Source: Rhodovulum adriaticum (GTDB lineage Bacteria; Pseudomonadota; Alphaproteobacteria; Rhodobacterales; Rhodobacteraceae). Taken from it: a stretch of 64,000 nt of DNA. A model generated the notes under the pieces. That model saw nothing but the letters and a program-made list of their open reading frames with translations, was not told where the DNA came from and searched no databases. The position numbers were made by a program, and so were the translations under genes. Below are positions 1-64,000 of this stretch, in pieces (positions within the stretch are counted from its first letter, which is position 1; each line of letters begins with the position of its first letter). The stretch covers positions 248,001 through 312,000 of the forward strand of contig NZ_SLXL01000002.1 in assembly GCF_004345735.1 (NCBI RefSeq), in the 5' to 3' direction.

Positions 1-1
1 G

Positions 2-409
2 ACGGGGCTGTATCACGGCACCCAGCAGATCAACCAGGGCCAGATGGACCGCTGGTCGATGGTGGCCACGCTGAACTATCTGTCCCATGACGCGGAAACC
101 GCGATCGTGCTGGCCAAATGCCCGAATTACAACACCGAGAAGGGCCGCAAGACCATCGGGCATATGGTGTCGGTCGCGGACCTGACGCGCACGGCCTTCA
201 TGAACGGGGATCTTTCTACGGTGATGAGCCCGCGGACGGTGATCGCCTGGGCGCAGAATGCCGGGATCTTCCGCGATGTGGGCTATGCCTTCCGGGTGAC
301 CTTCCTGAACAAATGCGACGAGCTGGAACGCCAGACCGTGGCCGAGTTCTATCAGCGGCTTTTCGACGAAGAATTGCCGGAAAGCGCGGCCAGCGTCAGC
401 CTGGGCTGA
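2..409 (+). CDS. cobS: Aerobic cobaltochelatase subunit CobS, C-terminal part
   Basis: This is the last 135 residues of a gene that begins before the window. CobS is the AAA+ ATPase subunit that works with CobT and CobN to insert Co2+ into hydrogenobyrinic acid a,c-diamide in aerobic B12 synthesis. The visible part is the helical C-terminal lid region (for example [13 protein letters not shown] and [13 protein letters not shown]), which matches CobS as I know the family; the Walker motifs lie upstream and cannot be seen. cobT follows on the same strand after 93 nt, the usual cobS-cobT order in alphaproteobacteria. The frame stays open to base 2, so the gene is cut by the window edge and not truncated by a stop. 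Confidence 0.9.
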
Positions 410-442
410 GCCTGACGGGGAACGCGCCCTTGACGGGCGCGC

Positions 443-481
443 GCCTCCGGCGGGGGTATTTGGACCAAGAAGAAGGACAGG
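443..481 (+). repeat. Dispersed intergenic repeat, copy 1
   Basis: A 39-nt stretch here is identical to bases 4640-4678. Its core GGTATTTGGACCAAGAAGAAG (455-475) recurs in six intergenic places in the window: 4652-4672, 7956-7976 and, on the minus strand, 26328-26348, 41634-41654 and 45300-45320. The core contains the small dyad TTGG-N-CCAA. This copy lies in the cobS-cobT gap and ends about 20 nt before the cobT start, so it would be within the cobST transcript. Its function is unknown. Confidence 0.75.
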
Positions 482-502
482 GCGCGAGGGGCGCCGGGCG
501 GC

Positions 503-2374
503 ATGAGCAAGACGACCGACAATCCGGCCGATCCGTTCAAGAAGGCGCTGGCCGAAGCGACGAAGGTGATGGCCGACGACCCCGAGCTGGGGATCAGCTA
601 CTCGGTCGATCCGCCGGGCATGGCCGGGGACGCGATGCGCCTGCCGCAGATCAGCCGCCGCATGACCCGCGACGAGGTTCTGCTGGCGCGTGGGACGGCG
701 GATGCCTTTGCGCTGCGGCGCAGGTATCACGACGCGGAGACCCATGCGCGCTATCGCCCCTCTGGCCAGATGGCGCGCGAGCTGTACGAGGCGATGGAGG
801 TGGCCCGCTGCGAGGCCGTGGGCGCGCGCGTCATGCCTGGCACCGCCACCAATATCGACGCCATGATCGCCGCCGAGGCCACGAAAAAGGGCTATGCCCA
901 GGCACGCGAGGCTGGCGAGGTGCCGCTGCCGGTGGCCGCCGGTTACATGGTGCGGCAGATGGCGACCGGGCGCCCCCTGCCCGAGGGGGCCGATAACGTG
1001 CTGGATCTGTGGCGCGGCTTTATCGAGGAGCAGGCGGCGGGCACCTTTGATGGGCTGGATGCTGCGCTGGACGATCAGGCGGCCTTTGCCCGGCTGACGC
1101 GGCGGGTGATTTCCGATCTGGGCTATGCCGACCAGCTGGGCGACGATCCCGATCTGGACGAGGAAGAGCCCGAGGAAGACAGCGCCGAAACCGATGAAGA
1201 GCCCCCCGAAAGCTACGGCGAGGAGGAGCAGCCCGACACGGACCAGGCCGATGCCAGCCCCGAGCAGTCCCAGGACCAGATGCAGGACGCCGCGCAGGCC
1301 CATGTCAATCCCGACGAGATGGCCGACGCGGAAATGGGCGACGAGGCCGAGTTGCCCGAGGGTGAGGCACCGCCGCAGCCCCCCGCACCGTCCTTTTCCG
1401 AGGCCGACCCCGATTACGCGGTCTTCCGCACCGAGTTCGACGAGGAAATCCGTGCCGAGGATCTGGCCGAACCGATCGAGCTGGAACGCCTGCGCGCCTA
1501 TCTGGACCAGCAGCTGGAACCGCTGAAGGGCGCCGTCGGGCGGCTGGCCAACAAGCTGCAGCGCCGCCTGCAGGCCCAGCAGAACCGCAGTTGGGAATTC
1601 GACCTGGAAGAGGGTATCCTGGATGCCGGGCGCCTGGCCCGTGTGGTGGCCAACCCCACCACGCCGCTAAGCTTCAAGGTCGAGAAGGATACCGAGTTCC
1701 GCGACACGGTGGTCACGCTGCTGTTGGACAATTCGGGGTCCATGCGCGGGCGGCCGATTTCCATCGCCGCGATCTGCGCCGATGTGCTGGCCCGCACGCT
1801 GGAACGCTGCGACGTCAAGGTGGAAATCCTGGGCTTTACCACCCGCGCGTGGAAGGGCGGGCAAAGCCGCGAGGCCTGGCTGGCCGAAGGTCGGCCGCAG
1901 ACGCCGGGGCGGCTGAACGACCTGCGCCACATCATTTACAAGGCGGCCGATGCGCCCTGGCGGCGGGCGCGCGAAAATCTGGGCCTGATGATGAAAGAGG
2001 GCCTGCTGAAGGAAAATATCGACGGCGAGGCGCTGGAATGGGCGCATCGGCGCCTGGCGGGTCGGCCCGAGGCGCGCAAGATCCTGATGGTGATCTCGGA
2101 CGGGGCGCCGGTGGACGATTCCACCGTGTCGGTGAATCCCGACAAGTTCCTGGAAAAGCACCTGCGCGACGTGATCGAGATGGTCGAGCGCCGCAAGATG
2201 GTGGAACTGCTGGCCATCGGCATCGGCCATGACGTGACCCGCTATTACCAGCGGGCCGTGACGATCAGCGACGTGGAACAACTGGCCGGTGCGATGACCG
2301 AGCAGCTGGCTGCCCTGTTCGACAAGGATCCGCGCGCACGGGCGCGCATGATCGGCATTCGAAAGGCGGTCTAG
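503..2374 (+). CDS. cobT: Aerobic cobaltochelatase subunit CobT
   Basis: A 623-residue protein, the usual length for CobT. CobT forms a two-ring AAA+ complex with CobS that drives CobN-dependent cobalt insertion in aerobic cobalamin synthesis. Residues about 1-210 form the helical N-terminal part. Residues about 212-300 are a very acidic, Pro/Gln-rich linker typical of CobT. The C-terminal part from about residue 403 is a von Willebrand A domain with the metal-binding DxSxS motif in LLLDNSGSM, near residue 409. The stop TAG is directly followed by the ATG of the next gene, so the M24 peptidase is probably co-transcribed with it. Confidence 0.95.
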
Positions 2375-4177
2375 ATGTTCCAGAGCTTTGCCAGCCCCAC
2401 CCGCCCCCAGGACGGCCCGCCGCGTCTGGCCGCCCTGCGCGAAGCGATGGCGCAGGCCGGACTGGCCGGATTCCTGGTGCCGCGCGCCGATGCCCATCAG
2501 GGCGAATACGTCGCCCCGCGGGATGATCGGCTGGCATGGCTGACGGGGTTTACCGGCTCTGCCGGGTTTGCCTGCGTGCTGCCGGACCGGGCGGGCGTGT
2601 TCGTCGATGGGCGCTACCGGGTGCAGGCCCGCAACCAGGTCAACACCGAGGTCTTTACCCCCGTGGACTGGCCCGAAACCAAGCTGGCCGACTGGTTGCG
2701 CGCCAATCTGGACGGGGGCACCGTCGGGCTGGACCCCTGGCTGCACACCCCCGATGACTTGGAAAAGCTGGAAACCGCGCTGGCGGGCAGCGGCATCGCC
2801 CTGCGCGAGGTGGAAAACCTGGTCGATGCGGTCTGGCCCGACCAGCCTGCCCCGCCCGCGGGCGAAATCACCCCCTACCCTGCGGAGCTGGCCGGCGACA
2901 GCCACGGGGCAAAACGCGCGGCTGTCGCCGAAACGCTGCGCGAGGCCGGGCATCGGGCCGCGATCCTGAGCCTGCCCGACTCCATCGCCTGGCTGTTGAA
3001 CATCCGGGGCCAGGACATTCCCCGCAACCCGGTGCCCCATGGCTTTGCCGTGCTGCACGATGACGGACATGTCACGCTGTTCACCGATCCGGCCAAGGTA
3101 ACCGACAGCCTGCGCGCGCATCTGAGGGATCAGGTCACCCTGCGCCCGGTCGAGGCGCTGGCGCCGGGGCTGAAAAGTCTGGTCGGCCCGGTACGCCTGG
3201 ATCCTGGCTCGGCGCCGCTGTGGGTGTTGCGGCAGTTGCAGGAAAACGGGGTAGAGGTCGCGATGGGCGACGATCCCTGCATCCTGCCCAAGGCACGCAA
3301 GACCCCGGCGGAACTGGACGGCGCCCGCGCGGCCCACCTGCGGGACGGCGCGGCGGTGGTGGAATTCCTGGCCTGGCTGGACCGCGAGGCGCCCGGCGGT
3401 GCCCTGACGGAAATCGACGTGGTGACCGCGCTGGAAGGGTTCCGCCGCGCCACCGGCGAATTGCGCGATATCAGCTTTGACACGATCGCGGGGGCCGGCC
3501 CCCACGGCGCCATCGTGCATTACCGCGTGACCGAGGACACCAACCGCCCCGTCAAACCGGGCGAATTGCTGCTGGTCGATTCCGGCGGGCAGTATCTGGA
3601 CGGGACCACCGACATCACCCGCACCATCGCCGTTGGCCAACCGCCCGAAGAGGCCCGCGCCCCCTTTACCCGGGTTCTAAAGGGCATGATCGCCATTTCC
3701 CGGGCGCGCTTTCCCAAGGGGCTGGCCGGGCGCGATCTGGACGCGCTGGCGCGCTATCCGTTGTGGCTGGCGGGTCAGGACTACGATCACGGCACCGGCC
3801 ACGGCGTGGGGGCCTATCTGTGCGTGCATGAGGGGCCGCAGCGGTTGTCGCGCCTGTCCACCGTGCCGCTGGAACCGGGCATGATCCTGTCCAACGAGCC
3901 GGGCTATTACCGCGAGGGCGCCTTTGGCATCCGCATCGAAAACCTGATCGCGGTGCGCGCGGCCCCGGCGCTGGCGGGCGCCGACGACCGGGCGATGCTG
4001 GCGTTCGAGACCCTGACCTGGGTGCCGATCGACCGCCGCCTGATCGACACCGGGTTGCTAAGCGACGAGGAACGCGCCTGGCTGGACCGCTACCATGCCG
4101 AGGTTGCGCACCGCATCGCGCCGCTGGTGTCCGACGATGCGCGCGCCTGGCTGCACAAGGCGACTGCCCCGCTCTAG
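2375..4177 (+). CDS. Xaa-Pro aminopeptidase, M24 family (aminopeptidase P type)
   Basis: A 600-residue three-domain aminopeptidase P that removes an N-terminal residue preceding proline, most likely in the cytoplasm. Two creatinase-like N-terminal domains (for example WLTGFTGSAGFA near residues 51-62) are followed by a pita-bread M24 catalytic domain in the C-terminal half. The dinuclear metal ligands are visible: two Asp in DSGGQYLDGTTDITRT, His in HGTGHGVGAY, Glu in SNEPGYYREG and Glu in GIRIENL. The length matches the long aminopeptidase P1 type and not the 440-residue PepP type. The ATG abuts the cobT stop codon, which suggests coupled translation, though no functional link to B12 synthesis is known to me. 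Confidence 0.9.
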   Translation: MFQSFASPTRPQDGPPRLAALREAMAQAGLAGFLVPRADAHQGEYVAPRDDRLAWLTGFTGSAGFACVLPDRAGVFVDGRYRVQARNQVNTEVFTPVDWPETKLADWLRANLDGGTVGLDPWLHTPDDLEKLETALAGSGIALREVENLVDAVWPDQPAPPAGEITPYPAELAGDSHGAKRAAVAETLREAGHRAAILSLPDSIAWLLNIRGQDIPRNPVPHGFAVLHDDGHVTLFTDPAKVTDSLRAHLRDQVTLRPVEALAPGLKSLVGPVRLDPGSAPLWVLRQLQENGVEVAMGDDPCILPKARKTPAELDGARAAHLRDGAAVVEFLAWLDREAPGGALTEIDVVTALEGFRRATGELRDISFDTIAGAGPHGAIVHYRVTEDTNRPVKPGELLLVDSGGQYLDGTTDITRTIAVGQPPEEARAPFTRVLKGMIAISRARFPKGLAGRDLDALARYPLWLAGQDYDHGTGHGVGAYLCVHEGPQRLSRLSTVPLEPGMILSNEPGYYREGAFGIRIENLIAVRAAPALAGADDRAMLAFETLTWVPIDRRLIDTGLLSDEERAWLDRYHAEVAHRIAPLVSDDARAWLHKATAPL

Positions 4178-4266
4178 GCAGCGCGCACGGCTGGACAAGA
4201 TTATTACGTTCATGTCACACAGCGGCGTCAGAAATTGCGTCGCGTCAATTCCCAGGAGATCGCCCG

Positions 4267-4608
4267 ATGACCGACAAGCTGGAGATTCACAAGGCCGACG
4301 GGGCATGGGTCGTCCGCGCCGGTGGCGCTGTTATCGCCGAGAGCCGGGACGCGCTGGAGGTGACCGAGGGCGGCACCGCGCCCGTCGTCTATTTCCCGCG
4401 TGAGGATGTGGCGATGGCGTTCCTGGATGCCTCTGACAGCCGCACGGCCTGCCCCCGCAAGGGCGAGGCACAGTATTACACCCTGCACACCAAAAGCGGC
4501 GAGATCGCCGATGCCGCCTGGTCCTACGAGGCGCCGCTGCCCGGCGCCGAGCGGCTCGCGGGGTATCTGGCCTTTTACCCCGACAAGGTGACGGTCGAGC
4601 TGCTGTAA
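4267..4608 (+). CDS. DUF427 family protein
   Basis: A 113-residue soluble protein with the features of DUF427: VYFPREDV, a Cys-Pro-x-Lys-Gly segment (ACPRKGEAQYYTL), AAWSYEAP and a final LAFYPDKVTVELL. The family is a single small beta-rich domain; its biochemical role is not established, so none is assigned. AGGAGA lies just upstream of the ATG as a ribosome site. It follows the aminopeptidase gene after 89 nt and ends just before a hairpin and a copy of the dispersed repeat. Confidence 0.85.
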   Translation: MTDKLEIHKADGAWVVRAGGAVIAESRDALEVTEGGTAPVVYFPREDVAMAFLDASDSRTACPRKGEAQYYTLHTKSGEIADAAWSYEAPLPGAERLAGYLAFYPDKVTVELL

Positions 4609-4617
4609 CCGGGGATA

Positions 4618-4678
4618 CGATTTTTCTATGAAAAATCGGGCCTCCGGCGGGGGTATTTGGACCAAGAAGAAGGACAGG
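4618..4678. repeat. Hairpin plus dispersed repeat, copy 2
   Basis: A 9-bp perfect stem with a 3-nt loop (CGATTTTTC-TAT-GAAAAATCG, 4618-4638) is followed at once by the 39-nt element also found at 443-481. It fills the gap between the DUF427 gene (plus strand) and the ClC gene (minus strand), which converge here. The A/T-rich stem could serve as a terminator for both directions, but no clear T tract follows it. Confidence 0.65.
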
Positions 4679-4687
4679 CGCGCGGGA

Positions 4688-6385
4688 TCAGGAATGTTCC
4701 TCTGCCGCGGTCATGGCCAGCGCGCGCGAATAGGCGCGCAACGCGTCGACATGGAACAGCGCGCCCAGCAATTGCGGCTCGCCCCCGGCGGCGCCCGGCA
4801 CGGCCACGGGGATGAAGGCGTGGCCCCATTTCTCGAATTCCGGCAGGGCCTCTTCCAGGGTCGCCTCGGGGCTGAGCATCACGCCCTGGCCGATCAGGTC
4901 GAGGCAGGCCTCGCGCGAGGCGGCGTTGGGGCTGTCCTTGCCCCGCATCAGCACCGCCGCCGAAAAGGCCGATAGCAGGTAGGACTGCGGCCCGGCGGCC
5001 AGGTGCTTGTTCCGCCGTTCCAGCTGGGTCAGGAAGAAGGAACGGTCCACCAGCCGGCTGGCCAGTGCGGTGGACATCGACACCGCCAGCATCACTGCCA
5101 GCCCGGTCTGCCAGTCGCCAGTCAGTTCGAACACGATCAGCGTGGTCGAGATCGGCGCCCCCAGCACAGCCCCCGCGACCGCGCCCATCCCGGCCAGGGC
5201 GTATAGCGTTTCCTCGCCCGCGAGGCTGGGCACCAGCAGCGTGGCCACCATGCCGAAGGCCAGCCCGGCCAACGCCCCTACCATCAGCGAGGGCGAGAAC
5301 ATGCCGCCGCCCATCCGGCCCGCAACCGTGATCGCGACCGCAACGCATTTCAGGGCACAGAAAACGATGGCCTCGTGCAGCAGCAGGCTGCCGGTCAGCG
5401 CGGCCGAGGTCGTTTCATACCCCACGCCGATCACATGGGGGTAGAAGATGGCCAGCCCCCCCAAACCCAGACCGGCCAGCGCCGGGCGCAGCCAACGCGG
5501 CATCCCCGTGCGCCGGACCAGCCCGGTTGCCAGATCCTCGGACCAGAAGATGGCCTTCATCAGCAGGACGGCCAGCAACCCGCAGAACAGCCCGAGGATC
5601 AGAAAGGACGGGATTTCCAGGTAAAAGGCCAGCCCGCCGCTGTCGGGCAGGCTGAATTCGGTGACCCCGCCATATTGCAGACGGTTGATGATCGTGCCGG
5701 AAACTGCCGCCACGGTAATCGGCGCGAAGGCATGCACCGCGAAATGGCGCAAGACCACCTCCAGCGCGAAGAGCGCCCCGGCGATCGGCGCGTTGAACGA
5801 GGCCGCCACCGCGCCCGCCACCGCGCAGCCCAGCAGGTCGCGCCCGGTGATCCCGTTGGCCTTGATCCGTTCGGACACCCAGGAGGACATGATTGCCGCC
5901 AGGTGCACCACGGGCCCCTCACGCCCCGTGGACCCACCCGAGGACAGCGTGATCAGCGAGGCCATGGCCGAGGCCAGCCCCGCTTTGTGTTCCACACGGC
6001 CCTCGTTCAGCGCGGCGCCCTCGATCACGTCCGCGACCGAGCGCACGCGACCATCGTCGGTGAACCGATGCATGATCAGGCCCACGATCAGCCCCCCCAG
6101 CACCGGCATCAGCAGGATCCAGTACCAGGCAAGCGTTTCGGCATAGGAATGCAGGCGGTGGGTGTCCTCTACCCCGTAGAGCGCGCTTTGCAACGCCTCG
6201 ATCGCCATGCGGAACCCAAGCGCCGCCCCCCCGGCGGCAATCCCGATGACCAGCGCGATGAACCAGAATTGAACCTGGCTGGGCCCGCGCATCTTGAGCA
6301 CGCCCCAACCGTTTCGCAAACGGACATAAAGCCTGTCTATCACCGCGATTATCTGCCTTTTGGCCCTGGGGGTCACACCGCACAT
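4688..6385 (-). CDS. ClC-type chloride channel
   Basis: A 565-residue inner-membrane ClC protein. Residues about 40-450 are the hydrophobic ClC core; the C-terminal part (about 460-565) resembles a reduced regulatory tail with only partial CBS-like sequence. The gating glutamate is E156 in GREGP. The second conserved Glu of proton-coupled exchangers (E203 in E. coli ClcA, in IIEEM) is replaced by V210 in FALEVVLRHF, as in true ClC channels, so passive chloride conduction is more likely than Cl-/H+ exchange. The GSGIP-type motif is also replaced, by RSVAD. AGAGG precedes the chosen ATG; an internal start at MRGPSQ (residue 32) is possible. The gene is divergent from the D-lactate dehydrogenase. 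Confidence 0.88.
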   Translation of the reverse strand: MCGVTPRAKRQIIAVIDRLYVRLRNGWGVLKMRGPSQVQFWFIALVIGIAAGGAALGFRMAIEALQSALYGVEDTHRLHSYAETLAWYWILLMPVLGGLIVGLIMHRFTDDGRVRSVADVIEGAALNEGRVEHKAGLASAMASLITLSSGGSTGREGPVVHLAAIMSSWVSERIKANGITGRDLLGCAVAGAVAASFNAPIAGALFALEVVLRHFAVHAFAPITVAAVSGTIINRLQYGGVTEFSLPDSGGLAFYLEIPSFLILGLFCGLLAVLLMKAIFWSEDLATGLVRRTGMPRWLRPALAGLGLGGLAIFYPHVIGVGYETTSAALTGSLLLHEAIVFCALKCVAVAITVAGRMGGGMFSPSLMVGALAGLAFGMVATLLVPSLAGEETLYALAGMGAVAGAVLGAPISTTLIVFELTGDWQTGLAVMLAVSMSTALASRLVDRSFFLTQLERRNKHLAAGPQSYLLSAFSAAVLMRGKDSPNAASREACLDLIGQGVMLSPEATLEEALPEFEKWGHAFIPVAVPGAAGGEPQLLGALFHVDALRAYSRALAMTAAEEHS

Positions 6386-6480
6386 GCCTCTTCGTCCGGG
6401 CGGCCCCCCGTATCGGGCTTTCCCCTGTGGCTGCTCTCGCCTAGGGTGCCCGACGGTACATGCTCTGCAAGGAGGCCCGG

Positions 6481-7854
6481 ATGCCCGTACCCGAAGCCCT
6501 GACCGCGCTGGCGAAAATCCTAGGCGATCGGCTGAGCCGGTCCAAGTCCGATCTGGACCTGCACGGCCGGAACGAGACCTATTTTCCCTTTGCCCCGCCC
6601 GACGCCGTTGCCTATCCCGAAACTACCGAAGAGGTGGCCGCGATCGCGCGCATCTGTGCCCAGCATGACTGCCCGATGACAGGCTGGGGCGCGGGTACCT
6701 CGCTGGAGGGACACGCGTTGCCCGTCCGGGGCGGGATCAGCGTGGATTTCAGCCGAATGAACCGGGTGCTGCAGATCAATCCGCAAGACATGGATTGCGT
6801 GGTGCAGCCGGGCGTCACGCGCGAGGCGCTGAACCAGGAATTGCGCGCGACGGGGCTGTTCTTCCCGGTCGATCCGGGCGCGAATGCCAGCCTGGGCGGC
6901 ATGGCCTCCACCCGCGCCAGCGGCACGACCGCGGTGCGCTACGGCACGATGCGGGACAACGTTCTGGGGCTGGAGGCGGTGCTGGCCGACGGCCGGGTGA
7001 TCCGCACCGGCACGCGGGCGCGCAAATCCGCCGCCGGTTATGACCTGACAGGGCTGTTCGTAGGCGCCGAGGGCACGCTGGGTCTGATTACCGAGTTGAC
7101 GCTGAAACTGCAGGGCCAGCCCGAGGCGATCTCGGCCGCGGTCTGCGCATTCGACGAAATCGGCCCGGCGGTGGAAACGGTGATCGAAACGATCCAGATG
7201 GGCATTCCGATGGCGCGGATCGAGTTCGTGGATGCCGCGACCGCAGCGGCGGTGAACGCCTATTCGGGGGCCAGCTTTCCCGAGATGCCGCACCTGATGG
7301 TGGAATTCCACGGCTCAGAGGCAGGCGTCGCCGAACAGGCGGAAAGCTTTGGCGCGTTGGTGGGCGAACATGGCGGTCACGGGTTCGACTGGTCATCCCG
7401 GCCCGAGGATCGCAATGCGCTGTGGACCATGCGGCACAACGCCTATTATGCGTGCCTCGCCACGCGCAAGGGCGCCACGGCGCTGGTTACCGACCTGTGC
7501 GTGCCGATCTCGCGCCTGGCCGAGGCGGTCGAGGAAACCCGCGCCGACATCGCCGCGGCCACCATCCCCGGGCCGATCCTGGGTCATGTGGGCGACGGCA
7601 ATTTCCACGCGATCCTGCTGGTCGAACCGGGCAACACGGCCGAACTGGACGAGGCAAAGGCCCTTTCGCACCGGATGGTCGAACGCGCCCTGCGGATGGG
7701 CGGGACCGCGACCGGCGAACACGGGATCGGCATGGGCAAGCTGGGCTATATGGACAAAGAGCACGGGGCGGCCTGGGACGTGATGGGCGCGCTGAAGCAG
7801 GCGCTGGATCCCAACAACCTGATGAACCCGGGCAAGATGGTACGCCAGGGCTGA
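6481..7854 (+). CDS. FAD-linked D-lactate dehydrogenase (cytochrome type, GlcD-like)
   Basis: A 457-residue flavoprotein that oxidises a D-2-hydroxy acid, most likely D-lactate, and passes electrons to the respiratory chain. The N-terminal half is the FAD-binding PCMH fold (GWGAGTSLEGHALP and a DPGANASLGGMASTRASGT segment); the C-terminal half is the FAD-oxidase C domain with GHVGDGNFHA and TGEHGIGMGKLGYM. The ATG at 6481 has GGAGG 5 nt upstream, which is why it is preferred over an ATG 21 nt earlier. Glycolate oxidase subunit GlcD is the closest alternative, but no glcE or glcF follows, which favours a stand-alone D-lactate dehydrogenase. The window also carries an L-lactate dehydrogenase. 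Confidence 0.85.
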   Translation: MPVPEALTALAKILGDRLSRSKSDLDLHGRNETYFPFAPPDAVAYPETTEEVAAIARICAQHDCPMTGWGAGTSLEGHALPVRGGISVDFSRMNRVLQINPQDMDCVVQPGVTREALNQELRATGLFFPVDPGANASLGGMASTRASGTTAVRYGTMRDNVLGLEAVLADGRVIRTGTRARKSAAGYDLTGLFVGAEGTLGLITELTLKLQGQPEAISAAVCAFDEIGPAVETVIETIQMGIPMARIEFVDAATAAAVNAYSGASFPEMPHLMVEFHGSEAGVAEQAESFGALVGEHGGHGFDWSSRPEDRNALWTMRHNAYYACLATRKGATALVTDLCVPISRLAEAVEETRADIAAATIPGPILGHVGDGNFHAILLVEPGNTAELDEAKALSHRMVERALRMGGTATGEHGIGMGKLGYMDKEHGAAWDVMGALKQALDPNNLMNPGKMVRQG

Positions 7855-7862
7855 GGCCGGGA

Positions 7863-7976
7863 CCGAAGGATTTTCACGAAAATCCTTCGGCTGAAAAATC
7901 TTTGCGAAGATTTTTCCCGCGCTGCGCGCGCGGATTTCCTGCGGAAATCCGAATGGGTATTTGGCCCAAGAAGAAG
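7863..7976. repeat. Three consecutive hairpins plus dispersed repeat, copy 3
   Basis: This gap between two converging genes holds three perfect stem-loops: 7863-7890 (12-bp stem, loop CACG), 7893-7916 (10-bp stem, loop TGCG) and 7931-7951 (9-bp stem, loop TGC). The repeat core follows directly at 7956-7976 in the form GGTATTTGGCCCAAGAAGAAG. The stems contain A/T runs and may terminate transcription from both sides. Three different hairpins in 90 nt is more than one bidirectional terminator needs. Confidence 0.7.
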
Positions 7977-7981
7977 TTGGG

Positions 7982-9634
7982 TCAGGGCGCGAGCAGGGCA
8001 CGGGCCGCGGCGCGGGCCTCTTCGGTGATGGTATCGCCTGACAGCATGCGCGCGATTTCGTCCACCCGCGCGGCGGCGTCCAGCGGCGTTACCGTGGACA
8101 ACGTCATCCCGCCCGCCACACGTTTTTCCACGCGCCAGTGATGCGCCCCCTTGGCCGCGACCTGGGGCGAATGGGTGACGACCAGCACCTGCGCGGTTTC
8201 GCTGAGCGCGGCCAGCCGCCGACCCACCGCATCCGCCGTGGCACCGCCCACGCCCCGGTCGATCTCGTCGAAGATCAGCGTCAGCGGGCTGCTGCCGCGC
8301 GCCAGGCACACCTTGAGCGCCAGCAGGAAGCGCGACAACTCCCCACCCGAGGCGATCTTGTTCAACGGGCCGGCGGGGGCGCCGGGATTGGTCGCCACGG
8401 TAAAGGCCACCGCGTCGCAACCGCCCGGGCCGGGCTCGGCGGGCGTGATCCGCGTGGCGAAACTGGCCCGTTCCATTTTCAGCGGGGCCAGTTCCCCGGA
8501 CATAGCCGCATCCAGGCGCATGGCGGCCTGGGCGCGGGCCTGGCCCAGGTCCGCGGCGGCGGCGTCATAGCTGACCCTGGCCGCGTCACGGGCCTTTTGC
8601 AGATCGGCCAGATCATGGGCGCCCGCGTCCAGCGCGTCCAGGCGCCCGCGCAGGTCATAGGCCAGCGTGGGCAGGTCGTCGGGCAACACGCCATGTTTGC
8701 GCGCCAGGGCACGGATCGCGAACAGGCGTTCCTCGGCCGCCTCCAGCGCGCCGGGATCGAAGGTCAGCGCCTCCTGGCACTCCTCGACCGCCTGTGTGGC
8801 CTCGCCCAGTTCGACCAGCGCACGGGACAAGGCCGCGACGGCCTCGTCCAGCCGACCGCCGACCCCCTCGGCCGCCCCTTCCAGCCAGCGCAGCGCATCG
8901 CCCATGCGGCCCTCGGCGCCCTCACCCGGCCCCAGGGCGGCGTGGGCGCGCACGATATCCTCTCGCACGCGCTCTGCGGCCTGCATCTCGCGGCGCCGGG
9001 CGTCCAGTCCGGCCTCTTCGCCCGGCTCGGGGGACAGGCGGTCCAGTTCCTCGACCGCGTGGCGCAGAAAATCCTCTTCGGCGCGCAGGGCGGCAAGGCG
9101 TTCCTCGGCCGCTGCCAGGGCGCTGTCGGCCTCGGCGCGGGCGCGCCAGGCGGCGCGGGTCGCGGCCAGTTGATCGTCCAGCCCGCCGAAGGCGTCCAGC
9201 AATGCCCGATGGCCGCGCGGGTTCAGCAGGCCCCGGTCATCCTGCTGACCGTGCAGTTCGACCAGCGTGTCCGACAGGGCGCGCAGCACCTCGCCGCTGG
9301 CGCGGCGGTCGTTGACCCAGGCGGTCTTGCGCCCCTCGGCGCTGTTGATGCGGCGCAGGATCAGCTCGTCACCCTCGGGCAGGCCGGCCTCTTGCAGGAT
9401 GGTGCGGGCGGCGTGGCCGGCGGGCAGATCGAAAACGGCCGTGACCTCGCCCTGGGTCGCACCGGGGCGCACCAGTTCCGCCCGTCCACGCCAGCCCAGC
9501 ACGAATCCCAACGCATCCAGCAGAATCGATTTGCCGGCGCCGGTTTCCCCGGTCAGCACGTTCAGGCCGGACTGGAACGACAGGTCCAGCCGGTCGATGA
9601 TCAGCATGTCCCGGATGTCGAGACTGCGCAGCAT
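7982..9634 (-). CDS. recN: DNA repair protein RecN
   Basis: A 550-residue SMC-like ATPase of double-strand-break repair, acting on the nucleoid. The Walker A motif GETGAGKS is at residues 29-36, a long Ala/Glu/Arg-rich coiled coil fills the middle, and the C-terminal head carries the ABC signature SGGELSRFLLALK and the Walker B LIFDEIDRGVGG. Length and layout match RecN. It starts 21 nt after bamD on the same strand, so it is probably read with the lpxC-bamD end of the division cluster. I see no LexA box directly before it. Confidence 0.95.
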   Translation of the reverse strand: MLRSLDIRDMLIIDRLDLSFQSGLNVLTGETGAGKSILLDALGFVLGWRGRAELVRPGATQGEVTAVFDLPAGHAARTILQEAGLPEGDELILRRINSAEGRKTAWVNDRRASGEVLRALSDTLVELHGQQDDRGLLNPRGHRALLDAFGGLDDQLAATRAAWRARAEADSALAAAEERLAALRAEEDFLRHAVEELDRLSPEPGEEAGLDARRREMQAAERVREDIVRAHAALGPGEGAEGRMGDALRWLEGAAEGVGGRLDEAVAALSRALVELGEATQAVEECQEALTFDPGALEAAEERLFAIRALARKHGVLPDDLPTLAYDLRGRLDALDAGAHDLADLQKARDAARVSYDAAAADLGQARAQAAMRLDAAMSGELAPLKMERASFATRITPAEPGPGGCDAVAFTVATNPGAPAGPLNKIASGGELSRFLLALKVCLARGSSPLTLIFDEIDRGVGGATADAVGRRLAALSETAQVLVVTHSPQVAAKGAHHWRVEKRVAGGMTLSTVTPLDAAARVDEIARMLSGDTITEEARAAARALLAP

Positions 9635-9655
9635 CGGCGATGTCCCCCGGTCAGA

Positions 9656-10501
9656 TCAGAGCCATTCGCCCTTGATCGTCTGGCGATAGACCGCGCGCAG
9701 CCAGCCGCTGCCCTTGGCCTCGGGGGACAGCCCCTGACCCTTGAGCAGATTGAAGCCGTCCTCGTACCACTCGGTGCCGCGGAAGTTGTGGCCCAGGATC
9801 GCGCCGGCGGTCTGTGCTTCGTCGTCCAGACCAAGGGCAAGGTAGCATTCGATCAGGCGATACAGCGCCTCGGCGGTCTGGGTGGTGGTCTGGAAATCCT
9901 CCACCACCACGCGGAAGCGATTGATGGCCGCGGTGTAATGCTGCCGTTTCAGGTAGTAGCGCCCGACCTCCATCTCCTTGGCGGCGAGATGGTTGAAGGC
10001 CAGGTCGAATTTCAGGATGCCCGAGCGCGCGTATTCGCTGTCCGGATACCGTTCGATCAGGGTGCGGAAGGCCTGCAACGCCTGGAAGGTCAGCCCCTGG
10101 TCGCGGCCCACCAGGTCGATCTGGTCGTAATAGCTGAGCGCCAGCAGATACTGGGCATAGGCCGCGTCCTGATCCGCCGGGTAGAAATCGATATAACGCT
10201 GTGCCGCGGCGCGCGCATCCTCGTAGTTGCGGTCGCGGTGATGCGCGTAGGCCTGCATGATAAGGGCGCGCTTGGCCCATTCCGAATAGGGGTACAGCCG
10301 TTCCACCTCGGCGAACAGCTCGGCGGCCTTTTCGGGGTCTTTCTTTTCTTCGAGCTCGAACTCGGCCTTGGTGTAGATCTCGGCCGCGGTAAAGCTGTCC
10401 AGCGGCGGCGGCTTCCTGGAGCCGATGCTGGAACAGGCCGCAACCAGGACAAGTGCCGCTACCGACCCGATCACCCGCGCACGCGTTCTGCCTGTTGCCA
10501 T
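9656..10501 (-). CDS. bamD: Outer membrane protein assembly factor BamD
   Basis: A 281-residue lipoprotein of the BAM complex, which folds beta-barrel proteins into the outer membrane. A signal peptide ends in the lipobox LVAAC with the lipidated cysteine at residue 23. Tetratricopeptide-like repeats fill most of the mature part (for example EVERLYPYSEWAKRALI and YLLALSYYDQID). The C-terminal RAVYRQTIKGEWL is typical of alphaproteobacterial BamD. The gene lies between lpxC and recN, the usual place in this group, so envelope biogenesis genes are clustered here. Confidence 0.93.
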   Translation of the reverse strand: MATGRTRARVIGSVAALVLVAACSSIGSRKPPPLDSFTAAEIYTKAEFELEEKKDPEKAAELFAEVERLYPYSEWAKRALIMQAYAHHRDRNYEDARAAAQRYIDFYPADQDAAYAQYLLALSYYDQIDLVGRDQGLTFQALQAFRTLIERYPDSEYARSGILKFDLAFNHLAAKEMEVGRYYLKRQHYTAAINRFRVVVEDFQTTTQTAEALYRLIECYLALGLDDEAQTAGAILGHNFRGTEWYEDGFNLLKGQGLSPEAKGSGWLRAVYRQTIKGEWL

Positions 10502-10599
10502 GTGCCCCTACCCCGTCTTATGCGCACCCGCTGCGGGCGGGCGCCTGCGCTGTCCTATCACAGAAATTTCGAGGGCAAAACGCCTTAACGCGGTCCCGG

Positions 10600-11517
10600 T
10601 CAGGCCACGGCCCGCAAGTCCGCAGGGCGCAGTCCCGCACCGGGCAGGCGCGAGGCCAGTTCCGGCGGGCAGGTCTGCAGCCGGAAGGCGCCCGGCGTAG
10701 CAAACAGCGCCCGCAACAGGCGGTTGGTCAGCGCGTGACCCGCACGGTGGCCTTCGTAACGGCCCAGAATCGGCGCCCCGGCCAGGGCCAGGTCGCCCAG
10801 GGCGTCCAGCATCTTGTGGCGGACCGGCTCATCGGGGTGGCGCAGCCCGCCCGGGGTCAGAATTTGCGCGCCCTCGACAACCACCGCGTTGTCCAGCGTG
10901 CCGCCCAGGGCCAGCCCCTGCGCCCGCATCGCATCCACATCGGCGTTGCGGCAGAAGGTGCGGCTGTCACACAGTTCGCGCACGAAGGTTCCGTTGGCCA
11001 GGGTCAGGCGTTTTTGCTGATGACCGATGGCGGCATCCGGAAAGTCGATCTCGAAATCGATTTCCAGCGAGTCGGCCGGGCTGAGTCGGGCCCGCGCCGC
11101 ACCTTCGGTCACCTCTACGGTTTCGCAGATCCGCAGCACCCGAACCGGCGCGGCCTGACGGCGCAGGCCACGGGCAAGAAACGCCTCGACGAAAGGCGCG
11201 GCGCTGCCGTCCAGGATTGGCACCTCGGGGCCGTCGATTTCGATCAGCGCGTTGTGGATGCCGCAACCGGCAAGTGCCGCCATCACATGTTCCACGGTGG
11301 CAACGCTGACCGTTCCGTTTTCGAGCCGGGTGCACAGCGGGGTTTGCGCGACCGCATCCCAACGGGCCGGCACCAGCGCCTGATCGCCGTCGATATCCGT
11401 CCGCCGGAACCAGATGCCGAATTCCGCCGCCGCCGGATGAACGGTCATGCGCACCGGCCGCCCGCTATGCAGGCCTTGCCCCAGGAATCGAACCGCGGAT
11501 TTCAACGTCGTCTGCAA
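10600..11517 (-). CDS. lpxC: UDP-3-O-acyl-N-acetylglucosamine deacetylase LpxC
   Basis: LpxC catalyses the committed zinc-dependent step of lipid A synthesis in the cytoplasm. Visible motifs: the N-terminal GLHSGRPV, the zinc site EHVMAALAG with HNALIEIDGPEVPILDGS, the second zinc/catalytic segment RHKMLDALGDL and the catalytic His in GHRAGHALTNRLLRAL. I chose the TTG start giving LQTTLKSAVRFLGQGLHSG (305 residues), because the family begins here and AGGTGG lies just upstream. A GTG at 11586 would add 23 unconserved residues and has no ribosome site. A terminator separates it from ftsZ, so it probably has its own promoter in the 170-nt gap. Confidence 0.92.
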   Translation of the reverse strand: MQTTLKSAVRFLGQGLHSGRPVRMTVHPAAAEFGIWFRRTDIDGDQALVPARWDAVAQTPLCTRLENGTVSVATVEHVMAALAGCGIHNALIEIDGPEVPILDGSAAPFVEAFLARGLRRQAAPVRVLRICETVEVTEGAARARLSPADSLEIDFEIDFPDAAIGHQQKRLTLANGTFVRELCDSRTFCRNADVDAMRAQGLALGGTLDNAVVVEGAQILTPGGLRHPDEPVRHKMLDALGDLALAGAPILGRYEGHRAGHALTNRLLRALFATPGAFRLQTCPPELASRLPGAGLRPADLRAVA

Positions 11518-11687
11518 ATGCCACCTACCCGTCTGACCGGCGTCACTGTGCCAGCATGTTTGACTTAAATGTCGCAGGTCGCCCACTCAACTCAAAGATT
11601 GCAACGCTCTGAAACATCGCCCTTGCCATGTCGGCGGAAATCCGCCGCGCCTGCAATGCCTTGGTTTCATGTTGTTTTTTGCCGCCT

Positions 11688-11724
11688 AAAATGACAAGGG
11701 GACCGCTGTTACGATCCCCTTGTC
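11688..11724 (-). terminator. Rho-independent terminator after ftsZ
   Basis: On the minus strand a 10-bp stem (GACAAGGGGA paired with TCCCCTTGTC, 12-nt loop) is followed by ATTTTA. It sits 27 nt after the ftsZ stop codon and before lpxC, so it should end or attenuate transcripts from the ftsQAZ block. Confidence 0.7.
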
Positions 11725-11750
11725 CGTCACTGTTCGTGCGTGGCCGCAGC

Positions 11751-13337
11751 TTAGTTCGCCTGGCGCCGCAGGAAGGCCGGGATCTCGATCCGCTCCTGAT
11801 CGGGATCGTATTCATCCTCTTCCGGTTGGACCGCGGCACGGCTGCTGCCATGCAGCGGCGGTTGCTGGCGCAACGGCTGGGCGCCGCGTTCGGACGTTTC
11901 GGCGTGCCCGGACATCCGGTTGATGAGCGAGCCGATACGGAACTTCTTCTCGCTTGCCCGGTCCTCGGCGGGGGCCGCTGCGGGCGCCCCGGCGGATGCC
12001 TTGGGCGCCTTTTGCACGGCAGCGCGCAGCCGCTCCAGCGCCTCGGGCGAGGGCGTGCCGGGCGCGCGCGGGCGCGGCGCGACAAAGGTCTCCGGCTCCG
12101 GCTCGGGGTCCATCATGTCGTCGGCGGCATAGGCCGGCGGCGGCAGGTCGTCCCCGGCGGCGCCGTAGATCTCTTCCTCGGGCTCGCCGGCGGTGGCCGG
12201 ATCGAAACCGCCAAAGAGCGTGGGTTCCTGCATTGCGGGTTCGGGGTCGGCGGCGAATTCCGCGGCGACCGGCTCGACCGGCGTTTCGACGGGGGCTTCG
12301 GCCTCGGGCTGGGGACGCGACAGCGGCTCGCGCAGGGGGCGGCGGGCCACCGGCACGTCTTGCGCCATTTCCCGGGCATCGATCCCGGTGGCGACGACCG
12401 ACACGCGCATCGACCCCTCCATATCCGGGTCGAGGGTGGAGCCGACGATGATATTGGCATCCGGGTCGACCACGTCGCGGATGCGGTTCGCGGCCTCGTC
12501 CAGCTCGAACAGGGTCAGATCGTACCCGCCGGTGATGTTGATCAGCACGCCACGCGCACCGTTCAAGCTGACCTCATCCAACAGCGGGTTGGCAATCGCC
12601 TTCTCGGCGGCCTGCACGGCGCGCTCTTCGCCGCTTGCCTCGCCGGTGCCCATCATGGCCTTGCCCATCTCGTCCATCACCGCGCGCACGTCGGCAAAGT
12701 CCAGGTTGATCAGGCCGGGCCGCACCATCAGGTCGGTCACGCCCTTGACGCCCTGGTACAGAACGTCGTCGGCCATGGAAAACGCCTCGGTAAAGGTGGT
12801 CTTTTCGTTAGCCAGCCGGAACAGGTTCTGGTTGGGAATGATGATGAGGGTATCAACCACCTTTTGCAGGGCTTCGACGCCGGCCTCGGCCTGGCGCATG
12901 CGTTTTGCGCCCTCGAACTGGAAGGGCTTGGTCACCACGCCGACGGTCAGAACCCCCAGTTCGCGCGCGGCCTGCGCGATGATGGGGGCCGCACCCGTGC
13001 CGGTGCCCCCGCCCATCCCCGCGGTGATGAAGCACATGTGAGAACCGGCAAGGTGATCGACGATTTCCTCGATCGTTTCCTCGGCGGCGGCGGCGCCGAC
13101 CTGCGGACGGGCGCCTGCGCCCAGCCCCTCGGTCACCTTCACGCCGATCTGGATGCGGGCCTGCGCGTTGGATTGCTGCAACGCCTGCGCATCGGTGTTG
13201 GCGACGACGAATTCCACACCTTCAAGGTGCTTTTCGATCATGTTGTTCACGGCGTTGCCACCGGCGCCGCCAACGCCGAAAACCGTGATCCGGGGCTTGA
13301 GCTCGTCATGCTCGGGCATCTGGAGATTCAAGGTCAT
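11751..13337 (-). CDS. ftsZ: Cell division protein FtsZ
   Basis: The tubulin-like GTPase that forms the Z ring. At 528 residues it is longer than E. coli FtsZ (383) because of a long Ala/Pro/Glu-rich C-terminal linker (about residues 330-510), normal for alphaproteobacteria. The tubulin signature [10 protein letters not shown] is at residues 109-118 and the nucleotide-binding [10 protein letters not shown] at 21-30. The C-terminal peptide [12 protein letters not shown] binds FtsA and other partners. It follows ftsA after 176 nt, which is long enough for an ftsZ promoter; a perfect dyad lies in that gap. A terminator follows the gene. Confidence 0.98.
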
Positions 13338-13393
13338 TCGATTTGTCCGCCTGCTGTCTCGGTTGTGGCGCGCCGGCCAGGGTTCCCCATATT

Positions 13394-13411
13394 TTGCGTT
13401 ATCCTACGCAA
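13394..13411. promoter_or_regulatory. Candidate operator dyad upstream of ftsZ
   Basis: A perfect inverted repeat, TTGCGT-TATCCT-ACGCAA, lies 57 nt upstream of the ftsZ start in the ftsA-ftsZ gap. It could bind a dimeric regulator or form a short hairpin in the leader. It does not match the CtrA (TTAA-N7-TTAA) or LexA pattern. No regulator is assigned. Confidence 0.3.
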
Positions 13412-13513
13412 CAGCCCCCGGATCGTCACGAAAAAAACACCCAATTCCTACAAAATCTGCCGCGTTTCCCCCGTCTTTTCGCGGGATTTCGCCGATCACA
13501 CGACATATTGGGT

Positions 13514-14845
13514 CTACCAGTTATCCTTGAACCATCGCACCGCCCGCTTGAGCGATCGCGCCGGGTAGCGCTCGGGGGCGATGTCGAAGTCCCACCATTC
13601 GTCCTGCGGATGGGCCGCGAACAGGCACAGGCCCACCGCAGCCGCAAAGCCCGGCCCCGTGGCCGATTGCGGCAGCCCCTGCACGCGCAAGGGCCGGCCC
13701 AGGCGCACCTGCTGGCCCAGGATACGCGCGGCCAGCGCGTCCAGCCCGGGGATCTGGCTGCCCGCGCCGGTCAGCACGATCTGGCGCGCGGGCAGATGTT
13801 CGAAGCCCGCCGCATCCAGCCGGGCGCGCACATCTTCCAGGATCTCTTCCACGCGCGGGCGCATGATGCCGATCAGTTCGGCCCGGCTGACGGTGCGGCT
13901 GTCGCGCTCGTAATCGCCGCTGTCGCCGCCCAGGCCGATCATCTCGCGGTCATCCATGCCGGTGGCAACCACGCCGCCATAGAGGGTCTTCAACCGCTCG
14001 GCGGTGGCCAGCGGCACCTGCAACCCCTTGGAGATATCCGAGGTCACATGATCGCCGCCCAGCCGCACGCTGTCGGCATAGATCATGTGCTTCTTGATAA
14101 AGATCGACAGACCCGTGGCGCCCCCGCCCATGTCGATACAGGCGGCGCCCAGTTCCTGCTCGTCCTCCACCAAGCTGGAAATCCCAGCGACATAGGCAGA
14201 GGAGGCCAACCCGGCCAGTTCCAGGTCACAGCGATGGATGCAATGGGCCAGGTTCTGCACCGCGCTTTCATCTACGCTGAGCAGATGCATGTCGCAGGCC
14301 AGCCGGTTGCCGATCTGCCCGCGCGGATCGCCCAGCCCGCTGCGGTGATCCAGCGCGAAATTCACCGGCTGCGCGTGCAGCACCTCGCGGTGCGGGCCGA
14401 TCTCGGGCATCTCGCAGGCGGCCAGCACGCGGGCCACATCCGCGGCCCCCACCTGCCCCTCGGCCAGATCGATCGCCCCTTCCAACCCGTAAGAGCGCGG
14501 CTCTGCCCCGGAGAAGCAGGCGATGACGTGATCCACCCGCACGCGGGCCATCTTCTGCGCGCCCTGAACGGCGGTTCGGATCGCGCGCTCGGCCTCTTGC
14601 ATGGCATGGATCTCGCCGAAACGCACCCCGCGCGAACGCGTGGTCGCCGCCCCGATCACCCGGAACCGCGACTGCCCGGCCAGCGCGCCGATCCCCTCTA
14701 CGCCCGCGGGTTCGGCCCCGTCGAAACGCAGCACAAGGCAGGCAATCTTGGAACTGCCCACATCCAGGATCGCGATCACCCCGCGATCCATCGCCTGTTG
14801 CCGCATCTTCCGCATCGCCCGCTGCGACTGGTAGAGATCGGTCAT
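13514..14845 (-). CDS. ftsA: Cell division protein FtsA
   Basis: The 443-residue actin-like protein that tethers FtsZ to the membrane and recruits later divisome proteins. The N-terminal phosphate loop is in AILDVGSSKIACLVL and the second ATP-binding segment is GAACIDMGGGATGLSIF. The C-terminal RSLKRAVRWFKDNW is an amphipathic membrane-targeting helix. The ATG overlaps the ftsQ stop as ATGA, so this start is chosen over an upstream in-frame ATG that would give 75 unconserved residues inside ftsQ. Translational coupling with ftsQ is likely. Confidence 0.96.
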   Translation of the reverse strand: MTDLYQSQRAMRKMRQQAMDRGVIAILDVGSSKIACLVLRFDGAEPAGVEGIGALAGQSRFRVIGAATTRSRGVRFGEIHAMQEAERAIRTAVQGAQKMARVRVDHVIACFSGAEPRSYGLEGAIDLAEGQVGAADVARVLAACEMPEIGPHREVLHAQPVNFALDHRSGLGDPRGQIGNRLACDMHLLSVDESAVQNLAHCIHRCDLELAGLASSAYVAGISSLVEDEQELGAACIDMGGGATGLSIFIKKHMIYADSVRLGGDHVTSDISKGLQVPLATAERLKTLYGGVVATGMDDREMIGLGGDSGDYERDSRTVSRAELIGIMRPRVEEILEDVRARLDAAGFEHLPARQIVLTGAGSQIPGLDALAARILGQQVRLGRPLRVQGLPQSATGPGFAAAVGLCLFAAHPQDEWWDFDIAPERYPARSLKRAVRWFKDNW

Positions 14846-15720
14846 CCCTCGCTCGCTCCTGCCTGAAGTCTTCTTATCCGTTTCAATTCGTCCACCGCGC
14901 CCTCGGCCAGCCGCAGGGTGGGCCGGTTGGGGTTGCGCATATCCACCGCCAGCACGTCGCGCGCCAGCATGTCGGACACATGATCCAGCGCGATCACGCG
15001 TTCCAGCGACACCAGCGCGCCCGTTTCGGGCAAAAGGATGCGCTGGCCGCGATCCAGCACCACGTCCCAACGCCGCTCGCCTACCCGCACAAGTCCGCGC
15101 AGCCGCGCCGACAGGGGCGCCGCGGCCGCGATCAGCGCCAGCGCCTCGGGCACGGCGGCATCGGCGCCTTTACCCGCGATCAACGGCAGATCCGGGCGCG
15201 CGGCCCGCTGTTCCAGATGCGCGACGCGGCGGCCCTGACGATCCAGCATTTCCAGCCCGGCCTCACCGCGCCAGACCACGGCGGGCACGCGTTCCTGCAC
15301 CGCCACCTCCAGGATACCGCCGGGGCGCACCCGCAGGTCGGCGGCCTTCACCGCGTCCAGCTCTTGCACCACCACGCGCATCGCCTTCAGATCCAGATCA
15401 AAGGACGACACCGGGAAATCCAGCGCAAGGACTTCGCGGATATCTGCGCGCAGCTCGTCCGACCCGCCCTTAATCGTCATCATGCCGACCATGAATTCCG
15501 GGCGGCTGACGATCTGGTCGCGCAGGGCGGCAATCTCGGTCCCGATCGCGGCGCGGCGCGCGTCGTCGGCGAACCAGACCGCCGGCAGCGCCACCAAGAA
15601 CGCCAGCGGCATCCCCCGAAACAGTGCCCGGCGGAACAGCGGCGTCAGCCACAGCCGCTGCACCCGATACGCCAGACGGGAAGGTGCCGGATCGCGCGCC
15701 GGATTGCTCATCGCGCACAT
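14842..15720 (-). CDS. ftsQ: Cell division protein FtsQ
   Basis: A 292-residue bitopic membrane protein that links early and late divisome parts. A short cytoplasmic N-terminus is followed by one membrane helix ([15 protein letters not shown]) and a periplasmic POTRA-type domain ([27 protein letters not shown]) and beta domain. The chosen ATG ([10 protein letters not shown]) has GGAGG 7 nt upstream and overlaps the ddl end by 13 nt. An ATG three codons later overlaps the ddl stop as ATGA and is the alternative. The stop overlaps the ftsA start. Confidence 0.93.
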
Positions 15721-16631
15721 GAGGCATCCTCCACGATCCAGCGGCACAGTGCCCCAAAGGACATCCCGCACTGCGCCGCCTGTTCCGGCGACAGCGAGGT
15801 CGGCGTCATCCCCGGCTGTGTGTTGGTTTCCAGCAGCACCAGCCCGTCCAGGCCGCGCGCCTCATCCCAGCGGAAATCCGTGCGGCTCAGCCCGCGGCAC
15901 CCAAGCGCGCGATGCGCGCGCACGGCATAATCCAGACAGGCATCGAAAACATCGGCGGGAATGTCGGCGGGCACGACATGGCGCGAGCCGCCCGCCTTGT
16001 ACTTCGCGTCGTAATCGTACCAGCCGTCGGTCAGGATGTCGGTCACGGTCAGCGCCCGGTCGCCCATCACGGTCGTCGTCAACTCGCGGCCCGGGGCATA
16101 GGCCTCGACCATCACCACGTCGGGCATCTCTTCGCCCATCTGCGGCGGCGCGTTCGCGGCGTCCTGCACGATATGTATTCCGACCGAGGAGCCCTCGTTG
16201 TTCGGCTTGACGACATAGGGGGGCGCCATAACATGACGTGCGGCGGCCTCTTCGCGGGGGGCCAGAATGCTGTCCACAATGGGCAGGCCCGCATCGCGAT
16301 AGGCCTGTTTGCTGCGCTGCTTGTCCATCGCCAGGGCCGAGGCCAGAACGCCCGAATGGGTATAGGGCAGGCCCAGCCATTCCAGCAGCCCCTGCACGCA
16401 GCCATCTTCGCCCCAGCGGCCATGCAGCGCGTTGAACACCACGTCGGGCGCACAATCGGTCAGGCGCGCGGGCAGGTCTGCCTGCGCGTCGATCTCGATC
16501 ACATCGAAGCCTTCGCCCCTGAGTGCGGCCGCGCATTCACGCCCGGAAACCAGCGACACCTCGCGCTCGGTCGAGGGTCCGCCTTTCAGAACCGCAATCC
16601 TGGGGGCTGTCCTGCTCGACTCGCCCGCCAC
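15708..16631 (-). CDS. ddl: D-alanine--D-alanine ligase
   Basis: A 307-residue cytoplasmic ATP-grasp enzyme that joins two D-alanines for the murein pentapeptide. Visible features: the N-terminal [17 protein letters not shown], the central ATP-grasp part [17 protein letters not shown], the metal and ATP site TDFRWDE with [14 protein letters not shown], and a C-terminal [10 protein letters not shown] segment. Length and motifs match DdlB, the form normally found in division clusters. It lies between murB and ftsQ, its usual place. Confidence 0.96.
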
Positions 16632-16668
16632 TGTCTTGCCTCATGTCGGGGGTTTGGCCCCCTTGGGA

Positions 16669-17592
16669 TCAATCATCTTTCGGGGCCGGTTCGCCGACCC
16701 TCATGATTTCCCACTCTAGCCGTATTCCGGTCTCTTGAAAAACTCTTTTTCGGACCTCTTCGCCCAGTCCCTCCAGGTCGGCGGCCGTCGCGCCACCCGC
16801 GTTGATCAGAAAGTTGGAGTGCTTTTCGGACATCTGCGCACCGCCCTGCCGCGCACCGCGCAGGCCCGCATCGTCGATCAGTTTCCACGCCTTCAGGTCA
16901 TGGCTGTCATCGGCCCGCCCCGTCGAACTGAACCCCGCCGGGTTGCGAAAGGTCGATCCGGCAGAACGCTCTTTCGTGGGCTGGGTGGCGTCGCGTTTGG
17001 CCAGTTGCTCGGCCATCACGGCCTCCAGCACCGCCGGGTCGCCCGCAGGCCCCTGCAAGGTGGCCTCTACAATCACCGTCTCGGGGGCAAGATCGGTCTC
17101 GCGGTAGCGAAAGGCCAGATCGTCCGCCGTCAACGTCACCACCTGCCCCACCCGCGTCACCGCGCGGGCCGAAACAAAGGCGTCAGACACATAACGCCCA
17201 TAGCAGCCGGCGTTCATCCGCACCGCCCCGCCAATGGCGCCCGGGATCGTGCGCAGAAAGGTCAGGTCGATGCCCGCCGCCGCCGCGCGACGCGCCACAT
17301 GCGCGTCCAGCGCCGCCGCCCCGGCGGTCACGCAACCATCCGCAACCGAAATCCCGTTGAACCCGCGGCCCAACCGGATCACCACGCCGCGCAACCCGCC
17401 GTCGCGCACGATCAGGTTTGAGCCCACCCCCATCGGAAAGACCGGCACATCCGCGGGCAGCGCCCGCAGGAAATCGGCCAGATCCTCGATATCGGCGGGT
17501 TGGAACAGCCAGTCGGCCGGGCCGCCGACGCGCAGCCATGTCAAATCGCACAGCGCCTTGCCGCGTGTCAGGGTGCCGCGCACGGGCGGCAT
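16669..17592 (-). CDS. murB: UDP-N-acetylenolpyruvoylglucosamine reductase MurB
   Basis: The FAD and NADPH enzyme that reduces UDP-GlcNAc-enolpyruvate to UDP-MurNAc. The FAD-binding part is seen in [13 protein letters not shown] and [14 protein letters not shown]; the substrate part in [19 protein letters not shown]; and the catalytic-side serine and glutamate in [12 protein letters not shown] and the C-terminal FLINAGGA segment, placing it in the type II (short) MurB group. I chose the ATG giving [11 protein letters not shown] (307 residues), 5 nt after the upstream stop; an ATG nine codons earlier, overlapping that gene by 22 nt, is possible. Neither has a strong ribosome site, so coupling to the upstream gene is likely. 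Confidence 0.94.
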
Positions 17593-17597
17593 CTGGG

Positions 17598-17885
17598 CTA
17601 TTTCCGGGGTCCGATCCATGCCCCAAGCGCATAGAGCAGCAACGACAGAACCGCAACGCCCGCCCATGACAGCAGCACCGCCCCCGGCGTCACGCTGGCA
17701 TGATCCTGCCCCGCAACCTGCGCCCGCAGCGCCACCCAGACCAGGCAGGCCGCCGCGGAATAGCCGCCCAGCACCATCGCCAACGACCGCCCGGCCCGGT
17801 GCAGCCCATGATCCAGCGCCGCATAGGCAACCAGCGGCGCGGCGGCCCACAGCATCCAGGCCAGCAGAACAGCCAGCCCGCTCAC
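17598..17885 (-). CDS. Small hydrophobic membrane protein of the murC-murB insert
   Basis: A 95-residue protein that I do not recognise. Three hydrophobic stretches are visible: [41 protein letters not shown] and [23 protein letters not shown], which would make an inner-membrane protein with three helices and little soluble part. The start is a GTG that overlaps the stop of the preceding DUF2484 gene (GTGA), and murB begins within or just after its 3' end. The tight overlaps on both sides imply expression with murB. An earlier upstream start is unlikely because it would run through the DUF2484 gene in another frame. Confidence 0.6.
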
Positions 17886-18148
17886 TCGGTCTCGCGGCGC
17901 AGCGCGCCAATCACCCGCAGCCTGAGCCAACGGCCGAAATACATCAGCGGCCAGCGCAGCACCGAGGCCCCGCCGGCCAGCGCCACCAGCCCCCAGAACG
18001 GCCCGTTCTGGTAGGTGACGAACCCCAGCAGCGGGATGCCCACCGCGATCAGCCCATAGGCCGCGGGCCAGTGAATCCGGCTGGGCATCATGCCGATCGC
18101 GGCGGCGACAACGGCCCAGAGACAGGCCAGCACCAGTGAAAGGGTCAT
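17882..18148 (-). CDS. DUF2484 family membrane protein (second copy)
   Basis: An 88-residue protein with a [18 protein letters not shown] start and two or three hydrophobic segments, ending in a basic tail ([17 protein letters not shown]). This is the DUF2484 pattern, which I know mainly from Rhodobacterales close to murB; the function is unknown. GGAGG lies 7 nt upstream of the ATG. The start overlaps the stop of the first DUF2484 gene (ATGA) and its own stop overlaps the next start (GTGA). The two DUF2484 proteins share the LW, LPxR/MPSR and C-terminal RW/RR arrangement, so they probably arose by tandem duplication. Confidence 0.75.
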
Positions 18149-18384
18149 CGCGTTTCCTCCTTTCCCAGGACACGGCGCAAAAGGCCCGCAAGGGGCCGGC
18201 GAAACAGCGACAGCACGGCCAGTGCGGCCACCACAGCGCCATGGGTCACCGCCAGCCAGCCCACCACCCCAGGCGCGGCCAGCAGCAACAGCCCGCCGGG
18301 CAGGTATTGCAGCCGCATCGGCAGGAACGCCACCGCCGAGGCCGCCAGCGCCCACAGGCACGCCGCTGTCAGCGCCGCGCTCAT
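18145..18384 (-). CDS. DUF2484 family membrane protein (first copy)
   Basis: A 79-residue protein, MSAALTAACLWALAAS at the start, then FLPMRLQYLPGGLLLLAAPGVVGWLAV and a third hydrophobic stretch before a basic end ([18 protein letters not shown]). It resembles the DUF2484 protein encoded just after it. It should sit in the inner membrane with its basic tail in the cytoplasm. The start overlaps the permease stop and the stop overlaps the next start, both as ATGA, so the genes form one coupled unit leading into murB. Confidence 0.72.
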   Translation of the reverse strand: MSAALTAACLWALAASAVAFLPMRLQYLPGGLLLLAAPGVVGWLAVTHGAVVAALAVLSLFRRPLAGLLRRVLGKEETR

Positions 18385-19568
18385 GCCAGCCCCGCCAAGG
18401 ACAGGGCCAGCGCGCCCAGGGCGGTGACCAGGCCCAGCCACGGCACCGCCATCGGCACCCGGAACGGGGCCCGCTCCTCGCGCCGCTTCAGCCGGATCAG
18501 CGACAGGTTGACCAGCGCGAATACGGCCAGCAACAGGCCCGACGTGGCCCCGGCCAGAACCGCCACCGGCAGCACCAGCGCCCCCGCGATCACCACCGCG
18601 CCCACCAGGACCGTCGCCAGAACCGGCGTGCCGAACCGCGGATGCGCATGGTGAAAGGTGGCCAGCGCCGGTTCGCGCCGACCCACGCCGAACAGGACGC
18701 GCGCCGCCATCACGATCTGGGCCAGAACCCCGTTCAACGCCGCAAAGACCGCGATCAGCGACAGGAAGGCCGGGTCGCCCCCGGTGCCCCGCGCCCAGAC
18801 CAGCGCCAGCGGCCGTTCGGTCGCGGCAAGATCGGCCACCGGCACGGCCCGCACCGCAGCGATGGCCACCAGCCCATAAACCAGAGAGGTCAGAACAAGC
18901 GCGCCGATGATCGCGCGCGGCAGGGTGCGCGCGGGGTCGGAAACCTCTTCGGCCATGTTCACGATGTCCTCGAACCCGATGAAGGCAAAGAACGCCAGCA
19001 ACGCCCCCAATGCCAGCCCCGTTGCGGGCACCGGCGGCGGCGCGCTCCAGTCAGCCACCGGCACGGCCTGCCAGCCCGCATAGACGACCAGCGCCAGCCC
19101 GATCAGCTCGACAACCGTAAAGACGGCGGCCAGCGCCAAGCTTTCCAGCACGCCCAGCACCGCCACGGCGACCAGCGCCGCGCCCATCGCGACCAGCGCC
19201 ACGGCAAAGGGCACCGGCACCACCGACACCAGATAGCCCGTGCCGCCCCGCAACACCGCCGCGGCCGAAATCGTGCCTGCCGCGACGATGGCCAGCCCGA
19301 CCGTGACCGACAGCCAGTGCAGGCGCAGACCCTGCGCGATATAGGCGGCCTCGCCCGCGGCCTCGGGGATGCGGGTGGACAGTTCCGCATAGGACAACGC
19401 CGAGGGCAGCGCGATCAGCCCGGCCAGCAGGAACGCCACCGGCGCCCAGACCCCGGCCGCCCCGGCCACCGCCCCGGTCAGAACGTAGATCCCCGCCCCG
19501 ACCATCACGCCCACACCATAGGCCGTCAGCAACCATGGGCCGATCCGGCGTTTGAGGGCTTCGGTCAT
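18381..19568 (-). CDS. APC family amino acid permease
   Basis: A 395-residue inner-membrane transporter with about 12 hydrophobic segments. The start GPWLLTAYGVGVMVGAGIYVLTGAVAG matches the first helix of APC amino acid/polyamine permeases, and FFAFIGFEDIVNMAEEVSDPARTLPRAI matches the conserved helix 6 and loop. Substrate cannot be told from sequence. The chosen ATG overlaps the stop of the upstream Ala-rich protein gene (ATGA). A permease is not a usual member of the division cluster; it travels here with DUF2484 genes and could have been inserted with the Ala-rich gene. Confidence 0.85.
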   Translation of the reverse strand: MTEALKRRIGPWLLTAYGVGVMVGAGIYVLTGAVAGAAGVWAPVAFLLAGLIALPSALSYAELSTRIPEAAGEAAYIAQGLRLHWLSVTVGLAIVAAGTISAAAVLRGGTGYLVSVVPVPFAVALVAMGAALVAVAVLGVLESLALAAVFTVVELIGLALVVYAGWQAVPVADWSAPPPVPATGLALGALLAFFAFIGFEDIVNMAEEVSDPARTLPRAIIGALVLTSLVYGLVAIAAVRAVPVADLAATERPLALVWARGTGGDPAFLSLIAVFAALNGVLAQIVMAARVLFGVGRREPALATFHHAHPRFGTPVLATVLVGAVVIAGALVLPVAVLAGATSGLLLAVFALVNLSLIRLKRREERAPFRVPMAVPWLGLVTALGALALSLAGLA

Positions 19569-21142
19569 CCACCCAGCCCCCACATGTTCCCCGAGCCGAT
19601 TTGGGTAAAGGCCTCCGTCAGCCAGTTGGTCCCTTCAGAACCCATCTCCTGCAAGGCATCGACACCCTTGTCGATCCTCGACAGCTTGTCTCCAGTCCGC
19701 GCTACCTTGTCGAGAAAGCCCTTGGCCTCCTCCGGTGTTGCTGGGGCAAGTTTGGCGCGGCTCATCTCTCGGGCACCGCGGGGCACAATCGCCAACATGA
19801 AATACCAGGCGTTGCGCCGGGCCTCGTCGTCGGCCGCCTCGTCCAGAATGGTCAACAAGGCGGTCTGCGTGGCAACCTGCAAAAAGCCCTCGCTATCCGC
19901 ACCAAGCCCCGCCAACAGCCGCAGCGCGGCGAGCTTTTGGTCCTGCGACACCAATTGCAGCCGAACGGCAAGGCGTTTGCGCTCCATCTCCACGACCGAG
20001 GGCGCGGCCACCGCAATGTCCTCGCGCAGCGTTTGCAAACCGTCGATAAGCCGCTCCACCGCACCTTCGTTCGGGAACCCCTCTCGGTGGGCGGTTCGTT
20101 CAAACTCTTTCTGGGCGTGGCGCAAGCTGTCGAAAAGCTGATGCGGATCGGTCGCATGGCGACGCAGATCGCGGCGCAAATCAGCAACAGCAGGGGCAAG
20201 AGCGGTGCTCATCTGCTGGCCCAGCCGGTTCGCCGACCTGTCACGACGGCAGCGGGCAGTGAAATCCTTCAGTGCTTGCCGGATTCTGCCAACGACCTCG
20301 GAAAGGTCCACCTCCTCGGCCGGAACGGAATACAGAACACCCTTTCGCGGTCTTGCTAACACACGCAGTCCGAAAGGGGTTTCGTCGATGATGTCCTGCG
20401 CTCGCTGTTCCCCCTGCAACCGCGCGATTTCGCGTGCGATACGGTCCGGGCTGGCCCACAGGTCGTTGCCCTCGGCGTCCTTGTCCAGCAGGGCGATCCG
20501 GCGCAGCAGGGGCCAGCGGTCCTCTGTTCCGTTCAGGGCGCGTTGATACCAGTCGCTCCAGAAGCCCCAGGGCGGCGCCCCGCCGGGCGGAAATTTTTCG
20601 CGCAGGGGGGACCAGAGGTGTTCCAGCGGCGGCCGGTCGTCATGCCACAACGGTCGGGCCATCAGCGCCGCACTATCGCCCGCCAGCGCACAATCCCGTC
20701 GGAGTGCCGCCCATGCGGCGGTGGCGGCGGCGGCGGTGGCGGCGGTGGCGTAGGCGGTGGCGGCGGCGGCGCGGGCGGCGGTGGCGGCGGCGGCGGCGCG
20801 GGCGGCGGCGGCGGCGGTGGCGTAGGCGGTGGCGGCGGCGGCGCGGGCGGTGGCGGCGGCGGCGGCGGCGGCGGCGCGGGCGAGCCAATTCCTGACATCT
20901 GCGGCCTCTGCGTTCGCAAACGCCGCAGATGTCAACAGTGCACGGCAAACCGGCAGCGCGGTCAAATCACGTTCGCGCGCCCACGCGGCGCTGTCGACCT
21001 CTGCCCACCAGACCGGCAGCACCCGCATCGCCGCGCGGTGGGCCAGCGCGACCATGGTCTGACGCGGCAATGCCTCCTGCTGCAACCAGGCCTTGAAGCT
21101 GTCCCGATCCTCGATCTGCGCGATGTCGATCTTCTTCGCCAT
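19565..21142 (-). CDS. Uncharacterised protein with Ala-rich repeat region
   Basis: A 525-residue protein that I cannot assign to a function. Residues 1-50 form a compact helical start (SFKAWLQQEALPRQTMVALAHRA). Residues 87-146 are almost pure Ala with regular Arg, Thr and Tyr (for example RAAAATAYATAA twice, 24 residues apart), likely a long helix or helical repeat. From about residue 150 a longer, largely helical part is rich in Arg, Asp and Leu, without membrane segments. I recall other Rhodobacterales proteins with a similar short N-terminal domain followed by Ala repeats, so the N-terminal part may be a portable module. It lies 13 nt after murC and its stop overlaps the permease start. 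Confidence 0.7.
   Translation of the reverse strand: MAKKIDIAQIEDRDSFKAWLQQEALPRQTMVALAHRAAMRVLPVWWAEVDSAAWARERDLTALPVCRALLTSAAFANAEAADVRNWLARAAAAAAAATARAAAATAYATAAAAARAAAAATAARAAAATAYATAATAAAATAAWAALRRDCALAGDSAALMARPLWHDDRPPLEHLWSPLREKFPPGGAPPWGFWSDWYQRALNGTEDRWPLLRRIALLDKDAEGNDLWASPDRIAREIARLQGEQRAQDIIDETPFGLRVLARPRKGVLYSVPAEEVDLSEVVGRIRQALKDFTARCRRDRSANRLGQQMSTALAPAVADLRRDLRRHATDPHQLFDSLRHAQKEFERTAHREGFPNEGAVERLIDGLQTLREDIAVAAPSVVEMERKRLAVRLQLVSQDQKLAALRLLAGLGADSEGFLQVATQTALLTILDEAADDEARRNAWYFMLAIVPRGAREMSRAKLAPATPEEAKGFLDKVARTGDKLSRIDKGVDALQEMGSEGTNWLTEAFTQIGSGNMWGLGG
20744..20887. repeat. 72-bp tandem repeat inside a coding region
   Basis: Two consecutive copies of a 72-nt unit lie in a longer GCN-rich tract (about 20711-20883). 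At least 32 nt beginning GGCGTAGGCGGTGGCGGCGG are identical at 20747 and 20819. The period is a multiple of three and encodes 24 residues, so gain or loss of a unit keeps the reading frame. It encodes the Ala/Thr/Arg/Tyr part of the uncharacterised protein. Confidence 0.8.
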
Positions 21143-21155
21143 GGCTGCCGCCCGC

Positions 21156-22550
21156 CTATTCCAGCCGCTTGGGCAGGTTGTTCGCCCAGGCCGAAATCGT
21201 GCCCGCACCCAGGCAGACCACCATGTCGCCCGGGCCCGCCTGTTCGCGGACCAGCCGCTCCAGGTCGTCCTCGCAGCGCAGGGCACGAGCGTTGCGGTGG
21301 CCGTGGCGGATCAGGCCTGCGACCAGGTCGTCGCGGCTGGCGCCCTCTATCGGGGTCTCTCCGGCGGCGTAGACCTCGGCGATGCCCACCACGTCGGCAT
21401 CGTTGAAACAACTGCAGAACTCTTCGAACAGGGAATGCAGGCGGGTATAGCGGTGCGGCTGGTGCACGGCGATGACGCGCCCCTTGGTCGCCTGTCGTGC
21501 GGCACGCAGGACGGCGGCGATTTCCACCGGGTGGTGGCCGTAATCGTCGATGATGGTGATACCGTTCACCTCTCCCACCCGGGTAAAGCGGCGGTTGACC
21601 CCGCCGAAACCGGCCAGGGCTGCGCGGATTTCATCCCCGGTCATGCCTAGGTGCCGGGCCACGGCGACGGCGGCCAGGGCGTTGGACACGTTGTGATCGC
21701 CCGGCATCGGCAGGGTGCAGCCCGCGATCACCTTGCCTTCGGCCTGCAGGGCCACATCGAAATGGGCGATGCCGTTTTCATAGCTCAGGTTCGTGGCGCG
21801 CACATCCGCCTGCGAGTTGAAGCCGAAAGTCACCACCTTGCGGTCGGTGACCCGGCCCACCAGCGCCTGCACCTCTGGGTGGTCGGTGCAGCATACGGCC
21901 AGCCCGTAGAAGGGGATGTTCGACACGAAATCGTAGAACCCCTGACGCAGCGCGTCGAAGCTGCCCCAATGTTCCATATGCTCGGGGTCGATATTGGTGA
22001 CGATGGCGATGGTGGCGGGCAGGCGGTTGAAGGTGCCGTCGCTTTCGTCGGCCTCCACCACCATCCATTCGCCCTCGCCCATCCGGGCGTTGGACCCGTA
22101 GGCGTGGATGATGCCGCCATTGATGACCGTGGGGTCGATCCCGCCTGCATCCAGCAAGGTGGCGACCATGGTGGTAGTCGTGGTCTTGCCATGGGTGCCA
22201 GCCACCGCGACGTTCGATTTCAGGCGCATCAGTTCGGCCAGCATCTCGGCCCGGCGGACCACCGGCAGGCCGTGCGCGCGGGCGGCATCCAGTTCCGGGT
22301 TGCCCGGCTTGATCGCCGAGGAAATCACCACCACCTCGGCGCCGGTCAGGTTTTCCGCCCGCTGCCCCTCGAAGATCGTTGCGCCCAGATCGGCCAGCCG
22401 CTTGGTGATCGCGCTGGATTTCAGGTCCGATCCCTGCACGGTGTAACCCAGATTCAGCAGAACCTCAGCGATGCCGGACATGCCGATGCCCCCGATCCCA
22501 ACGAAATGGATCGGCCCCACATCAATGGGAAGTTTCGTCGCCGCGTTCAT
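21156..22550 (-). CDS. murC: UDP-N-acetylmuramate--L-alanine ligase MurC
   Basis: A 464-residue cytoplasmic Mur ligase that adds the first amino acid, L-alanine, to UDP-MurNAc. The N-terminal Rossmann part has [17 protein letters not shown], the central ATP loop is [16 protein letters not shown], and [23 protein letters not shown] carries the MurC-type IIDDYGHHP motif. The start overlaps the murG stop (ATGA), so murG and murC are translationally coupled. Downstream the usual murC-murB link is broken by a five-gene insert. Confidence 0.97.
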
Positions 22551-23647
22551 GCCTCGCCCCCTTGTCCTGCCAATGCCTCGACGATCTGGGCCAGGGATTC
22601 GGCCGCCTGCGGGCGCCCGCAGTCCAGCGCCGCGCGCGCCATTTGCAACGCACCGTCGGGCTGGCCCAGAACCGTGGCGATCTGGTCCGAAAGCGCGGAC
22701 ACGTCAAGGCTGGATTCGGGGATCAGGATCGCGGCGCCTGCCTCGACCAGGCCACGGGCGTTGGCGGTCTGGTGGTCCTGCGTCGCATACGGATAGGGGA
22801 TCAGGATCGACGGCCGCCCGATCACCGAGATATCCGCGATAGAGGACGCACCGGCCCGGCTGATGACAAGTTGCGCCTCGGCCAGGCGGGCGGGAATATC
22901 GTCGAAGAAGGGGCGCACATCGGCCTCTACCCCCGCTTGCGCGTAGGCACTCACCACGCGATCCACATCCTCGGCCCGGGCCTGGTGCGACACCCGCAGG
23001 TTCCGCCGGATCGCATCGGGCAGGGCCGCGACGGCGGCCGGCACGTTGTCCGACAGCGCCCGCGCACCCTGACTGCCACCGATGGCCACCAGCCCCATCG
23101 GGTAATCGCCCGGCGGGATATAGGGGGCGCCGGAACGCTCCAGCACGGCGGCGCGCACGGGGTTGCCGACATGCATCCCCTCCACCCCCTCGGGCAGGTC
23201 GGTGGGCCAGGTGCCGCAGGCCAGCGCGTGCACCCGCTTGGCGTACAGCCGGTTCACCTTGCCCAGCACGCCGTTCTGTTCGTGAATCATCCGCGGAATG
23301 CGCAGCGCGATGGCCGCCGACAGCGCCGGGAAGGACGGATAACCGCCAAAGCCCGCCACCACCGCGGGACGGTCGCGGCGCAGCCGCAGGATTTCCGCCG
23401 CCACACCAGCGCCCAGCCGGAACGGCGCCGCCGCGCGCGACAGCACACCCCCGCGTGCGGGGCTTTCGGCGGCCACGCGCTGGATCGCCACCGCATCGGG
23501 AAAGCCGCCCGCATAGCGCGCACCGCGTGCATCCGTGGACAGCGTCACCCGCCAGCCGCGCGCCAGCATGGTTTCGGCCAGGGCCTGGGCGGGAAACATG
23601 TGCCCGCCGGTGCCACCTGCGGCAATGACCAGCAGCGGCGCGCTCAT
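22547..23647 (-). CDS. murG: Undecaprenyl-PP-MurNAc-pentapeptide GlcNAc transferase MurG
   Basis: A 366-residue peripheral membrane glycosyltransferase (GT28) that turns lipid I into lipid II. The N-terminal glycine loop is [18 protein letters not shown] and the second is [14 protein letters not shown]; the C-terminal donor-binding part includes [24 protein letters not shown] and the [10 protein letters not shown] segment. The chosen ATG overlaps the ftsW stop as ATGA; longer upstream frames lie in ftsW. This fixes the order ftsW-murG-murC on the minus strand. Confidence 0.97.
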
Positions 23648-24813
23648 GCCCGTCCCCCACGGCGCAACAGATCGCCGATTTCGCCCTGCGGCCGGGTCCG
23701 CGTCAGCGCCAGCAGCGCCCCCAGGGCGATCCCGCTGGCAATGATGGACGACCCGCCATAGCTGACAAAGGGCAGCGTCATGCCCTTGGCCGGCAACAGC
23801 TTGACCGCGACGCCCATGTTGATCAGCGCCTGCACCCCGAAACTGCAGGCCAGCCCCGTGCCCGCCAGGCGGATGAAGCCGTCGCGTTCCCGCGTCAACC
23901 GATACAACGCGCGCAGCACCACCGTCAGGTACAACGCGATGATCGCCAGCACCAGGATCAGGCCGTATTCCTCGGCCGCGACGGCGATGATGAAATCCGT
24001 ATGCGCGTCGGGCAGCGACCATTTCACCTGGCCCTCGCCCACGCCGACACCGAAGATCCCGCCCTCCTGGATCGCGTTGACCGCATAGCCCAGCTGGGTG
24101 CGCGGATCGATCTCGGGGCTGAGGAAACCGTCGATGCGGCGCGCGAAATGTTCCGAGTTCTGGTAGGCAACCACGCCTGCGAACACCACCGCACCCGCCA
24201 GTCCCACCAGCAACACCAGCGAGGCCCCGGCGACGAAGTACATCACGCCCCAGGCAAACAACACCAAAGCGGCCTGCCCGAAATCGGGCTGCATCGCCAG
24301 GAACGCCACCACGACCAGCGCGACCGCCAGCGAAATCGTCCGCCCCGGCGGGCCGTTCACCTCTTGCCCTGCGGCCATCAGCCAGGCAGCCAGCACCACG
24401 AAGGCGGGTTTCAGGAATTCCGAAGGCTGAACGCTGGCAAAGCCCAAGCTGTACCAGCGCACCGCACCCTTGCCGAAATCGGTGCCCAGAATGGGCAACA
24501 GCGCCAGCGCCACAAAGGCGGCGGCGAACCCGACCACGCCCGCCCGGCGCACCAGGTCCGGCGGCATCGTCGACACCACCAGCATCGCCACCAGCGCGGC
24601 AACGCCGAACACCGCCTGCCGCTCGACATAATGAAAGGCATCGAACCCGTTCTTTTCGGCCAGCGGCGGCGAGGCCGCCAGCCCCAGCAGCATCCCCACC
24701 CCGAAAAGCAGCAGAATGCAGGAGATCGACCACTTGTCCACGGTCCGCCACCAACGTGGCAGAACCGGCTCCCCCGCCCGTATGGGCGCGGTGCCATAGA
24801 CCATCTCAGTCAT
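23644..24813 (-). CDS. ftsW: Lipid II polymerase FtsW
   Basis: A 389-residue SEDS-family membrane glycosyltransferase that polymerises lipid II at the septum together with FtsI. About ten hydrophobic segments are visible. The catalytic-region motif is [20 protein letters not shown], and the C-terminal [20 protein letters not shown] is the SEDS signature. GGAGAG lies just upstream of the ATG giving MTEMVYG; an ATG 54 nt earlier is less likely. It is the first gene of the second dcw block, since odc lies upstream after 120 nt. Confidence 0.95.
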
Positions 24814-24886
24814 GGGCTCTCCGCTCGATTGCCTCAAATTGGGCCCGTTTGCCGGGTCTCTGGGCAAAGTGTAACGCCAAACCCGC

Positions 24887-24918
24887 CCCGGCGCCAGTCA
24901 AGATGGACCGGCGCCGGG
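24887..24918. other. Inverted repeat between odc and ftsW
   Basis: A perfect 9-bp stem (CCCGGCGCC and GGCGCCGGG, 14-nt loop) lies 15 nt after the decarboxylase stop codon on the minus strand. There is no T tract after it in that direction, so it is at best a weak terminator or an RNA 3'-end stabiliser. Confidence 0.4.
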
Positions 24919-24933
24919 CGGATCGGCTGCGGA

Positions 24934-26106
24934 TCAGATCACCAGAACGTCCAGCGGCGGGAAGCCGTTGAAGCCGACCGACGCATAGGTCGAGGTATAG
25001 GCCCCGGTGTTGCGGATCACCACGCGGTCACCCGCGCGCAGGCCCAGCGGCAGTTGCACCGGGCGCTTTTCATACAGCACGTCCACGCTGTCACAGGACG
25101 GGCCCGCCAGGATGCAGGGGCCGGTCGGTTCGTGGTCGCGCTCGGTCACCAGGGGATAGCGGATCGCCTCGTCCATGGTTTCGGCCAGGCCGGAAAACTT
25201 GCCGATATCCAGGTAGACCCAGCGATAGGCATCCGTGTCGGATTTCTGCGAGACCAGCACCACCTCGGCCGCGATCGCGCCCGCCTCGGCCACCAGGCCA
25301 CGGCCCGGTTCGGCCATCAGGCGCCGCACGTTGCCGAACCGCGCATCGACCTGCGCCATCACCTGCGCGGCATAGGCGGCAGGCGCCTCGACCGGCTCGC
25401 CATACCCGGCGGGGAAGCCGCCGCCGATATTCAGCAGGTCCAGGTCGAACCCCTCGGCGCGCAGCGCGTGCCACAGGCGGGCCACGTCATCCAGAACCGG
25501 CCCCCACATGGACGCCCGGCGCGTCTGGCTGCCAACATGGAAAGACAGACCCACCGGGCGCAGCCCGGCACGCAACGCGCGCGCCATCAGCGGGCCGGCC
25601 TTTTCCGGGGCGCAGCCGAACTTGCGGCTCAGCGGCCAATCGGCCTCGGGCGCGCTGGCCAGAACGCGGATATAGACCTCGGCGCCCGGCGCATGCTCGG
25701 CCAGTTTGTCGATCTCTTCCTCGGCGTCGGCGGCAAACAGCGTGATCCCCGCGGCATGGGCAAAGGCGATGTCCGAGGCGCGCTTGATGGTGTTGCCGAA
25801 AGAGATCTCCGACGGCGCGGCCCCGGCGCCCAGGCACAGCTCGATCTCGGCGCGCGAGGCGGCGTCGAAACGGCAGCCTTCGGCGGCCAGCCGGGCCACC
25901 AGTTCGGGCGCGGGATTGGCCTTGACCGCATAATGGATCGCCGCCCGCCCCAGGCCTGCGCGCAGCGCGTGAAAGCGCGCCACGACCTCGCCCGCATCGA
26001 TCACCAGGGTCGGCTGGTCGAAACGGTGCTGGCGGATATACGCCTCGGCGCGGCCGGGCGACGGGATATCGGTGCGGCCGAGGATCTCGGCTTGCGTAGC
26101 GTACAT
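24934..26106 (-). CDS. Ornithine/lysine decarboxylase, PLP fold type III
   Basis: A 390-residue cytoplasmic enzyme that decarboxylates a basic amino acid, most likely ornithine to putrescine, or lysine to cadaverine. The N-terminal alanine-racemase-type barrel carries the PLP lysine K62 in HYAVKANPAPELV. Further motifs are ASRAEIELCLGAG, FHVGSQ, LLNIGGGFP and AEPGRGLVAEAG, and the active-site Cys and Asp lie in GPSCDSVDVLYE. This is the group IV ornithine decarboxylase pattern common in alphaproteobacteria, where dual Orn/Lys activity is known. GGAG lies 6 nt upstream of the chosen ATG (MYATQ). It interrupts the dcw cluster between murD and ftsW. Confidence 0.9.
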   Translation of the reverse strand: MYATQAEILGRTDIPSPGRAEAYIRQHRFDQPTLVIDAGEVVARFHALRAGLGRAAIHYAVKANPAPELVARLAAEGCRFDAASRAEIELCLGAGAAPSEISFGNTIKRASDIAFAHAAGITLFAADAEEEIDKLAEHAPGAEVYIRVLASAPEADWPLSRKFGCAPEKAGPLMARALRAGLRPVGLSFHVGSQTRRASMWGPVLDDVARLWHALRAEGFDLDLLNIGGGFPAGYGEPVEAPAAYAAQVMAQVDARFGNVRRLMAEPGRGLVAEAGAIAAEVVLVSQKSDTDAYRWVYLDIGKFSGLAETMDEAIRYPLVTERDHEPTGPCILAGPSCDSVDVLYEKRPVQLPLGLRAGDRVVIRNTGAYTSTYASVGFNGFPPLDVLVI

Positions 26107-26327
26107 GGTCATCTCCAATAGACCTGACGGGCGGGTCGGCCCGGTTCCAAGGGAGACGTTACCGTCGCTACTTAACCCTCGCAGGGGCCAGAGGCGCGTG
26201 CGTTGGCGTCCGTGTGCGCGCACATAGGGCCGCACCTGAGTCGGTGCAAGACCAAATCCCGGCAACGTTCAATTTTTCCACGGCCTGCCCGGAAACGCAG
26301 CACTCCGGCGCATGGCGCAGGTTGGGC

Positions 26328-26348
26328 CTTCTTCTTGGAAAAAATACC
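26328..26348 (-). repeat. Dispersed repeat, copy 4 (divergent variant)
   Basis: On the minus strand this reads GGTATTTTTTCCAAGAAGAAG, a degenerate form of the core. It lies in the 312-nt gap between the divergent decarboxylase and L-lactate dehydrogenase genes. Elsewhere in that gap I see only a weak promoter candidate for the decarboxylase on the minus strand (TTGCAC, 17 nt, TATGTG at 26223-26251) and a GC-rich imperfect inverted repeat near 26197-26223. Confidence 0.55.
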
Positions 26349-26385
26349 CATGGCGGCGTCCTTTCAACCGGGAAGGCCGTGATAG

Positions 26386-27354
<969 letters not shown>

Positions 27355-27360
27355 GCGGCG

Positions 27361-28764
27361 TTAGGCGCCCAAGGTCTTCTCGACCTCGGCGATGAAATCC
27401 GCGCCCCGCGCCTCGAAGCTGTCATACTGGTCGAAACTGGCGGCAGCGGGCGCCAGCAGCACGGTCTCGCCCGTCTCTGCCTCTTGCGCGGCGCGGGCCA
27501 CGGCGGCGGCCATCGTGGTGCAAACCTCGTGGGGGATGTCCTTCAGGTGCAGGGCAAAGCCTGCGGCCTCGCGCCCGATGACATAGGCCTTGGCGACATG
27601 ACCCAGATGCGGGGTTAGCGCGCCCAGCCCGCCCTCTTTCTCCAGCCCGCCGCAGATCCAGCGGATGCGCGGAAAGGCGGCCAGGGCCATCGCCGCGCTG
27701 GCCGCATTTGTCGCCTTGGAATCGTTGACAAAGCGCACCCCGTCCCGTTCGGCCACCACCTGGCTGCGGTGCGGCAGACCGGCAAAGCTGTGAAACGCCG
27801 CCTCGATCTGTTTCGGGCCCAAGCCCAGGCAGCGCGCGGCGGCAAAGGCGGCGCAGGCATTCTGGTGGTTATGGGCGCCGGGCAGGCCCGCGATGGTGCG
27901 CAGGTCGATACTGGCCATCTGCCGCCCCTTGCGCCATTCCGACAGGAACCCCTTGCGGGCAAAGACCGACCAGCCCGGCCCCGACAGCTTGCCCCCAGCC
28001 GAAATGCGGATCACCCGGTCATCCCCCGGCCCCATCGCCATCTGGTTGGCCAGGAAACGGCCCTCATCCTCGTCCACGCCGATGATCGCGCGGTCCGGCC
28101 CCCCCTCGGAAAACAGGCGCCGCTTGGCCGCGAAATAGCCCCCCTGCCCGCCATGCCGATCCAGGTGGTCGGGCGAAAGGTTGGTAAAGACCGCGATATC
28201 GGGGGTCAGCGCGCGCGCCAGGTCCGTCTGATAGCTGGACAGCTCCAACACCACCACCCCGCCATCGCCCGGCGGGTCGATATCCAGCACGCCCCGGCCG
28301 ATATTACCGGCCAGTTGCACCGCGCGGCCGGTGGCGCCGATCACATGGGCAATCAGCGCGGCGGTGGTGGATTTCCCGTTGGACCCTGTGACCGCGATCA
28401 CCCGCGGGGCCGTATCGAAATCGTCCCACCCCGCCGTCGCAAACGAGCGGAAGAACAGGCCGATGTCGTTATCCACCGGCACACCGGCGGCCCAGGCGGC
28501 CGCGATAACGGGATTCGGGGCGGGATAGAGATGCGGGATGCCGGGGCTGACGATCAGCGTGGCCAGCCCGTCCAACGCCCCGGGGCGGGTCAGGTCGGAA
28601 ACGGCGATCCCCTCTGCCGCGGCGCGTTCCCGCGCGGCGGCGTTGTCGTCCCAGGCCAGAACCTCGGCCCCGCCGGCACGCAGCGCGCGCGCCGCCGACA
28701 GGCCCGACCGCCCCAGCCCCAGCACGGCCACGCGCGCCCCGTCATATCCGTGCACCGGAATCAT
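27361..28764 (-). CDS. murD: UDP-N-acetylmuramoylalanine--D-glutamate ligase MurD
   Basis: A 467-residue cytoplasmic Mur ligase that adds D-glutamate to UDP-MurNAc-L-Ala. The N-terminal part is [20 protein letters not shown], the ATP loop is [17 protein letters not shown], and the Mur ligase middle and C-terminal parts show [47 protein letters not shown] and the catalytic-side DSKATN. It is the last gene of the first dcw block; the normal murD-ftsW link is broken by ldh and the decarboxylase. Confidence 0.96.
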
Positions 28765-28840
28765 GTACGCCCCCTTGCAGCATCGCCGGGACGATGCCGC
28801 CGGGGGCGTTCCGATGCAAGCCGGGCCGCGCGGCCCGCCG

Positions 28841-29248
28841 TTACAGGAAGTAGTGCCAGGCCAGCATCATCGTCGGCACAAAGGCCGCAAGGAAGACAAA
28901 GGCCTGCGCCGTGATCCGGTTGCCGCCCATGCGCCGCGCCGCGCCGGTGACCACCGGGAACAGCAGGATCAGCCCGATCAGGATCGGGAATATCTGGGTG
29001 AAGATCGGCGCGCAGTTCTGCGGCTGGGCAAAGTTCGCCTCGCAATAAGGCACGAGGTGATCGGAGAACATCACCGCTTCCAGCATCAGAAAGGCGAAGA
29101 ACGCCCAGACGCCGTAGGGCGGAATGCCGCTCCAGTATTTGAGTTTCACGTCCGGCGTGACCGCGTGCAACTCGGGGCTGACCCAGGCATTGTCGGCCTG
29201 CGGCGCCTCTGCCCCGGCTGCGCTGTCGCTGGCAAGGTTCATCTGCAT
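28841..29248 (-). CDS. Uncharacterised membrane protein between mraY and murD
   Basis: A 135-residue protein that I do not recognise. The first 45 residues are hydrophilic; then come three hydrophobic stretches: [43 protein letters not shown] and [24 protein letters not shown]. Two cysteines ([13 protein letters not shown]) lie between the first and second helices and could form a disulphide if that loop is periplasmic. GGAG precedes the ATG by 8 nt. It lies 21 nt after mraY and 76 nt before murD on the same strand, so it is read with the murein precursor genes; whether it acts in murein synthesis is unknown. Confidence 0.7.
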
Positions 29249-29269
29249 GTCACTGTCTCCCGCTGCCCC

Positions 29270-30354
<1,085 letters not shown>

Positions 30355-30355
<1 letters not shown>

Positions 30356-31803
30356 TATTCGGGATCCTCCTGCGGTGCCGGGACCGCTTGTCCCAATTTC
30401 TTGAGGGCGTCAACCACGGCAGAGACGCGACTGCCCTTTGAGCCCTTGACCAGCACCACGTCGCCGGCATCGACCATGTGATGCACCTTATCGGCCAGCG
30501 GCTCGGCCTCGTCGAACCATTGGCCGCGTTTCTTCAACGGCAGGGCGAAGTAGAGCGCCCGCATCCGCGGCCCGACGCAATGGACCAGGTCCACCTGCGC
30601 CATCGCAGGCAGGTCCGCCAGCCCGGCATGCAGGCCTTGTTCGTCGGGGCCCAGTTCCAGCATGTCGCCCAAGATCGCGATACGCCGGCCACGGGCCACC
30701 CGGCCAACACCGTCCTGCGGGCGGGCGGCGGCCAGCACCTCCAGCGCGGCGGCGACAGAGGCGGGGTTGGCATTGAAGGCGTCGTCGATCACCTCGACCA
30801 TCATCTGGTCCTCGACCACATCCAGGGCGATGCGCAGCCGCGCACCGCGCCCGGCGGGCGGAACCCAGCCGGCCAGGTCGCAGGCCGCGACCGCACCGTC
30901 GATCCCGAGGCTTTCGACCGCGGCGAGGACGGACAGCGCGTTCATCGCGAAATGCCGTCCCGCGCTCTGGATCTTGAACAGCAGATCCTGCCCCGGCGCG
31001 CGGGCCTGCACGACCGTGGACGCCGCATGAATTTCGATCCCGAGCAGCCTGAAATCACAGCCATCTTCCTGACCGAAGGTCACACTTTTCGCCGCGTATT
31101 CGCGGGCGGCGGCGGCCAGGATCGGGCTGGTTTCCAGATCGGCGGGGTAGATTGCCGCGCCCCCCTCGGCCAGCCCTTCGAAGATCGACGCCTTTTCCCG
31201 CGCGATCCCGGCCAGATCGTCGAACGCCGCCAGATGCGCCGGCGCGATGGTGGTAATCAGGGCCACATGGGGCCGGGCCAGCCGGGTCAGCGGCGCGATT
31301 TCGCCGGGGTGGTTCATGCCGATCTCGACCACGGCAAAGGCGGCATCGCGCGGCAGGCGCGCCAGGGTCAGCGGCACACCCCAATGGTTGTTGAAACTGG
31401 CCTCGGCGGCATGCACGCGGCCCTGCCCGGCCAGCACGTGGCGCAGCATTTCCTTGGTCGAGGTCTTGCCGACTGAGCCGGTCACCGCCACCACGCGCGC
31501 GCCCGTGCGGTCGCGCCCTGCGCGGCCAAGCGCCTGCAATGCAAGAAGGACATCGTCAACGATCAAGAGCGGCGCATCGTCCGCCACCCCCTCTGGCACG
31601 CGCGACACCAGCGCGGCCGCAGCCCCCGCAGCCAACGCAGCGGCCACGAATTCATGGCCGTCGCGCCGATCCTTTAGCGCGACGAACAAATCGCCGGGGG
31701 CCAGGCTGCGCGTGTCGATTGAAACCCCGCTGGCCTGCCAGTCGCAGGTGGCGCGCCCGCCCGTCGCGGCGGCGGCCTCGGCCGCGGTCCAAAGCGTGCT
31801 CAT
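30355..31803 (-). CDS. murF: UDP-MurNAc-tripeptide--D-Ala-D-Ala ligase MurF
   Basis: A 482-residue Mur ligase that adds the D-Ala-D-Ala dipeptide. The ATP loop is [17 protein letters not shown], followed by [18 protein letters not shown] and [21 protein letters not shown], both typical of MurF, and the C-terminal Mur ligase part with [17 protein letters not shown]. It starts within the murE stop (ATGA overlap) and ends on the mraY start, so murE, murF and mraY are translated as a chain. Confidence 0.96.
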
Positions 31804-33284
31804 GTCATTCTCCCGTCCAGGGCTGCAACCGCAACGCTGGCCTGTTCGCGATCATCGAAGGGAAAGACATCCTCGCCCACGATCTGGCCGGTTTCATGCC
31901 CCTTGCCCGCGATCAGCAGCGCATCGCCCGGCTGCAGGGTATCGACGGCGCGCAGGATGGCCTCGGCCCGGTCGCCGATTTCGATCGCGTCGGGACAACC
32001 TTGCAGGATTCCTGCACGAATCTCGGTCGGGTCTTCGGATCTGGGGTTGTCGTCTGTCACATATACAACATCCGCGCCCTCTGCCGCGGCCTGCCCCATC
32101 AGCGGGCGTTTGCCGCGGTCACGGTCGCCCCCGGCGCCGAACACCACCACGATCCGCCCCAGCACATGGGGCCGGAGCGAGGCCAGCGCCGCAGAAAGCG
32201 CGCCAGGCTTGTGCGCGTAATCGACGAACACGGTCGCCCCATTGTCGCGCGTTGCGGCCAGTTCCATCCGGCCATGCACGGTGACAACCTCGGACAGCAG
32301 CGGAAAGACCTGCGCAGGCGGGGTGCCGGTGGCGATGACCAGACCGGCGGCGGCCAGCACGTTTTCGGCCTGAAACCCGCCGATCAGGTCCAGCCGGGTC
32401 AGATGCGGCACGTCGTTCCAGCAAAACCGCAGGGTCTGCCCGGTCGCATCGAAGCGCTGGCCAAGGATGCGCAGATCGGCGCCGTCGCCGCTGCCGATGG
32501 TCAGAACCTCTTGGCCGCGGGCCTGGGCGATGGCGTGCATCTGCATGCCGCGTTCGCCGTCGATATTGATGACGGCGACCGCGTCGGGCGGCAACACCCG
32601 GTCGAAAAGTCCGGCCTTGGCCGCGAAGTATTCGTCGAACCCGGCGTGGTAATCCAGGTGGTCCTGGCTGAAATTGGTGAAGGCTGCGGCACTCAGCGTC
32701 ACGCCATCCAGTCGGCGCTGATCCAGCCCGTGGCTGGAGGCCTCCATCGCGGCGTGGGTGACACCGGCGGCGGTCATCTCGGCCAGCATGCGGTGCAGGG
32801 TGATCGGCTCGGGCGTGGTATGGGCCAGCGGCGCGGTCCAGGCCCCTTGCACGCCCATCGTGCCGATATTGCACGCGGCCAGGCCCAGACGGTCCCACAT
32901 CTGCCGCGTGAAACTGGCGACCGAGGTCTTGCCCGAGGTGCCCGTGACCGCAACGGCAGTTCCCGGTTGCGCGCCGAAAAACAGCGCCGCCGCACCGGCC
33001 AGCGCCTGGCGCGGATCCTCGGCCACGACCAGCGCGGCATCCGAGGCGGCCAGTTCACCGGCGGCGATCTCTGCCCCCTTGCGGTCGGTCAGGATCGCAG
33101 CGGCGCCCATGCGCAGGGCATATTGAATGAACTCTCCGCCATGGACCCGGCTGCCCGGCAGGGCTGCGAACAGGTGGCCCGGCTTGACCGCGCGGCTGTC
33201 CACCGACAGCCCGGTGATCGCGGAGTCCGCCCCGCCGCGGGCCTGCAACCCCAACGCCGAGAGTGTCGTTTGCTGCCCTGTCAT
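31800..33284 (-). CDS. murE: UDP-MurNAc-L-Ala-D-Glu--meso-DAP ligase MurE
   Basis: A 494-residue Mur ligase adding the third residue of the stem peptide. The N-terminal part has ITGLSVDSRAVKPGHLFAALPG, the ATP loop is VAVTGTSGKTSVASF, and TNFSQDHLDYH is a conserved central motif. The diaminopimelate-type motif DNPR is present in YVTDDNPRSEDP, so the added residue is meso-diaminopimelate and not lysine, as expected for a Gram-negative. It follows ftsI after 13 nt. Confidence 0.96.
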   Translation of the reverse strand: MTGQQTTLSALGLQARGGADSAITGLSVDSRAVKPGHLFAALPGSRVHGGEFIQYALRMGAAAILTDRKGAEIAAGELAASDAALVVAEDPRQALAGAAALFFGAQPGTAVAVTGTSGKTSVASFTRQMWDRLGLAACNIGTMGVQGAWTAPLAHTTPEPITLHRMLAEMTAAGVTHAAMEASSHGLDQRRLDGVTLSAAAFTNFSQDHLDYHAGFDEYFAAKAGLFDRVLPPDAVAVINIDGERGMQMHAIAQARGQEVLTIGSGDGADLRILGQRFDATGQTLRFCWNDVPHLTRLDLIGGFQAENVLAAAGLVIATGTPPAQVFPLLSEVVTVHGRMELAATRDNGATVFVDYAHKPGALSAALASLRPHVLGRIVVVFGAGGDRDRGKRPLMGQAAAEGADVVYVTDDNPRSEDPTEIRAGILQGCPDAIEIGDRAEAILRAVDTLQPGDALLIAGKGHETGQIVGEDVFPFDDREQASVAVAALDGRMT

Positions 33285-33297
33285 GCCTTGTGCCCCG

Positions 33298-35079
33298 CTA
33301 GTTCGCGGCCAGTGTTACCCCGAAGCCCGGTGCCTGTTCAATCGCGGGCGCGATGCCCAGCAGCGGCGCGGTGCGGCGGATGATCTCGGCGGCGACGGGA
33401 ACGGCGGTCCAGCCGGCAGTGCGGCGCGGTTCCGGGCCGGTGCGATCCTCGGGTTCGTCCAGGGTGACGACGATGACATAGCGGGGCGCCTCGGCGGGGA
33501 ACAGCCCGGCAAAGGTGGCGATCACCTTGTCCTCGTAATAGCCGCCCTGCGGGTTCGGCTTGTCTGCGGTGCCGGTCTTGCCGCCCACGGCATAGCCCTC
33601 GATCCGGGCGAAACTGGCGGTGCCGCGCTCGACGACCGCGTGCAGCATCGACCGGACCTGTGCGGCGGTTTCCTCGGACAGCACCCGTTCGCCCGGCGCG
33701 CCGCCCCCGGCGATCAGCGTGGGCTTTACCAGTCGTCCGCCATTGGCAATCGTCGCATAGGCCGCGGCCAGGTGCATCGGCGTCGTCGACAACCCATGTC
33801 CATAGGAAATCGTCATGGTCGAAATTTCCGACCAGTTGGGCGGCAACAGCGGGCGCCCGCCCGCGGCTTCGGCCATTTCCAGCGGCGTCGGTTCCAGCAG
33901 GCCCAGTTCGTCAAGGAAGGCGCGCTGCCGCTCGGCGCCGATTTCCATCGCGATGCGCGCCGTCCCGATGTTGGAGCTTTTGACCATCACGTCGGTCACC
34001 GACAGCCGCGGGCCGTAATCGTGGAAATCCCGGATCTTGTGCTTGCCCCAGGTCAGCGGCCCGCGCGTGTCGATCATCGTATCGGGTGTGACAAGACCGT
34101 CCTCTAGCGCCTGCGCGACGGTCAGCGCCTTGAAGGTGGAACCCAGCTCATAGACCCCCTGCACCGCGCGGTTGAACAGCGGGCTGTCGCCCGCGTCGCG
34201 CCCCGGCACCGGCGCGGGCCGGTCGTTGGGGTCGAAATCGGGCAGCGAGGCCAGCGAGACCACCTCGCCCGTTTGCACGTCCATCAGGATTGCCGCCGCG
34301 CCCTTGGCATTCAACAGCCGCATGCCACCGTAAAGTACCTGCTCTACCGTGGACTGCACCGACAGGTCCAGCGACAGACGCAGGGGCGCACCGCCCGCGG
34401 CCGGGTCGCGCAGCCGCGCATCGAAGGTGCGTTCCACCCCAGCAACGCCCACGACCTCGGCCGCGCGCACGCCCTCGCGGCCGAAGCTGGCCCCGCCCAG
34501 AACATGGGCCGCCAGTGCGCCGTTGGGATAAAGGCGCATCTCACGCGGGCCGAACAGAAGGCCGGGATCGCCGATTTCATGCACTTGCTGCATCTGCTCG
34601 GGGCTGATCCGGCGCTTGATCCACAGGAAGGTCCGATCGCCGGTGAACTTGCGGTGCAGTTCATCCGCATCCAGATCGGGGAAGATCGCCGCCAGACCCT
34701 GCGCCGCCCGCTCTGGGTCGATCATGATCCGCGGTTGGGCATACAGCGAGTGGGTGGCCATGTTGGTGGCCAGGATATTGCCGTTACGGTCCACGATATC
34801 CGCCCGCTGGGCGGTGATGGCCGGCACGGTGGCGGCGGTCGCGCGGGGTTCGGCCGGTTCGGCGATGGCAAGGCTGCCCGTGCGAACCCCTACCGTGGCA
34901 AAGGCGGCAATGAACATCCCCGCCAGCACCAACAGCCGGCCCTCGGCGCGCAGGCGGGCCTGGTCGCGCATCTGTTCATGGCGCAGACGCAGGTTCTCGC
35001 GCTCGATGCTGTCGGGATTTTCGCCCCGGGCGCGGGCCTCCAGAATGCGGGCCAGCGGGCGCAGCGGCGTGCGGATCAT
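33298..35079 (-). CDS. ftsI: Septal peptidoglycan transpeptidase FtsI (class B PBP)
   Basis: A 593-residue penicillin-binding protein that cross-links septal murein with FtsW. One membrane anchor lies near residues 47-66 (GRLLVLAGMFIAAFATVGV) after a basic cytoplasmic end. The dimerisation part starts at ADIVDRNGNILATN. The transpeptidase domain has the active serine S314 in GSTFK, the SxN motif in VKSSNIGTA near residue 367 and KTG at 501-503. The ATG overlaps the ftsL stop (ATGA). The start at IRTPLRPLARILEARARGEN is typical of Rhodobacterales. Confidence 0.95.
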   Translation of the reverse strand: MIRTPLRPLARILEARARGENPDSIERENLRLRHEQMRDQARLRAEGRLLVLAGMFIAAFATVGVRTGSLAIAEPAEPRATAATVPAITAQRADIVDRNGNILATNMATHSLYAQPRIMIDPERAAQGLAAIFPDLDADELHRKFTGDRTFLWIKRRISPEQMQQVHEIGDPGLLFGPREMRLYPNGALAAHVLGGASFGREGVRAAEVVGVAGVERTFDARLRDPAAGGAPLRLSLDLSVQSTVEQVLYGGMRLLNAKGAAAILMDVQTGEVVSLASLPDFDPNDRPAPVPGRDAGDSPLFNRAVQGVYELGSTFKALTVAQALEDGLVTPDTMIDTRGPLTWGKHKIRDFHDYGPRLSVTDVMVKSSNIGTARIAMEIGAERQRAFLDELGLLEPTPLEMAEAAGGRPLLPPNWSEISTMTISYGHGLSTTPMHLAAAYATIANGGRLVKPTLIAGGGAPGERVLSEETAAQVRSMLHAVVERGTASFARIEGYAVGGKTGTADKPNPQGGYYEDKVIATFAGLFPAEAPRYVIVVTLDEPEDRTGPEPRRTAGWTAVPVAAEIIRRTAPLLGIAPAIEQAPGFGVTLAAN

Positions 35080-35441
35080 CGCGCGTCCTCCGTCGCGGCA
35101 GGGGTTTGCAACTGGCCGCGCAGATCCACCGGGGACGACAGCGCGGGCAGGTCAGGCGCGGGATAGGCCACCTGGTCGATCCGGGCGAAACGGGGGGCCT
35201 CCAGCGGGATCAGCCGCAGCCGGTCATAGTTCATCTCTGCCAGCGCGCGCAGCCGGTCGGGCCGGTTGAGATAGGCCCATTCCGCCCGCAGCACCGCGCG
35301 GCGTTCGTGCAGATGGCCGATTTCACGGTTCAGACGCTGGATATCGTCCAGCGCCTGCTGCGTGGCATAATTTTCGCGGTAGGCCCAAAAGGCCAGGACC
35401 ATCACCGCCATGGCCACCGCGGCATAGACCAGGGTGCGCAT
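35076..35441 (-). CDS. ftsL: Cell division protein FtsL
   Basis: A 121-residue bitopic protein. A membrane helix (TLVYAAVAMAVMVLAFWAY) is followed by a coiled coil (ATQQALDDIQRLNREIGHLHERRAV) and the conserved ALAEMNYDRL stretch that contacts FtsB and FtsQ in other bacteria. It begins at the base after the rsmH stop and its own stop overlaps ftsI, giving the standard rsmH-ftsL-ftsI order. FtsL is poorly conserved, so the call rests on shape and position. Confidence 0.85.
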   Translation of the reverse strand: MRTLVYAAVAMAVMVLAFWAYRENYATQQALDDIQRLNREIGHLHERRAVLRAEWAYLNRPDRLRALAEMNYDRLRLIPLEAPRFARIDQVAYPAPDLPALSSPVDLRGQLQTPAATEDAR

Positions 35442-36443
35442 CTAGCGTGCTCCTTCCATGATGGCGGGCAGGCCCAGCTGGGTGCGGTCTACGGGGCCGG
35501 CCGGGGCATCGGTGCGGATCGCCACCCGCAGCTTGGCGGAACGCGCGCGCGGGTTAGCCTCCAGCTCTGCCGCATCGGGGGCGATGGCGCGGCGCTGCAC
35601 AAGGTGAAAGCGGGGGGCCTCGGCCACGACTTCGGGCGCATGGCGGCTGCCGCCCCCGCCGCCCGCGCTGCGCGCCTGAAGAAACCGTTTGACGACCCGG
35701 TCCTCCAGTGAATGAAAGGTCACGACCGCCAGCTTTCCGCCCGGTTTCAACGCGCGTTCGGCGGCCTCCAGCCCGGCGACCAGTTCGCCGAATTCGTCGT
35801 TCACGGCGATGCGCAACGCCTGAAAGGAACGCGTGGCAGGGTGGCTTTGCCCCGGCTTGGGACGGGGCAGGCACCGGGAAATGACCTCGGCCAGTTGGCC
35901 CGTCGTGACGATGGGGGCAACGTCGCGCGCAGCAACGATGGCGCGTGCGATGCGGCGCGCGGCGCGCTCTTCCCCGAAATGATACAGGATATCGGCGATT
36001 TCCGCCTCGGCGGCGTTGTTCACGACATCCGCCGCCGAGATGCCGTCCGTGCCCATGCGCATGTCCAGCGGCCCGTCGCGCAGAAAGGAAAAGCCGCGCT
36101 CGGCCTGATCCAGCTGCATAGAGGACACGCCCAGATCCAGCACCACGCCATCCAGCGGCCTGCCGGCATGATCGTCAAGCCGCGAAAACGTGCCCTCGAC
36201 CAGAACCAGCCGGTCGCCATAGGCGGCGGCCCAGCCCTCGGCCAGGGCAAAGACGCTGGGATCGCGATCCACCCCGATCACGCGCTCGGCGCCGGCATCA
36301 AGCAGCCCTTGGGCGTACCCCCCTGCCCCGAATGTACCGTCCAGCCACGTTCCCGACACCGGCGAGACGGCCTCCAGCAGCGGGCGCAGCAGCACGGGAA
36401 TATGCGGGGAATTGTCGGCGTCCCGGCGTTGCGCACTGGACAT
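35442..36443 (-). CDS. rsmH: 16S rRNA (cytosine-1402-N4)-methyltransferase RsmH
   Basis: A 333-residue SAM-dependent methyltransferase (formerly MraW) that methylates C1402 in the ribosomal P site. Motifs: [14 protein letters not shown] at the start, the SAM loop [37 protein letters not shown], and the C-terminal [15 protein letters not shown] and [14 protein letters not shown]. It lies 3 nt after mraZ, the usual first pair of dcw clusters. Confidence 0.97.
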
Positions 36444-36446
36444 CGC

Positions 36447-36950
36447 CTAGCCCCCCGCCGGTTGGTCAAGCAGCGACAGCGGGTCGAAATCGTCGGGCTG
36501 GGCATCCAGCCAGGCCTCGGTCTTGGCCAGTTCCTCGGATTCGTAGGTTTCCGGCTTCCAGATCTGGAAGGTATCGCCCGAGGCGATGAAGAAGGCCTCT
36601 TTCTCCAGCTCGATCTTGTCGCGCAGTTTCTGCGGCAGCACCAGGCGGCCGTCATTATCGACCTCGGTCGGGAAGGACTGGCCATGGAACAGGCGTTCAA
36701 GCATGCGCCGCTCGATCGAGCCGCGCGGGAGGGCGGCAATCTTGTCGTCCACCTCGTCGATGGCCTCGATCGTATAGCATTCCAGGAATTTCCGGCGGTG
36801 ATCCCCGTAGACGATCACCAGTTGCGGGCGCAGACCATCGGTCCAGTCGGGATCGCAGGATTCGAGCACACGGCGAAAGTTGGCTGGGATCGAAACCCTG
36901 CCCTTGGCATCCACCTTGTGGCGGCCTTCGCCTCTGAATCTGCGCGCCAC
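36447..36950 (-). CDS. mraZ: Transcriptional regulator MraZ
   Basis: A 167-residue DNA-binding protein of the SpoVT/AbrB-like double-psi barrel type, normally a ring-shaped oligomer that represses its own dcw operon. The two tandem domains show HKVDAKGRVSIPANFR and VDNDGRLVLPQKLRD. I chose the GTG start giving MARRFRGEGRHKVD, with AGGAG 11 nt upstream, because the family begins here; an ATG at 37016 would add 22 unconserved residues. It opens the dcw cluster, with a 593-nt upstream region that holds 10-bp phased TGGGA repeats. Confidence 0.92.
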   Translation of the reverse strand: MARRFRGEGRHKVDAKGRVSIPANFRRVLESCDPDWTDGLRPQLVIVYGDHRRKFLECYTIEAIDEVDDKIAALPRGSIERRMLERLFHGQSFPTEVDNDGRLVLPQKLRDKIELEKEAFFIASGDTFQIWKPETYESEELAKTEAWLDAQPDDFDPLSLLDQPAGG

Positions 36951-37201
36951 CGTCCCCGACGCTCCTTCATTGTTTCGCCCGCCGATTGCGAAAACGGCGG
37001 ACTGAGCTGCTGCCACTGCCCAATCCGCCGCCCTCGTCCCACTCTGGGGTGTCCGGCTACGCGCGCCACCTGGGGGGGATGTCTGCTCGCCCGCGCGCCG
37101 GATCTCTGTTTTTCGATGAAAGCGGGGGCCTGTATGAAACCTGCTTTGCCTTGTCGGGGTCTTGGTGCCCCTGTGGTATGCCCGTCCTCATCGGATGAAT
37201 A

Positions 37202-37251
37202 AGGGATGCCATGGGAATTCATGGAAATCAAGCTTCCTGTATGGGAATTCG
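37202..37251. promoter_or_regulatory. Candidate MraZ operator: TGGGA repeats at 10-bp steps
   Basis: Reading the plus strand, AGGGA, TGGGA, TGGAA and TGGGA occur at 37202, 37212, 37222 and 37242, exactly 10 bp (or 20 bp) apart; ATGGGAATTC is repeated exactly at 37211 and 37241. MraZ is known to bind direct repeats of TGGG-type boxes spaced 5 nt apart, so a ring protein could contact one face of this DNA. The site is about 250 nt upstream of the mraZ GTG. A second, weaker group of TGGG/AGGG boxes lies nearer the gene at about 37014-37044 on the minus strand. The rest of this 593-nt gap shows no gene. Confidence 0.4.
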
Positions 37252-37443
37252 ATACCACATGCTGTGCGACAGGGGGTGTCCGAACAAGATTTGGACCGGG
37301 GCAGGCGCCCAGGATCACAATTCTTAGCGAAATAGACAACCCTGCGAACAACATATAGCGCCGCCCGACAGCCAAGCAGCGGCGCCCATGATTTCCCAAG
37401 ATTTCGCCAGATATTGCCCCGCAGGGGCCACACGCACCCCGAG

Positions 37444-37476
37444 AAAGACAAAAATCCCCGCCTGTTCGACGGGGAT
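37444..37476 (-). terminator. Rho-independent terminator after mrp
   Basis: On the minus strand a 7-bp stem (ATCCCCG and CGGGGAT, 9-nt loop) is followed by TTTTTGTCTTTC. It lies about 70 nt after the mrp stop and should isolate mrp from the mraZ-led operon. Confidence 0.75.
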
Positions 37477-37543
37477 CCGGGCAAGTGATTCGCCTATTGC
37501 GCCCCGAACAACCCGCCCGGGGCCATGAATTCCCGTAGGACGA

Positions 37544-38614
37544 TCAGGCCATCCCGCCGCCGATCAAGCGGGCGGCCAGCTGACCGTAGGCCTCTGCAAC
37601 CGGTCCATCGCCCAGGGCGACGGGCTGACCGCCGTCGCCAGCCTCGCGCACCTCCAGCGCAAGGGGCAGCGCGCCCAGGAACGGCACGCCGATCCTTTCG
37701 GCCTCGGCCGCGACCCCACCGTGACCGAAGATATGCGCCTCGTGCCCGCAATTGGGGCAGACATAGCTGGACATGTTCTCGATCAGGCCCAGAACGGGCG
37801 TCTTCAGCTTGGCGAACATGTCGATTGCCTTGCGCGCATCCAGCAGCGCCACATCCTGTGGCGTGGACACAACCAGCGCGCCGGTCAGCTTCGTGCGCTG
37901 GCACAGGGTCAGTTGGATGTCGCCCGTGCCCGGCGGCAGGTCCACGATCAGCACGTCCAACCGGCCCCAGTTCACCTGCCCCAGCAATTGCTGCAACGCC
38001 CCCATCAGCATCGGCCCCCGCCAGATCACCGCCTGATCGTCGTCCAGCATCAGGCCGATCGACATCATCGTGACGCCATGGGCGGTAACCGGTTCGATCG
38101 TCTGCCCATCGCCCGAGGCGGGGCGCCGGTTCACGCCCATCATGCGCGGCTGCGAGGGGCCGTAGATATCCGCATCCAACAAACCCACGCGCCGCCCCTG
38201 CCGGGCCAGCGCCACGGCCAGGTTGCTGGCCACGGTAGATTTCCCGACCCCACCCTTGCCCGACGCCACGGCAAGAATCCGGTCAACCCCGGTCGGGTTT
38301 TCCGGCCCCTTGCCAGGGGTAGGATGGCGGCCGATCTTGACGCCCTGCGCCGGTGGCTTGGACGCGGGGCCGTGGGCGGTCAGCACCGCCGAAACGGTCT
38401 GCACCCCCTCCAGCGCAGCGACTACGGCCTGGGCGGCAGCGCGCACGGGTTCCAGCCCTGCGGCCTGACCGGCATCCTGCGCCTCGATCACGAAACGGAC
38501 GGTGTCGCCCTCCACGCTCAGCGCGCGCACCATGTCGCGGGACACCAGATCGCCCCCGTCGGGCAGATCGATTCGGGACAGGGCGGCAAGGACGGTATCG
38601 CGGGACGGTGACAT
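37544..38614 (-). CDS. mrp: Mrp/NBP35-type iron-sulfur cluster carrier ATPase
   Basis: A 356-residue cytoplasmic P-loop ATPase that holds and delivers Fe-S clusters. Residues about 8-80 form the MIP18/DUF59-like N-terminal domain, then a Pro-rich linker, then the ATPase domain with the deviant Walker A SGKGGVGKST at residues 118-127 and LLDADIYGPSQPRMM. The cluster-binding CPNC motif is in SSYVCPNCGHEAHIF. The ATG giving MSPSRDTV has AAGGA 6 nt upstream; an ATG six codons earlier is less likely. A terminator follows. Upstream it is divergent from the small RNA array. Confidence 0.92.
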   Translation of the reverse strand: MSPSRDTVLAALSRIDLPDGGDLVSRDMVRALSVEGDTVRFVIEAQDAGQAAGLEPVRAAAQAVVAALEGVQTVSAVLTAHGPASKPPAQGVKIGRHPTPGKGPENPTGVDRILAVASGKGGVGKSTVASNLAVALARQGRRVGLLDADIYGPSQPRMMGVNRRPASGDGQTIEPVTAHGVTMMSIGLMLDDDQAVIWRGPMLMGALQQLLGQVNWGRLDVLIVDLPPGTGDIQLTLCQRTKLTGALVVSTPQDVALLDARKAIDMFAKLKTPVLGLIENMSSYVCPNCGHEAHIFGHGGVAAEAERIGVPFLGALPLALEVREAGDGGQPVALGDGPVAEAYGQLAARLIGGGMA

Positions 38615-38782
38615 GGCGCTTCCTTCTGGCAATCGGTCTGCCCTTTAACTTGGACACCCGGGAAAAAACGGCAAGGGCGATTCATCTTTGCCCGAAACTG
38701 CGGCAGACCGCCGCAGGACCGCCCCAACATGCATCGGAAAACACATGCATTTTCTGCATAGCGGCATTTACCCCGCAAGCCA

Positions 38783-38810
38783 TTGTGCACCCGCAGCATC
38801 GCGTTATCTT
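38783..38810 (+). promoter_or_regulatory. Candidate promoter of the hairpin RNA array
   Basis: TTGTGC (38783-38788) and TATCTT (38805-38810) are separated by 16 nt and would start transcription near 38817, about 50 nt before the first hairpin. In Rhodobacter sphaeroides the related RNAs depend on RpoH-type sigma factors; this sequence does not let me tell sigma-70 from RpoH. Farther upstream, ACATGCAT occurs twice (38727 and 38743), 16 bp apart, in the gap shared with mrp. Confidence 0.4.
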
Positions 38811-38865
38811 AAGTCCAACGCAACGGGGTGTGCGGGTGTTCATACCGTCCCCGGAGCCGAGTTTC

Positions 38866-38940
38866 GGAAACCCCTCCTCCTCCCTGGGTTTCCTATTCTC
38901 GCGGCGGCACTCACCTCCTCCCGGGTGCCGCCGCATTTTT
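38866..38940 (+). ncRNA. CcsR/cuckoo-type small RNA, first of two
   Basis: Two consecutive hairpins, each showing CCTCCTCCC in its loop. Hairpin 1 (38866-38893) has a perfect 8-bp stem GGAAACCC/GGGTTTCC around a 12-nt loop. Hairpin 2 (38901-38934) has a perfect 10-bp stem GCGGCGGCAC/GTGCCGCCGC around a 14-nt loop and is followed by ATTTTT, like a terminator. Two hairpins with exposed anti-Shine-Dalgarno CCUCCUCCC loops is the definition, as I know it, of the stress-induced CcsR or 'cuckoo' RNAs of Rhodobacterales, which pair with or titrate ribosome sites or proteins. Exact ends are not known. Confidence 0.8.
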
Positions 38941-38960
38941 ACAACGGCCCACTGGGCCAG

Positions 38961-39046
38961 TGGTCGGTGGTTCATCTCCTCCTCCCTGATGCCACCGTGA
39001 CCAAGAGCGGCGGCGCCTCCTCCTCCCTGGCGTCGCCGTTTTTCTT
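38961..39046 (+). ncRNA. CcsR/cuckoo-type small RNA, second of two
   Basis: A second pair of hairpins with the same plan. Hairpin 3 (38966-38996) pairs GGTGG with CCACC and CAT with ATG across a 2-nt bulge, with CTCCTCCTCCCT in the loop. Hairpin 4 (39008-39038) has a 10-bp stem with one G-U pair (CGGCGGCGCC/GGCGTCGCCG), the same loop, and TTTTTCTTTCT after it as terminator. The order weaker hairpin then GC-rich hairpin with T tract is the same as in the first RNA, so a tandem duplication is likely. The palindrome CCACTGGGCCAGTGG lies just before it (about 38949-38963). Confidence 0.8.
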
Positions 39047-39087
39047 TCTCGGATAGTTTGGTGAATGGGCGCGGCCCGCCCCAGCGC

Positions 39088-41520
39088 TCAGAACCGCACG
39101 TCGCCGGCCTGATCCGCCGGCACGACAAACCGCGCCACGACCTTTTTCGACCCGGCCTTGTCAAAGGCGATATCCAGCTTGTCACCCTCGATCCCCGTCA
39201 CGGTGCCATAGCCGAATTTCTTGTGGAACACGCGCGCCCCGACCTCAAAGGCCGCGACCGCCTCGGCATCGATCACCATGGACCGGCTTTCTCGCGGCTG
39301 GCTGACCGGCCGCGTCCCGGCCCGCGATTGCAGCCGCTGCCAACCCGGTGAGGTGTAACCATCCGCCCGCGCCGCAGCCTGTTCCAACCCAGAGGACACC
39401 GGCGCCGCCGCGCCATACCCGCCACCATAAAGACCGGGGGGCGTCAGAACCTCGACATGGGCCTCGGGCAATTCATCGATGAAACGCGAGGGCAGCGCCG
39501 ATTGCCACTGTCCGTAAACCCGGCGGTTGGCAGCAAAGGAGATGGTGCACACCTCCTCGGCCCGGGTGATGCCGACATAGGCCAGGCGGCGCTCTTCCTC
39601 CAACCCCTTCAAACCGCTTTCGTCCATCGACCGCTGGCTGGGAAACAGGCCGTCCTCCCACCCGGGCAGAAAGACCACGGGAAATTCCAAGCCCTTGGCG
39701 GCGTGCAGGGTCATGATCGTGATCTTGGCGCCCTGCTCCTCGGTCTCGTTGTCCATGATAAGGGCGACATGCTCCAGAAACCCTTGCAGGTTCTCGAATT
39801 CCTCCAGCGCCTTGACCAGCTCCTTGAGATTTTCCAGCCGCCCCGGCGCCTCTGGCGTCTTGTCGTTCTGCCAATGCGCAGTGTAGCCAGATTCGTCCAG
39901 GATCTGTTCGGCCAGTTCGATGTGGCTAATACCGGCACCGGAAAGGTCGCCGGCCCCCTCGTCTTCGATCAACAGCCCGTCACCCGCCGCGCCCCGCGAT
40001 GCGGGCCGGCGGGCCAGGTCATGCCAGCGCGCAATCCCGTCCAGCAACCGCCCCAGTTCCCTGGCCCCCTTGCCGGTCAGCCCCCCGTTTTCCAGCAACA
40101 GCCGCGCGCCCTCCACCAGCGGCACGCCGTTGGCGCGCGCCATCTGCTGGATCTTTTGCTGCGCCTTGTCGCCCAGCCCGCGTTTCGGCGTGTTCACGAT
40201 CCGCTCAAACGCCAGATCGTCGTCGGGGCTGACGGCGAGGCGGAAATAGGCCATCGCGTCGCGGATCTCCATCCGCTCGTAAAAGCGCGGCCCGCCGATC
40301 ACCCGGTAGGGCAGGCCGATGGTCAGGAACCGATCCTCAAAGGCGCGCATCTGGTGCGACGCGCGGACAAGGATCGCCATGTCGTCCAGCGAATAGGGCC
40401 GCAGCCCCCGCGTGCCCGCAACCACCGCCTCGGCCTCTTCGCCGATCCAGCGGGCCTCTTCCTCTCCGTCCCAATGGCCGATCAAGCGAACCTTTTCGCC
40501 CTCGCGGGCCTCGGTCCACAGCGTCTTGCCCAGCCGGTCCTTGTTGGCCGCGATCACGCCGCTGGCGGCGGCCAGAATATGCGGGGTAGAGCGGTAGTTC
40601 TGCTCCAGCCGGATCACCCGCGCGCCGGGAAAATCCTTCTCGAACCGCAGGATGTTGCCAACCTCTGCGCCCCGCCAGCCATAGATGGACTGGTCGTCAT
40701 CGCCCACGCAGCAGATATTCCTGTGCCCCCCCGCCAAGAGCCGCAGCCACAGATACTGGGCAACGTTGGTGTCCTGATACTCGTCGACCAGGATATAGCG
40801 GAACCAGCGGCGGTATTGCTCCAGCACGTCCCCGTGGCTCTGGAAGATGGTGACCATGTGCAGCAACAGATCGCCGAAATCGACGGCGTTGAGGGCAAGC
40901 AGCCGTTTCTGGTAATCGGCGTAAAGCGCCACCCCGCGATTATCGAAGGCCGCTGCCTCGCTCGCCGGAACATTGTCAGGCGTCCAGGCGCGGTTCTTCC
41001 AATGATCGATGATGCCGGCCAGTTGCCGGGCAGGCCACCGCTTTTCATCGATATTGGCCGCCACGATCAGCTGCTTCAGCAGCCGGATCTGGTCGTCAGT
41101 GTCCAGGATCGTGAAATTCGACTTCAACCCCGCCAGTTCCGCATGCCGCCTGAGCAGTTTCACGCAGATCGCATGAAAGGTGCCCATCCAGGGCATTCCC
41201 TCCACGGTCTGCCCCATCAGGCCGCCAACGCGCGCCTTCATCTCGCGCGCGGCCTTGTTGGTAAAGGTGACGGCCAAAACCTCATTCGGCCGCGCCTTGC
41301 CGGTGTTCAGCAAATGCGCGATCCGGGTGGTCAACGCGCGGGTCTTGCCGGTGCCCGCGCCCGCCAGCATCAGAACCGGCCCTTCCAACGTCTCCACCGC
41401 CTGCCGCTGCGCGGGGTTCAAACCGTCAAGATAGGGGACAGGCCGCGCCGCCATGGCGCGCTGGCTCAACGGCACGTTTTCTGCCGCCTCAAAGGCGTCG
41501 GTATCGTCGATGGGACTCAT
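39088..41520 (-). CDS. uvrD: UvrD/PcrA-type DNA helicase
   Basis: An 810-residue superfamily 1A 3'-5' helicase that acts in nucleotide excision repair and clears proteins from DNA. Walker A is LMLAGAGTGKTRAL, helicase motif II is ILVDEYQDTN, motif III is VGDDDQSIYGWRGAE, motif IV LEQNYRST, and motif V TLHAAKGLEFPVVFLPG. The C-terminal DIAFDKAGSKKVVARFV is a Tudor-like end found in PcrA/UvrD. The chosen ATG gives MSPIDDTDAFEAAENVPLSQ. A GTTC-N7-GTTC LexA box lies 42-56 nt upstream, so SOS control is likely. It converges on the small RNA array. Confidence 0.93.
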   Translation of the reverse strand: MSPIDDTDAFEAAENVPLSQRAMAARPVPYLDGLNPAQRQAVETLEGPVLMLAGAGTGKTRALTTRIAHLLNTGKARPNEVLAVTFTNKAAREMKARVGGLMGQTVEGMPWMGTFHAICVKLLRRHAELAGLKSNFTILDTDDQIRLLKQLIVAANIDEKRWPARQLAGIIDHWKNRAWTPDNVPASEAAAFDNRGVALYADYQKRLLALNAVDFGDLLLHMVTIFQSHGDVLEQYRRWFRYILVDEYQDTNVAQYLWLRLLAGGHRNICCVGDDDQSIYGWRGAEVGNILRFEKDFPGARVIRLEQNYRSTPHILAAASGVIAANKDRLGKTLWTEAREGEKVRLIGHWDGEEEARWIGEEAEAVVAGTRGLRPYSLDDMAILVRASHQMRAFEDRFLTIGLPYRVIGGPRFYERMEIRDAMAYFRLAVSPDDDLAFERIVNTPKRGLGDKAQQKIQQMARANGVPLVEGARLLLENGGLTGKGARELGRLLDGIARWHDLARRPASRGAAGDGLLIEDEGAGDLSGAGISHIELAEQILDESGYTAHWQNDKTPEAPGRLENLKELVKALEEFENLQGFLEHVALIMDNETEEQGAKITIMTLHAAKGLEFPVVFLPGWEDGLFPSQRSMDESGLKGLEEERRLAYVGITRAEEVCTISFAANRRVYGQWQSALPSRFIDELPEAHVEVLTPPGLYGGGYGAAAPVSSGLEQAAARADGYTSPGWQRLQSRAGTRPVSQPRESRSMVIDAEAVAAFEVGARVFHKKFGYGTVTGIEGDKLDIAFDKAGSKKVVARFVVPADQAGDVRF

Positions 41521-41561
41521 ACGCGGCAACCTAGCGCGCCTCGCGGTGGAGTTAAAGAATT

Positions 41562-41576
41562 GTTCGCACAATGTTC
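41562..41576. promoter_or_regulatory. LexA (SOS) box upstream of uvrD
   Basis: The sequence GTTC-GCACAAT-GTTC matches exactly the alphaproteobacterial LexA consensus GTTC-N7-GTTC. It lies 42-56 nt upstream of the helicase start codon, where a promoter is expected. This predicts induction of uvrD by DNA damage. Confidence 0.75.
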
Positions 41577-41633
41577 CACCCAGAACCGCACCTTTTCCCA
41601 CCCTGAAAAGCTGGGGACAGGCGCGCCCCTGCC

Positions 41634-41654
41634 CTTCTTCTTGGCCAAAATACC
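41634..41654 (-). repeat. Dispersed repeat, copy 5
   Basis: On the minus strand this reads GGTATTTTGGCCAAGAAGAAG. It lies in the 308-nt divergent gap between uvrD and the pyruvate carboxylase gene. Here it cannot be a shared 3' terminator, which argues against termination as the only role of the element. Confidence 0.65.
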
Positions 41655-41726
41655 CCCGCCCGGCCCGGAACGGGCCGGAAAAAGGAATGCGCCGCAGGCG
41701 CGCAATTCAACAGCACCATCCCCCAC

Positions 41727-41754
41727 TTGCGCCCCGCCCGGGCGCCCGTATACC
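41727..41754 (+). promoter_or_regulatory. Candidate pyruvate carboxylase promoter
   Basis: TTGCGC (41727-41732) and TATACC (41749-41754) are 16 nt apart and would place a start about 65 nt before the pyc start codon. It is the best sigma-70-like pair in this gap; no operator is evident. Confidence 0.4.
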
Positions 41755-41828
41755 TGTGTAGACCTTGAACGAAACGGGACCGCGCCCCGCGCGCGCCCCG
41801 CCGGACAGACCCCAAGGAGGGCCAGCCC

Positions 41829-44800
41829 TTGACCGAATTCAAGAAAATCCTCGTCGCCAACCGCGGTGAAATCGCGATCCGTATCATGCGGGCGGCCAAC
41901 GAGTTGGGCAAACGCACCGTCGCCGTCTACGCCGAAGAGGACAAGCTGGGCCTGCACCGCTTCAAGGCGGACGAGGCCTACAAGATCGGCGAGGGGCTGG
42001 GCCCGGTGCAGGCCTACCTGTCGATCGAGGAAATCATTCGCGTGGCCAAGATGTCGGGCGCGGACGCGGTCCATCCCGGTTATGGCCTGCTGTCGGAAAA
42101 CCCCGAATTCGTCGAGGCCTGCGCCGCCGAGGGCATCACCTTCATCGGCCCCAAGGCCGAAACCATGCGCGCCCTCGGCGACAAGGCATCGGCCCGCAAG
42201 GTGGCGATTGCCGCAGGCGTGCCGGTCATCCCCGCGACCGAGGTGCTGGGCGACGACATGGACGCCATCGCCAAGGAGGCCGAGGAAATCGGCTATCCCC
42301 TGATGCTCAAGGCATCCTGGGGCGGCGGCGGGCGCGGCATGCGCCCCATCAACGGCCCCGAAGAGCTGGAGGACAAGGTGCGCGAGGGGCGGCGCGAGGC
42401 CGAGGCCGCCTTCGGCAATGGCGAGGGGTATCTGGAAAAGATGATCACCCGCGCCCGGCATGTCGAAGTGCAGATCCTGGGCGACAGCCAGGGCAACATC
42501 TACCACCTGTGGGAACGGGACTGTTCCGTGCAGCGGCGCAACCAGAAGGTCGTGGAACGCGCCCCCGCCCCCTACCTGTCCCCGGCGCAGCGCGAACACC
42601 TGTGCAACCTCGGCAAGAAGATCGCCGAACAGGTCGGCTATGAATGCGCGGGCACCATCGAATTCCTGATGGATATGGAAACGGGCGAGTTCTACTTCAT
42701 CGAGGTGAACCCGCGCGTGCAGGTCGAACACACCGTCACCGAGGAAGTGACCGGCATCGACATCGTGCAGGCCCAGATCATGATCGCCGAGGGCAAGTCC
42801 CTGGTCGAGGCCACGGGCGTTGCCACCCAGTATGATGTGCAGTTGAACGGCCACGCGCTGCAATGCCGGATCACGACCGAGGATCCGCTGAACAACTTCA
42901 TCCCCGATTACGGCCGCATCACCGCTTATCGCGGCGCCACCGGCATGGGCATCCGCCTGGATGGCGGCACCGCCTATTCCGGCGCGGTCATCACCCGCTA
43001 TTACGACTCGCTTCTGGAAAAGGTCACCGCCTGGGCGCCCACGCCCGAAGCCGCGATCGCCCGGATGGACCGCGCCCTGCGTGAATTCCGTATCCGCGGC
43101 GTCAGCACGAACATCGCCTTCGTCGAGAACCTGCTCAAGCACCCGACCTTCCTGAAGAACGAGTACCACACCAAGTTCATCGATCAGACGCCCGAGCTAT
43201 TCCAGTTCGCCAAGCGGCGCGACCGGGCCACGCGGCTGTTGACCTACATCGCCGATGTCACCGTGAACGGCCACCCCGAGACCGAGGGCCGCACCCGCCC
43301 GCCGGCGGAACTGAAAACGCCCCGCCCGCCGGAAAACCGGCGCGAGGCCTATGTCCCCGGCACCCGCCAGATCCTGGACGAGTTCGGGCCGCAGGCGGTC
43401 GCCGACTGGCTGGCGGACCAGAAACAACTGCTGCTGACCGACACCACGATGCGCGACGGGCACCAGTCGCTGTTGGCCACGCGGATGCGGTCCATCGACA
43501 TGATCCGCGTTGCACCCGCCTATGCGCACAACCTGTCGCAACTCTTCAGTGTGGAATGCTGGGGCGGCGCGACCTTCGACGTGGCCTACCGCTTCTTGCA
43601 GGAATGCCCGTGGCAGCGGCTGCGCGACCTGCGCGCAGCCATGCCCAACCTGATGACCCAGATGCTGCTGCGGGGGTCCAACGGGGTGGGCTACACGAAC
43701 TACCCCGACAACGTCGTGCGCGGCTTCGTCAAACAGGCCGCTGAAACCGGCGTGGACGTGTTCCGCGTGTTCGACAGCCTGAACTGGGTGGAAAACATGC
43801 GTGTCGCGATGGGCGCGGTCATCGACAACGGCAAGGTCTGCGAAGGGGCGATCTGCTATACCGGCGACATCCTGGACCCCGACCGGGCGAAATACGACCT
43901 GAAATACTATGTCGAGATGGGCAAGGCGCTGCGCGATGCCGGCGCCCATATCCTGGGGCTGAAGGACATGGCCGGCCTGCTGAAACCGGCCTCTGCCAGC
44001 ATCCTGATCAAGGCCCTGAAGGATGAGGTCGGCCTGCCCATCCATTTCCACACCCACGACACCAGCGGCATCTCAGGCGCCACGATCCTGGCCGCCGCCG
44101 AGGCGGGCGTAGACGCAGTAGACGCCGCGATGGATGCGTTTTCGGGTGGCACCTCGCAGCCCTGCCTGGGCTCCATCGTCGAGGCGTTGCGCAACACCGA
44201 ACGTGAAACGGGGATCGAGATCGAGGCCGTGCGCGAAATCTCGGACTACTGGGGACAGGTGCGGGGCCAATACGCCGCCTTCGAATCCGGCATGCAGGTG
44301 CCCGCCTCCGAGGTTTACCTCCACGAGATGCCCGGCGGGCAGTTCACCAACCTCAAGGCGCAGGCCCGCAGCCTGGGGCTGGAGGAACGCTGGCCCGAGG
44401 TCGCCAAGACCTATGCCGACGTCAACCAGATGTTCGGCGACATCGTGAAGGTCACCCCCTCGTCCAAGGTGGTCGGCGACATGGCGTTGATGATGGTCAG
44501 CCAGGGCCTGACCCGCGCGGATGTGGAAGACCCCGAGAAAGACGTGGCCTTCCCCGATTCAGTGATCGACATGATGCGCGGCAACCTGGGCCAGCCGCCC
44601 GGCGGCTTCCCCCCGGCGATCCAGAAAAAGGTGCTGAAGGGCGAGGACCCCAAGCTGGAGCGCCCCGGCAAGAACCTGCCCCCCGTCGATTTCGAGGCCG
44701 TCCGCGCCGAGGTCGAAAGCCAGTTCGAGGACGTGAAACTGGATGACGAGGATCTGAACGGATACCTGATGTATCCCAAGGTCTTTACCGATTATGCGGC

Positions 44801-45272
44801 GCGGCACTTGCAATACGGCCCCGTGCGCACCCTGCCCACGCGGACCTTCTTCTACGGGATGGAACCGGGCGAAGAGATCACAGCGGAAATCGACCCCGGC
44901 AAGACGCTGGAGATTCGCCTGCAGGCAGTGGGCGAAACCACCGAGGACGGCGAGGCCAAGGTATTTTTCGAACTGAACGGCCAGCCCCGCGTGATCCGCG
45001 TGCCCAACCGCAAGGCCAAGGCGTCCGTCGCCAAGCGCCCCAAGGCCGAACTGGGCAACCCCGCCCATGTCGGCGCGCCGATGCCCGGCGCGGTGGCCTC
45101 GGTCGTGGTCAACGTGGGCCAGACCGTCCAGGAAGGCGACCTGCTGCTGACCATCGAGGCGATGAAGATGGAAACCGGCCTGCACGCCGAACGCGACGGC
45201 ACCGTCAAGGCGGTGCACGTGACGCCCGGCGCCCAGATCGACGCCAAGGATCTGCTGATCGAATTCGAGTGA
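41829..45272 (+). CDS. pyc: Pyruvate carboxylase (single chain)
   Basis: A 1147-residue biotin enzyme that carboxylates pyruvate to oxaloacetate, refilling the TCA cycle. Residues about 1-450 are the biotin carboxylase domain (KKILVANRGEIAIRI, then LMLKASWGGGGRGMR and EVNPRVQVEHTVTEEVTG). Residues about 530-800 are the carboxyltransferase barrel (DTTMRDGHQSLLATRMR and FSVECWGGATFDVAYRFL). The C-terminal biotin carrier has the biotinylated lysine K1113 in EAMKMETG. The start is TTG with AAGGAGG 9 nt upstream. The full fused architecture of about 1150 residues is present. A strong terminator follows. Confidence 0.98.
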   Translation: MTEFKKILVANRGEIAIRIMRAANELGKRTVAVYAEEDKLGLHRFKADEAYKIGEGLGPVQAYLSIEEIIRVAKMSGADAVHPGYGLLSENPEFVEACAAEGITFIGPKAETMRALGDKASARKVAIAAGVPVIPATEVLGDDMDAIAKEAEEIGYPLMLKASWGGGGRGMRPINGPEELEDKVREGRREAEAAFGNGEGYLEKMITRARHVEVQILGDSQGNIYHLWERDCSVQRRNQKVVERAPAPYLSPAQREHLCNLGKKIAEQVGYECAGTIEFLMDMETGEFYFIEVNPRVQVEHTVTEEVTGIDIVQAQIMIAEGKSLVEATGVATQYDVQLNGHALQCRITTEDPLNNFIPDYGRITAYRGATGMGIRLDGGTAYSGAVITRYYDSLLEKVTAWAPTPEAAIARMDRALREFRIRGVSTNIAFVENLLKHPTFLKNEYHTKFIDQTPELFQFAKRRDRATRLLTYIADVTVNGHPETEGRTRPPAELKTPRPPENRREAYVPGTRQILDEFGPQAVADWLADQKQLLLTDTTMRDGHQSLLATRMRSIDMIRVAPAYAHNLSQLFSVECWGGATFDVAYRFLQECPWQRLRDLRAAMPNLMTQMLLRGSNGVGYTNYPDNVVRGFVKQAAETGVDVFRVFDSLNWVENMRVAMGAVIDNGKVCEGAICYTGDILDPDRAKYDLKYYVEMGKALRDAGAHILGLKDMAGLLKPASASILIKALKDEVGLPIHFHTHDTSGISGATILAAAEAGVDAVDAAMDAFSGGTSQPCLGSIVEALRNTERETGIEIEAVREISDYWGQVRGQYAAFESGMQVPASEVYLHEMPGGQFTNLKAQARSLGLEERWPEVAKTYADVNQMFGDIVKVTPSSKVVGDMALMMVSQGLTRADVEDPEKDVAFPDSVIDMMRGNLGQPPGGFPPAIQKKVLKGEDPKLERPGKNLPPVDFEAVRAEVESQFEDVKLDDEDLNGYLMYPKVFTDYAARHLQYGPVRTLPTRTFFYGMEPGEEITAEIDPGKTLEIRLQAVGETTEDGEAKVFFELNGQPRVIRVPNRKAKASVAKRPKAELGNPAHVGAPMPGAVASVVVNVGQTVQEGDLLLTIEAMKMETGLHAERDGTVKAVHVTPGAQIDAKDLLIEFE

Positions 45273-45276
45273 TGGG

Positions 45277-45298
45277 GGGCGGCGCCCCGGCGCCGCCC
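45277..45298 (+). terminator. Terminator hairpin after pyruvate carboxylase
   Basis: A 10-bp GC-rich stem (GGGCGGCGCC and GGCGCCGCCC with CC between) lies 4 nt after the pyc stop and runs into TCTTCTTCTT, which belongs to the next repeat copy. The T-rich reverse side of the repeat may thus serve as the U tract. Confidence 0.65.
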
Positions 45299-45299
45299 T

Positions 45300-45352
45300 C
45301 TTCTTCTTGGTCCAAATACCCACAGGAAAAACCTTTACGAAGGTTTTTCCTG
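45300..45352. repeat. Dispersed repeat, copy 6, with adjoining hairpin
   Basis: The minus strand reads GGTATTTGGACCAAGAAGAAG at 45300-45320. Next to it, 45323-45352 is a perfect 13-bp stem-loop (CAGGAAAAACCTT, loop TACG, AAGGTTTTTCCTG). Relative to the repeat core the hairpin lies on the same side as in copies 2 and 3, which suggests that hairpin and core form one composite element. Confidence 0.7.
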
Positions 45353-45412
45353 CCGAAGGCTGCCCCCGCCCGAAAGGGCAGGCAGATTTTGGGCAAAGCC
45401 CCCATTTTCCCC

Positions 45413-45439
45413 TTGCAGCCCCCGCCCTGACTTTATAAA
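45413..45439 (+). promoter_or_regulatory. Candidate promoter of tRNA-Gly, first copy
   Basis: TTGCAG (45413-45418) and TATAAA (45434-45439), 15 nt apart, lie about 20 nt before the tRNA. The same arrangement precedes the second copy, with CCCTTGCAGCCCCCG and TTTATAAA conserved while the spacer differs, which supports a real promoter. Confidence 0.5.
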
Positions 45440-45459
45440 TCACGGCTCACCCAATGGAT

Positions 45460-45534
45460 GCGGGCGTAGCTCAGGGGTAGAGCATTACCTTGCCAAGGTA
45501 AGGGTCGTGAGTTCGAATCTCATCGCCCGCTCCA
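45460..45534 (+). tRNA. tRNA-Gly (GCC), first copy
   Basis: A full cloverleaf: acceptor GCGGGCG/CGCCCGC, D arm GCTCAGGGGTAGAGC, anticodon arm TTACC-TTGCCAA-GGTAA with anticodon GCC, T arm GTGAG-TTCGAAT-CTCAT, discriminator T and an encoded CCA. It reads GGC and GGT glycine codons, which are heavily used in this high-GC genome. The second copy 221 nt downstream is identical. Confidence 0.97.
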
Positions 45535-45633
45535 ATTTCTCAACACACAGACAAGTCACCCTAGCGTAACCGCGTCATGCGTCGTCGCGGGGCGTTTGCG
45601 GGCTGGGCCGCCGCACCGGCTGAAATTTTCCCC

Positions 45634-45660
45634 TTGCAGCCCCCGGCCCAAGTTTATAAA
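45634..45660 (+). promoter_or_regulatory. Candidate promoter of tRNA-Gly, second copy
   Basis: TTGCAG (45634-45639) and TATAAA (45655-45660) with 15 nt between, the same as before the first copy. The stretch CACCCAATGGATGCGGG directly before the tRNA is also shared, so the duplicated unit includes the promoter. Confidence 0.5.
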
Positions 45661-45680
45661 CCCCGCGTCACCCAATGGAT

Positions 45681-45755
45681 GCGGGCGTAGCTCAGGGGTA
45701 GAGCATTACCTTGCCAAGGTAAGGGTCGTGAGTTCGAATCTCATCGCCCGCTCCA
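45681..45755 (+). tRNA. tRNA-Gly (GCC), second copy
   Basis: Identical to the first tRNA-Gly over all 75 bases, including the encoded CCA. The 146 nt between the two copies hold the second promoter-like segment and no gene. No integrase or direct repeat of the tRNA 3' end is seen, so this is a local duplication and not an element insertion site. Confidence 0.97.
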
Positions 45756-45892
45756 ATTTCTTCGAGAATAATCGAACGAACCGGCGCGACATCCCTGCCC
45801 CGGTTTACCCTTGCCGCCGCGCCGTCAATCGCTAGGCTGCGCGCCCAAGGCACGGCGCTCGCTTGACGGCCCGCCTCCGAAGGACTGGATTC

Positions 45893-47830
45893 ATGGACGG
45901 CTTTCTCTTCCAGGCGACGCTCTATCTGGGCGCGATCGTTCTTATCGTTCCCATCGCCTCGCGGCTGGGGCTGGGCTCGGTGCTGGGCTATCTGCTGATC
46001 GGCATCCTGTTCGGGCCGGTCCTGGGCCTGACTGGGGCGGAAATGGACAGCCTGCGCCATTTCGCGGAAATCGGCGTGGTCATGATGCTGTTCCTGATCG
46101 GGCTGGAACTGGAACCGCGCGTGCTGTGGGCGATGCGGGACAAGCTGATCGGGCTGGGCGGTTTGCAGGTCACGATCACCCTGGCCCTGGTCACGGGGGC
46201 GGCCATGGTCTTTGGGCAGGAATGGCGCCCTGCCCTGGCGATGGGCATGATCTTTGCGCTGTCCTCGACCGCGATCGTGCTGCAAACCCTGTCCGAGAAG
46301 AAGCTTATAAACACCCCCGGCGGGCGCAGCGCCTTTTCGGTTCTCTTGATGCAGGACATCGCGGTGATCCCGATGCTGGCGGTAATGCCGTTCCTGGCGC
46401 TGCCCGGCCATGGCGGCGATCACGGGGCCGAGGCCGGACACCACGGCGCGGTCAACCTGATCGCGGGGCTGCCGGCCTGGGGCGTGGCGCTGGTCACGCT
46501 GGGGGCCGTGGTGGGCACGGTGCTGGCCGGGTCGTTCCTGGTGCGGCCGCTGTTCCGCTTCGTTCAGGCGGCGCGCCTGCGCGAACTGAACACCGCCATG
46601 GCGCTGGTGATCGTGGCAGGCATCGCCTCGGTCATGCTGACGGTGGGGCTGTCGCCCGCGCTTGGCACCTTTCTGGCCGGCGTGGTCCTGGCCAATTCCG
46701 AGTTCCGGCACGAATTGGAAAGCTCGATCGAGCCGTTCAAGGGCCTGCTGCTGGGCCTATTCTTCATCACCGTCGGCGCGGGCATGGATTTTTCCTATGT
46801 GCGCGAGGCGCCCGTGCTGGTACCGGTCTATGTCGTGGGCCTGGTCCTGATCAAGGTGGCGGTGCTTTATGCACTGGCACTCATGTTCAAGCTGGACCGC
46901 GACAACCGCTGGCTGTTCACACTGGGGTTGGCGCAGGCGGGGGAATTCGGCTTCGTGCTCAGCGCCTTTGCGCTGTCCCAGAACATCCTGCCCGAGGAAA
47001 TCGCCAACATGTCCAACCTGGTGATCGCATTGTCTATGCTGATCACCCCCGCCCTGTTCATCACGCACGAGCTTCTGGTGCGCTGGCGCGCACGGCCCGC
47101 CGGCGAAAAACCCGAACACGACAGCATCGAAGAACGCCACCCGGTCATCATCGCGGGTATGGGCCGGTTCGGCCTGACGGTGCATCGGATCGTGACCATG
47201 ACCGGGGCGGCGACCACGGTGATGGATCACGACCTGCGCGTGGTGCAGCGGATGCGCAAGTTGGGGATCAAGACCTATTACGGCGATCCCACGCGGCCCG
47301 AACTGCTGGCCTCTGCCGGAATCGAGAACGCCGAGGTGCTGGTGGTGTGCCTGGGCGATCACGACGCCTCGACCAAGCTGGTGGCCCATGCCCGCCGGGT
47401 GCGGCCCGACATCCATATCGTCGCGCGCGCCCGCGACCGCGTGCATGCCTATGAACTGCTGCGCGCAGGCGCCAACGACATCGCGCGCGAACTGTTCGAC
47501 AGCGCCCTGCGCACGGGCCGCCACGTGATCCAAAAAACTGGCCTGACCCCGGTCGAGGCCGAGAACGCAGAGCGGACCTTCTTTGAATTCGACCGCGCCG
47601 CGCTGCGCGACCTGTCCAAGGTGTGGAAGCCCGGCGTGCCGATTGAGGACAACGCCGAATACATGGAACTGAGCCGCGCCCTGGACGAGGAACTGGCCAA
47701 CGCCCTGGCCCGCGCGCCCCTGCGTGAGGCCTATCCGCGCCGGCACACCGACGATGCCGCGCCGCAGATCCTGGACCCCGAGGCAGAGACCGACGAAGAA
47801 ACCGGCAAGGCGCGCGAAGGGGACGGCTGA
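45893..47830 (+). CDS. KefB/KefC-type monovalent cation:proton antiporter (CPA2)
   Basis: A 645-residue inner-membrane protein with about 12 hydrophobic segments (residues about 5-400, for example LYLGAIVLIVPIASRLGLGSVLGYLLIGILFGP and the conserved LLMQDIAVIPML), then a cytoplasmic RCK_N/TrkA-N domain from about residue 417 (VIIAGMGRFGLTVHRIV, a GxGxxG nucleotide fold). It probably exchanges K+ (or Na+) for H+ under control of NAD(H) or glutathione adducts. The acidic tail ends in a Glu-rich stretch. The ATG giving MDGFLFQATLY is chosen, with AAGGA upstream; a TTG ten codons earlier is possible. No KefF/KefG partner is adjacent. Confidence 0.9.
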   Translation: MDGFLFQATLYLGAIVLIVPIASRLGLGSVLGYLLIGILFGPVLGLTGAEMDSLRHFAEIGVVMMLFLIGLELEPRVLWAMRDKLIGLGGLQVTITLALVTGAAMVFGQEWRPALAMGMIFALSSTAIVLQTLSEKKLINTPGGRSAFSVLLMQDIAVIPMLAVMPFLALPGHGGDHGAEAGHHGAVNLIAGLPAWGVALVTLGAVVGTVLAGSFLVRPLFRFVQAARLRELNTAMALVIVAGIASVMLTVGLSPALGTFLAGVVLANSEFRHELESSIEPFKGLLLGLFFITVGAGMDFSYVREAPVLVPVYVVGLVLIKVAVLYALALMFKLDRDNRWLFTLGLAQAGEFGFVLSAFALSQNILPEEIANMSNLVIALSMLITPALFITHELLVRWRARPAGEKPEHDSIEERHPVIIAGMGRFGLTVHRIVTMTGAATTVMDHDLRVVQRMRKLGIKTYYGDPTRPELLASAGIENAEVLVVCLGDHDASTKLVAHARRVRPDIHIVARARDRVHAYELLRAGANDIARELFDSALRTGRHVIQKTGLTPVEAENAERTFFEFDRAALRDLSKVWKPGVPIEDNAEYMELSRALDEELANALARAPLREAYPRRHTDDAAPQILDPEAETDEETGKAREGDG

Positions 47831-48005
47831 GGCCGCCCCCGCGCCCCGCGCCAACACGATGCCGTGGCGGGGCCCATCCCCATGGCCCGGGCCTGGCAGG
47901 CAGGTTCTGCTTGATGCAACGCGCCAACAGGGCGTATTCTTTGAACCCAGAAAACAAGGTAAAACGCGCCAAGCGGTCTTCATTCAGCACGGCAGGAGAG
48001 CAGTC

Positions 48006-48689
48006 ATGCGTGCAAGGGTTCAAAAGGCGTTCGAAGACCGGGATTGGTCCGTCGGGGGGAAATGGCCTGTCTCTGGCCGGGGGTCCACGCTGGAAAACAC
48101 CGAAAGGCTGCGCGCCGCGTTGCCCGACATCTTTCGGCGGTACAAGATCAAGACCTTCGTCGATGCCCCCTGCGGCGACTGGCACTGGATGCAGCACACC
48201 GACCTGAGCCGCGTGACCTATATCGGCGGCGACATTTCCGAACAGATCGTCGCGGACAACCAACAGCGCCATGCCGGGCCGAACCGGACCTTCCTGCATC
48301 TCGACATCACATCGGACCCGCTGCCCGAAGGCGACCTGTTCATGTGCCGGGACTGCCTGTTCCACCTCAAGACGTGGCTGCGGTGGGAATTTTTCCGCAA
48401 CTTCGTCAAATCGGGCAACAAGTACCTGCTGACAACGGTCGTACAGACGCCCCGGAACCGGAACCTGCGCCAGAACGGTGGCTTTGCCGCGTTCAATCCG
48501 ATGCTGCCCCCCTACAATTTCCCCAAGCCGGTGGAAATCATTCCCGAAACCGCCGACGATCTGACGCTGGAGGACATGGCCCAGGAAAACGACGGGCCGC
48601 GCCACCGCGCGTCCTTCCTGTGGCGGCGCGCCCAGATCGAAGAGGCCGTTGCCCGCCACGACGCCGACAGCCCGGCGCAAGAGACGTGA
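48006..48689 (+). CDS. Class I SAM-dependent methyltransferase
   Basis: A 227-residue protein. Motif I is FVDAPCGDWHWM (residues 51-62), followed by YIGGDISEQIV as the acidic end of strand 2 and GDLFMCRDCLFHL as the post-catalytic motif; the substrate is unknown. AGGAG lies 8 nt upstream of the ATG. It is the first gene of the accessory glycan-like region, separated by 175 nt from the antiporter gene. Sugar or glycan methylation is a reasonable inference from the neighbours only. Confidence 0.75.
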   Translation: MRARVQKAFEDRDWSVGGKWPVSGRGSTLENTERLRAALPDIFRRYKIKTFVDAPCGDWHWMQHTDLSRVTYIGGDISEQIVADNQQRHAGPNRTFLHLDITSDPLPEGDLFMCRDCLFHLKTWLRWEFFRNFVKSGNKYLLTTVVQTPRNRNLRQNGGFAAFNPMLPPYNFPKPVEIIPETADDLTLEDMAQENDGPRHRASFLWRRAQIEEAVARHDADSPAQET

Positions 48690-48791
48690 CCATGCAATCC
48701 GCTTGTGGACAGATCAACGATCCCTGCCCCCATGGCCGACAGCATGAGAGCGACCCAATGACAACCCAACCGCCGCAACGGCGCCCTTCGA

Positions 48792-49505
48792 ATGCCTGAC
48801 GACACCGAAATGGACATGATCCAGTCCCATGGCCTGCTCTTCCCCGACGATCCGGCGATCATGACCGATCGGCTGCGCACCTTGCTGACCCGCGGCCACT
48901 ACGAGGACAGCGAGGCCCGCGCGCTGAAAACCTTCATCGGGGCCAATTCATCAATCGTGGAGCTTGGCGCGGGGATCGGCTTCATCTCGACCAGCGCAAT
49001 CCGCCACCACAAGGCCCGCAAGGTCACCTGCATCGAGGCAAATCCGCTTTTGTGCGACTACATCCGCCGGGTGCACCGGCTGAATGGCGTGACCGACAGC
49101 ACGGTCATCAACGCCATCGCCCTGCCCGGCCAGCCATCCGACCTGCCCGCGACCCTGCCCTTTTACGTGGCCGACCCGTTCTGGTCCTCGGCGATGGAAC
49201 CGCCGAAGAATCTGCCCAGCGAACGTGTCGATGTCGCCACCGTTTCGCTGGACCAAGTGCTGGCCGATGCGCAGGCGGACGCGCTGATCTGTGATATCGA
49301 GGGCGGCGAGGGTACGCTGTTCGACGATCTCGACCTTGGCCCCGTTCGCCACGTCCTGGTGGAATTGCACACCAACCGGATCAAACCCGCAGGCGTGGTC
49401 AACCTGTTCGAGGCCATGCACCGCCACGGGTTTTTCTACCACCAGCAGGCCTCGAGCCACGGGGTGGTTCTGTTCAAGAAGTTCCGCCCGGCCCGGCCGC
49501 ACTGA
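48792..49505 (+). CDS. FkbM family methyltransferase
   Basis: A 237-residue SAM-dependent methyltransferase. The SAM loop is IVELGAGIGFIS (residues 55-66), the acidic residue is in VTCIEANPLLCDYI, and FkbM-type features are VDVATVSLDQVL, LICDIEGGEGTLF and a C-terminal VELHTNRIK. FkbM enzymes O-methylate sugars or polyketides, and in glycan clusters they usually methylate a sugar hydroxyl. It converges with the hydrolase gene with 12 nt between stops. A second FkbM-like gene lies 0.9 kb downstream. Confidence 0.82.
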   Translation: MPDDTEMDMIQSHGLLFPDDPAIMTDRLRTLLTRGHYEDSEARALKTFIGANSSIVELGAGIGFISTSAIRHHKARKVTCIEANPLLCDYIRRVHRLNGVTDSTVINAIALPGQPSDLPATLPFYVADPFWSSAMEPPKNLPSERVDVATVSLDQVLADAQADALICDIEGGEGTLFDDLDLGPVRHVLVELHTNRIKPAGVVNLFEAMHRHGFFYHQQASSHGVVLFKKFRPARPH

Positions 49506-49517
49506 GCGTCGCGCCGC

Positions 49518-50321
49518 TCACGGGTCTTTCGCGCGCACCCGATCCAGGAACCCGATGATCCGGCGATAGGCGTCGCGCGCCGGTTCATCCGGCGACAGGC
49601 GCACGCGCCCGTGCTGCTGGGCCTCGGACTCGATCAACTCTACCGCGGCGCCGCCGATCCGCGCCACCTGACGGATCGCGGCGATATCCACGCGCGGGTC
49701 GGCGGGGCTGTGCAGCGCATGGACCGGCACCAGCGCCGGTGCATAAAGGCCCGGATAGGCAAAGCCGCCCGAAATGCTGACCAACGCGCGTATCGCCGGG
49801 CGTGGCAGACCAAAAAATCCCGCCAGATGCACCACATTGAAGGCCGTGATCGCACCGGCGGAATTGCCCCCGAGCGCGACCCAGTCGGACAGGTTGAACC
49901 GTTCGCGCTGGCCTGCCAGCCAATTCAGGGCGGTCAGCGCATCCTCCAGCGCGGCAAGGGCGGCGGCCCCGGACAGGTTCTTGCGAAAGGCCGGATCGCG
50001 GTGGCGCTGCAAGGCCCCCATGCGACGGGCCACGGGCGGCGACAGGTCGTCCGCCACCGCACGCAGGCGATAGTTGATGACGGCGTAAGCATAGCCCGCC
50101 TTGGTCAGCCAGCGCGCATCGGTGCGATGCCCGGCCCAGCCCTTGTCGCCGCCGTGAAACCCGCCCGGATGCATCCACATCACCAGCGGGACCGGTCCCG
50201 CCACGGCCTTGGGCAGGCTCAGGTCCAGGGTCAGCGCCACCTCGGCACCGCGGCAGATCGCGCGCCCGTATTCCAGATCGTCGTGCCGGATGTAATGATC
50301 CGGGGGGGATCGCACCGCCAT
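49518..50321 (-). CDS. Alpha/beta hydrolase (esterase-like)
   Basis: A 267-residue hydrolase of the hormone-sensitive-lipase/carboxylesterase type. The oxyanion region is WMHPGGFHGGDKGW, the nucleophile elbow is LGGNSAGAITAF with the catalytic Ser, a candidate Asp lies in HSPADPRVD and a candidate His in EAQQHGRVRL. Such enzymes remove acetyl or other acyl groups, so deacylation of a glycan is possible. The start is uncertain: ATG giving MAVRSPPDHY has no clear ribosome site, and an ATG at 50360 is equally open. No signal peptide is seen, so it is probably cytoplasmic. It is divergent from the second FkbM-like gene. Confidence 0.75.
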   Translation of the reverse strand: MAVRSPPDHYIRHDDLEYGRAICRGAEVALTLDLSLPKAVAGPVPLVMWMHPGGFHGGDKGWAGHRTDARWLTKAGYAYAVINYRLRAVADDLSPPVARRMGALQRHRDPAFRKNLSGAAALAALEDALTALNWLAGQRERFNLSDWVALGGNSAGAITAFNVVHLAGFFGLPRPAIRALVSISGGFAYPGLYAPALVPVHALHSPADPRVDIAAIRQVARIGGAAVELIESEAQQHGRVRLSPDEPARDAYRRIIGFLDRVRAKDP

Positions 50322-50439
50322 GCATCTGCCGTTCTTGTCATGCCACCGCCCGGAGACCATAGTTGGCAGGCGGGGTATTGTCTGCGGTTTTTTCGTCGGC
50401 GCCCCGGTGCAAGGCCCCCGGCCACAACGGAAAATGCAG

Positions 50440-51210
50440 ATGACAGACACCGCGCCCAAAGCCCGCTACATCGCCGATTTCCTGCGCCCCGCCGCGATCG
50501 CCACACCGCTGATCCGCGTGGGGGCCTTTGGCGATGGCGGTTATCTGCTGCCCAACGATCTGAACGGTATCGCCGCCTGCTATTCCCCCGGTGTGTCGCG
50601 GCAATCGACGTTTGAACTGGACCTGGCCAAGCATGGCATCCCGTCCTTCATGGCCGACGGGTCCATCGACGGTCCGGCCATCGACATCCCCGGCAGCACC
50701 TTTACCCGTCGCTTCGTCGGCCCCGAGGATACACCCGACCGGATGTCGATCGCCACATGGGTGGCCCAGACCGACCCCGCGCCCGGCGCCGACCTGCTGT
50801 TGCAGATGGATATCGAGGGCGATGAATACACCACGCTGGCGGCCGTGCCCGACGACCTGCTGGACCGCTTTCGCATCATCGTGCTGGAACTGCATCGCCT
50901 GCCCTCGATCCTGTCCAAGGACATCTCGTTCCAGCGGGCCCGGCGCGCGATCGACAAGCTGCGGTCGCGCTTTCAGGCGGTGCATCTGCACACGAACAAC
51001 GCGTCCGGCACGGTCGAACTGGACGGCACCCAGATCCCGCGGGTGGTCGAGGTCACGCTGCTGCGCAAGGATCGGGTAACCGTCACAGGGCCGGTCACGA
51101 CCCTGCCCCACCCGTTGGACCGACGGCACCGGCTGCATCAACCCGATATCCCGGTGCCCCCCGCATGGCTGGGGGCGGCGGATCAGTCCGCGCCGGGCGC
51201 GTCTTCGTAG
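50440..51210 (+). CDS. FkbM-like methyltransferase
   Basis: A 256-residue protein. It lacks the classic glycine loop of motif I; instead the start shows LIRVGAFGDGGYLLPNDL and CYSPGVSRQSTFELDLA, followed by LLLQMDIEGDEYTTLAAV and FRIIVLELHRLPSI, which match the FkbM and related nucleotide-sugar-cluster proteins I know as 'FkbM family'. The DIEG acidic motif is conserved. The ATG at 50440 (MTDTAPKARY) has GGA about 9 nt upstream; 50434 is also possible. Its 3' end overlaps the convergent glycosyltransferase gene by 28 nt. Confidence 0.68.
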   Translation: MTDTAPKARYIADFLRPAAIATPLIRVGAFGDGGYLLPNDLNGIAACYSPGVSRQSTFELDLAKHGIPSFMADGSIDGPAIDIPGSTFTRRFVGPEDTPDRMSIATWVAQTDPAPGADLLLQMDIEGDEYTTLAAVPDDLLDRFRIIVLELHRLPSILSKDISFQRARRAIDKLRSRFQAVHLHTNNASGTVELDGTQIPRVVEVTLLRKDRVTVTGPVTTLPHPLDRRHRLHQPDIPVPPAWLGAADQSAPGASS

Positions 51211-52034
51211 CGGGGCAGCGGTGCGGCGGCTGGGTCGATCCCGTGCTTGTCCAGCAAGTGATGAATATAGCTGCCCGTCTCTGGCAGCCCGCCCATACCG
51301 GCCAGGAACCGCTTGATCCGCCGTCCATAGAAATGGACCGAGTAGGTATCGGGCTTGATAAACCCTTCTATCCGGGCGCGTTTCGAGGCAAAGCCCATCT
51401 TGCGCCGGTGCAGGAACGGCACGGGGTAAAGACCGTGAACCGGCAGCGCGTATTGCGCCTCGCCGGTCTTTTGCAGGTAATGGGTGATCGCATGCGGGCC
51501 CCAAACACCCCAGGGCATGTCCGCCACATGCACCGGATCGCCCGCCGCGGCGCGGGCCTCCAGCGGGGCGCGCTCCTTGGCCGTATACCAGTCGGGGATC
51601 GCGTATTCGTCCCGGGTCATGTGCAACAGCGCGTCCAGTGCCGGGCTGTCGGCAGGCAGGCCCAGCACCCCGCCATTGATATGCTTTTCCGATTCCCAGC
51701 CGAAAAAATGACCCGTTTCGCTGTCAAAGGGGCGCAGGCAATAGGCATCGGTATCCGCCCAGATCACCCTGTCGCCCTGCCGCAGCAGGTGATAACGGAA
51801 CACGTCGGAAAACAGCGCCGGGCTGCCGGTGCGGCCATGGGTCAGGAAGGTCTGCGGATCCAGCACCTGCCGCCCGTCGGCCAGTTCGATCCCCTCGGGC
51901 ACATTGGCGACGGGGCCGTAGTGATACAGCCGCACCGCGTGACCGGCATCGCGAAACGAGACGGCGCAAAGCTGTTCCATGTAGGACAGCGGCCCCTCGA
52001 CCCAAAGCATGGCAATCTGGAAATCCTGGCTCAC
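51183..52034 (-). CDS. Glycosyltransferase with DXD motif (GT32-like)
   Basis: A 283-residue protein with the pattern of DXD-containing sugar transferases (Gly_transf_sug): IAMLWVEGPLSYMEQLC at the start, ALFSDVFRYHLLRQGDRVIWADTDAYCLRPF in the middle with D94-T-D96, and INGGVLGLPADSPALDAL after it. The enzyme would use a nucleotide sugar and a divalent metal. The start is taken as GTG with AAGGA 8 nt upstream, since the first in-frame ATG farther up gives 32 unconserved residues. It is divergent from the GSCFA gene and overlaps the convergent FkbM-like gene at its 3' end. Confidence 0.75.
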   Translation of the reverse strand: MSQDFQIAMLWVEGPLSYMEQLCAVSFRDAGHAVRLYHYGPVANVPEGIELADGRQVLDPQTFLTHGRTGSPALFSDVFRYHLLRQGDRVIWADTDAYCLRPFDSETGHFFGWESEKHINGGVLGLPADSPALDALLHMTRDEYAIPDWYTAKERAPLEARAAAGDPVHVADMPWGVWGPHAITHYLQKTGEAQYALPVHGLYPVPFLHRRKMGFASKRARIEGFIKPDTYSVHFYGRRIKRFLAGMGGLPETGSYIHHLLDKHGIDPAAAPLPRYEDAPGAD

Positions 52035-52188
52035 GCTGCGCGTCCTTGGCCGGGGCCTGTGGTGGCCCGGATGGGTGGGATCACATCCCGATACAGCAAG
52101 ATCGCTAGCCCGATTCCCGCTGCCGAACAAGGCGCATGACAGCCGACCGCAGCACCATTATACTGGACGAAACGCAAAGACCCAGGGC

Positions 52189-53280
52189 ATGAGCAGAGCT
52201 TCCCCATATGCGCGCCTTCCGGCCCGGGCCTTCTGGCGCAGTGCCGTGGCCGATGTCGGCATTCACGGCATGGATGCGCTATGGCGCTCGCCATGGACGC
52301 TGCCGGCGGATGCCCGGTTCACAACCTTCGGTTCCTGCTTTGCCCAGCATATCAGCCGGGCGCTGCGGTCCCGGGGCTTCAACTGGCTGAACTGCGAACC
52401 GGCACCGCCCGGCCTGCCGGACGAGGTCGCGCGGATGTTCAATTACGGCGTCTTCTCGGCGCGGACGGGCAACATCTATACCGCGCGGCAATTGCTGCAC
52501 TGGACGCGGCTGGCGCTGGACCCCGCCCTGATCGACCGGCAGGAAATCTGGGACGAGGTCACGCGCAAGGGCACGTGCTACCGGCCCGCGCTTTGCCCGG
52601 TGATAGAACCTGACGGCTTTCCCACCGAGGCAGAGGCGCGCGGCGCCCTGGCCGGAACGGCCCGTGCCTTTCGCCGGGCGTTTACCGAAACCGATGTGTT
52701 CGTCTTTACCCTGGGCCTGACAGAGGGCTGGGTGAACCGCGACAGCGGTGCCCCCTACGCGCTGTGCCCCGGCACCATCGCAGGCCAGTTCGACGCCGAC
52801 CGGCACCTGTTCGAAAACGCCGCCTACCCCGCGATCCGGGCGGATCTGGAAAACGCCTTCGCCCTGATGCGCGCGGCCAATCCCGACCTGCACATCCTGC
52901 TGACGGTTTCCCCGGTGCCGCTGACGGCCACCGCCTCGGGCGATCACGTGCTGCCCGCCACCACCTATTCCAAATCCACCCTGCGCGCGGTTGCGGGCGA
53001 TCTGGCCGGCAGCGCAGCGCATGTCGATTACTTCCCCTCCTACGAGATCATCGCCGCACCGCCTGCGCGCGCGGCCTTCTTTGCGCCCAACCTGCGCTCG
53101 GTCGAGGAGGCGGGCGTCACCCTGGTCATGCAGCATTTCTTTGCCGGGCTGGACCTGTCCGCCCCAGCCCGCGGTCGGCAAACGGCCCGCCCGCAGGACG
53201 CCGCCGCAGTGGACGCCAGCCTGGCCGCCGAAGACCTGGTTTGCGAGGAACAATCCCTGGAGGCATCCGATGGCGCATGA
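52189..53280 (+). CDS. GSCFA domain protein
   Basis: A 363-residue protein with the defining FGSCFAQHI motif (GSCFA at residues 48-52). The GSCFA family is distantly related to SGNH hydrolases; the Ser-Cys pair lies where the SGNH serine is. Further conserved parts are FNYGVFSARTGNIYTARQLL, VFVFTLGLTEGW and LTVSPVPLTAT near a TTYSKSTLRAVAGDL stretch with the block V Asp/His area in HVDYFPSYEI. It may act on acyl groups of glycans; activity is not established. It overlaps the GDSH protein gene by 11 nt, so the two are coupled. Confidence 0.85.
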   Translation: MSRASPYARLPARAFWRSAVADVGIHGMDALWRSPWTLPADARFTTFGSCFAQHISRALRSRGFNWLNCEPAPPGLPDEVARMFNYGVFSARTGNIYTARQLLHWTRLALDPALIDRQEIWDEVTRKGTCYRPALCPVIEPDGFPTEAEARGALAGTARAFRRAFTETDVFVFTLGLTEGWVNRDSGAPYALCPGTIAGQFDADRHLFENAAYPAIRADLENAFALMRAANPDLHILLTVSPVPLTATASGDHVLPATTYSKSTLRAVAGDLAGSAAHVDYFPSYEIIAAPPARAAFFAPNLRSVEEAGVTLVMQHFFAGLDLSAPARGRQTARPQDAAAVDASLAAEDLVCEEQSLEASDGA

Positions 53281-54049
53281 CGGCATGTCCAACACGGCGC
53301 CGCCAGACGGACAGGGCCCGCAGCTCATCCTGGTTGGCGACAGCCACGTCAAGGCCCTGCACGCAGGCTGCATGGCCCACGGCATTCCGGCGGCCATGCT
53401 GAAAAGCGGCGGAATTCACTGGAACGCGGGCAAGATCCGCGTTTTCGCCCCCCGGCGGGCCCGCAGCCCGGTTCTGCCCGCCCTGACCCCGGACATTCGG
53501 ACGCTGGAACAGACCCTGGGGCATAGCGACATCTTCGACAGCGGGTTGCCGGTGATTGCCTCTGTCGGGTTTCACTGCGGGCATTTGGCCCGTGCCTTCG
53601 GGGCCGAGGGCCACATCGCCTGGCCCCCGCCCGAGGACCTGAGCGACGCGGAACGGCAGGAAAGCCTGTTCGCCTCGGGCGCGCTGGTCGCGGCCTTTGT
53701 CGAAAACCAACGGGCGCCGCATTTCGCCCTGCTGAAATACATCGCGCGCAAATGCCCGCTGACGGTCATCCTGCCCCCGCGCGCGCCCAAGAACGCACAC
53801 AAGATCCGCTTTCGTCACAACATCGATGTCCTGACCGCCACCATTGCCGAACGGATGCGCGACATGGGCCTGGCGGTCTACGATCCGAACGCGGAATTCG
53901 CCGGTCCCGGCGAATTGCTGCCCTGGGACTGGGTCGAAGAGGACGGCTTTCACGGCACGACAGCCTATGGCACCGAGGTCATCGGACGGCTGGTATCACG
54001 CGGGGCACTGGCCCCGGCACAGACAGGAACAAGGGAACCCGCACCATGA
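53270..54049 (+). CDS. SGNH-like protein with GDSH motif
   Basis: A 259-residue protein that starts with LILVGDSHVKALHAG (GDSH at residues 23-26), the block I of SGNH-type hydrolases or acyltransferases, with a possible late His in EEDGFHGTTAYG. Nothing else matches a family I can name. GGAGG lies 6 nt before the ATG and within the end of the GSCFA gene; its stop overlaps the next start as ATGA. With the preceding GSCFA protein it may form a pair acting on acyl modifications, which is inference. Confidence 0.7.
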   Translation: MAHDGMSNTAPPDGQGPQLILVGDSHVKALHAGCMAHGIPAAMLKSGGIHWNAGKIRVFAPRRARSPVLPALTPDIRTLEQTLGHSDIFDSGLPVIASVGFHCGHLARAFGAEGHIAWPPPEDLSDAERQESLFASGALVAAFVENQRAPHFALLKYIARKCPLTVILPPRAPKNAHKIRFRHNIDVLTATIAERMRDMGLAVYDPNAEFAGPGELLPWDWVEEDGFHGTTAYGTEVIGRLVSRGALAPAQTGTREPAP

Positions 54050-54726
54050 CATCCAACGATCCGCTGCGCCAACCGGGCTTTGCATCGGACGGGGAAATCC
54101 ACAGGCTGCAAGGGGACGGATTCAGCCTGTTCCAATACCCTGATTACGATACCTACCGGGCGATCCAGCAAGAGGGCAACCGCCGCAAGATCGACTGGCA
54201 GTTCGTGCCGCAAAGCCATATCGCGCTATGCGCCGGGTTTGTCGAGCGCACCCTTGGCCAGGTTCGGTTCGGCATCTGCCACGGCACCCGGTCCGGCGCC
54301 GAACAGCGCTGGTTTGCCGAGGCGCTGCCCGGCCAGCCGCGGGTCATCGGGACCGAGATTTCGGACACCGCCAAGGATATCCCCGACACGGTGCAATGGG
54401 ATTTCCACGACACCAACCCCGATTGGCACGAACGGGCGGATTTCGTCTACTCAAACTCGTGGGATCACGCCTTTGAACCGCTGCGCGCCTTTGCCAGCTG
54501 GCTGGACAGCCTGCGGCCCGGCGGTCTGCTGCTGCTGGACCACACCGAGGGCCACATCGCACGCAAGGCCAATCAGCTGGACGCCTTCGGGATCAAGCGC
54601 GGACGGCTGCAACGCCTGCTGAGGGCGGAATTCGGCGAGATCGCCGACCCGATGGAGGCGCTGGATTTCACCCAGGCCAATCCCGACTACCCCGCCCATG
54701 TGGTGGTGATGCGCAAGCGCAGCTGA
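54046..54726 (+). CDS. Methyltransferase-like protein
   Basis: A 226-residue protein with a class I methyltransferase-like layout: FGICHGTRSGAEQRWF near motif I, VIGTEISDTA as the acidic second strand, ADFVYSNSWDHAFEP as motif IV, and LRPGGLLLLDHTEGH as motif V, typical of SAM methyltransferases. The glycine loop is replaced by HGTRSG, which resembles sugar-cluster methyltransferases with unusual SAM loops. The ATG overlaps the stop of the GDSH protein gene. It converges with the TPR gene with 9 nt between the stops. Confidence 0.7.
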   Translation: MTSNDPLRQPGFASDGEIHRLQGDGFSLFQYPDYDTYRAIQQEGNRRKIDWQFVPQSHIALCAGFVERTLGQVRFGICHGTRSGAEQRWFAEALPGQPRVIGTEISDTAKDIPDTVQWDFHDTNPDWHERADFVYSNSWDHAFEPLRAFASWLDSLRPGGLLLLDHTEGHIARKANQLDAFGIKRGRLQRLLRAEFGEIADPMEALDFTQANPDYPAHVVVMRKRS

Positions 54727-54735
54727 CCCCCGCCG

Positions 54736-56742
54736 CTACCGGGCCTTTTCCAGGTAGCGCGCCTTGCGGTTGACGAATTTCTGCTGCGTGGGCGCCAGTT
54801 CGGCGGCCCGGTCCAGTGCCGCGGCCGCAGCCTGCACATCGCCCAGGTCGCGGCACAACTCGGCCAGGTCGGCGTGAATCAGCGCGGTGGTGGTGTCGAT
54901 CCGCGCGGCATCCTCCCAAGCGATGCGGGCTGCATTCAGCTGCCCCGCCTGGCGCAGGAAATAGCCCAGCAGATAGGCCCAATAGGGCTGATTGGTGCTG
55001 CGTTCGGCCAGCGGGCGGATCAGATCGACCGCTGCCTCGGGGTCGCCCGACAGGGCCAGGATCTCGGCCTGGCGCTTGATGACCAGCGGATCGTCGGGCC
55101 GCGCGGCAAGGCTGGCGCCATGGCTGGACAATGCCCCCGCCGCATCGCCCATGCGGGCCTGCACCAGCGCGCCATAGCTGGCGCGTTCCTCGCGGTCGCT
55201 CTCATCGCCTGCGGCCATCACCGCGTCGTGGATATCCTGCAACGCCTTGGCGTTCTCGACCACCCGCTCGGCCTTGCCGTCCATCACGAAATAGGGCCAC
55301 TCCACCACGATGGTGGAAAAATCGAAAGCGCGGCGCCGGATCAGCTTGTTCTGTACCAGCAACATGTTCGCCCGCATGTAGGGCACGCGCATGGCCTGCA
55401 AGACCGGCATGCTGAAGGGCAGCGGATGATCGGGTTTCAAACGCCGACGGTTGATCATGAAACTGCCCACCAGCGCCACGTCCGGCAGGAAAGGTTTCTG
55501 CCAGAAGGCGCGCAAATAGGTCCGGTGACAGCGGACCGCCTTGCCAAGCGCGCCCAGAATCAGCGCGTGGATCGCGGTAGCCGCAGCATGGGATTCCTGC
55601 CAGAGGTTGGGATCGTTCAACGCCCGCTCGATATTCTCTTTCGCCTCGTCCCAGCGTTTCAGGTAGAGGCAATTGACCGCGTGCAGAAGCGGCACGAACG
55701 CGTTGTTTGCCCCACTGTCCAGAACGATACGGCCGATTTCCCAGGCTTCCTCCTCGCGCCCCTGCACGGGCAGGCGGGCGGCCAGCTTGGCATAGAGATG
55801 CGCGGCCTCGCTGGGGGTAACGAAACTGTCGATGCCGGTCTTGAAACGGGCCAGCAGCGCCTCGTAGGCGGCGTCGCGTTCCGCGCTGTCCAGCACATCG
55901 ACAAAGCGCATCCGCTCGCGCCCGCTGACAAGTGCCGCCGCCCGGCTGAAGGCGCTGATCGCGGGCGCGACGATCCGGTCCGCCCGCGACATGGCGTACA
56001 GTTCCAGGAAATCGCGCTGCGCTACGGTGCAACCCTCAAGCTGGACAATCTCATCCAGGCCCCGCACCGCCGGGTGCGCCGTCTGGAAGCGGGCGCGGCT
56101 TTCGGGCTGGTCGGAAAACACCAGCGCGACATCGGGGTTCTCTTTTTGCAGATGCACCGAATACAACTCGTCCGGTTCGATCTTGGAGGGCCACTGTTTG
56201 TGCATCCAGGGATCGGCATTCAGGATGTCGCCGCGCCGGATGTGATAGGCCACGCTGCGCCCGCCCTTGCCCGACAGCACCGCATCGATACGCGCGATCT
56301 GCGCGGCCACCGCCGGGTCGAAATCGATTTCGCGGATCAGGTCGGGGAAACGCTGGCGCAGGCTTTCGGCATCCTCCCACGGGAAGGCGACGATATCGAA
56401 ACCTTCGTCCAACAGCACATGCCCACCGGCCTCCAGATGCGTTTGCAGCGCATCGGGCGTCGGATCGTCAAGGAATTTCCAGATCGGTGCCACCCGATCC
56501 TGAACATCGGCGAAGGCGTCGTTGTCGATAAAATGCCGGTCGATGAAAGATCGTGAAAACAGCTCGGCCGGATTGTCCAGCGTCGGGGCTTCTGCACCGG
56601 GGGGAAACCAGTTGATGCGAAAGTCGGTCTGGTAATCCCGCGACAGGCGGATCACCGTCAGCATCATCAACAGACGCGCGCCCAACTGGTCGCGCCGCTG
56701 TCCGAAAAAAAACCCGCGTCCCCGATGGTGCGAACTGGCCAT
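54736..56742 (-). CDS. HIRRGD fucosyltransferase-like protein with C-terminal TPRs
   Basis: A 668-residue protein in two parts. Residues about 30-300 resemble the fucosyltransferase-type GT fold, with YHIRRGDIL (HIRRGD at 167-172, the GDP-sugar-binding motif of alpha-1,2/1,6- and O-fucosyltransferases), VALVFSDQPESRARF and ELYAMSRADRIVAPAISAFSRAAALVSG. From about residue 310 to the end lie TPR-like helical repeats (AWEIGRIVLDSGANNAFVPL, ALSSHGASLAARPDDPLVI, AARIAWEDAARIDTTTALIHADLAEL). The TPRs may bind protein or glycan acceptors. No signal peptide or membrane segment is evident. The gene is divergent from the fusion glycosyltransferase. Confidence 0.72.
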   Translation of the reverse strand: MASSHHRGRGFFFGQRRDQLGARLLMMLTVIRLSRDYQTDFRINWFPPGAEAPTLDNPAELFSRSFIDRHFIDNDAFADVQDRVAPIWKFLDDPTPDALQTHLEAGGHVLLDEGFDIVAFPWEDAESLRQRFPDLIREIDFDPAVAAQIARIDAVLSGKGGRSVAYHIRRGDILNADPWMHKQWPSKIEPDELYSVHLQKENPDVALVFSDQPESRARFQTAHPAVRGLDEIVQLEGCTVAQRDFLELYAMSRADRIVAPAISAFSRAAALVSGRERMRFVDVLDSAERDAAYEALLARFKTGIDSFVTPSEAAHLYAKLAARLPVQGREEEAWEIGRIVLDSGANNAFVPLLHAVNCLYLKRWDEAKENIERALNDPNLWQESHAAATAIHALILGALGKAVRCHRTYLRAFWQKPFLPDVALVGSFMINRRRLKPDHPLPFSMPVLQAMRVPYMRANMLLVQNKLIRRRAFDFSTIVVEWPYFVMDGKAERVVENAKALQDIHDAVMAAGDESDREERASYGALVQARMGDAAGALSSHGASLAARPDDPLVIKRQAEILALSGDPEAAVDLIRPLAERSTNQPYWAYLLGYFLRQAGQLNAARIAWEDAARIDTTTALIHADLAELCRDLGDVQAAAAALDRAAELAPTQQKFVNRKARYLEKAR

Positions 56743-56823
56743 GCCTATCCCTGACGTTTACACTTCGGAGAAAAAGCAAGAACATACCGGAAAGCAACCC
56801 TCGAGCAACCATAGCGGCATCCC

Positions 56824-58845
56824 ATGGCCCAACCCGCGCAAGCCCTGCTGACGACCTGGCTGGATCATCCGACCTCTGCCTTCGTGGAATGGGTCGCGCA
56901 TCATCGCGCCCTGGGGATCGACCGGATTCACGTTTTTCTGCGCGATACGCAAGAGGGCCCGCCGCCGCTGGCCGCGGCGCTGGAACGGGCCGGGGTGATC
57001 GAGATAACCCCCATCCCCTTCGATGCCGCAGAGGCGGCGGAACAGATCCGCAACGCCGCCATCCGCGCCGCACAGCTGGAGGCAGCCGAGGATAACGGCT
57101 GGGGCCTGTTCCTGGCGCAGGACGAATACCTTTTGCTGCCCCGCCATGACAGCCTGGCGGGGCTGATGCGCACCTTGAAGGGGGTGCATGCACTGTCCGC
57201 CCCGGTGCGCCTCTTCTTCGCCGACGGGCTGGAACGCCCCCACCAGCCCGGGGCGGTTCTGGCGGATATCGACCATCGCGCGCCCGACGCCCCGGCGGAC
57301 GGCAGCGGCGGGCGCGAATGGCGCACGGTGGTCAAGCGCGGCCTGTGGACGGCGCGCCTGCCCGGCTATCCCGTAGGGCCGGTAAAGCGCGATCTCAGCC
57401 GCTTGCGGTGGCTGAACGGGGCGGGCGCGCCGATGCCAACACCGCGCGGCAACCGGACCTGGCAGCGGGACGCAGCAGCGTTCGAGGACGCGCTGATCTG
57501 TATCGCGCGGGTGCCGGTGCCGCGTGTCGAAACACTGCTGTTGCGCGCCGCGTATGTGCAGCCAGGCAAGGCGCAGGCGATGCCCAGCGATCTGGCGCCG
57601 CTGATCGACGCCGCCCGCGCCAACGACCACTTGCCGGACAATGGGCTTGAACGCGCCGCACAGCTTCGCGCCGAACAGATCGCGCACCTGCTGGCCCTGC
57701 CCGAGGTCGCCCAGGCCTATCGCGACCAGTGCGAGGAGGAAGAGGCCCGCATCACCGTCCAGACGAAACGCCACCCGCTGTGGAAGGCGATCCTGGGCTA
57801 TGTGGATGGCGCGCCGCTGCCCCCAGACCCGCCGGTGCGCGGCGCCGCGACGGTGCCGACCGCACCGCTGGACAAACCCGCCGCAAAGCCCGCACCAACC
57901 GCCGCGCCGCAGGCCGCAGCGCCTGCGCCGGCCAAGCCGGTCAAGGAACACCCTCACGTTCCCGACGCCTTTGCCCGCATCGCGACCGCCCCGCCCCCCG
58001 CCTGGTTCGCCGAAATCTATCCCGGCGGCGATCGGCAGGGGTCGTTCGTAAAGCTGGAAAACCATGCGCTGCTGCATATCGAACGGTCGCCCGACACGTT
58101 GATCGTCACCTTCGACAACATCTCGAACGTGCACGACATCTCTTTCGGGCGCGAGCCATGGGCCTATCGCTTCGTGCGCGGGGGCGGGTATTCGCATTTC
58201 GCCATCATCGCGCGGCGCAAGGACTGGTATCGCGACACGCAGTTGATCGACGAATTGCACCGGCTGACCGAACGCGGCGTCTTTGCCCGCTACAAGAAGG
58301 TCGTGCTGGCCGGCACCTCTATGGGCGGGTTCGCGGCGATGGCTTTTGCCTCGCTGGTGCCGGGCTGCATCGTGCTGGCCTACTCGCCGCAAACCACGCT
58401 GGATCAGGATCTGGTCCCGTGGGAGGATCGCTTTGGCATGGGGCGGGAACGCAACTGGGCGCTGCCCCATTCCGACGCCGCCTTCGAAATCCAGGGGGCG
58501 AAACGGGTCTTTGTGATCTACGACCCCTTCTTCGAGCCTGACACGCGCCATATCCAGCGGCTGGAGGGCGACAACATCACCCTGCTGAAATGCTGGTTCG
58601 CCGGGCATTTCTCCGCAGTATTCATCCGGCGGGCCAACATCATCAAGCCGCTGTTCCAGATGGTCATAGACGAAACCCTGACGGAACAATCGTATTACCG
58701 GCTGTTGCGGGACCGCCGGGCGCTGGCCTGGTATCGCAAGGCGATGGAGGAACGCGCCATCGCCCGCGGGCACGACCGGCTGGCCGCGCGCATCGGCCCG
58801 GCCTTTCAGCGCGTGCGCCAGCAGCGCACGCGCGAGGAGGCGTGA
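56824..58845 (+). CDS. Fusion of GT2-like domain and alpha/beta-hydrolase-like domain
   Basis: A 673-residue two-domain protein. Residues 1-330 resemble the GT domain of two neighbours (AFVEWVAHHRALGIDRIHVF). Where those have DxDE, this protein has Q99-D100-E101 (FLAQDEYLLL), so the first acidic residue of the metal-binding pair is lost. Residues about 336-380 are a Pro/Ala linker. Residues about 385-673 form a hydrolase-like domain with the nucleophile elbow VVLAGTSMGGFAAMAF (S499), YSPQTTLDQD and CWFAGHFSAVF (possible His). Sugar transfer and acyl removal or transfer could be joined in one chain. GGAGG overlaps its end and serves the next gene. Confidence 0.72.
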   Translation: MAQPAQALLTTWLDHPTSAFVEWVAHHRALGIDRIHVFLRDTQEGPPPLAAALERAGVIEITPIPFDAAEAAEQIRNAAIRAAQLEAAEDNGWGLFLAQDEYLLLPRHDSLAGLMRTLKGVHALSAPVRLFFADGLERPHQPGAVLADIDHRAPDAPADGSGGREWRTVVKRGLWTARLPGYPVGPVKRDLSRLRWLNGAGAPMPTPRGNRTWQRDAAAFEDALICIARVPVPRVETLLLRAAYVQPGKAQAMPSDLAPLIDAARANDHLPDNGLERAAQLRAEQIAHLLALPEVAQAYRDQCEEEEARITVQTKRHPLWKAILGYVDGAPLPPDPPVRGAATVPTAPLDKPAAKPAPTAAPQAAAPAPAKPVKEHPHVPDAFARIATAPPPAWFAEIYPGGDRQGSFVKLENHALLHIERSPDTLIVTFDNISNVHDISFGREPWAYRFVRGGGYSHFAIIARRKDWYRDTQLIDELHRLTERGVFARYKKVVLAGTSMGGFAAMAFASLVPGCIVLAYSPQTTLDQDLVPWEDRFGMGRERNWALPHSDAAFEIQGAKRVFVIYDPFFEPDTRHIQRLEGDNITLLKCWFAGHFSAVFIRRANIIKPLFQMVIDETLTEQSYYRLLRDRRALAWYRKAMEERAIARGHDRLAARIGPAFQRVRQQRTREEA

Positions 58846-58847
58846 AC

Positions 58848-59873
58848 ATGGCCAGCCTTTCGCAACAGACGCCCAGCCGCGTGATCTTTACCACGATGAA
58901 GAACGAAGGGCCGTTCATCCTTGAATGGGTGGCCTACTACCTGTCGCTGGGGTTCACCGGCTTTGTCATTTGCACCAATGACTGCGACGATGGCACCGAC
59001 CTGATCATCGACCGGTTGGAGGAACTGGGAGTCGCCAGCCACCGCCCCAACCGCATCCGCCCGGGCGACAACCCCCAGCACAAGGCCCTGGGCCGTATCC
59101 GGGTCCACCCTTGGGTGCAGGACGCGGACTGGCTGTTCGGGATCGATGTGGACGAATTCCTGAACATTCGCGTCGGCAACCGGACGCTGGACGATTTCAT
59201 CGACGCAATCGGCGATGTCGACGCGGTATCGCCGACGTGGAAGCTGTTCGGCTGCGGCGGGGTCGAGTTCTACGAGGACCGCCCGGTCACGGAACAGTTC
59301 TTCCTGGCCGATCACGAGGACAAGCCGTCCTCGGGGCGGGCGCACGGGTTCAAGACGATGTTTCGCAACAACGGCACCTTCATGCGCTTCAACCCGCACC
59401 GGCCCAAGAACCTGATGCCCGGCAAATCCAGCGCGAATGTGCGCTGGTCCGATTGCGGCGGCAACCTGCGCGCAATGGACAAGGTCGGCTGGCGGTCATG
59501 GTTCGGGTTCAGCCACGAATACGCACGGCTGCATCACTACTCGGTCCGCTCTATCGAAAGCTTCCTGGTCAAGCGCGCGCGCGGGCGCACCAACCATATC
59601 AAGCGCGACCAGAGCCAGCATTACTGGGCCGACATGAACGTGAACGAGGCCGAGGACCGATCAATCCTGCCGCTGGCCGAGCGCATGCGCCCGGTGCTGG
59701 ACGAGTTGAAATCGGACCCGATCCTGAAAGAGCTGCATGACGCCGCCGTAGGCTGGCACCGCGCCAAGATCGCCGAATTGAAGGCCCGCGAGGACTGGAC
59801 CGATTTCCGCCAATGGCTGGTGGACAACAAGCTGCGGGCCGCCCCGCCCGCCGTTCTGGACTATGAAACCTGA
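58848..59873 (+). CDS. Glycosyltransferase family 2-like protein
   Basis: A 341-residue protein of the Glyco_tranf_2_4 type. The start IFTTMKNEGPFILEWVAYYLSLGF is the nucleotide-binding region, and WLFGIDVDEFLNI has the metal-binding D100-V-D102. KALGRIRVHPWV and YARLHHYSVRSIESFLVKRARGR are typical later segments. It should act in the cytoplasm, with nucleotide-sugar donor and acceptor unknown. GAGGAGG lies 7 nt upstream of the ATG, inside the end of the preceding fusion gene, so the two are co-translated. It has two relatives in this window. Confidence 0.82.
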   Translation: MASLSQQTPSRVIFTTMKNEGPFILEWVAYYLSLGFTGFVICTNDCDDGTDLIIDRLEELGVASHRPNRIRPGDNPQHKALGRIRVHPWVQDADWLFGIDVDEFLNIRVGNRTLDDFIDAIGDVDAVSPTWKLFGCGGVEFYEDRPVTEQFFLADHEDKPSSGRAHGFKTMFRNNGTFMRFNPHRPKNLMPGKSSANVRWSDCGGNLRAMDKVGWRSWFGFSHEYARLHHYSVRSIESFLVKRARGRTNHIKRDQSQHYWADMNVNEAEDRSILPLAERMRPVLDELKSDPILKELHDAAVGWHRAKIAELKAREDWTDFRQWLVDNKLRAAPPAVLDYET

Positions 59874-59891
59874 ACCAGGCAGGAGCCGCGC

Positions 59892-60920
59892 ATGCCCATG
59901 ACCGACAGCGCGGACCCGTCCGCCCCTGGCCCCGGCGGCCTGTTGATCCATATCGGCTCGCAAAAGACGGGTAGCACTGCGTTGCAGAACTTTCTCAGCG
60001 CGAACGAAACGGCCCTGGCCGGGCGCGGCCTGCGTTTTCTGGCGACGGGGCGGCGCAACATCTCGCATAACAGCCTGTTCCGGCCCCTGCGCGGCCCGGA
60101 TGCAGCCGCCATATGGGCCGATGTCGCAGCCGAGGTCGCCGCCCACCCGGACACGCTGTCGATCATGTCTAGCGAGAATTTCTTCGACCGCGACATCGCC
60201 GCGGCGATGGCCAGGCACATGCCCGCCGGGCTGCGCGGCGCCTGCCGGGTTGTGGCCTATGCCCGACGGCAGGACGCCTACCTGGAAGCGATGTACAAGC
60301 AGAAGACCAAGAACGGCCGCGAACACCTGTCCCCCCTGGATTTCGTCGCAAAGGTCGGCGACGAGATCGCCGATTACCGGGCGATCCTGGGGGCCTTTGC
60401 CGATGTGATCGGCGACGATGCCGTCATCCTGCGCCGATTCGAACGCCGCGCGCTGAAAAACGGCGATGTCATCGCCGATTTCCTGGGGGTGCTGGGGCTG
60501 AACATGGCAGATGCGGATTTCGTTCAGCCGGAACGCGACGCCAACCAGACCCTGTCGCGCGCCGTGACCGAGCAGATGGGCGCCCTGGCCCGCCACACGA
60601 AAATCAACGTGCGCGAACTGGCACGCGAAATGATCCTGGACCCCGACGGCGCCCCACGCCGGTCGCGCGATGTCTTTACCAAGGGCCAATGCTTGCAGAT
60701 CATGGCACATTTCGCCGACGGGAACGCCGCCGTTTGCAAACGCTTCATCAAGGACGATGACGGGCCGCTGTTCGACATGGCCGATCTCGCGCCAGACGCG
60801 CCCGACCGCTATCCCCCCCCGCAAGAGGAACTGGCGCTATATGCCCAGGCGCAGGAACGGATCGCCGCTGCGATCGGACGGATCGAACGCCGCAACCGGG
60901 CGCGGTTGTTCCGCGGCTGA
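59892..60920 (+). CDS. Sulfotransferase-like protein
   Basis: A 342-residue protein with a clear PAPS-binding start: LLIHIGSQKTGSTALQNFL (5'-phosphosulfate loop, residues 18-30) and, farther on, CRVVAYARRQDAYLEAMYKQ as the 3'-phosphate-binding stretch. It should transfer sulfate from PAPS to a sugar or other hydroxyl; the loop is of the type seen in bacterial sugar sulfotransferases. It follows the GT gene by 18 nt and converges on another GT gene with 3 nt between stops. A sulfated glycan product is an inference from this neighbourhood. Confidence 0.8.
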   Translation: MPMTDSADPSAPGPGGLLIHIGSQKTGSTALQNFLSANETALAGRGLRFLATGRRNISHNSLFRPLRGPDAAAIWADVAAEVAAHPDTLSIMSSENFFDRDIAAAMARHMPAGLRGACRVVAYARRQDAYLEAMYKQKTKNGREHLSPLDFVAKVGDEIADYRAILGAFADVIGDDAVILRRFERRALKNGDVIADFLGVLGLNMADADFVQPERDANQTLSRAVTEQMGALARHTKINVRELAREMILDPDGAPRRSRDVFTKGQCLQIMAHFADGNAAVCKRFIKDDDGPLFDMADLAPDAPDRYPPPQEELALYAQAQERIAAAIGRIERRNRARLFRG

Positions 60921-60923
60921 TCC

Positions 60924-61901
60924 TCAGGCCGTGCGCGCGCAATGCACGAACAGGTCGCGGTTGGCGGGATCTTCCAGCAAGCTTTCCAGCCGCGCCGCGT
61001 AGTGGCGCAGCGCCTTTTGCCGCAACCGCCCCAGCCGCCCGCCGCTTTGGTCATCCAGCACGGCCATCTCGGCCGCGATATCGGCGGCGCGGTCGTGCAG
61101 CGTCCTGTCCTGGTCCACGTTCGCCCGCTTTTGCCGGCGGTTCCAAAAATTCTCGCGCAGGTCGCGATCGGGCTGGTGGGCGCTGCCCCGCGTGGCCTTG
61201 ATCAAAAAGCTGGAGGCATCCCGCAACACGTAGTGGTTCACCTGCGCCAACGACAAAAGCCCCGGATCGGTCGATCGGAAATTCTTGATCTCGAACGCCC
61301 CCTCGACCAAGCCCGAGCCATTGACCGTGCGCAACGGGCCGCCCGCGTCATCGCGGGGATGGACCCTGTGCACGCCCGGACGTTCGAACAGCGCGGTGCG
61401 AAACAGCGTCTTGTAGGCCTTCAACTCGCCCGACATGTCGGCGGCCCGGTCGCAAAGGGTAAACCGTTCCGTGACCAGCCGATCCGAAAGCGAGGCATAG
61501 CCCCCCGCGCCGAAGAACCGCCAGTTGACCAGCACCTGGTCCGTATCGGGCACGGCGGCCAACAGATCCTGCACCCGGCCCGCCCCGCATTTCACGCACA
61601 GGAATTCATCCAGGTCCAGCGCCATGGCCCAGTCCGCCGCGCGGTAGCTGTCCAGCTTTGCGGCGCGCGTATAGGCGCGTATCTGGTGGCGCCCGCGCTT
61701 GGCCGGGTTGTCGAAATAGGAAATCGCACCGATCCGGTCCAACTCGGTCAGGATCGCCGCGGTGCCATCCGTGCTGTCGTTCTGAAAAACGATGATCGGG
61801 TCGAACCCCGCAAGCCGATGATACGCGACCCATTCCAGCAGGAACGGGCCTTCATCCTTCGCTGTTGCAACGAGGGCGATTTTCAACCAGCCTGACTCCA
61901 C
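60924..61901 (-). CDS. Glycosyltransferase family 2-like protein
   Basis: A 325-residue protein of the same type as the one encoded at 58848-59873: IALVATAKDEGPFLLEWVAYHRLAGFDPIIVF, then AMALDLDEFLCV with D96-L-D98 for the metal, and a C-terminal YVLRDASSFLIKATRGSAHQ. The start is GTG; a TTG giving LKIALVATAKDEG is a possible alternative. It lies on the minus strand and is divergent from the following methyltransferase gene. It is the second of two GT2-like proteins with an intact DxDE motif here. Confidence 0.82.
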   Translation of the reverse strand: MESGWLKIALVATAKDEGPFLLEWVAYHRLAGFDPIIVFQNDSTDGTAAILTELDRIGAISYFDNPAKRGRHQIRAYTRAAKLDSYRAADWAMALDLDEFLCVKCGAGRVQDLLAAVPDTDQVLVNWRFFGAGGYASLSDRLVTERFTLCDRAADMSGELKAYKTLFRTALFERPGVHRVHPRDDAGGPLRTVNGSGLVEGAFEIKNFRSTDPGLLSLAQVNHYVLRDASSFLIKATRGSAHQPDRDLRENFWNRRQKRANVDQDRTLHDRAADIAAEMAVLDDQSGGRLGRLRQKALRHYAARLESLLEDPANRDLFVHCARTA

Positions 61902-62013
61902 GCTTCACGGATGTTGCCGCCGACGGTAAGAGATACACAGCGCCATGTGAAGCGGCGATCGGGCAGGACACGCTGCCCGCAAAGGGCAGAAAAAACAGTG
62001 AAGACAGGCCGCC

Positions 62014-62745
62014 ATGGGAATTGATCTTGCCGCTTTCGACTTCTTGCTGCGGATCGTCCCGGCGCTGGAACGCAAGGACAGGATGGTCATGCTGGGCCGG
62101 CAAAGCCTGCATGTCGCCATCCCGCGCCTGCGCAACCGCGCGGACCGCCTGCTGGATGCCTATTGCCCCGGCCTGACCCTGGAAGCGCTGGAAAACGCCA
62201 ATGGCGGCTATGCCGAACCCTTTTTCCAGCGGCTGGGGTTCGATCAGGTGGACAGCCTGGATTATTCCGATTTCGAGGGCGCGACGCTGGTCCACGACCT
62301 GAACACGCCGCTGCCCAAGAAACTGCACCGCAAATACGATCTGGTGTTCGATGGCGGCACGCTGGAGCATGTGTTCGACGTGAAGACGGCCCTGACCAAC
62401 GCCTATGACTTGCTTGCACCGGGGGGCAGTTTCATCGGCATTTCACCGGGCAACAATTTCTTTGCCCACGGGTTCTACCAATTCTCGCCGGACCTGGTGT
62501 TTTCCTTCTGGAAACGCGGCATGGGCTGCGAGGTGCCGGAATGCTGGGTGCTGCCCGAACGGCCGCGCGACAAGCCGTGGCAGATATTCGATCCGCACGA
62601 AACCGGCCACCGTGTGCGCGTCGCAGGCAAGATGCCCGCGCAGCGCACCTATCTGGCCTATGTCGTCCACCGCCCCAAGCGCGCCAAGGCCCGCAGCGGC
62701 GTGCAACAAAGCGACTACACCCACCGCTGGGCCGAGGACGGCTAG
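62014..62745 (+). CDS. Methyltransferase domain protein
   Basis: A 243-residue protein with a class I methyltransferase-like fold: FQRLGFDQVDSLDYSDFEGATLVHDLN as the SAM end, YDLVFDGGTLEHVFDVKTALTNAYDLLAPGGSFIGISPGNN as motifs IV and V (GGTLEHVF is the EH-type motif of such methyltransferases). SAM loop motif I is not seen as a glycine cluster. Substrate unknown. It is the last gene of the glycan-like region and converges on ychF with 8 nt between stops. Confidence 0.7.
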   Translation: MGIDLAAFDFLLRIVPALERKDRMVMLGRQSLHVAIPRLRNRADRLLDAYCPGLTLEALENANGGYAEPFFQRLGFDQVDSLDYSDFEGATLVHDLNTPLPKKLHRKYDLVFDGGTLEHVFDVKTALTNAYDLLAPGGSFIGISPGNNFFAHGFYQFSPDLVFSFWKRGMGCEVPECWVLPERPRDKPWQIFDPHETGHRVRVAGKMPAQRTYLAYVVHRPKRAKARSGVQQSDYTHRWAEDG

Positions 62746-62753
62746 ACGCCCGA

Positions 62754-63851
62754 TCAGGTGTTGAACAGGAAGTGCATCACGTCGCCGTCCTGCACAACGT
62801 ATCCCTTGCCCTCGGCCCGCATCTTGCCGGCATCCTTGGCCCCCTGCTCGCCCCCGCAAGCGATGAAATCGTCATAGGCGATGGTTTCGGCCCGAATAAA
62901 GCCGCGTTCGAAATCGCCGTGGATGACGCCGGCGGCCTTGGGCGCTGAGGTGCCCTCGGGGATGGTCCAGGCGCGGGCCTCTTTCGGGCCGACGGTGAAA
63001 TAGGTCTGCAGCCCCAACAGCTTGTGCCCCGCCTTGATAAGGCGATCCAGCCCCGCCTCTTCCAGGCCCAGTTCGGACAGGAACATCTCGGCCTCTTCGG
63101 CGTCCAGCTGGCTGATCTCTTCCTCGATCTTGGCGGAAATCACAACGCTGGCGGCGCCCTGTTCGGCGGCCATCGCGGCCACGGCGGCGGAATGCGCGTT
63201 GCCCTGCGCCGCCTCGTCCTCGGACACGTTGCATACGTATAGGACCGGCTTGGCGGTCAGCAGTTGCAGCATGTCCCAGGCCTTGGCGTCATCCTCGGCC
63301 ACCTCGACGGTGCGGGCGGGTTGGCCGTTTTCCAGGGCGGCCAGCGCCTCTTTCAGCAGGCGTTCCTGCTGGACGGCCTCCTTGTCGCCGCCGCGCACCT
63401 TGCGGACCAGCCCCTGCAGGCGCTTTTCGATGCTTTCCATGTCGGCCAGCATCAACTCGGTCTCGATCACCTCTGCATCGGCCACGGGGTTCACCCGCCC
63501 CTCGACATGGGTAACATCGCCATCCTCGAAACAGCGCAGGACATGGGCGATGGCGTCGCATTCGCGGATATTGGCCAGGAACTGGTTGCCCAGCCCCTCG
63601 CCCTTGGAGGCGCCCTTCACCAGCCCCGCGATGTCGACAAAGGTCATCCGGGTGGGGATGATCTGTTTGGAACCAGCAATCTCGGCCAGCTTGTCCAGGC
63701 GCGGGTCGGGCACGGCCACCTCGCCCACGTTGGGTTCGATGGTGCAGAAGGGGAAATTCGCCGCCTGCGCCGCCGCGGTGCGGGTCAGCGCGTTGAAAAG
63801 CGTCGATTTGCCCACGTTCGGCAGGCCGACGATGCCGGTCTTGAAGCCCAT
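62754..63851 (-). CDS. ychF: Redox-regulated ATPase YchF (OLA1-like)
   Basis: A 365-residue OBG-family P-loop protein that prefers ATP and binds the ribosome. The G1 motif is GLPNVGKSTLFNAL (residues 7-20), G3 is FVDIAGLVKGASKGEG, and the NKxD motif of GTPases is replaced by CNVSE, which explains ATP use. The C-terminal TGS domain ends in AEGKGYVVQDGDVMHFLFNT. Length and motifs match. It follows the glycan-like region and marks the return to conserved chromosomal genes. Confidence 0.97.
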   Translation of the reverse strand: MGFKTGIVGLPNVGKSTLFNALTRTAAAQAANFPFCTIEPNVGEVAVPDPRLDKLAEIAGSKQIIPTRMTFVDIAGLVKGASKGEGLGNQFLANIRECDAIAHVLRCFEDGDVTHVEGRVNPVADAEVIETELMLADMESIEKRLQGLVRKVRGGDKEAVQQERLLKEALAALENGQPARTVEVAEDDAKAWDMLQLLTAKPVLYVCNVSEDEAAQGNAHSAAVAAMAAEQGAASVVISAKIEEEISQLDAEEAEMFLSELGLEEAGLDRLIKAGHKLLGLQTYFTVGPKEARAWTIPEGTSAPKAAGVIHGDFERGFIRAETIAYDDFIACGGEQGAKDAGKMRAEGKGYVVQDGDVMHFLFNT

Positions 63852-63988
63852 GTCCCTCTCCTTGGCTGGTCCGCGCGCATGTAGGGGGCGGGCGGGCGCG
63901 GCGTCAAGGCGGGGCAGCGCGCAAACCGCCCATTGATTTTCCCCGCGCCCTGCCGCAAACCGCCATGGACCACAGCCGGGAGGACACC

Positions 63989-64000
63989 ATGACGCGCATC
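63989..64000 (+). CDS. Start of a gene cut by the window edge
   Basis: ATG at 63989 is preceded by GGGAGGACACC, a good ribosome site 6 nt away, and is read M-T-R-I before the window ends. Four codons are too few to identify the product. It is divergent from ychF. Confidence 0.45.

Follow-up and report, generated by a model that had tools for sequence, protein, structure and literature searches.

Cuckoo RNAs are defined, in the available portions of PMC3927594 and PMC10746234, as RNAs made of neighbouring hairpins that carry CCUCCUCCC in each loop on differing stems. One of the closest described systems, the CcaF1-CcsR1-4 locus ('CIN1') of R. sphaeroides, is likewise built of tandem two-hairpin units with CCUCCUCCC loops. 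As far as the consulted text of the two sources goes, CcaF1 is a protein of 71 residues (PMC10253847) and is reported to take part together with RNase E in the maturation of the CcsR RNAs, in which an excess of CcaF1 is disruptive (PMC10253847, PMC8307010). The same partial accounts describe stress induction of CcsR by RpoHI/RpoHII and an effect on C1 metabolism (PMC8307010, PMC10253847).

Several hairpins and a loop motif identical to that reported below are also found in alpha-r14/NfeR1 (RF02344). NfeR1 is presented in part of PMC10746234 as a separate RNA of three hairpins, whereas the array described here scores 47.2 bits against the ar14 gathering score of 58.8. In Rhizobiales, AbcR or NfeR1 RNAs are driven by a LysR-type activator (PMC7486931, PMC10746234, in the sections available), of which VtlR additionally drives a gene for a small hypothetical protein (PMC7486931, in excerpt), and LsrB is called unique to Rhizobiales in the accessible part of PMC11975290. 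The RNA type, its loops, its tandem arrays and its link to DUF1127 genes are known already. Our literature search found no CcsR locus having lost ccaF1; the founding cuckoo, CcsR and CcaF1 papers may mention one. Here we describe an array in Rhodovulum adriaticum, within a stretch of 64,000 nucleotides analysed as a whole (the window), that comprises two units and no ccaF1, in contrast to the four units with ccaF1 of CIN1, which is known here by description.

Four hairpins with a common loop motif

The loop motif CCTCCTCCC occurs four times in the window, on the + strand only (38876, 38914, 38978 and 39019), the copies spanning 152 nt and each lying in a predicted hairpin loop. The expectation is 0.81 occurrences per window, and four anywhere in the 64 kb were reached by 1 of 100 shuffles. 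The spaced pair CCTCCTCCC-N22..52-CCTCCTCCC occurs twice in the genome, both times at the array, and the reversed-control pair has 0 occurrences there. The four-hairpin array extends from 38866 to 39038 on the + strand and makes two CcsR-like pairs. Unit 1 consists of hairpin 1 (38866..38893, loop motif 38876-38884) and hairpin 2 (38901..38934, loop motif 38914-38922), which is followed by a short T run; unit 2 consists of hairpin 3 (conserved core 38965..38997, loop motif 38978-38986) and hairpin 4 (39008..39049, loop motif 39019-39027), which ends in a terminator-like T tract (39039-39049). Hairpin 4 went unreported in a simple terminator scan because the loop limit of that scan is 8 nt. With adjacent hairpins, CCUCCUCCC loops and variable stems, the array has the features of a cuckoo RNA; the stems of hairpin 1 are nearly uniform within Rhodovulum.

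Both halves of the array are more stable than their shuffled versions (z -5.6 and -5.5, 0 of 200 shuffles equal). Folded singly, hairpin 2 (z -5.6) and hairpin 4 (z -5.3) stand out significantly from shuffles, but neither hairpin 1 (z -1.65, equalled by 13 of 200 shuffles) nor hairpin 3 (z -0.25, equalled by 80 of 200) does. In an alignment of sequences from 16 Rhodovulum genomes, the four helices have 98.3% of their 542 cells paired, versus 95.5% in shuffles, the weakest helix being that of hairpin 3 (90.6%). Two-sided changes occur at 9 of 34 pairs, versus 2.9 in shuffles and 0-3 with the partners slid, a result favoured by the relatedness of the rows and by a structure drawn from the window row. 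These compensatory changes are located in hairpins 2-4; hairpin 1, with 7 of 8 pairs invariant, gives no covariation signal because it hardly varies, and is hence neutral in this respect. The motif count, the folding against shuffles and the covariation bear out the four hairpins of the original prediction, and its division of them into two CcsR/cuckoo-type units agrees with the folding of the halves, the covariation and the CcsR1 matches given below.

The covariance-model search proposed earlier as a check was carried out with Rfam. At a relaxed threshold the best match in 38600-39100 was CcsR1 (RF02791), which recognised both pairs, with 54.8 bits (E 8.8e-13) and 36.1 bits (E 3e-7), neither of them reaching the gathering score of 65.3; at curated cut-offs two tRNAs are the only Rfam matches in the window. 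The next CcsR1 matches in the same genome have 16.6 and 15.9 bits, a threshold so loose that 8 of 14 control genomes respond to it as well. With E <= 0.001 as the limit, two or more CcsR1 matches turn up in every one of the 16 Rhodovulum genomes, and one of the 14 controls responds too; among the 61 genomes searched 31 match at this level and one reaches the gathering score. When nine arrays from the mrp site of various species were scanned, Cereibacter ovatus passed the CcsR1 cut-off (83.8 bits), two Yoonia arrays (L082 and L117) passed that of ar14, and the remaining six, four from Rhodovulum among them, stayed below all Rfam cut-offs. Two Rfam names therefore meet at one and the same site.

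The uvrD-mrp site and its promoter block

The array is flanked by two genes on the - strand. The divergent neighbour is mrp (37544..38614, ATG start assigned from the sequence), coding for an Fe-S carrier P-loop NTPase (Pfam PF10609, 332.6 bits) that scores 313.5 bits with the NCBIfam ApbC model and does not reach its cut-off of 348. The convergent neighbour (39088..41601) codes for a UvrD/PcrA-type helicase (Pfam PF00580, PF13361), for which NCBIfam pcrA is the best model, below its cut-off. Past mrp lie the dcw genes rsmH, a penicillin-binding transpeptidase, murE, murF and mraY; past the helicase lies a complete pyruvate carboxylase gene (41829-45272, NCBIfam equivalog) on the opposite, + strand. 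Scored for presence, matches to mraY, murF, murE, the transpeptidase, rsmH, mrp and the helicase are found in the corresponding stretches of all 20 relatives, and a pyruvate carboxylase match in 17 of them. Two tRNA-Gly(GCC) genes farther on (45460-45534 and 45681-45755), with starts 221 nt apart, are equal in Rfam score and alignment. An Rfam search for UpsM near the dcw genes (36400-37700) returned no match except one at chance level to an unrelated family.

A scan with the Mrp of the window found 295 relatives, and the best 80 loci were retained as named Mrp loci; by their titles we take them to belong to Rhodobacterales genera or unclassified alphaproteobacteria. Three Rhodovulum among the 80 are also among the 16 genomes, so the two sets are not independent. 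Motifs and DUF1127 frames were counted on the strand opposite to mrp, over the 1300 nt that precede the gene. At least two CCTCCTCCC motifs are present in 72 of the 80 loci, one motif in one locus and none in seven. The original prediction had the array as a copy in a different place; comparison of the mrp-uvrD gap contradicts this, and the gap is the ancestral CcsR site. UvrD matches are found upstream of mrp in 58 of the 80 loci, some contigs among the other 22 ending there. Spaced motif pairs are present in 218 of the 295 family genomes, the reversed control being matched in a minority, and other species carry up to 13 motifs at the array. Elsewhere, long arrays of near-identical units (G204:C1 from 334949, 25 pairs; G311:C782:59908-60506, 13 pairs) are apparently products of tandem expansion.

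A DUF1127 frame accompanies the array in 67 of the 72 array loci. The five without it are the three Rhodovulum, a Rhodobacteraceae MAG (L062) and Yoonia litorea (L117), and both L062 and L117 retain the promoter block together with the array. Three of the eight non-array loci have a DUF1127 frame and five lack it, three of these five having one farther off. Two loci, L089 and L063, combine a DUF1127 frame upstream of mrp with zero CCTCCTCCC motifs, and in two Sulfitobacter loci (L064 and L097) motifs flank the DUF1127 frame on both sides. The Cereibacter ovatus array, preceded by a gene for a 71-aa DUF1127 protein (6.6e-14) as long as R. sphaeroides CcaF1, shares both the uvrD-mrp site and the promoter block with the window; Cereibacter is the genus that houses R. 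sphaeroides.

The promoter block CATTGTGCAnnnGCAGCA of the window (38781-38798, + strand) contains TTGTGC (38783-38788), which is followed after a 16-nt spacer by TATCTT (38805-38810). With 7 of 12 sigma-70 consensus bases it is a poor fit, and it went unreported in a simple promoter scan, the rules of which exclude such sites. A dyad, ATGCA-N5-TGCAT (38745..38759), lies at about -65 from the inferred start and contains T-N11-A; it is a candidate activator site, a T-N11-A core near -65 being usual in LysR-type sites. The block ATTGTGCA-N3-GCAGCA, followed by TATnT, precedes the array in all 16 Rhodovulum, 14 of them gene-less, which upholds the promoter-like element predicted directly before the array. 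The dyad core ATGC-N7-GCAT is likewise present in 16 of 16, the exact ATGCA-N5-TGCAT in 7. Of the 80 named loci, 72 carry the dyad core no farther than 420 nt from mrp, against a control count of 30 in 426,404 bases. When up to two mismatches are allowed, CATTGTGCA-N2..4-GCAGCA is matched at 70 of the 80 loci, against 16 control matches in 852,808 bases. At the same tolerance, 69 of the 72 array loci have the CATTGTGCA block versus 1 of the 8 others, the loci being related, so the block tracks the array and not mrp. The block of the window is the one that precedes the DUF1127 gene at other loci, which speaks against the independently controlled copy that had been proposed.

The -10 box of the window differs from that of Cereibacter, where CCCCATGTT, presumably resembling a sigma-32 box, stands in the place of the Rhodovulum TATnT. 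Judged by sequence, CCCCATGTT would suit the RpoHI/RpoHII promoter reported for R. sphaeroides in the available text of PMC10253847; because the -10 differs, this control may not carry over to the window. Among the promoter traits stressed in part of PMC3441632 are TTG at -36 to -34 and A at -12, and the A of the window -10 lies one base nearer than that position. The dyad shares its LysR-like T-N11-A core with the AbcR and VtlR-LsrB circuits, but the VtlR box GCAT-N3-TG-N3-T, as published in the portion of PMC7486931 at hand, is absent from the upstream regions of all 16 Rhodovulum, which rules it out at this locus; it is found in 19 of the 80 named loci, a count that has no control.

Absence of ccaF1 and its alternative explanations

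The original prediction noted the lack of a DUF1127 gene before the array, and the search of the mrp-array gap confirmed it: in the window and in 13 of its 15 congeners it turned up neither a gene nor a remnant (best 6.4 bits, E 0.19). A DUF1127 gene directly upstream of the RNAs, as in CIN1, is thus missing in the window, and the genomic position and promoter block are those of gene-bearing loci. The array has mrp alongside in all 16 Rhodovulum and the helicase within 1.5 kb in 15, the sixteenth having it within a larger stretch. Two of the 16, G002 and G010, have a DUF1127 frame in the mrp-array gap. The first motif lies 474-505 nt from mrp where the gene is present and 261-383 nt from it where the gene is absent. 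Among the 80 named loci, hairpin 1 (at most one mismatch) is found in the three Rhodovulum only; G002 and G010 share it, and their arrays are therefore of the genus type. The block is retained in all 16 Rhodovulum, and in the 14 without the gene the array follows it immediately. Hence, we regard it as very probable that the locus is the ancestral CcsR (CIN1) site of Rhodobacterales after deletion of ccaF1, with the array as a primary transcript whose CCUCCUCCC loops would block translation.

Because the Mrp tree alone is weak within Rhodovulum, eight flanking proteins were used for the genus tree (21 rows, 4554 columns, some rows lacking one protein). It rejected a single clade for the 14 gene-less Rhodovulum (p-AU 2.6e-6) and required three gain or loss changes, two of which are forced by well-supported branches alone. 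Read as losses only, the tree would imply three to five losses of ccaF1 in Rhodovulum; one old loss with two regains, in G002 and G010, needs as few changes as three losses. In the Mrp tree, Yoonia litorea L117 groups with a congener that has the gene, L082 (96/84), and the MAG L062 with the gene-bearing L050 (99/77), and these two losses therefore look separate. Since one gene-less clade is rejected and Yoonia litorea and one MAG are gene-less too, repeated loss of ccaF1 is likely, with regain as the alternative.

A DUF1127 protein acting in trans might have replaced ccaF1, the system being split yet working as before, and the distribution of such genes was examined with a profile built from 16 CcaF1-type proteins, those of G002 and G010 among them; it scored 99.7 bits at the G002 locus and 93.4 bits at that of G010. 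Each of the 16 Rhodovulum genomes has at least one DUF1127 gene, and six of the 14 gene-less species have a CcaF1-like protein elsewhere (52-70 bits), as this explanation would require. However, the best match in the window genome reaches 32.7 bits, its alignment is interrupted by a stop, and it belongs to a type that G002 possesses besides its own ccaF1; G012, the sister of the window genome in the tree, has no match to the profile at E <= 0.01. Help in trans is conceivable in most species but unlikely in G012, and replacement in trans as a general account is rather doubtful. Second CcaF1-like copies (60-99 bits) occur in 3 of 8 outgroup genomes, and paralogues are therefore old. One further genome has a second CcaF1-like gene (99.2 bits) with weak CcsR1 matches directly after it (G028:C1:709019-709566), a second such locus.

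Decay of the array into a functionless relic after the loss of ccaF1 appears improbable. Four perfect motifs are present in 9 of the 16 Rhodovulum, three in 5 and two in 2, and both ccaF1-bearing genomes have four, as decay would predict; against it, 7 of the 14 gene-less genomes still have four perfect motifs, hairpin 1 is near-invariant, hairpins 2-4 show compensatory changes, and the block is kept in all 16. It is more improbable still that these elements serve the neighbouring genes, with the block acting as promoter of mrp and the hairpins as a terminator or buffer that separates mrp from uvrD: in most loci the mrp start does lie some 150-200 nt away from the block, and the array converges on uvrD, but the block is tied to array loci rather than to mrp, and a terminator needs neither identical loops nor as many as 13 motifs. 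A second CcsR copy under its own control in a new place, with the original elsewhere, was suggested by the missing DUF1127 gene and is rejected with hardly any reservation by position and single occurrence, the array being the sole one found in the genome (36 contigs, 99.93% complete), at the site common to 72 of the 80 named loci and behind the promoter block shared with them.

Proposed mode of action and implications

At the ancestral locus without ccaF1, RNA polymerase would start near 38817 at the former promoter of ccaF1, perhaps aided by an activator on the dyad, and a transcript of about 230 nt would run through the two CcsR units and end at hairpin 4. With no mRNA ahead of the array, its RNAs would be primary transcripts, unlike the CcsR RNAs of R. 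sphaeroides, which the available parts of PMC8625941 and PMC10253847 describe as products of a 3' UTR; a single cut between the units, yielding two RNAs, would suffice for maturation. Each loop would present CCUCCUCCC to GGAGG-type ribosome sites and, by analogy, may block translation of mRNAs with strong Shine-Dalgarno sequences; rhizobial NfeR1 is reported, in the text available of PMC10746234, to silence ntrB via the same motif.

Perfect nine-base sites 3-9 nt before an ATG number two in the genome of the window, with one for the reversed control. One precedes panB (identified by Pfam) and the other a gene that we take to be glmS, recognised from 29 residues with no Pfam match. Over the 16 genomes there are 68 such sites versus 10 for the reversed control; among the 30 places read, no gene recurs in more than two and one match, in G002, is the reverse strand of the array itself, so no common target is claimed. 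A single case in one congener (L175), a site before formate-tetrahydrofolate ligase, is of interest because CcsR modulates C1 metabolism, as stated in the section of PMC10253847 available.

We tentatively entertain, as a possibility somewhat short of even, that the RNA array and not the protein is the product under selection across Rhodobacterales. This would combine repeated loss of ccaF1 (three times in Rhodovulum in the best tree, two changes being forced by well-supported branches, and once each in Yoonia litorea and the MAG) with retention of promoter and array, with a change from processed 3'-UTR RNAs to self-sufficient primary-transcript sRNAs that would mature in the absence of CcaF1, as in G012, and with a LysR-type operator present throughout the order.

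The low Rfam scores suggest that curated cut-offs would miss most such RNAs in annotation. The conserved promoter and dyad offer a concrete site for the search for a regulator. Rhodovulum provides natural strains whose RNAs have outlived ccaF1 beside congeners that still bear the gene, and with such strain pairs at hand the need for CcaF1 is directly testable.
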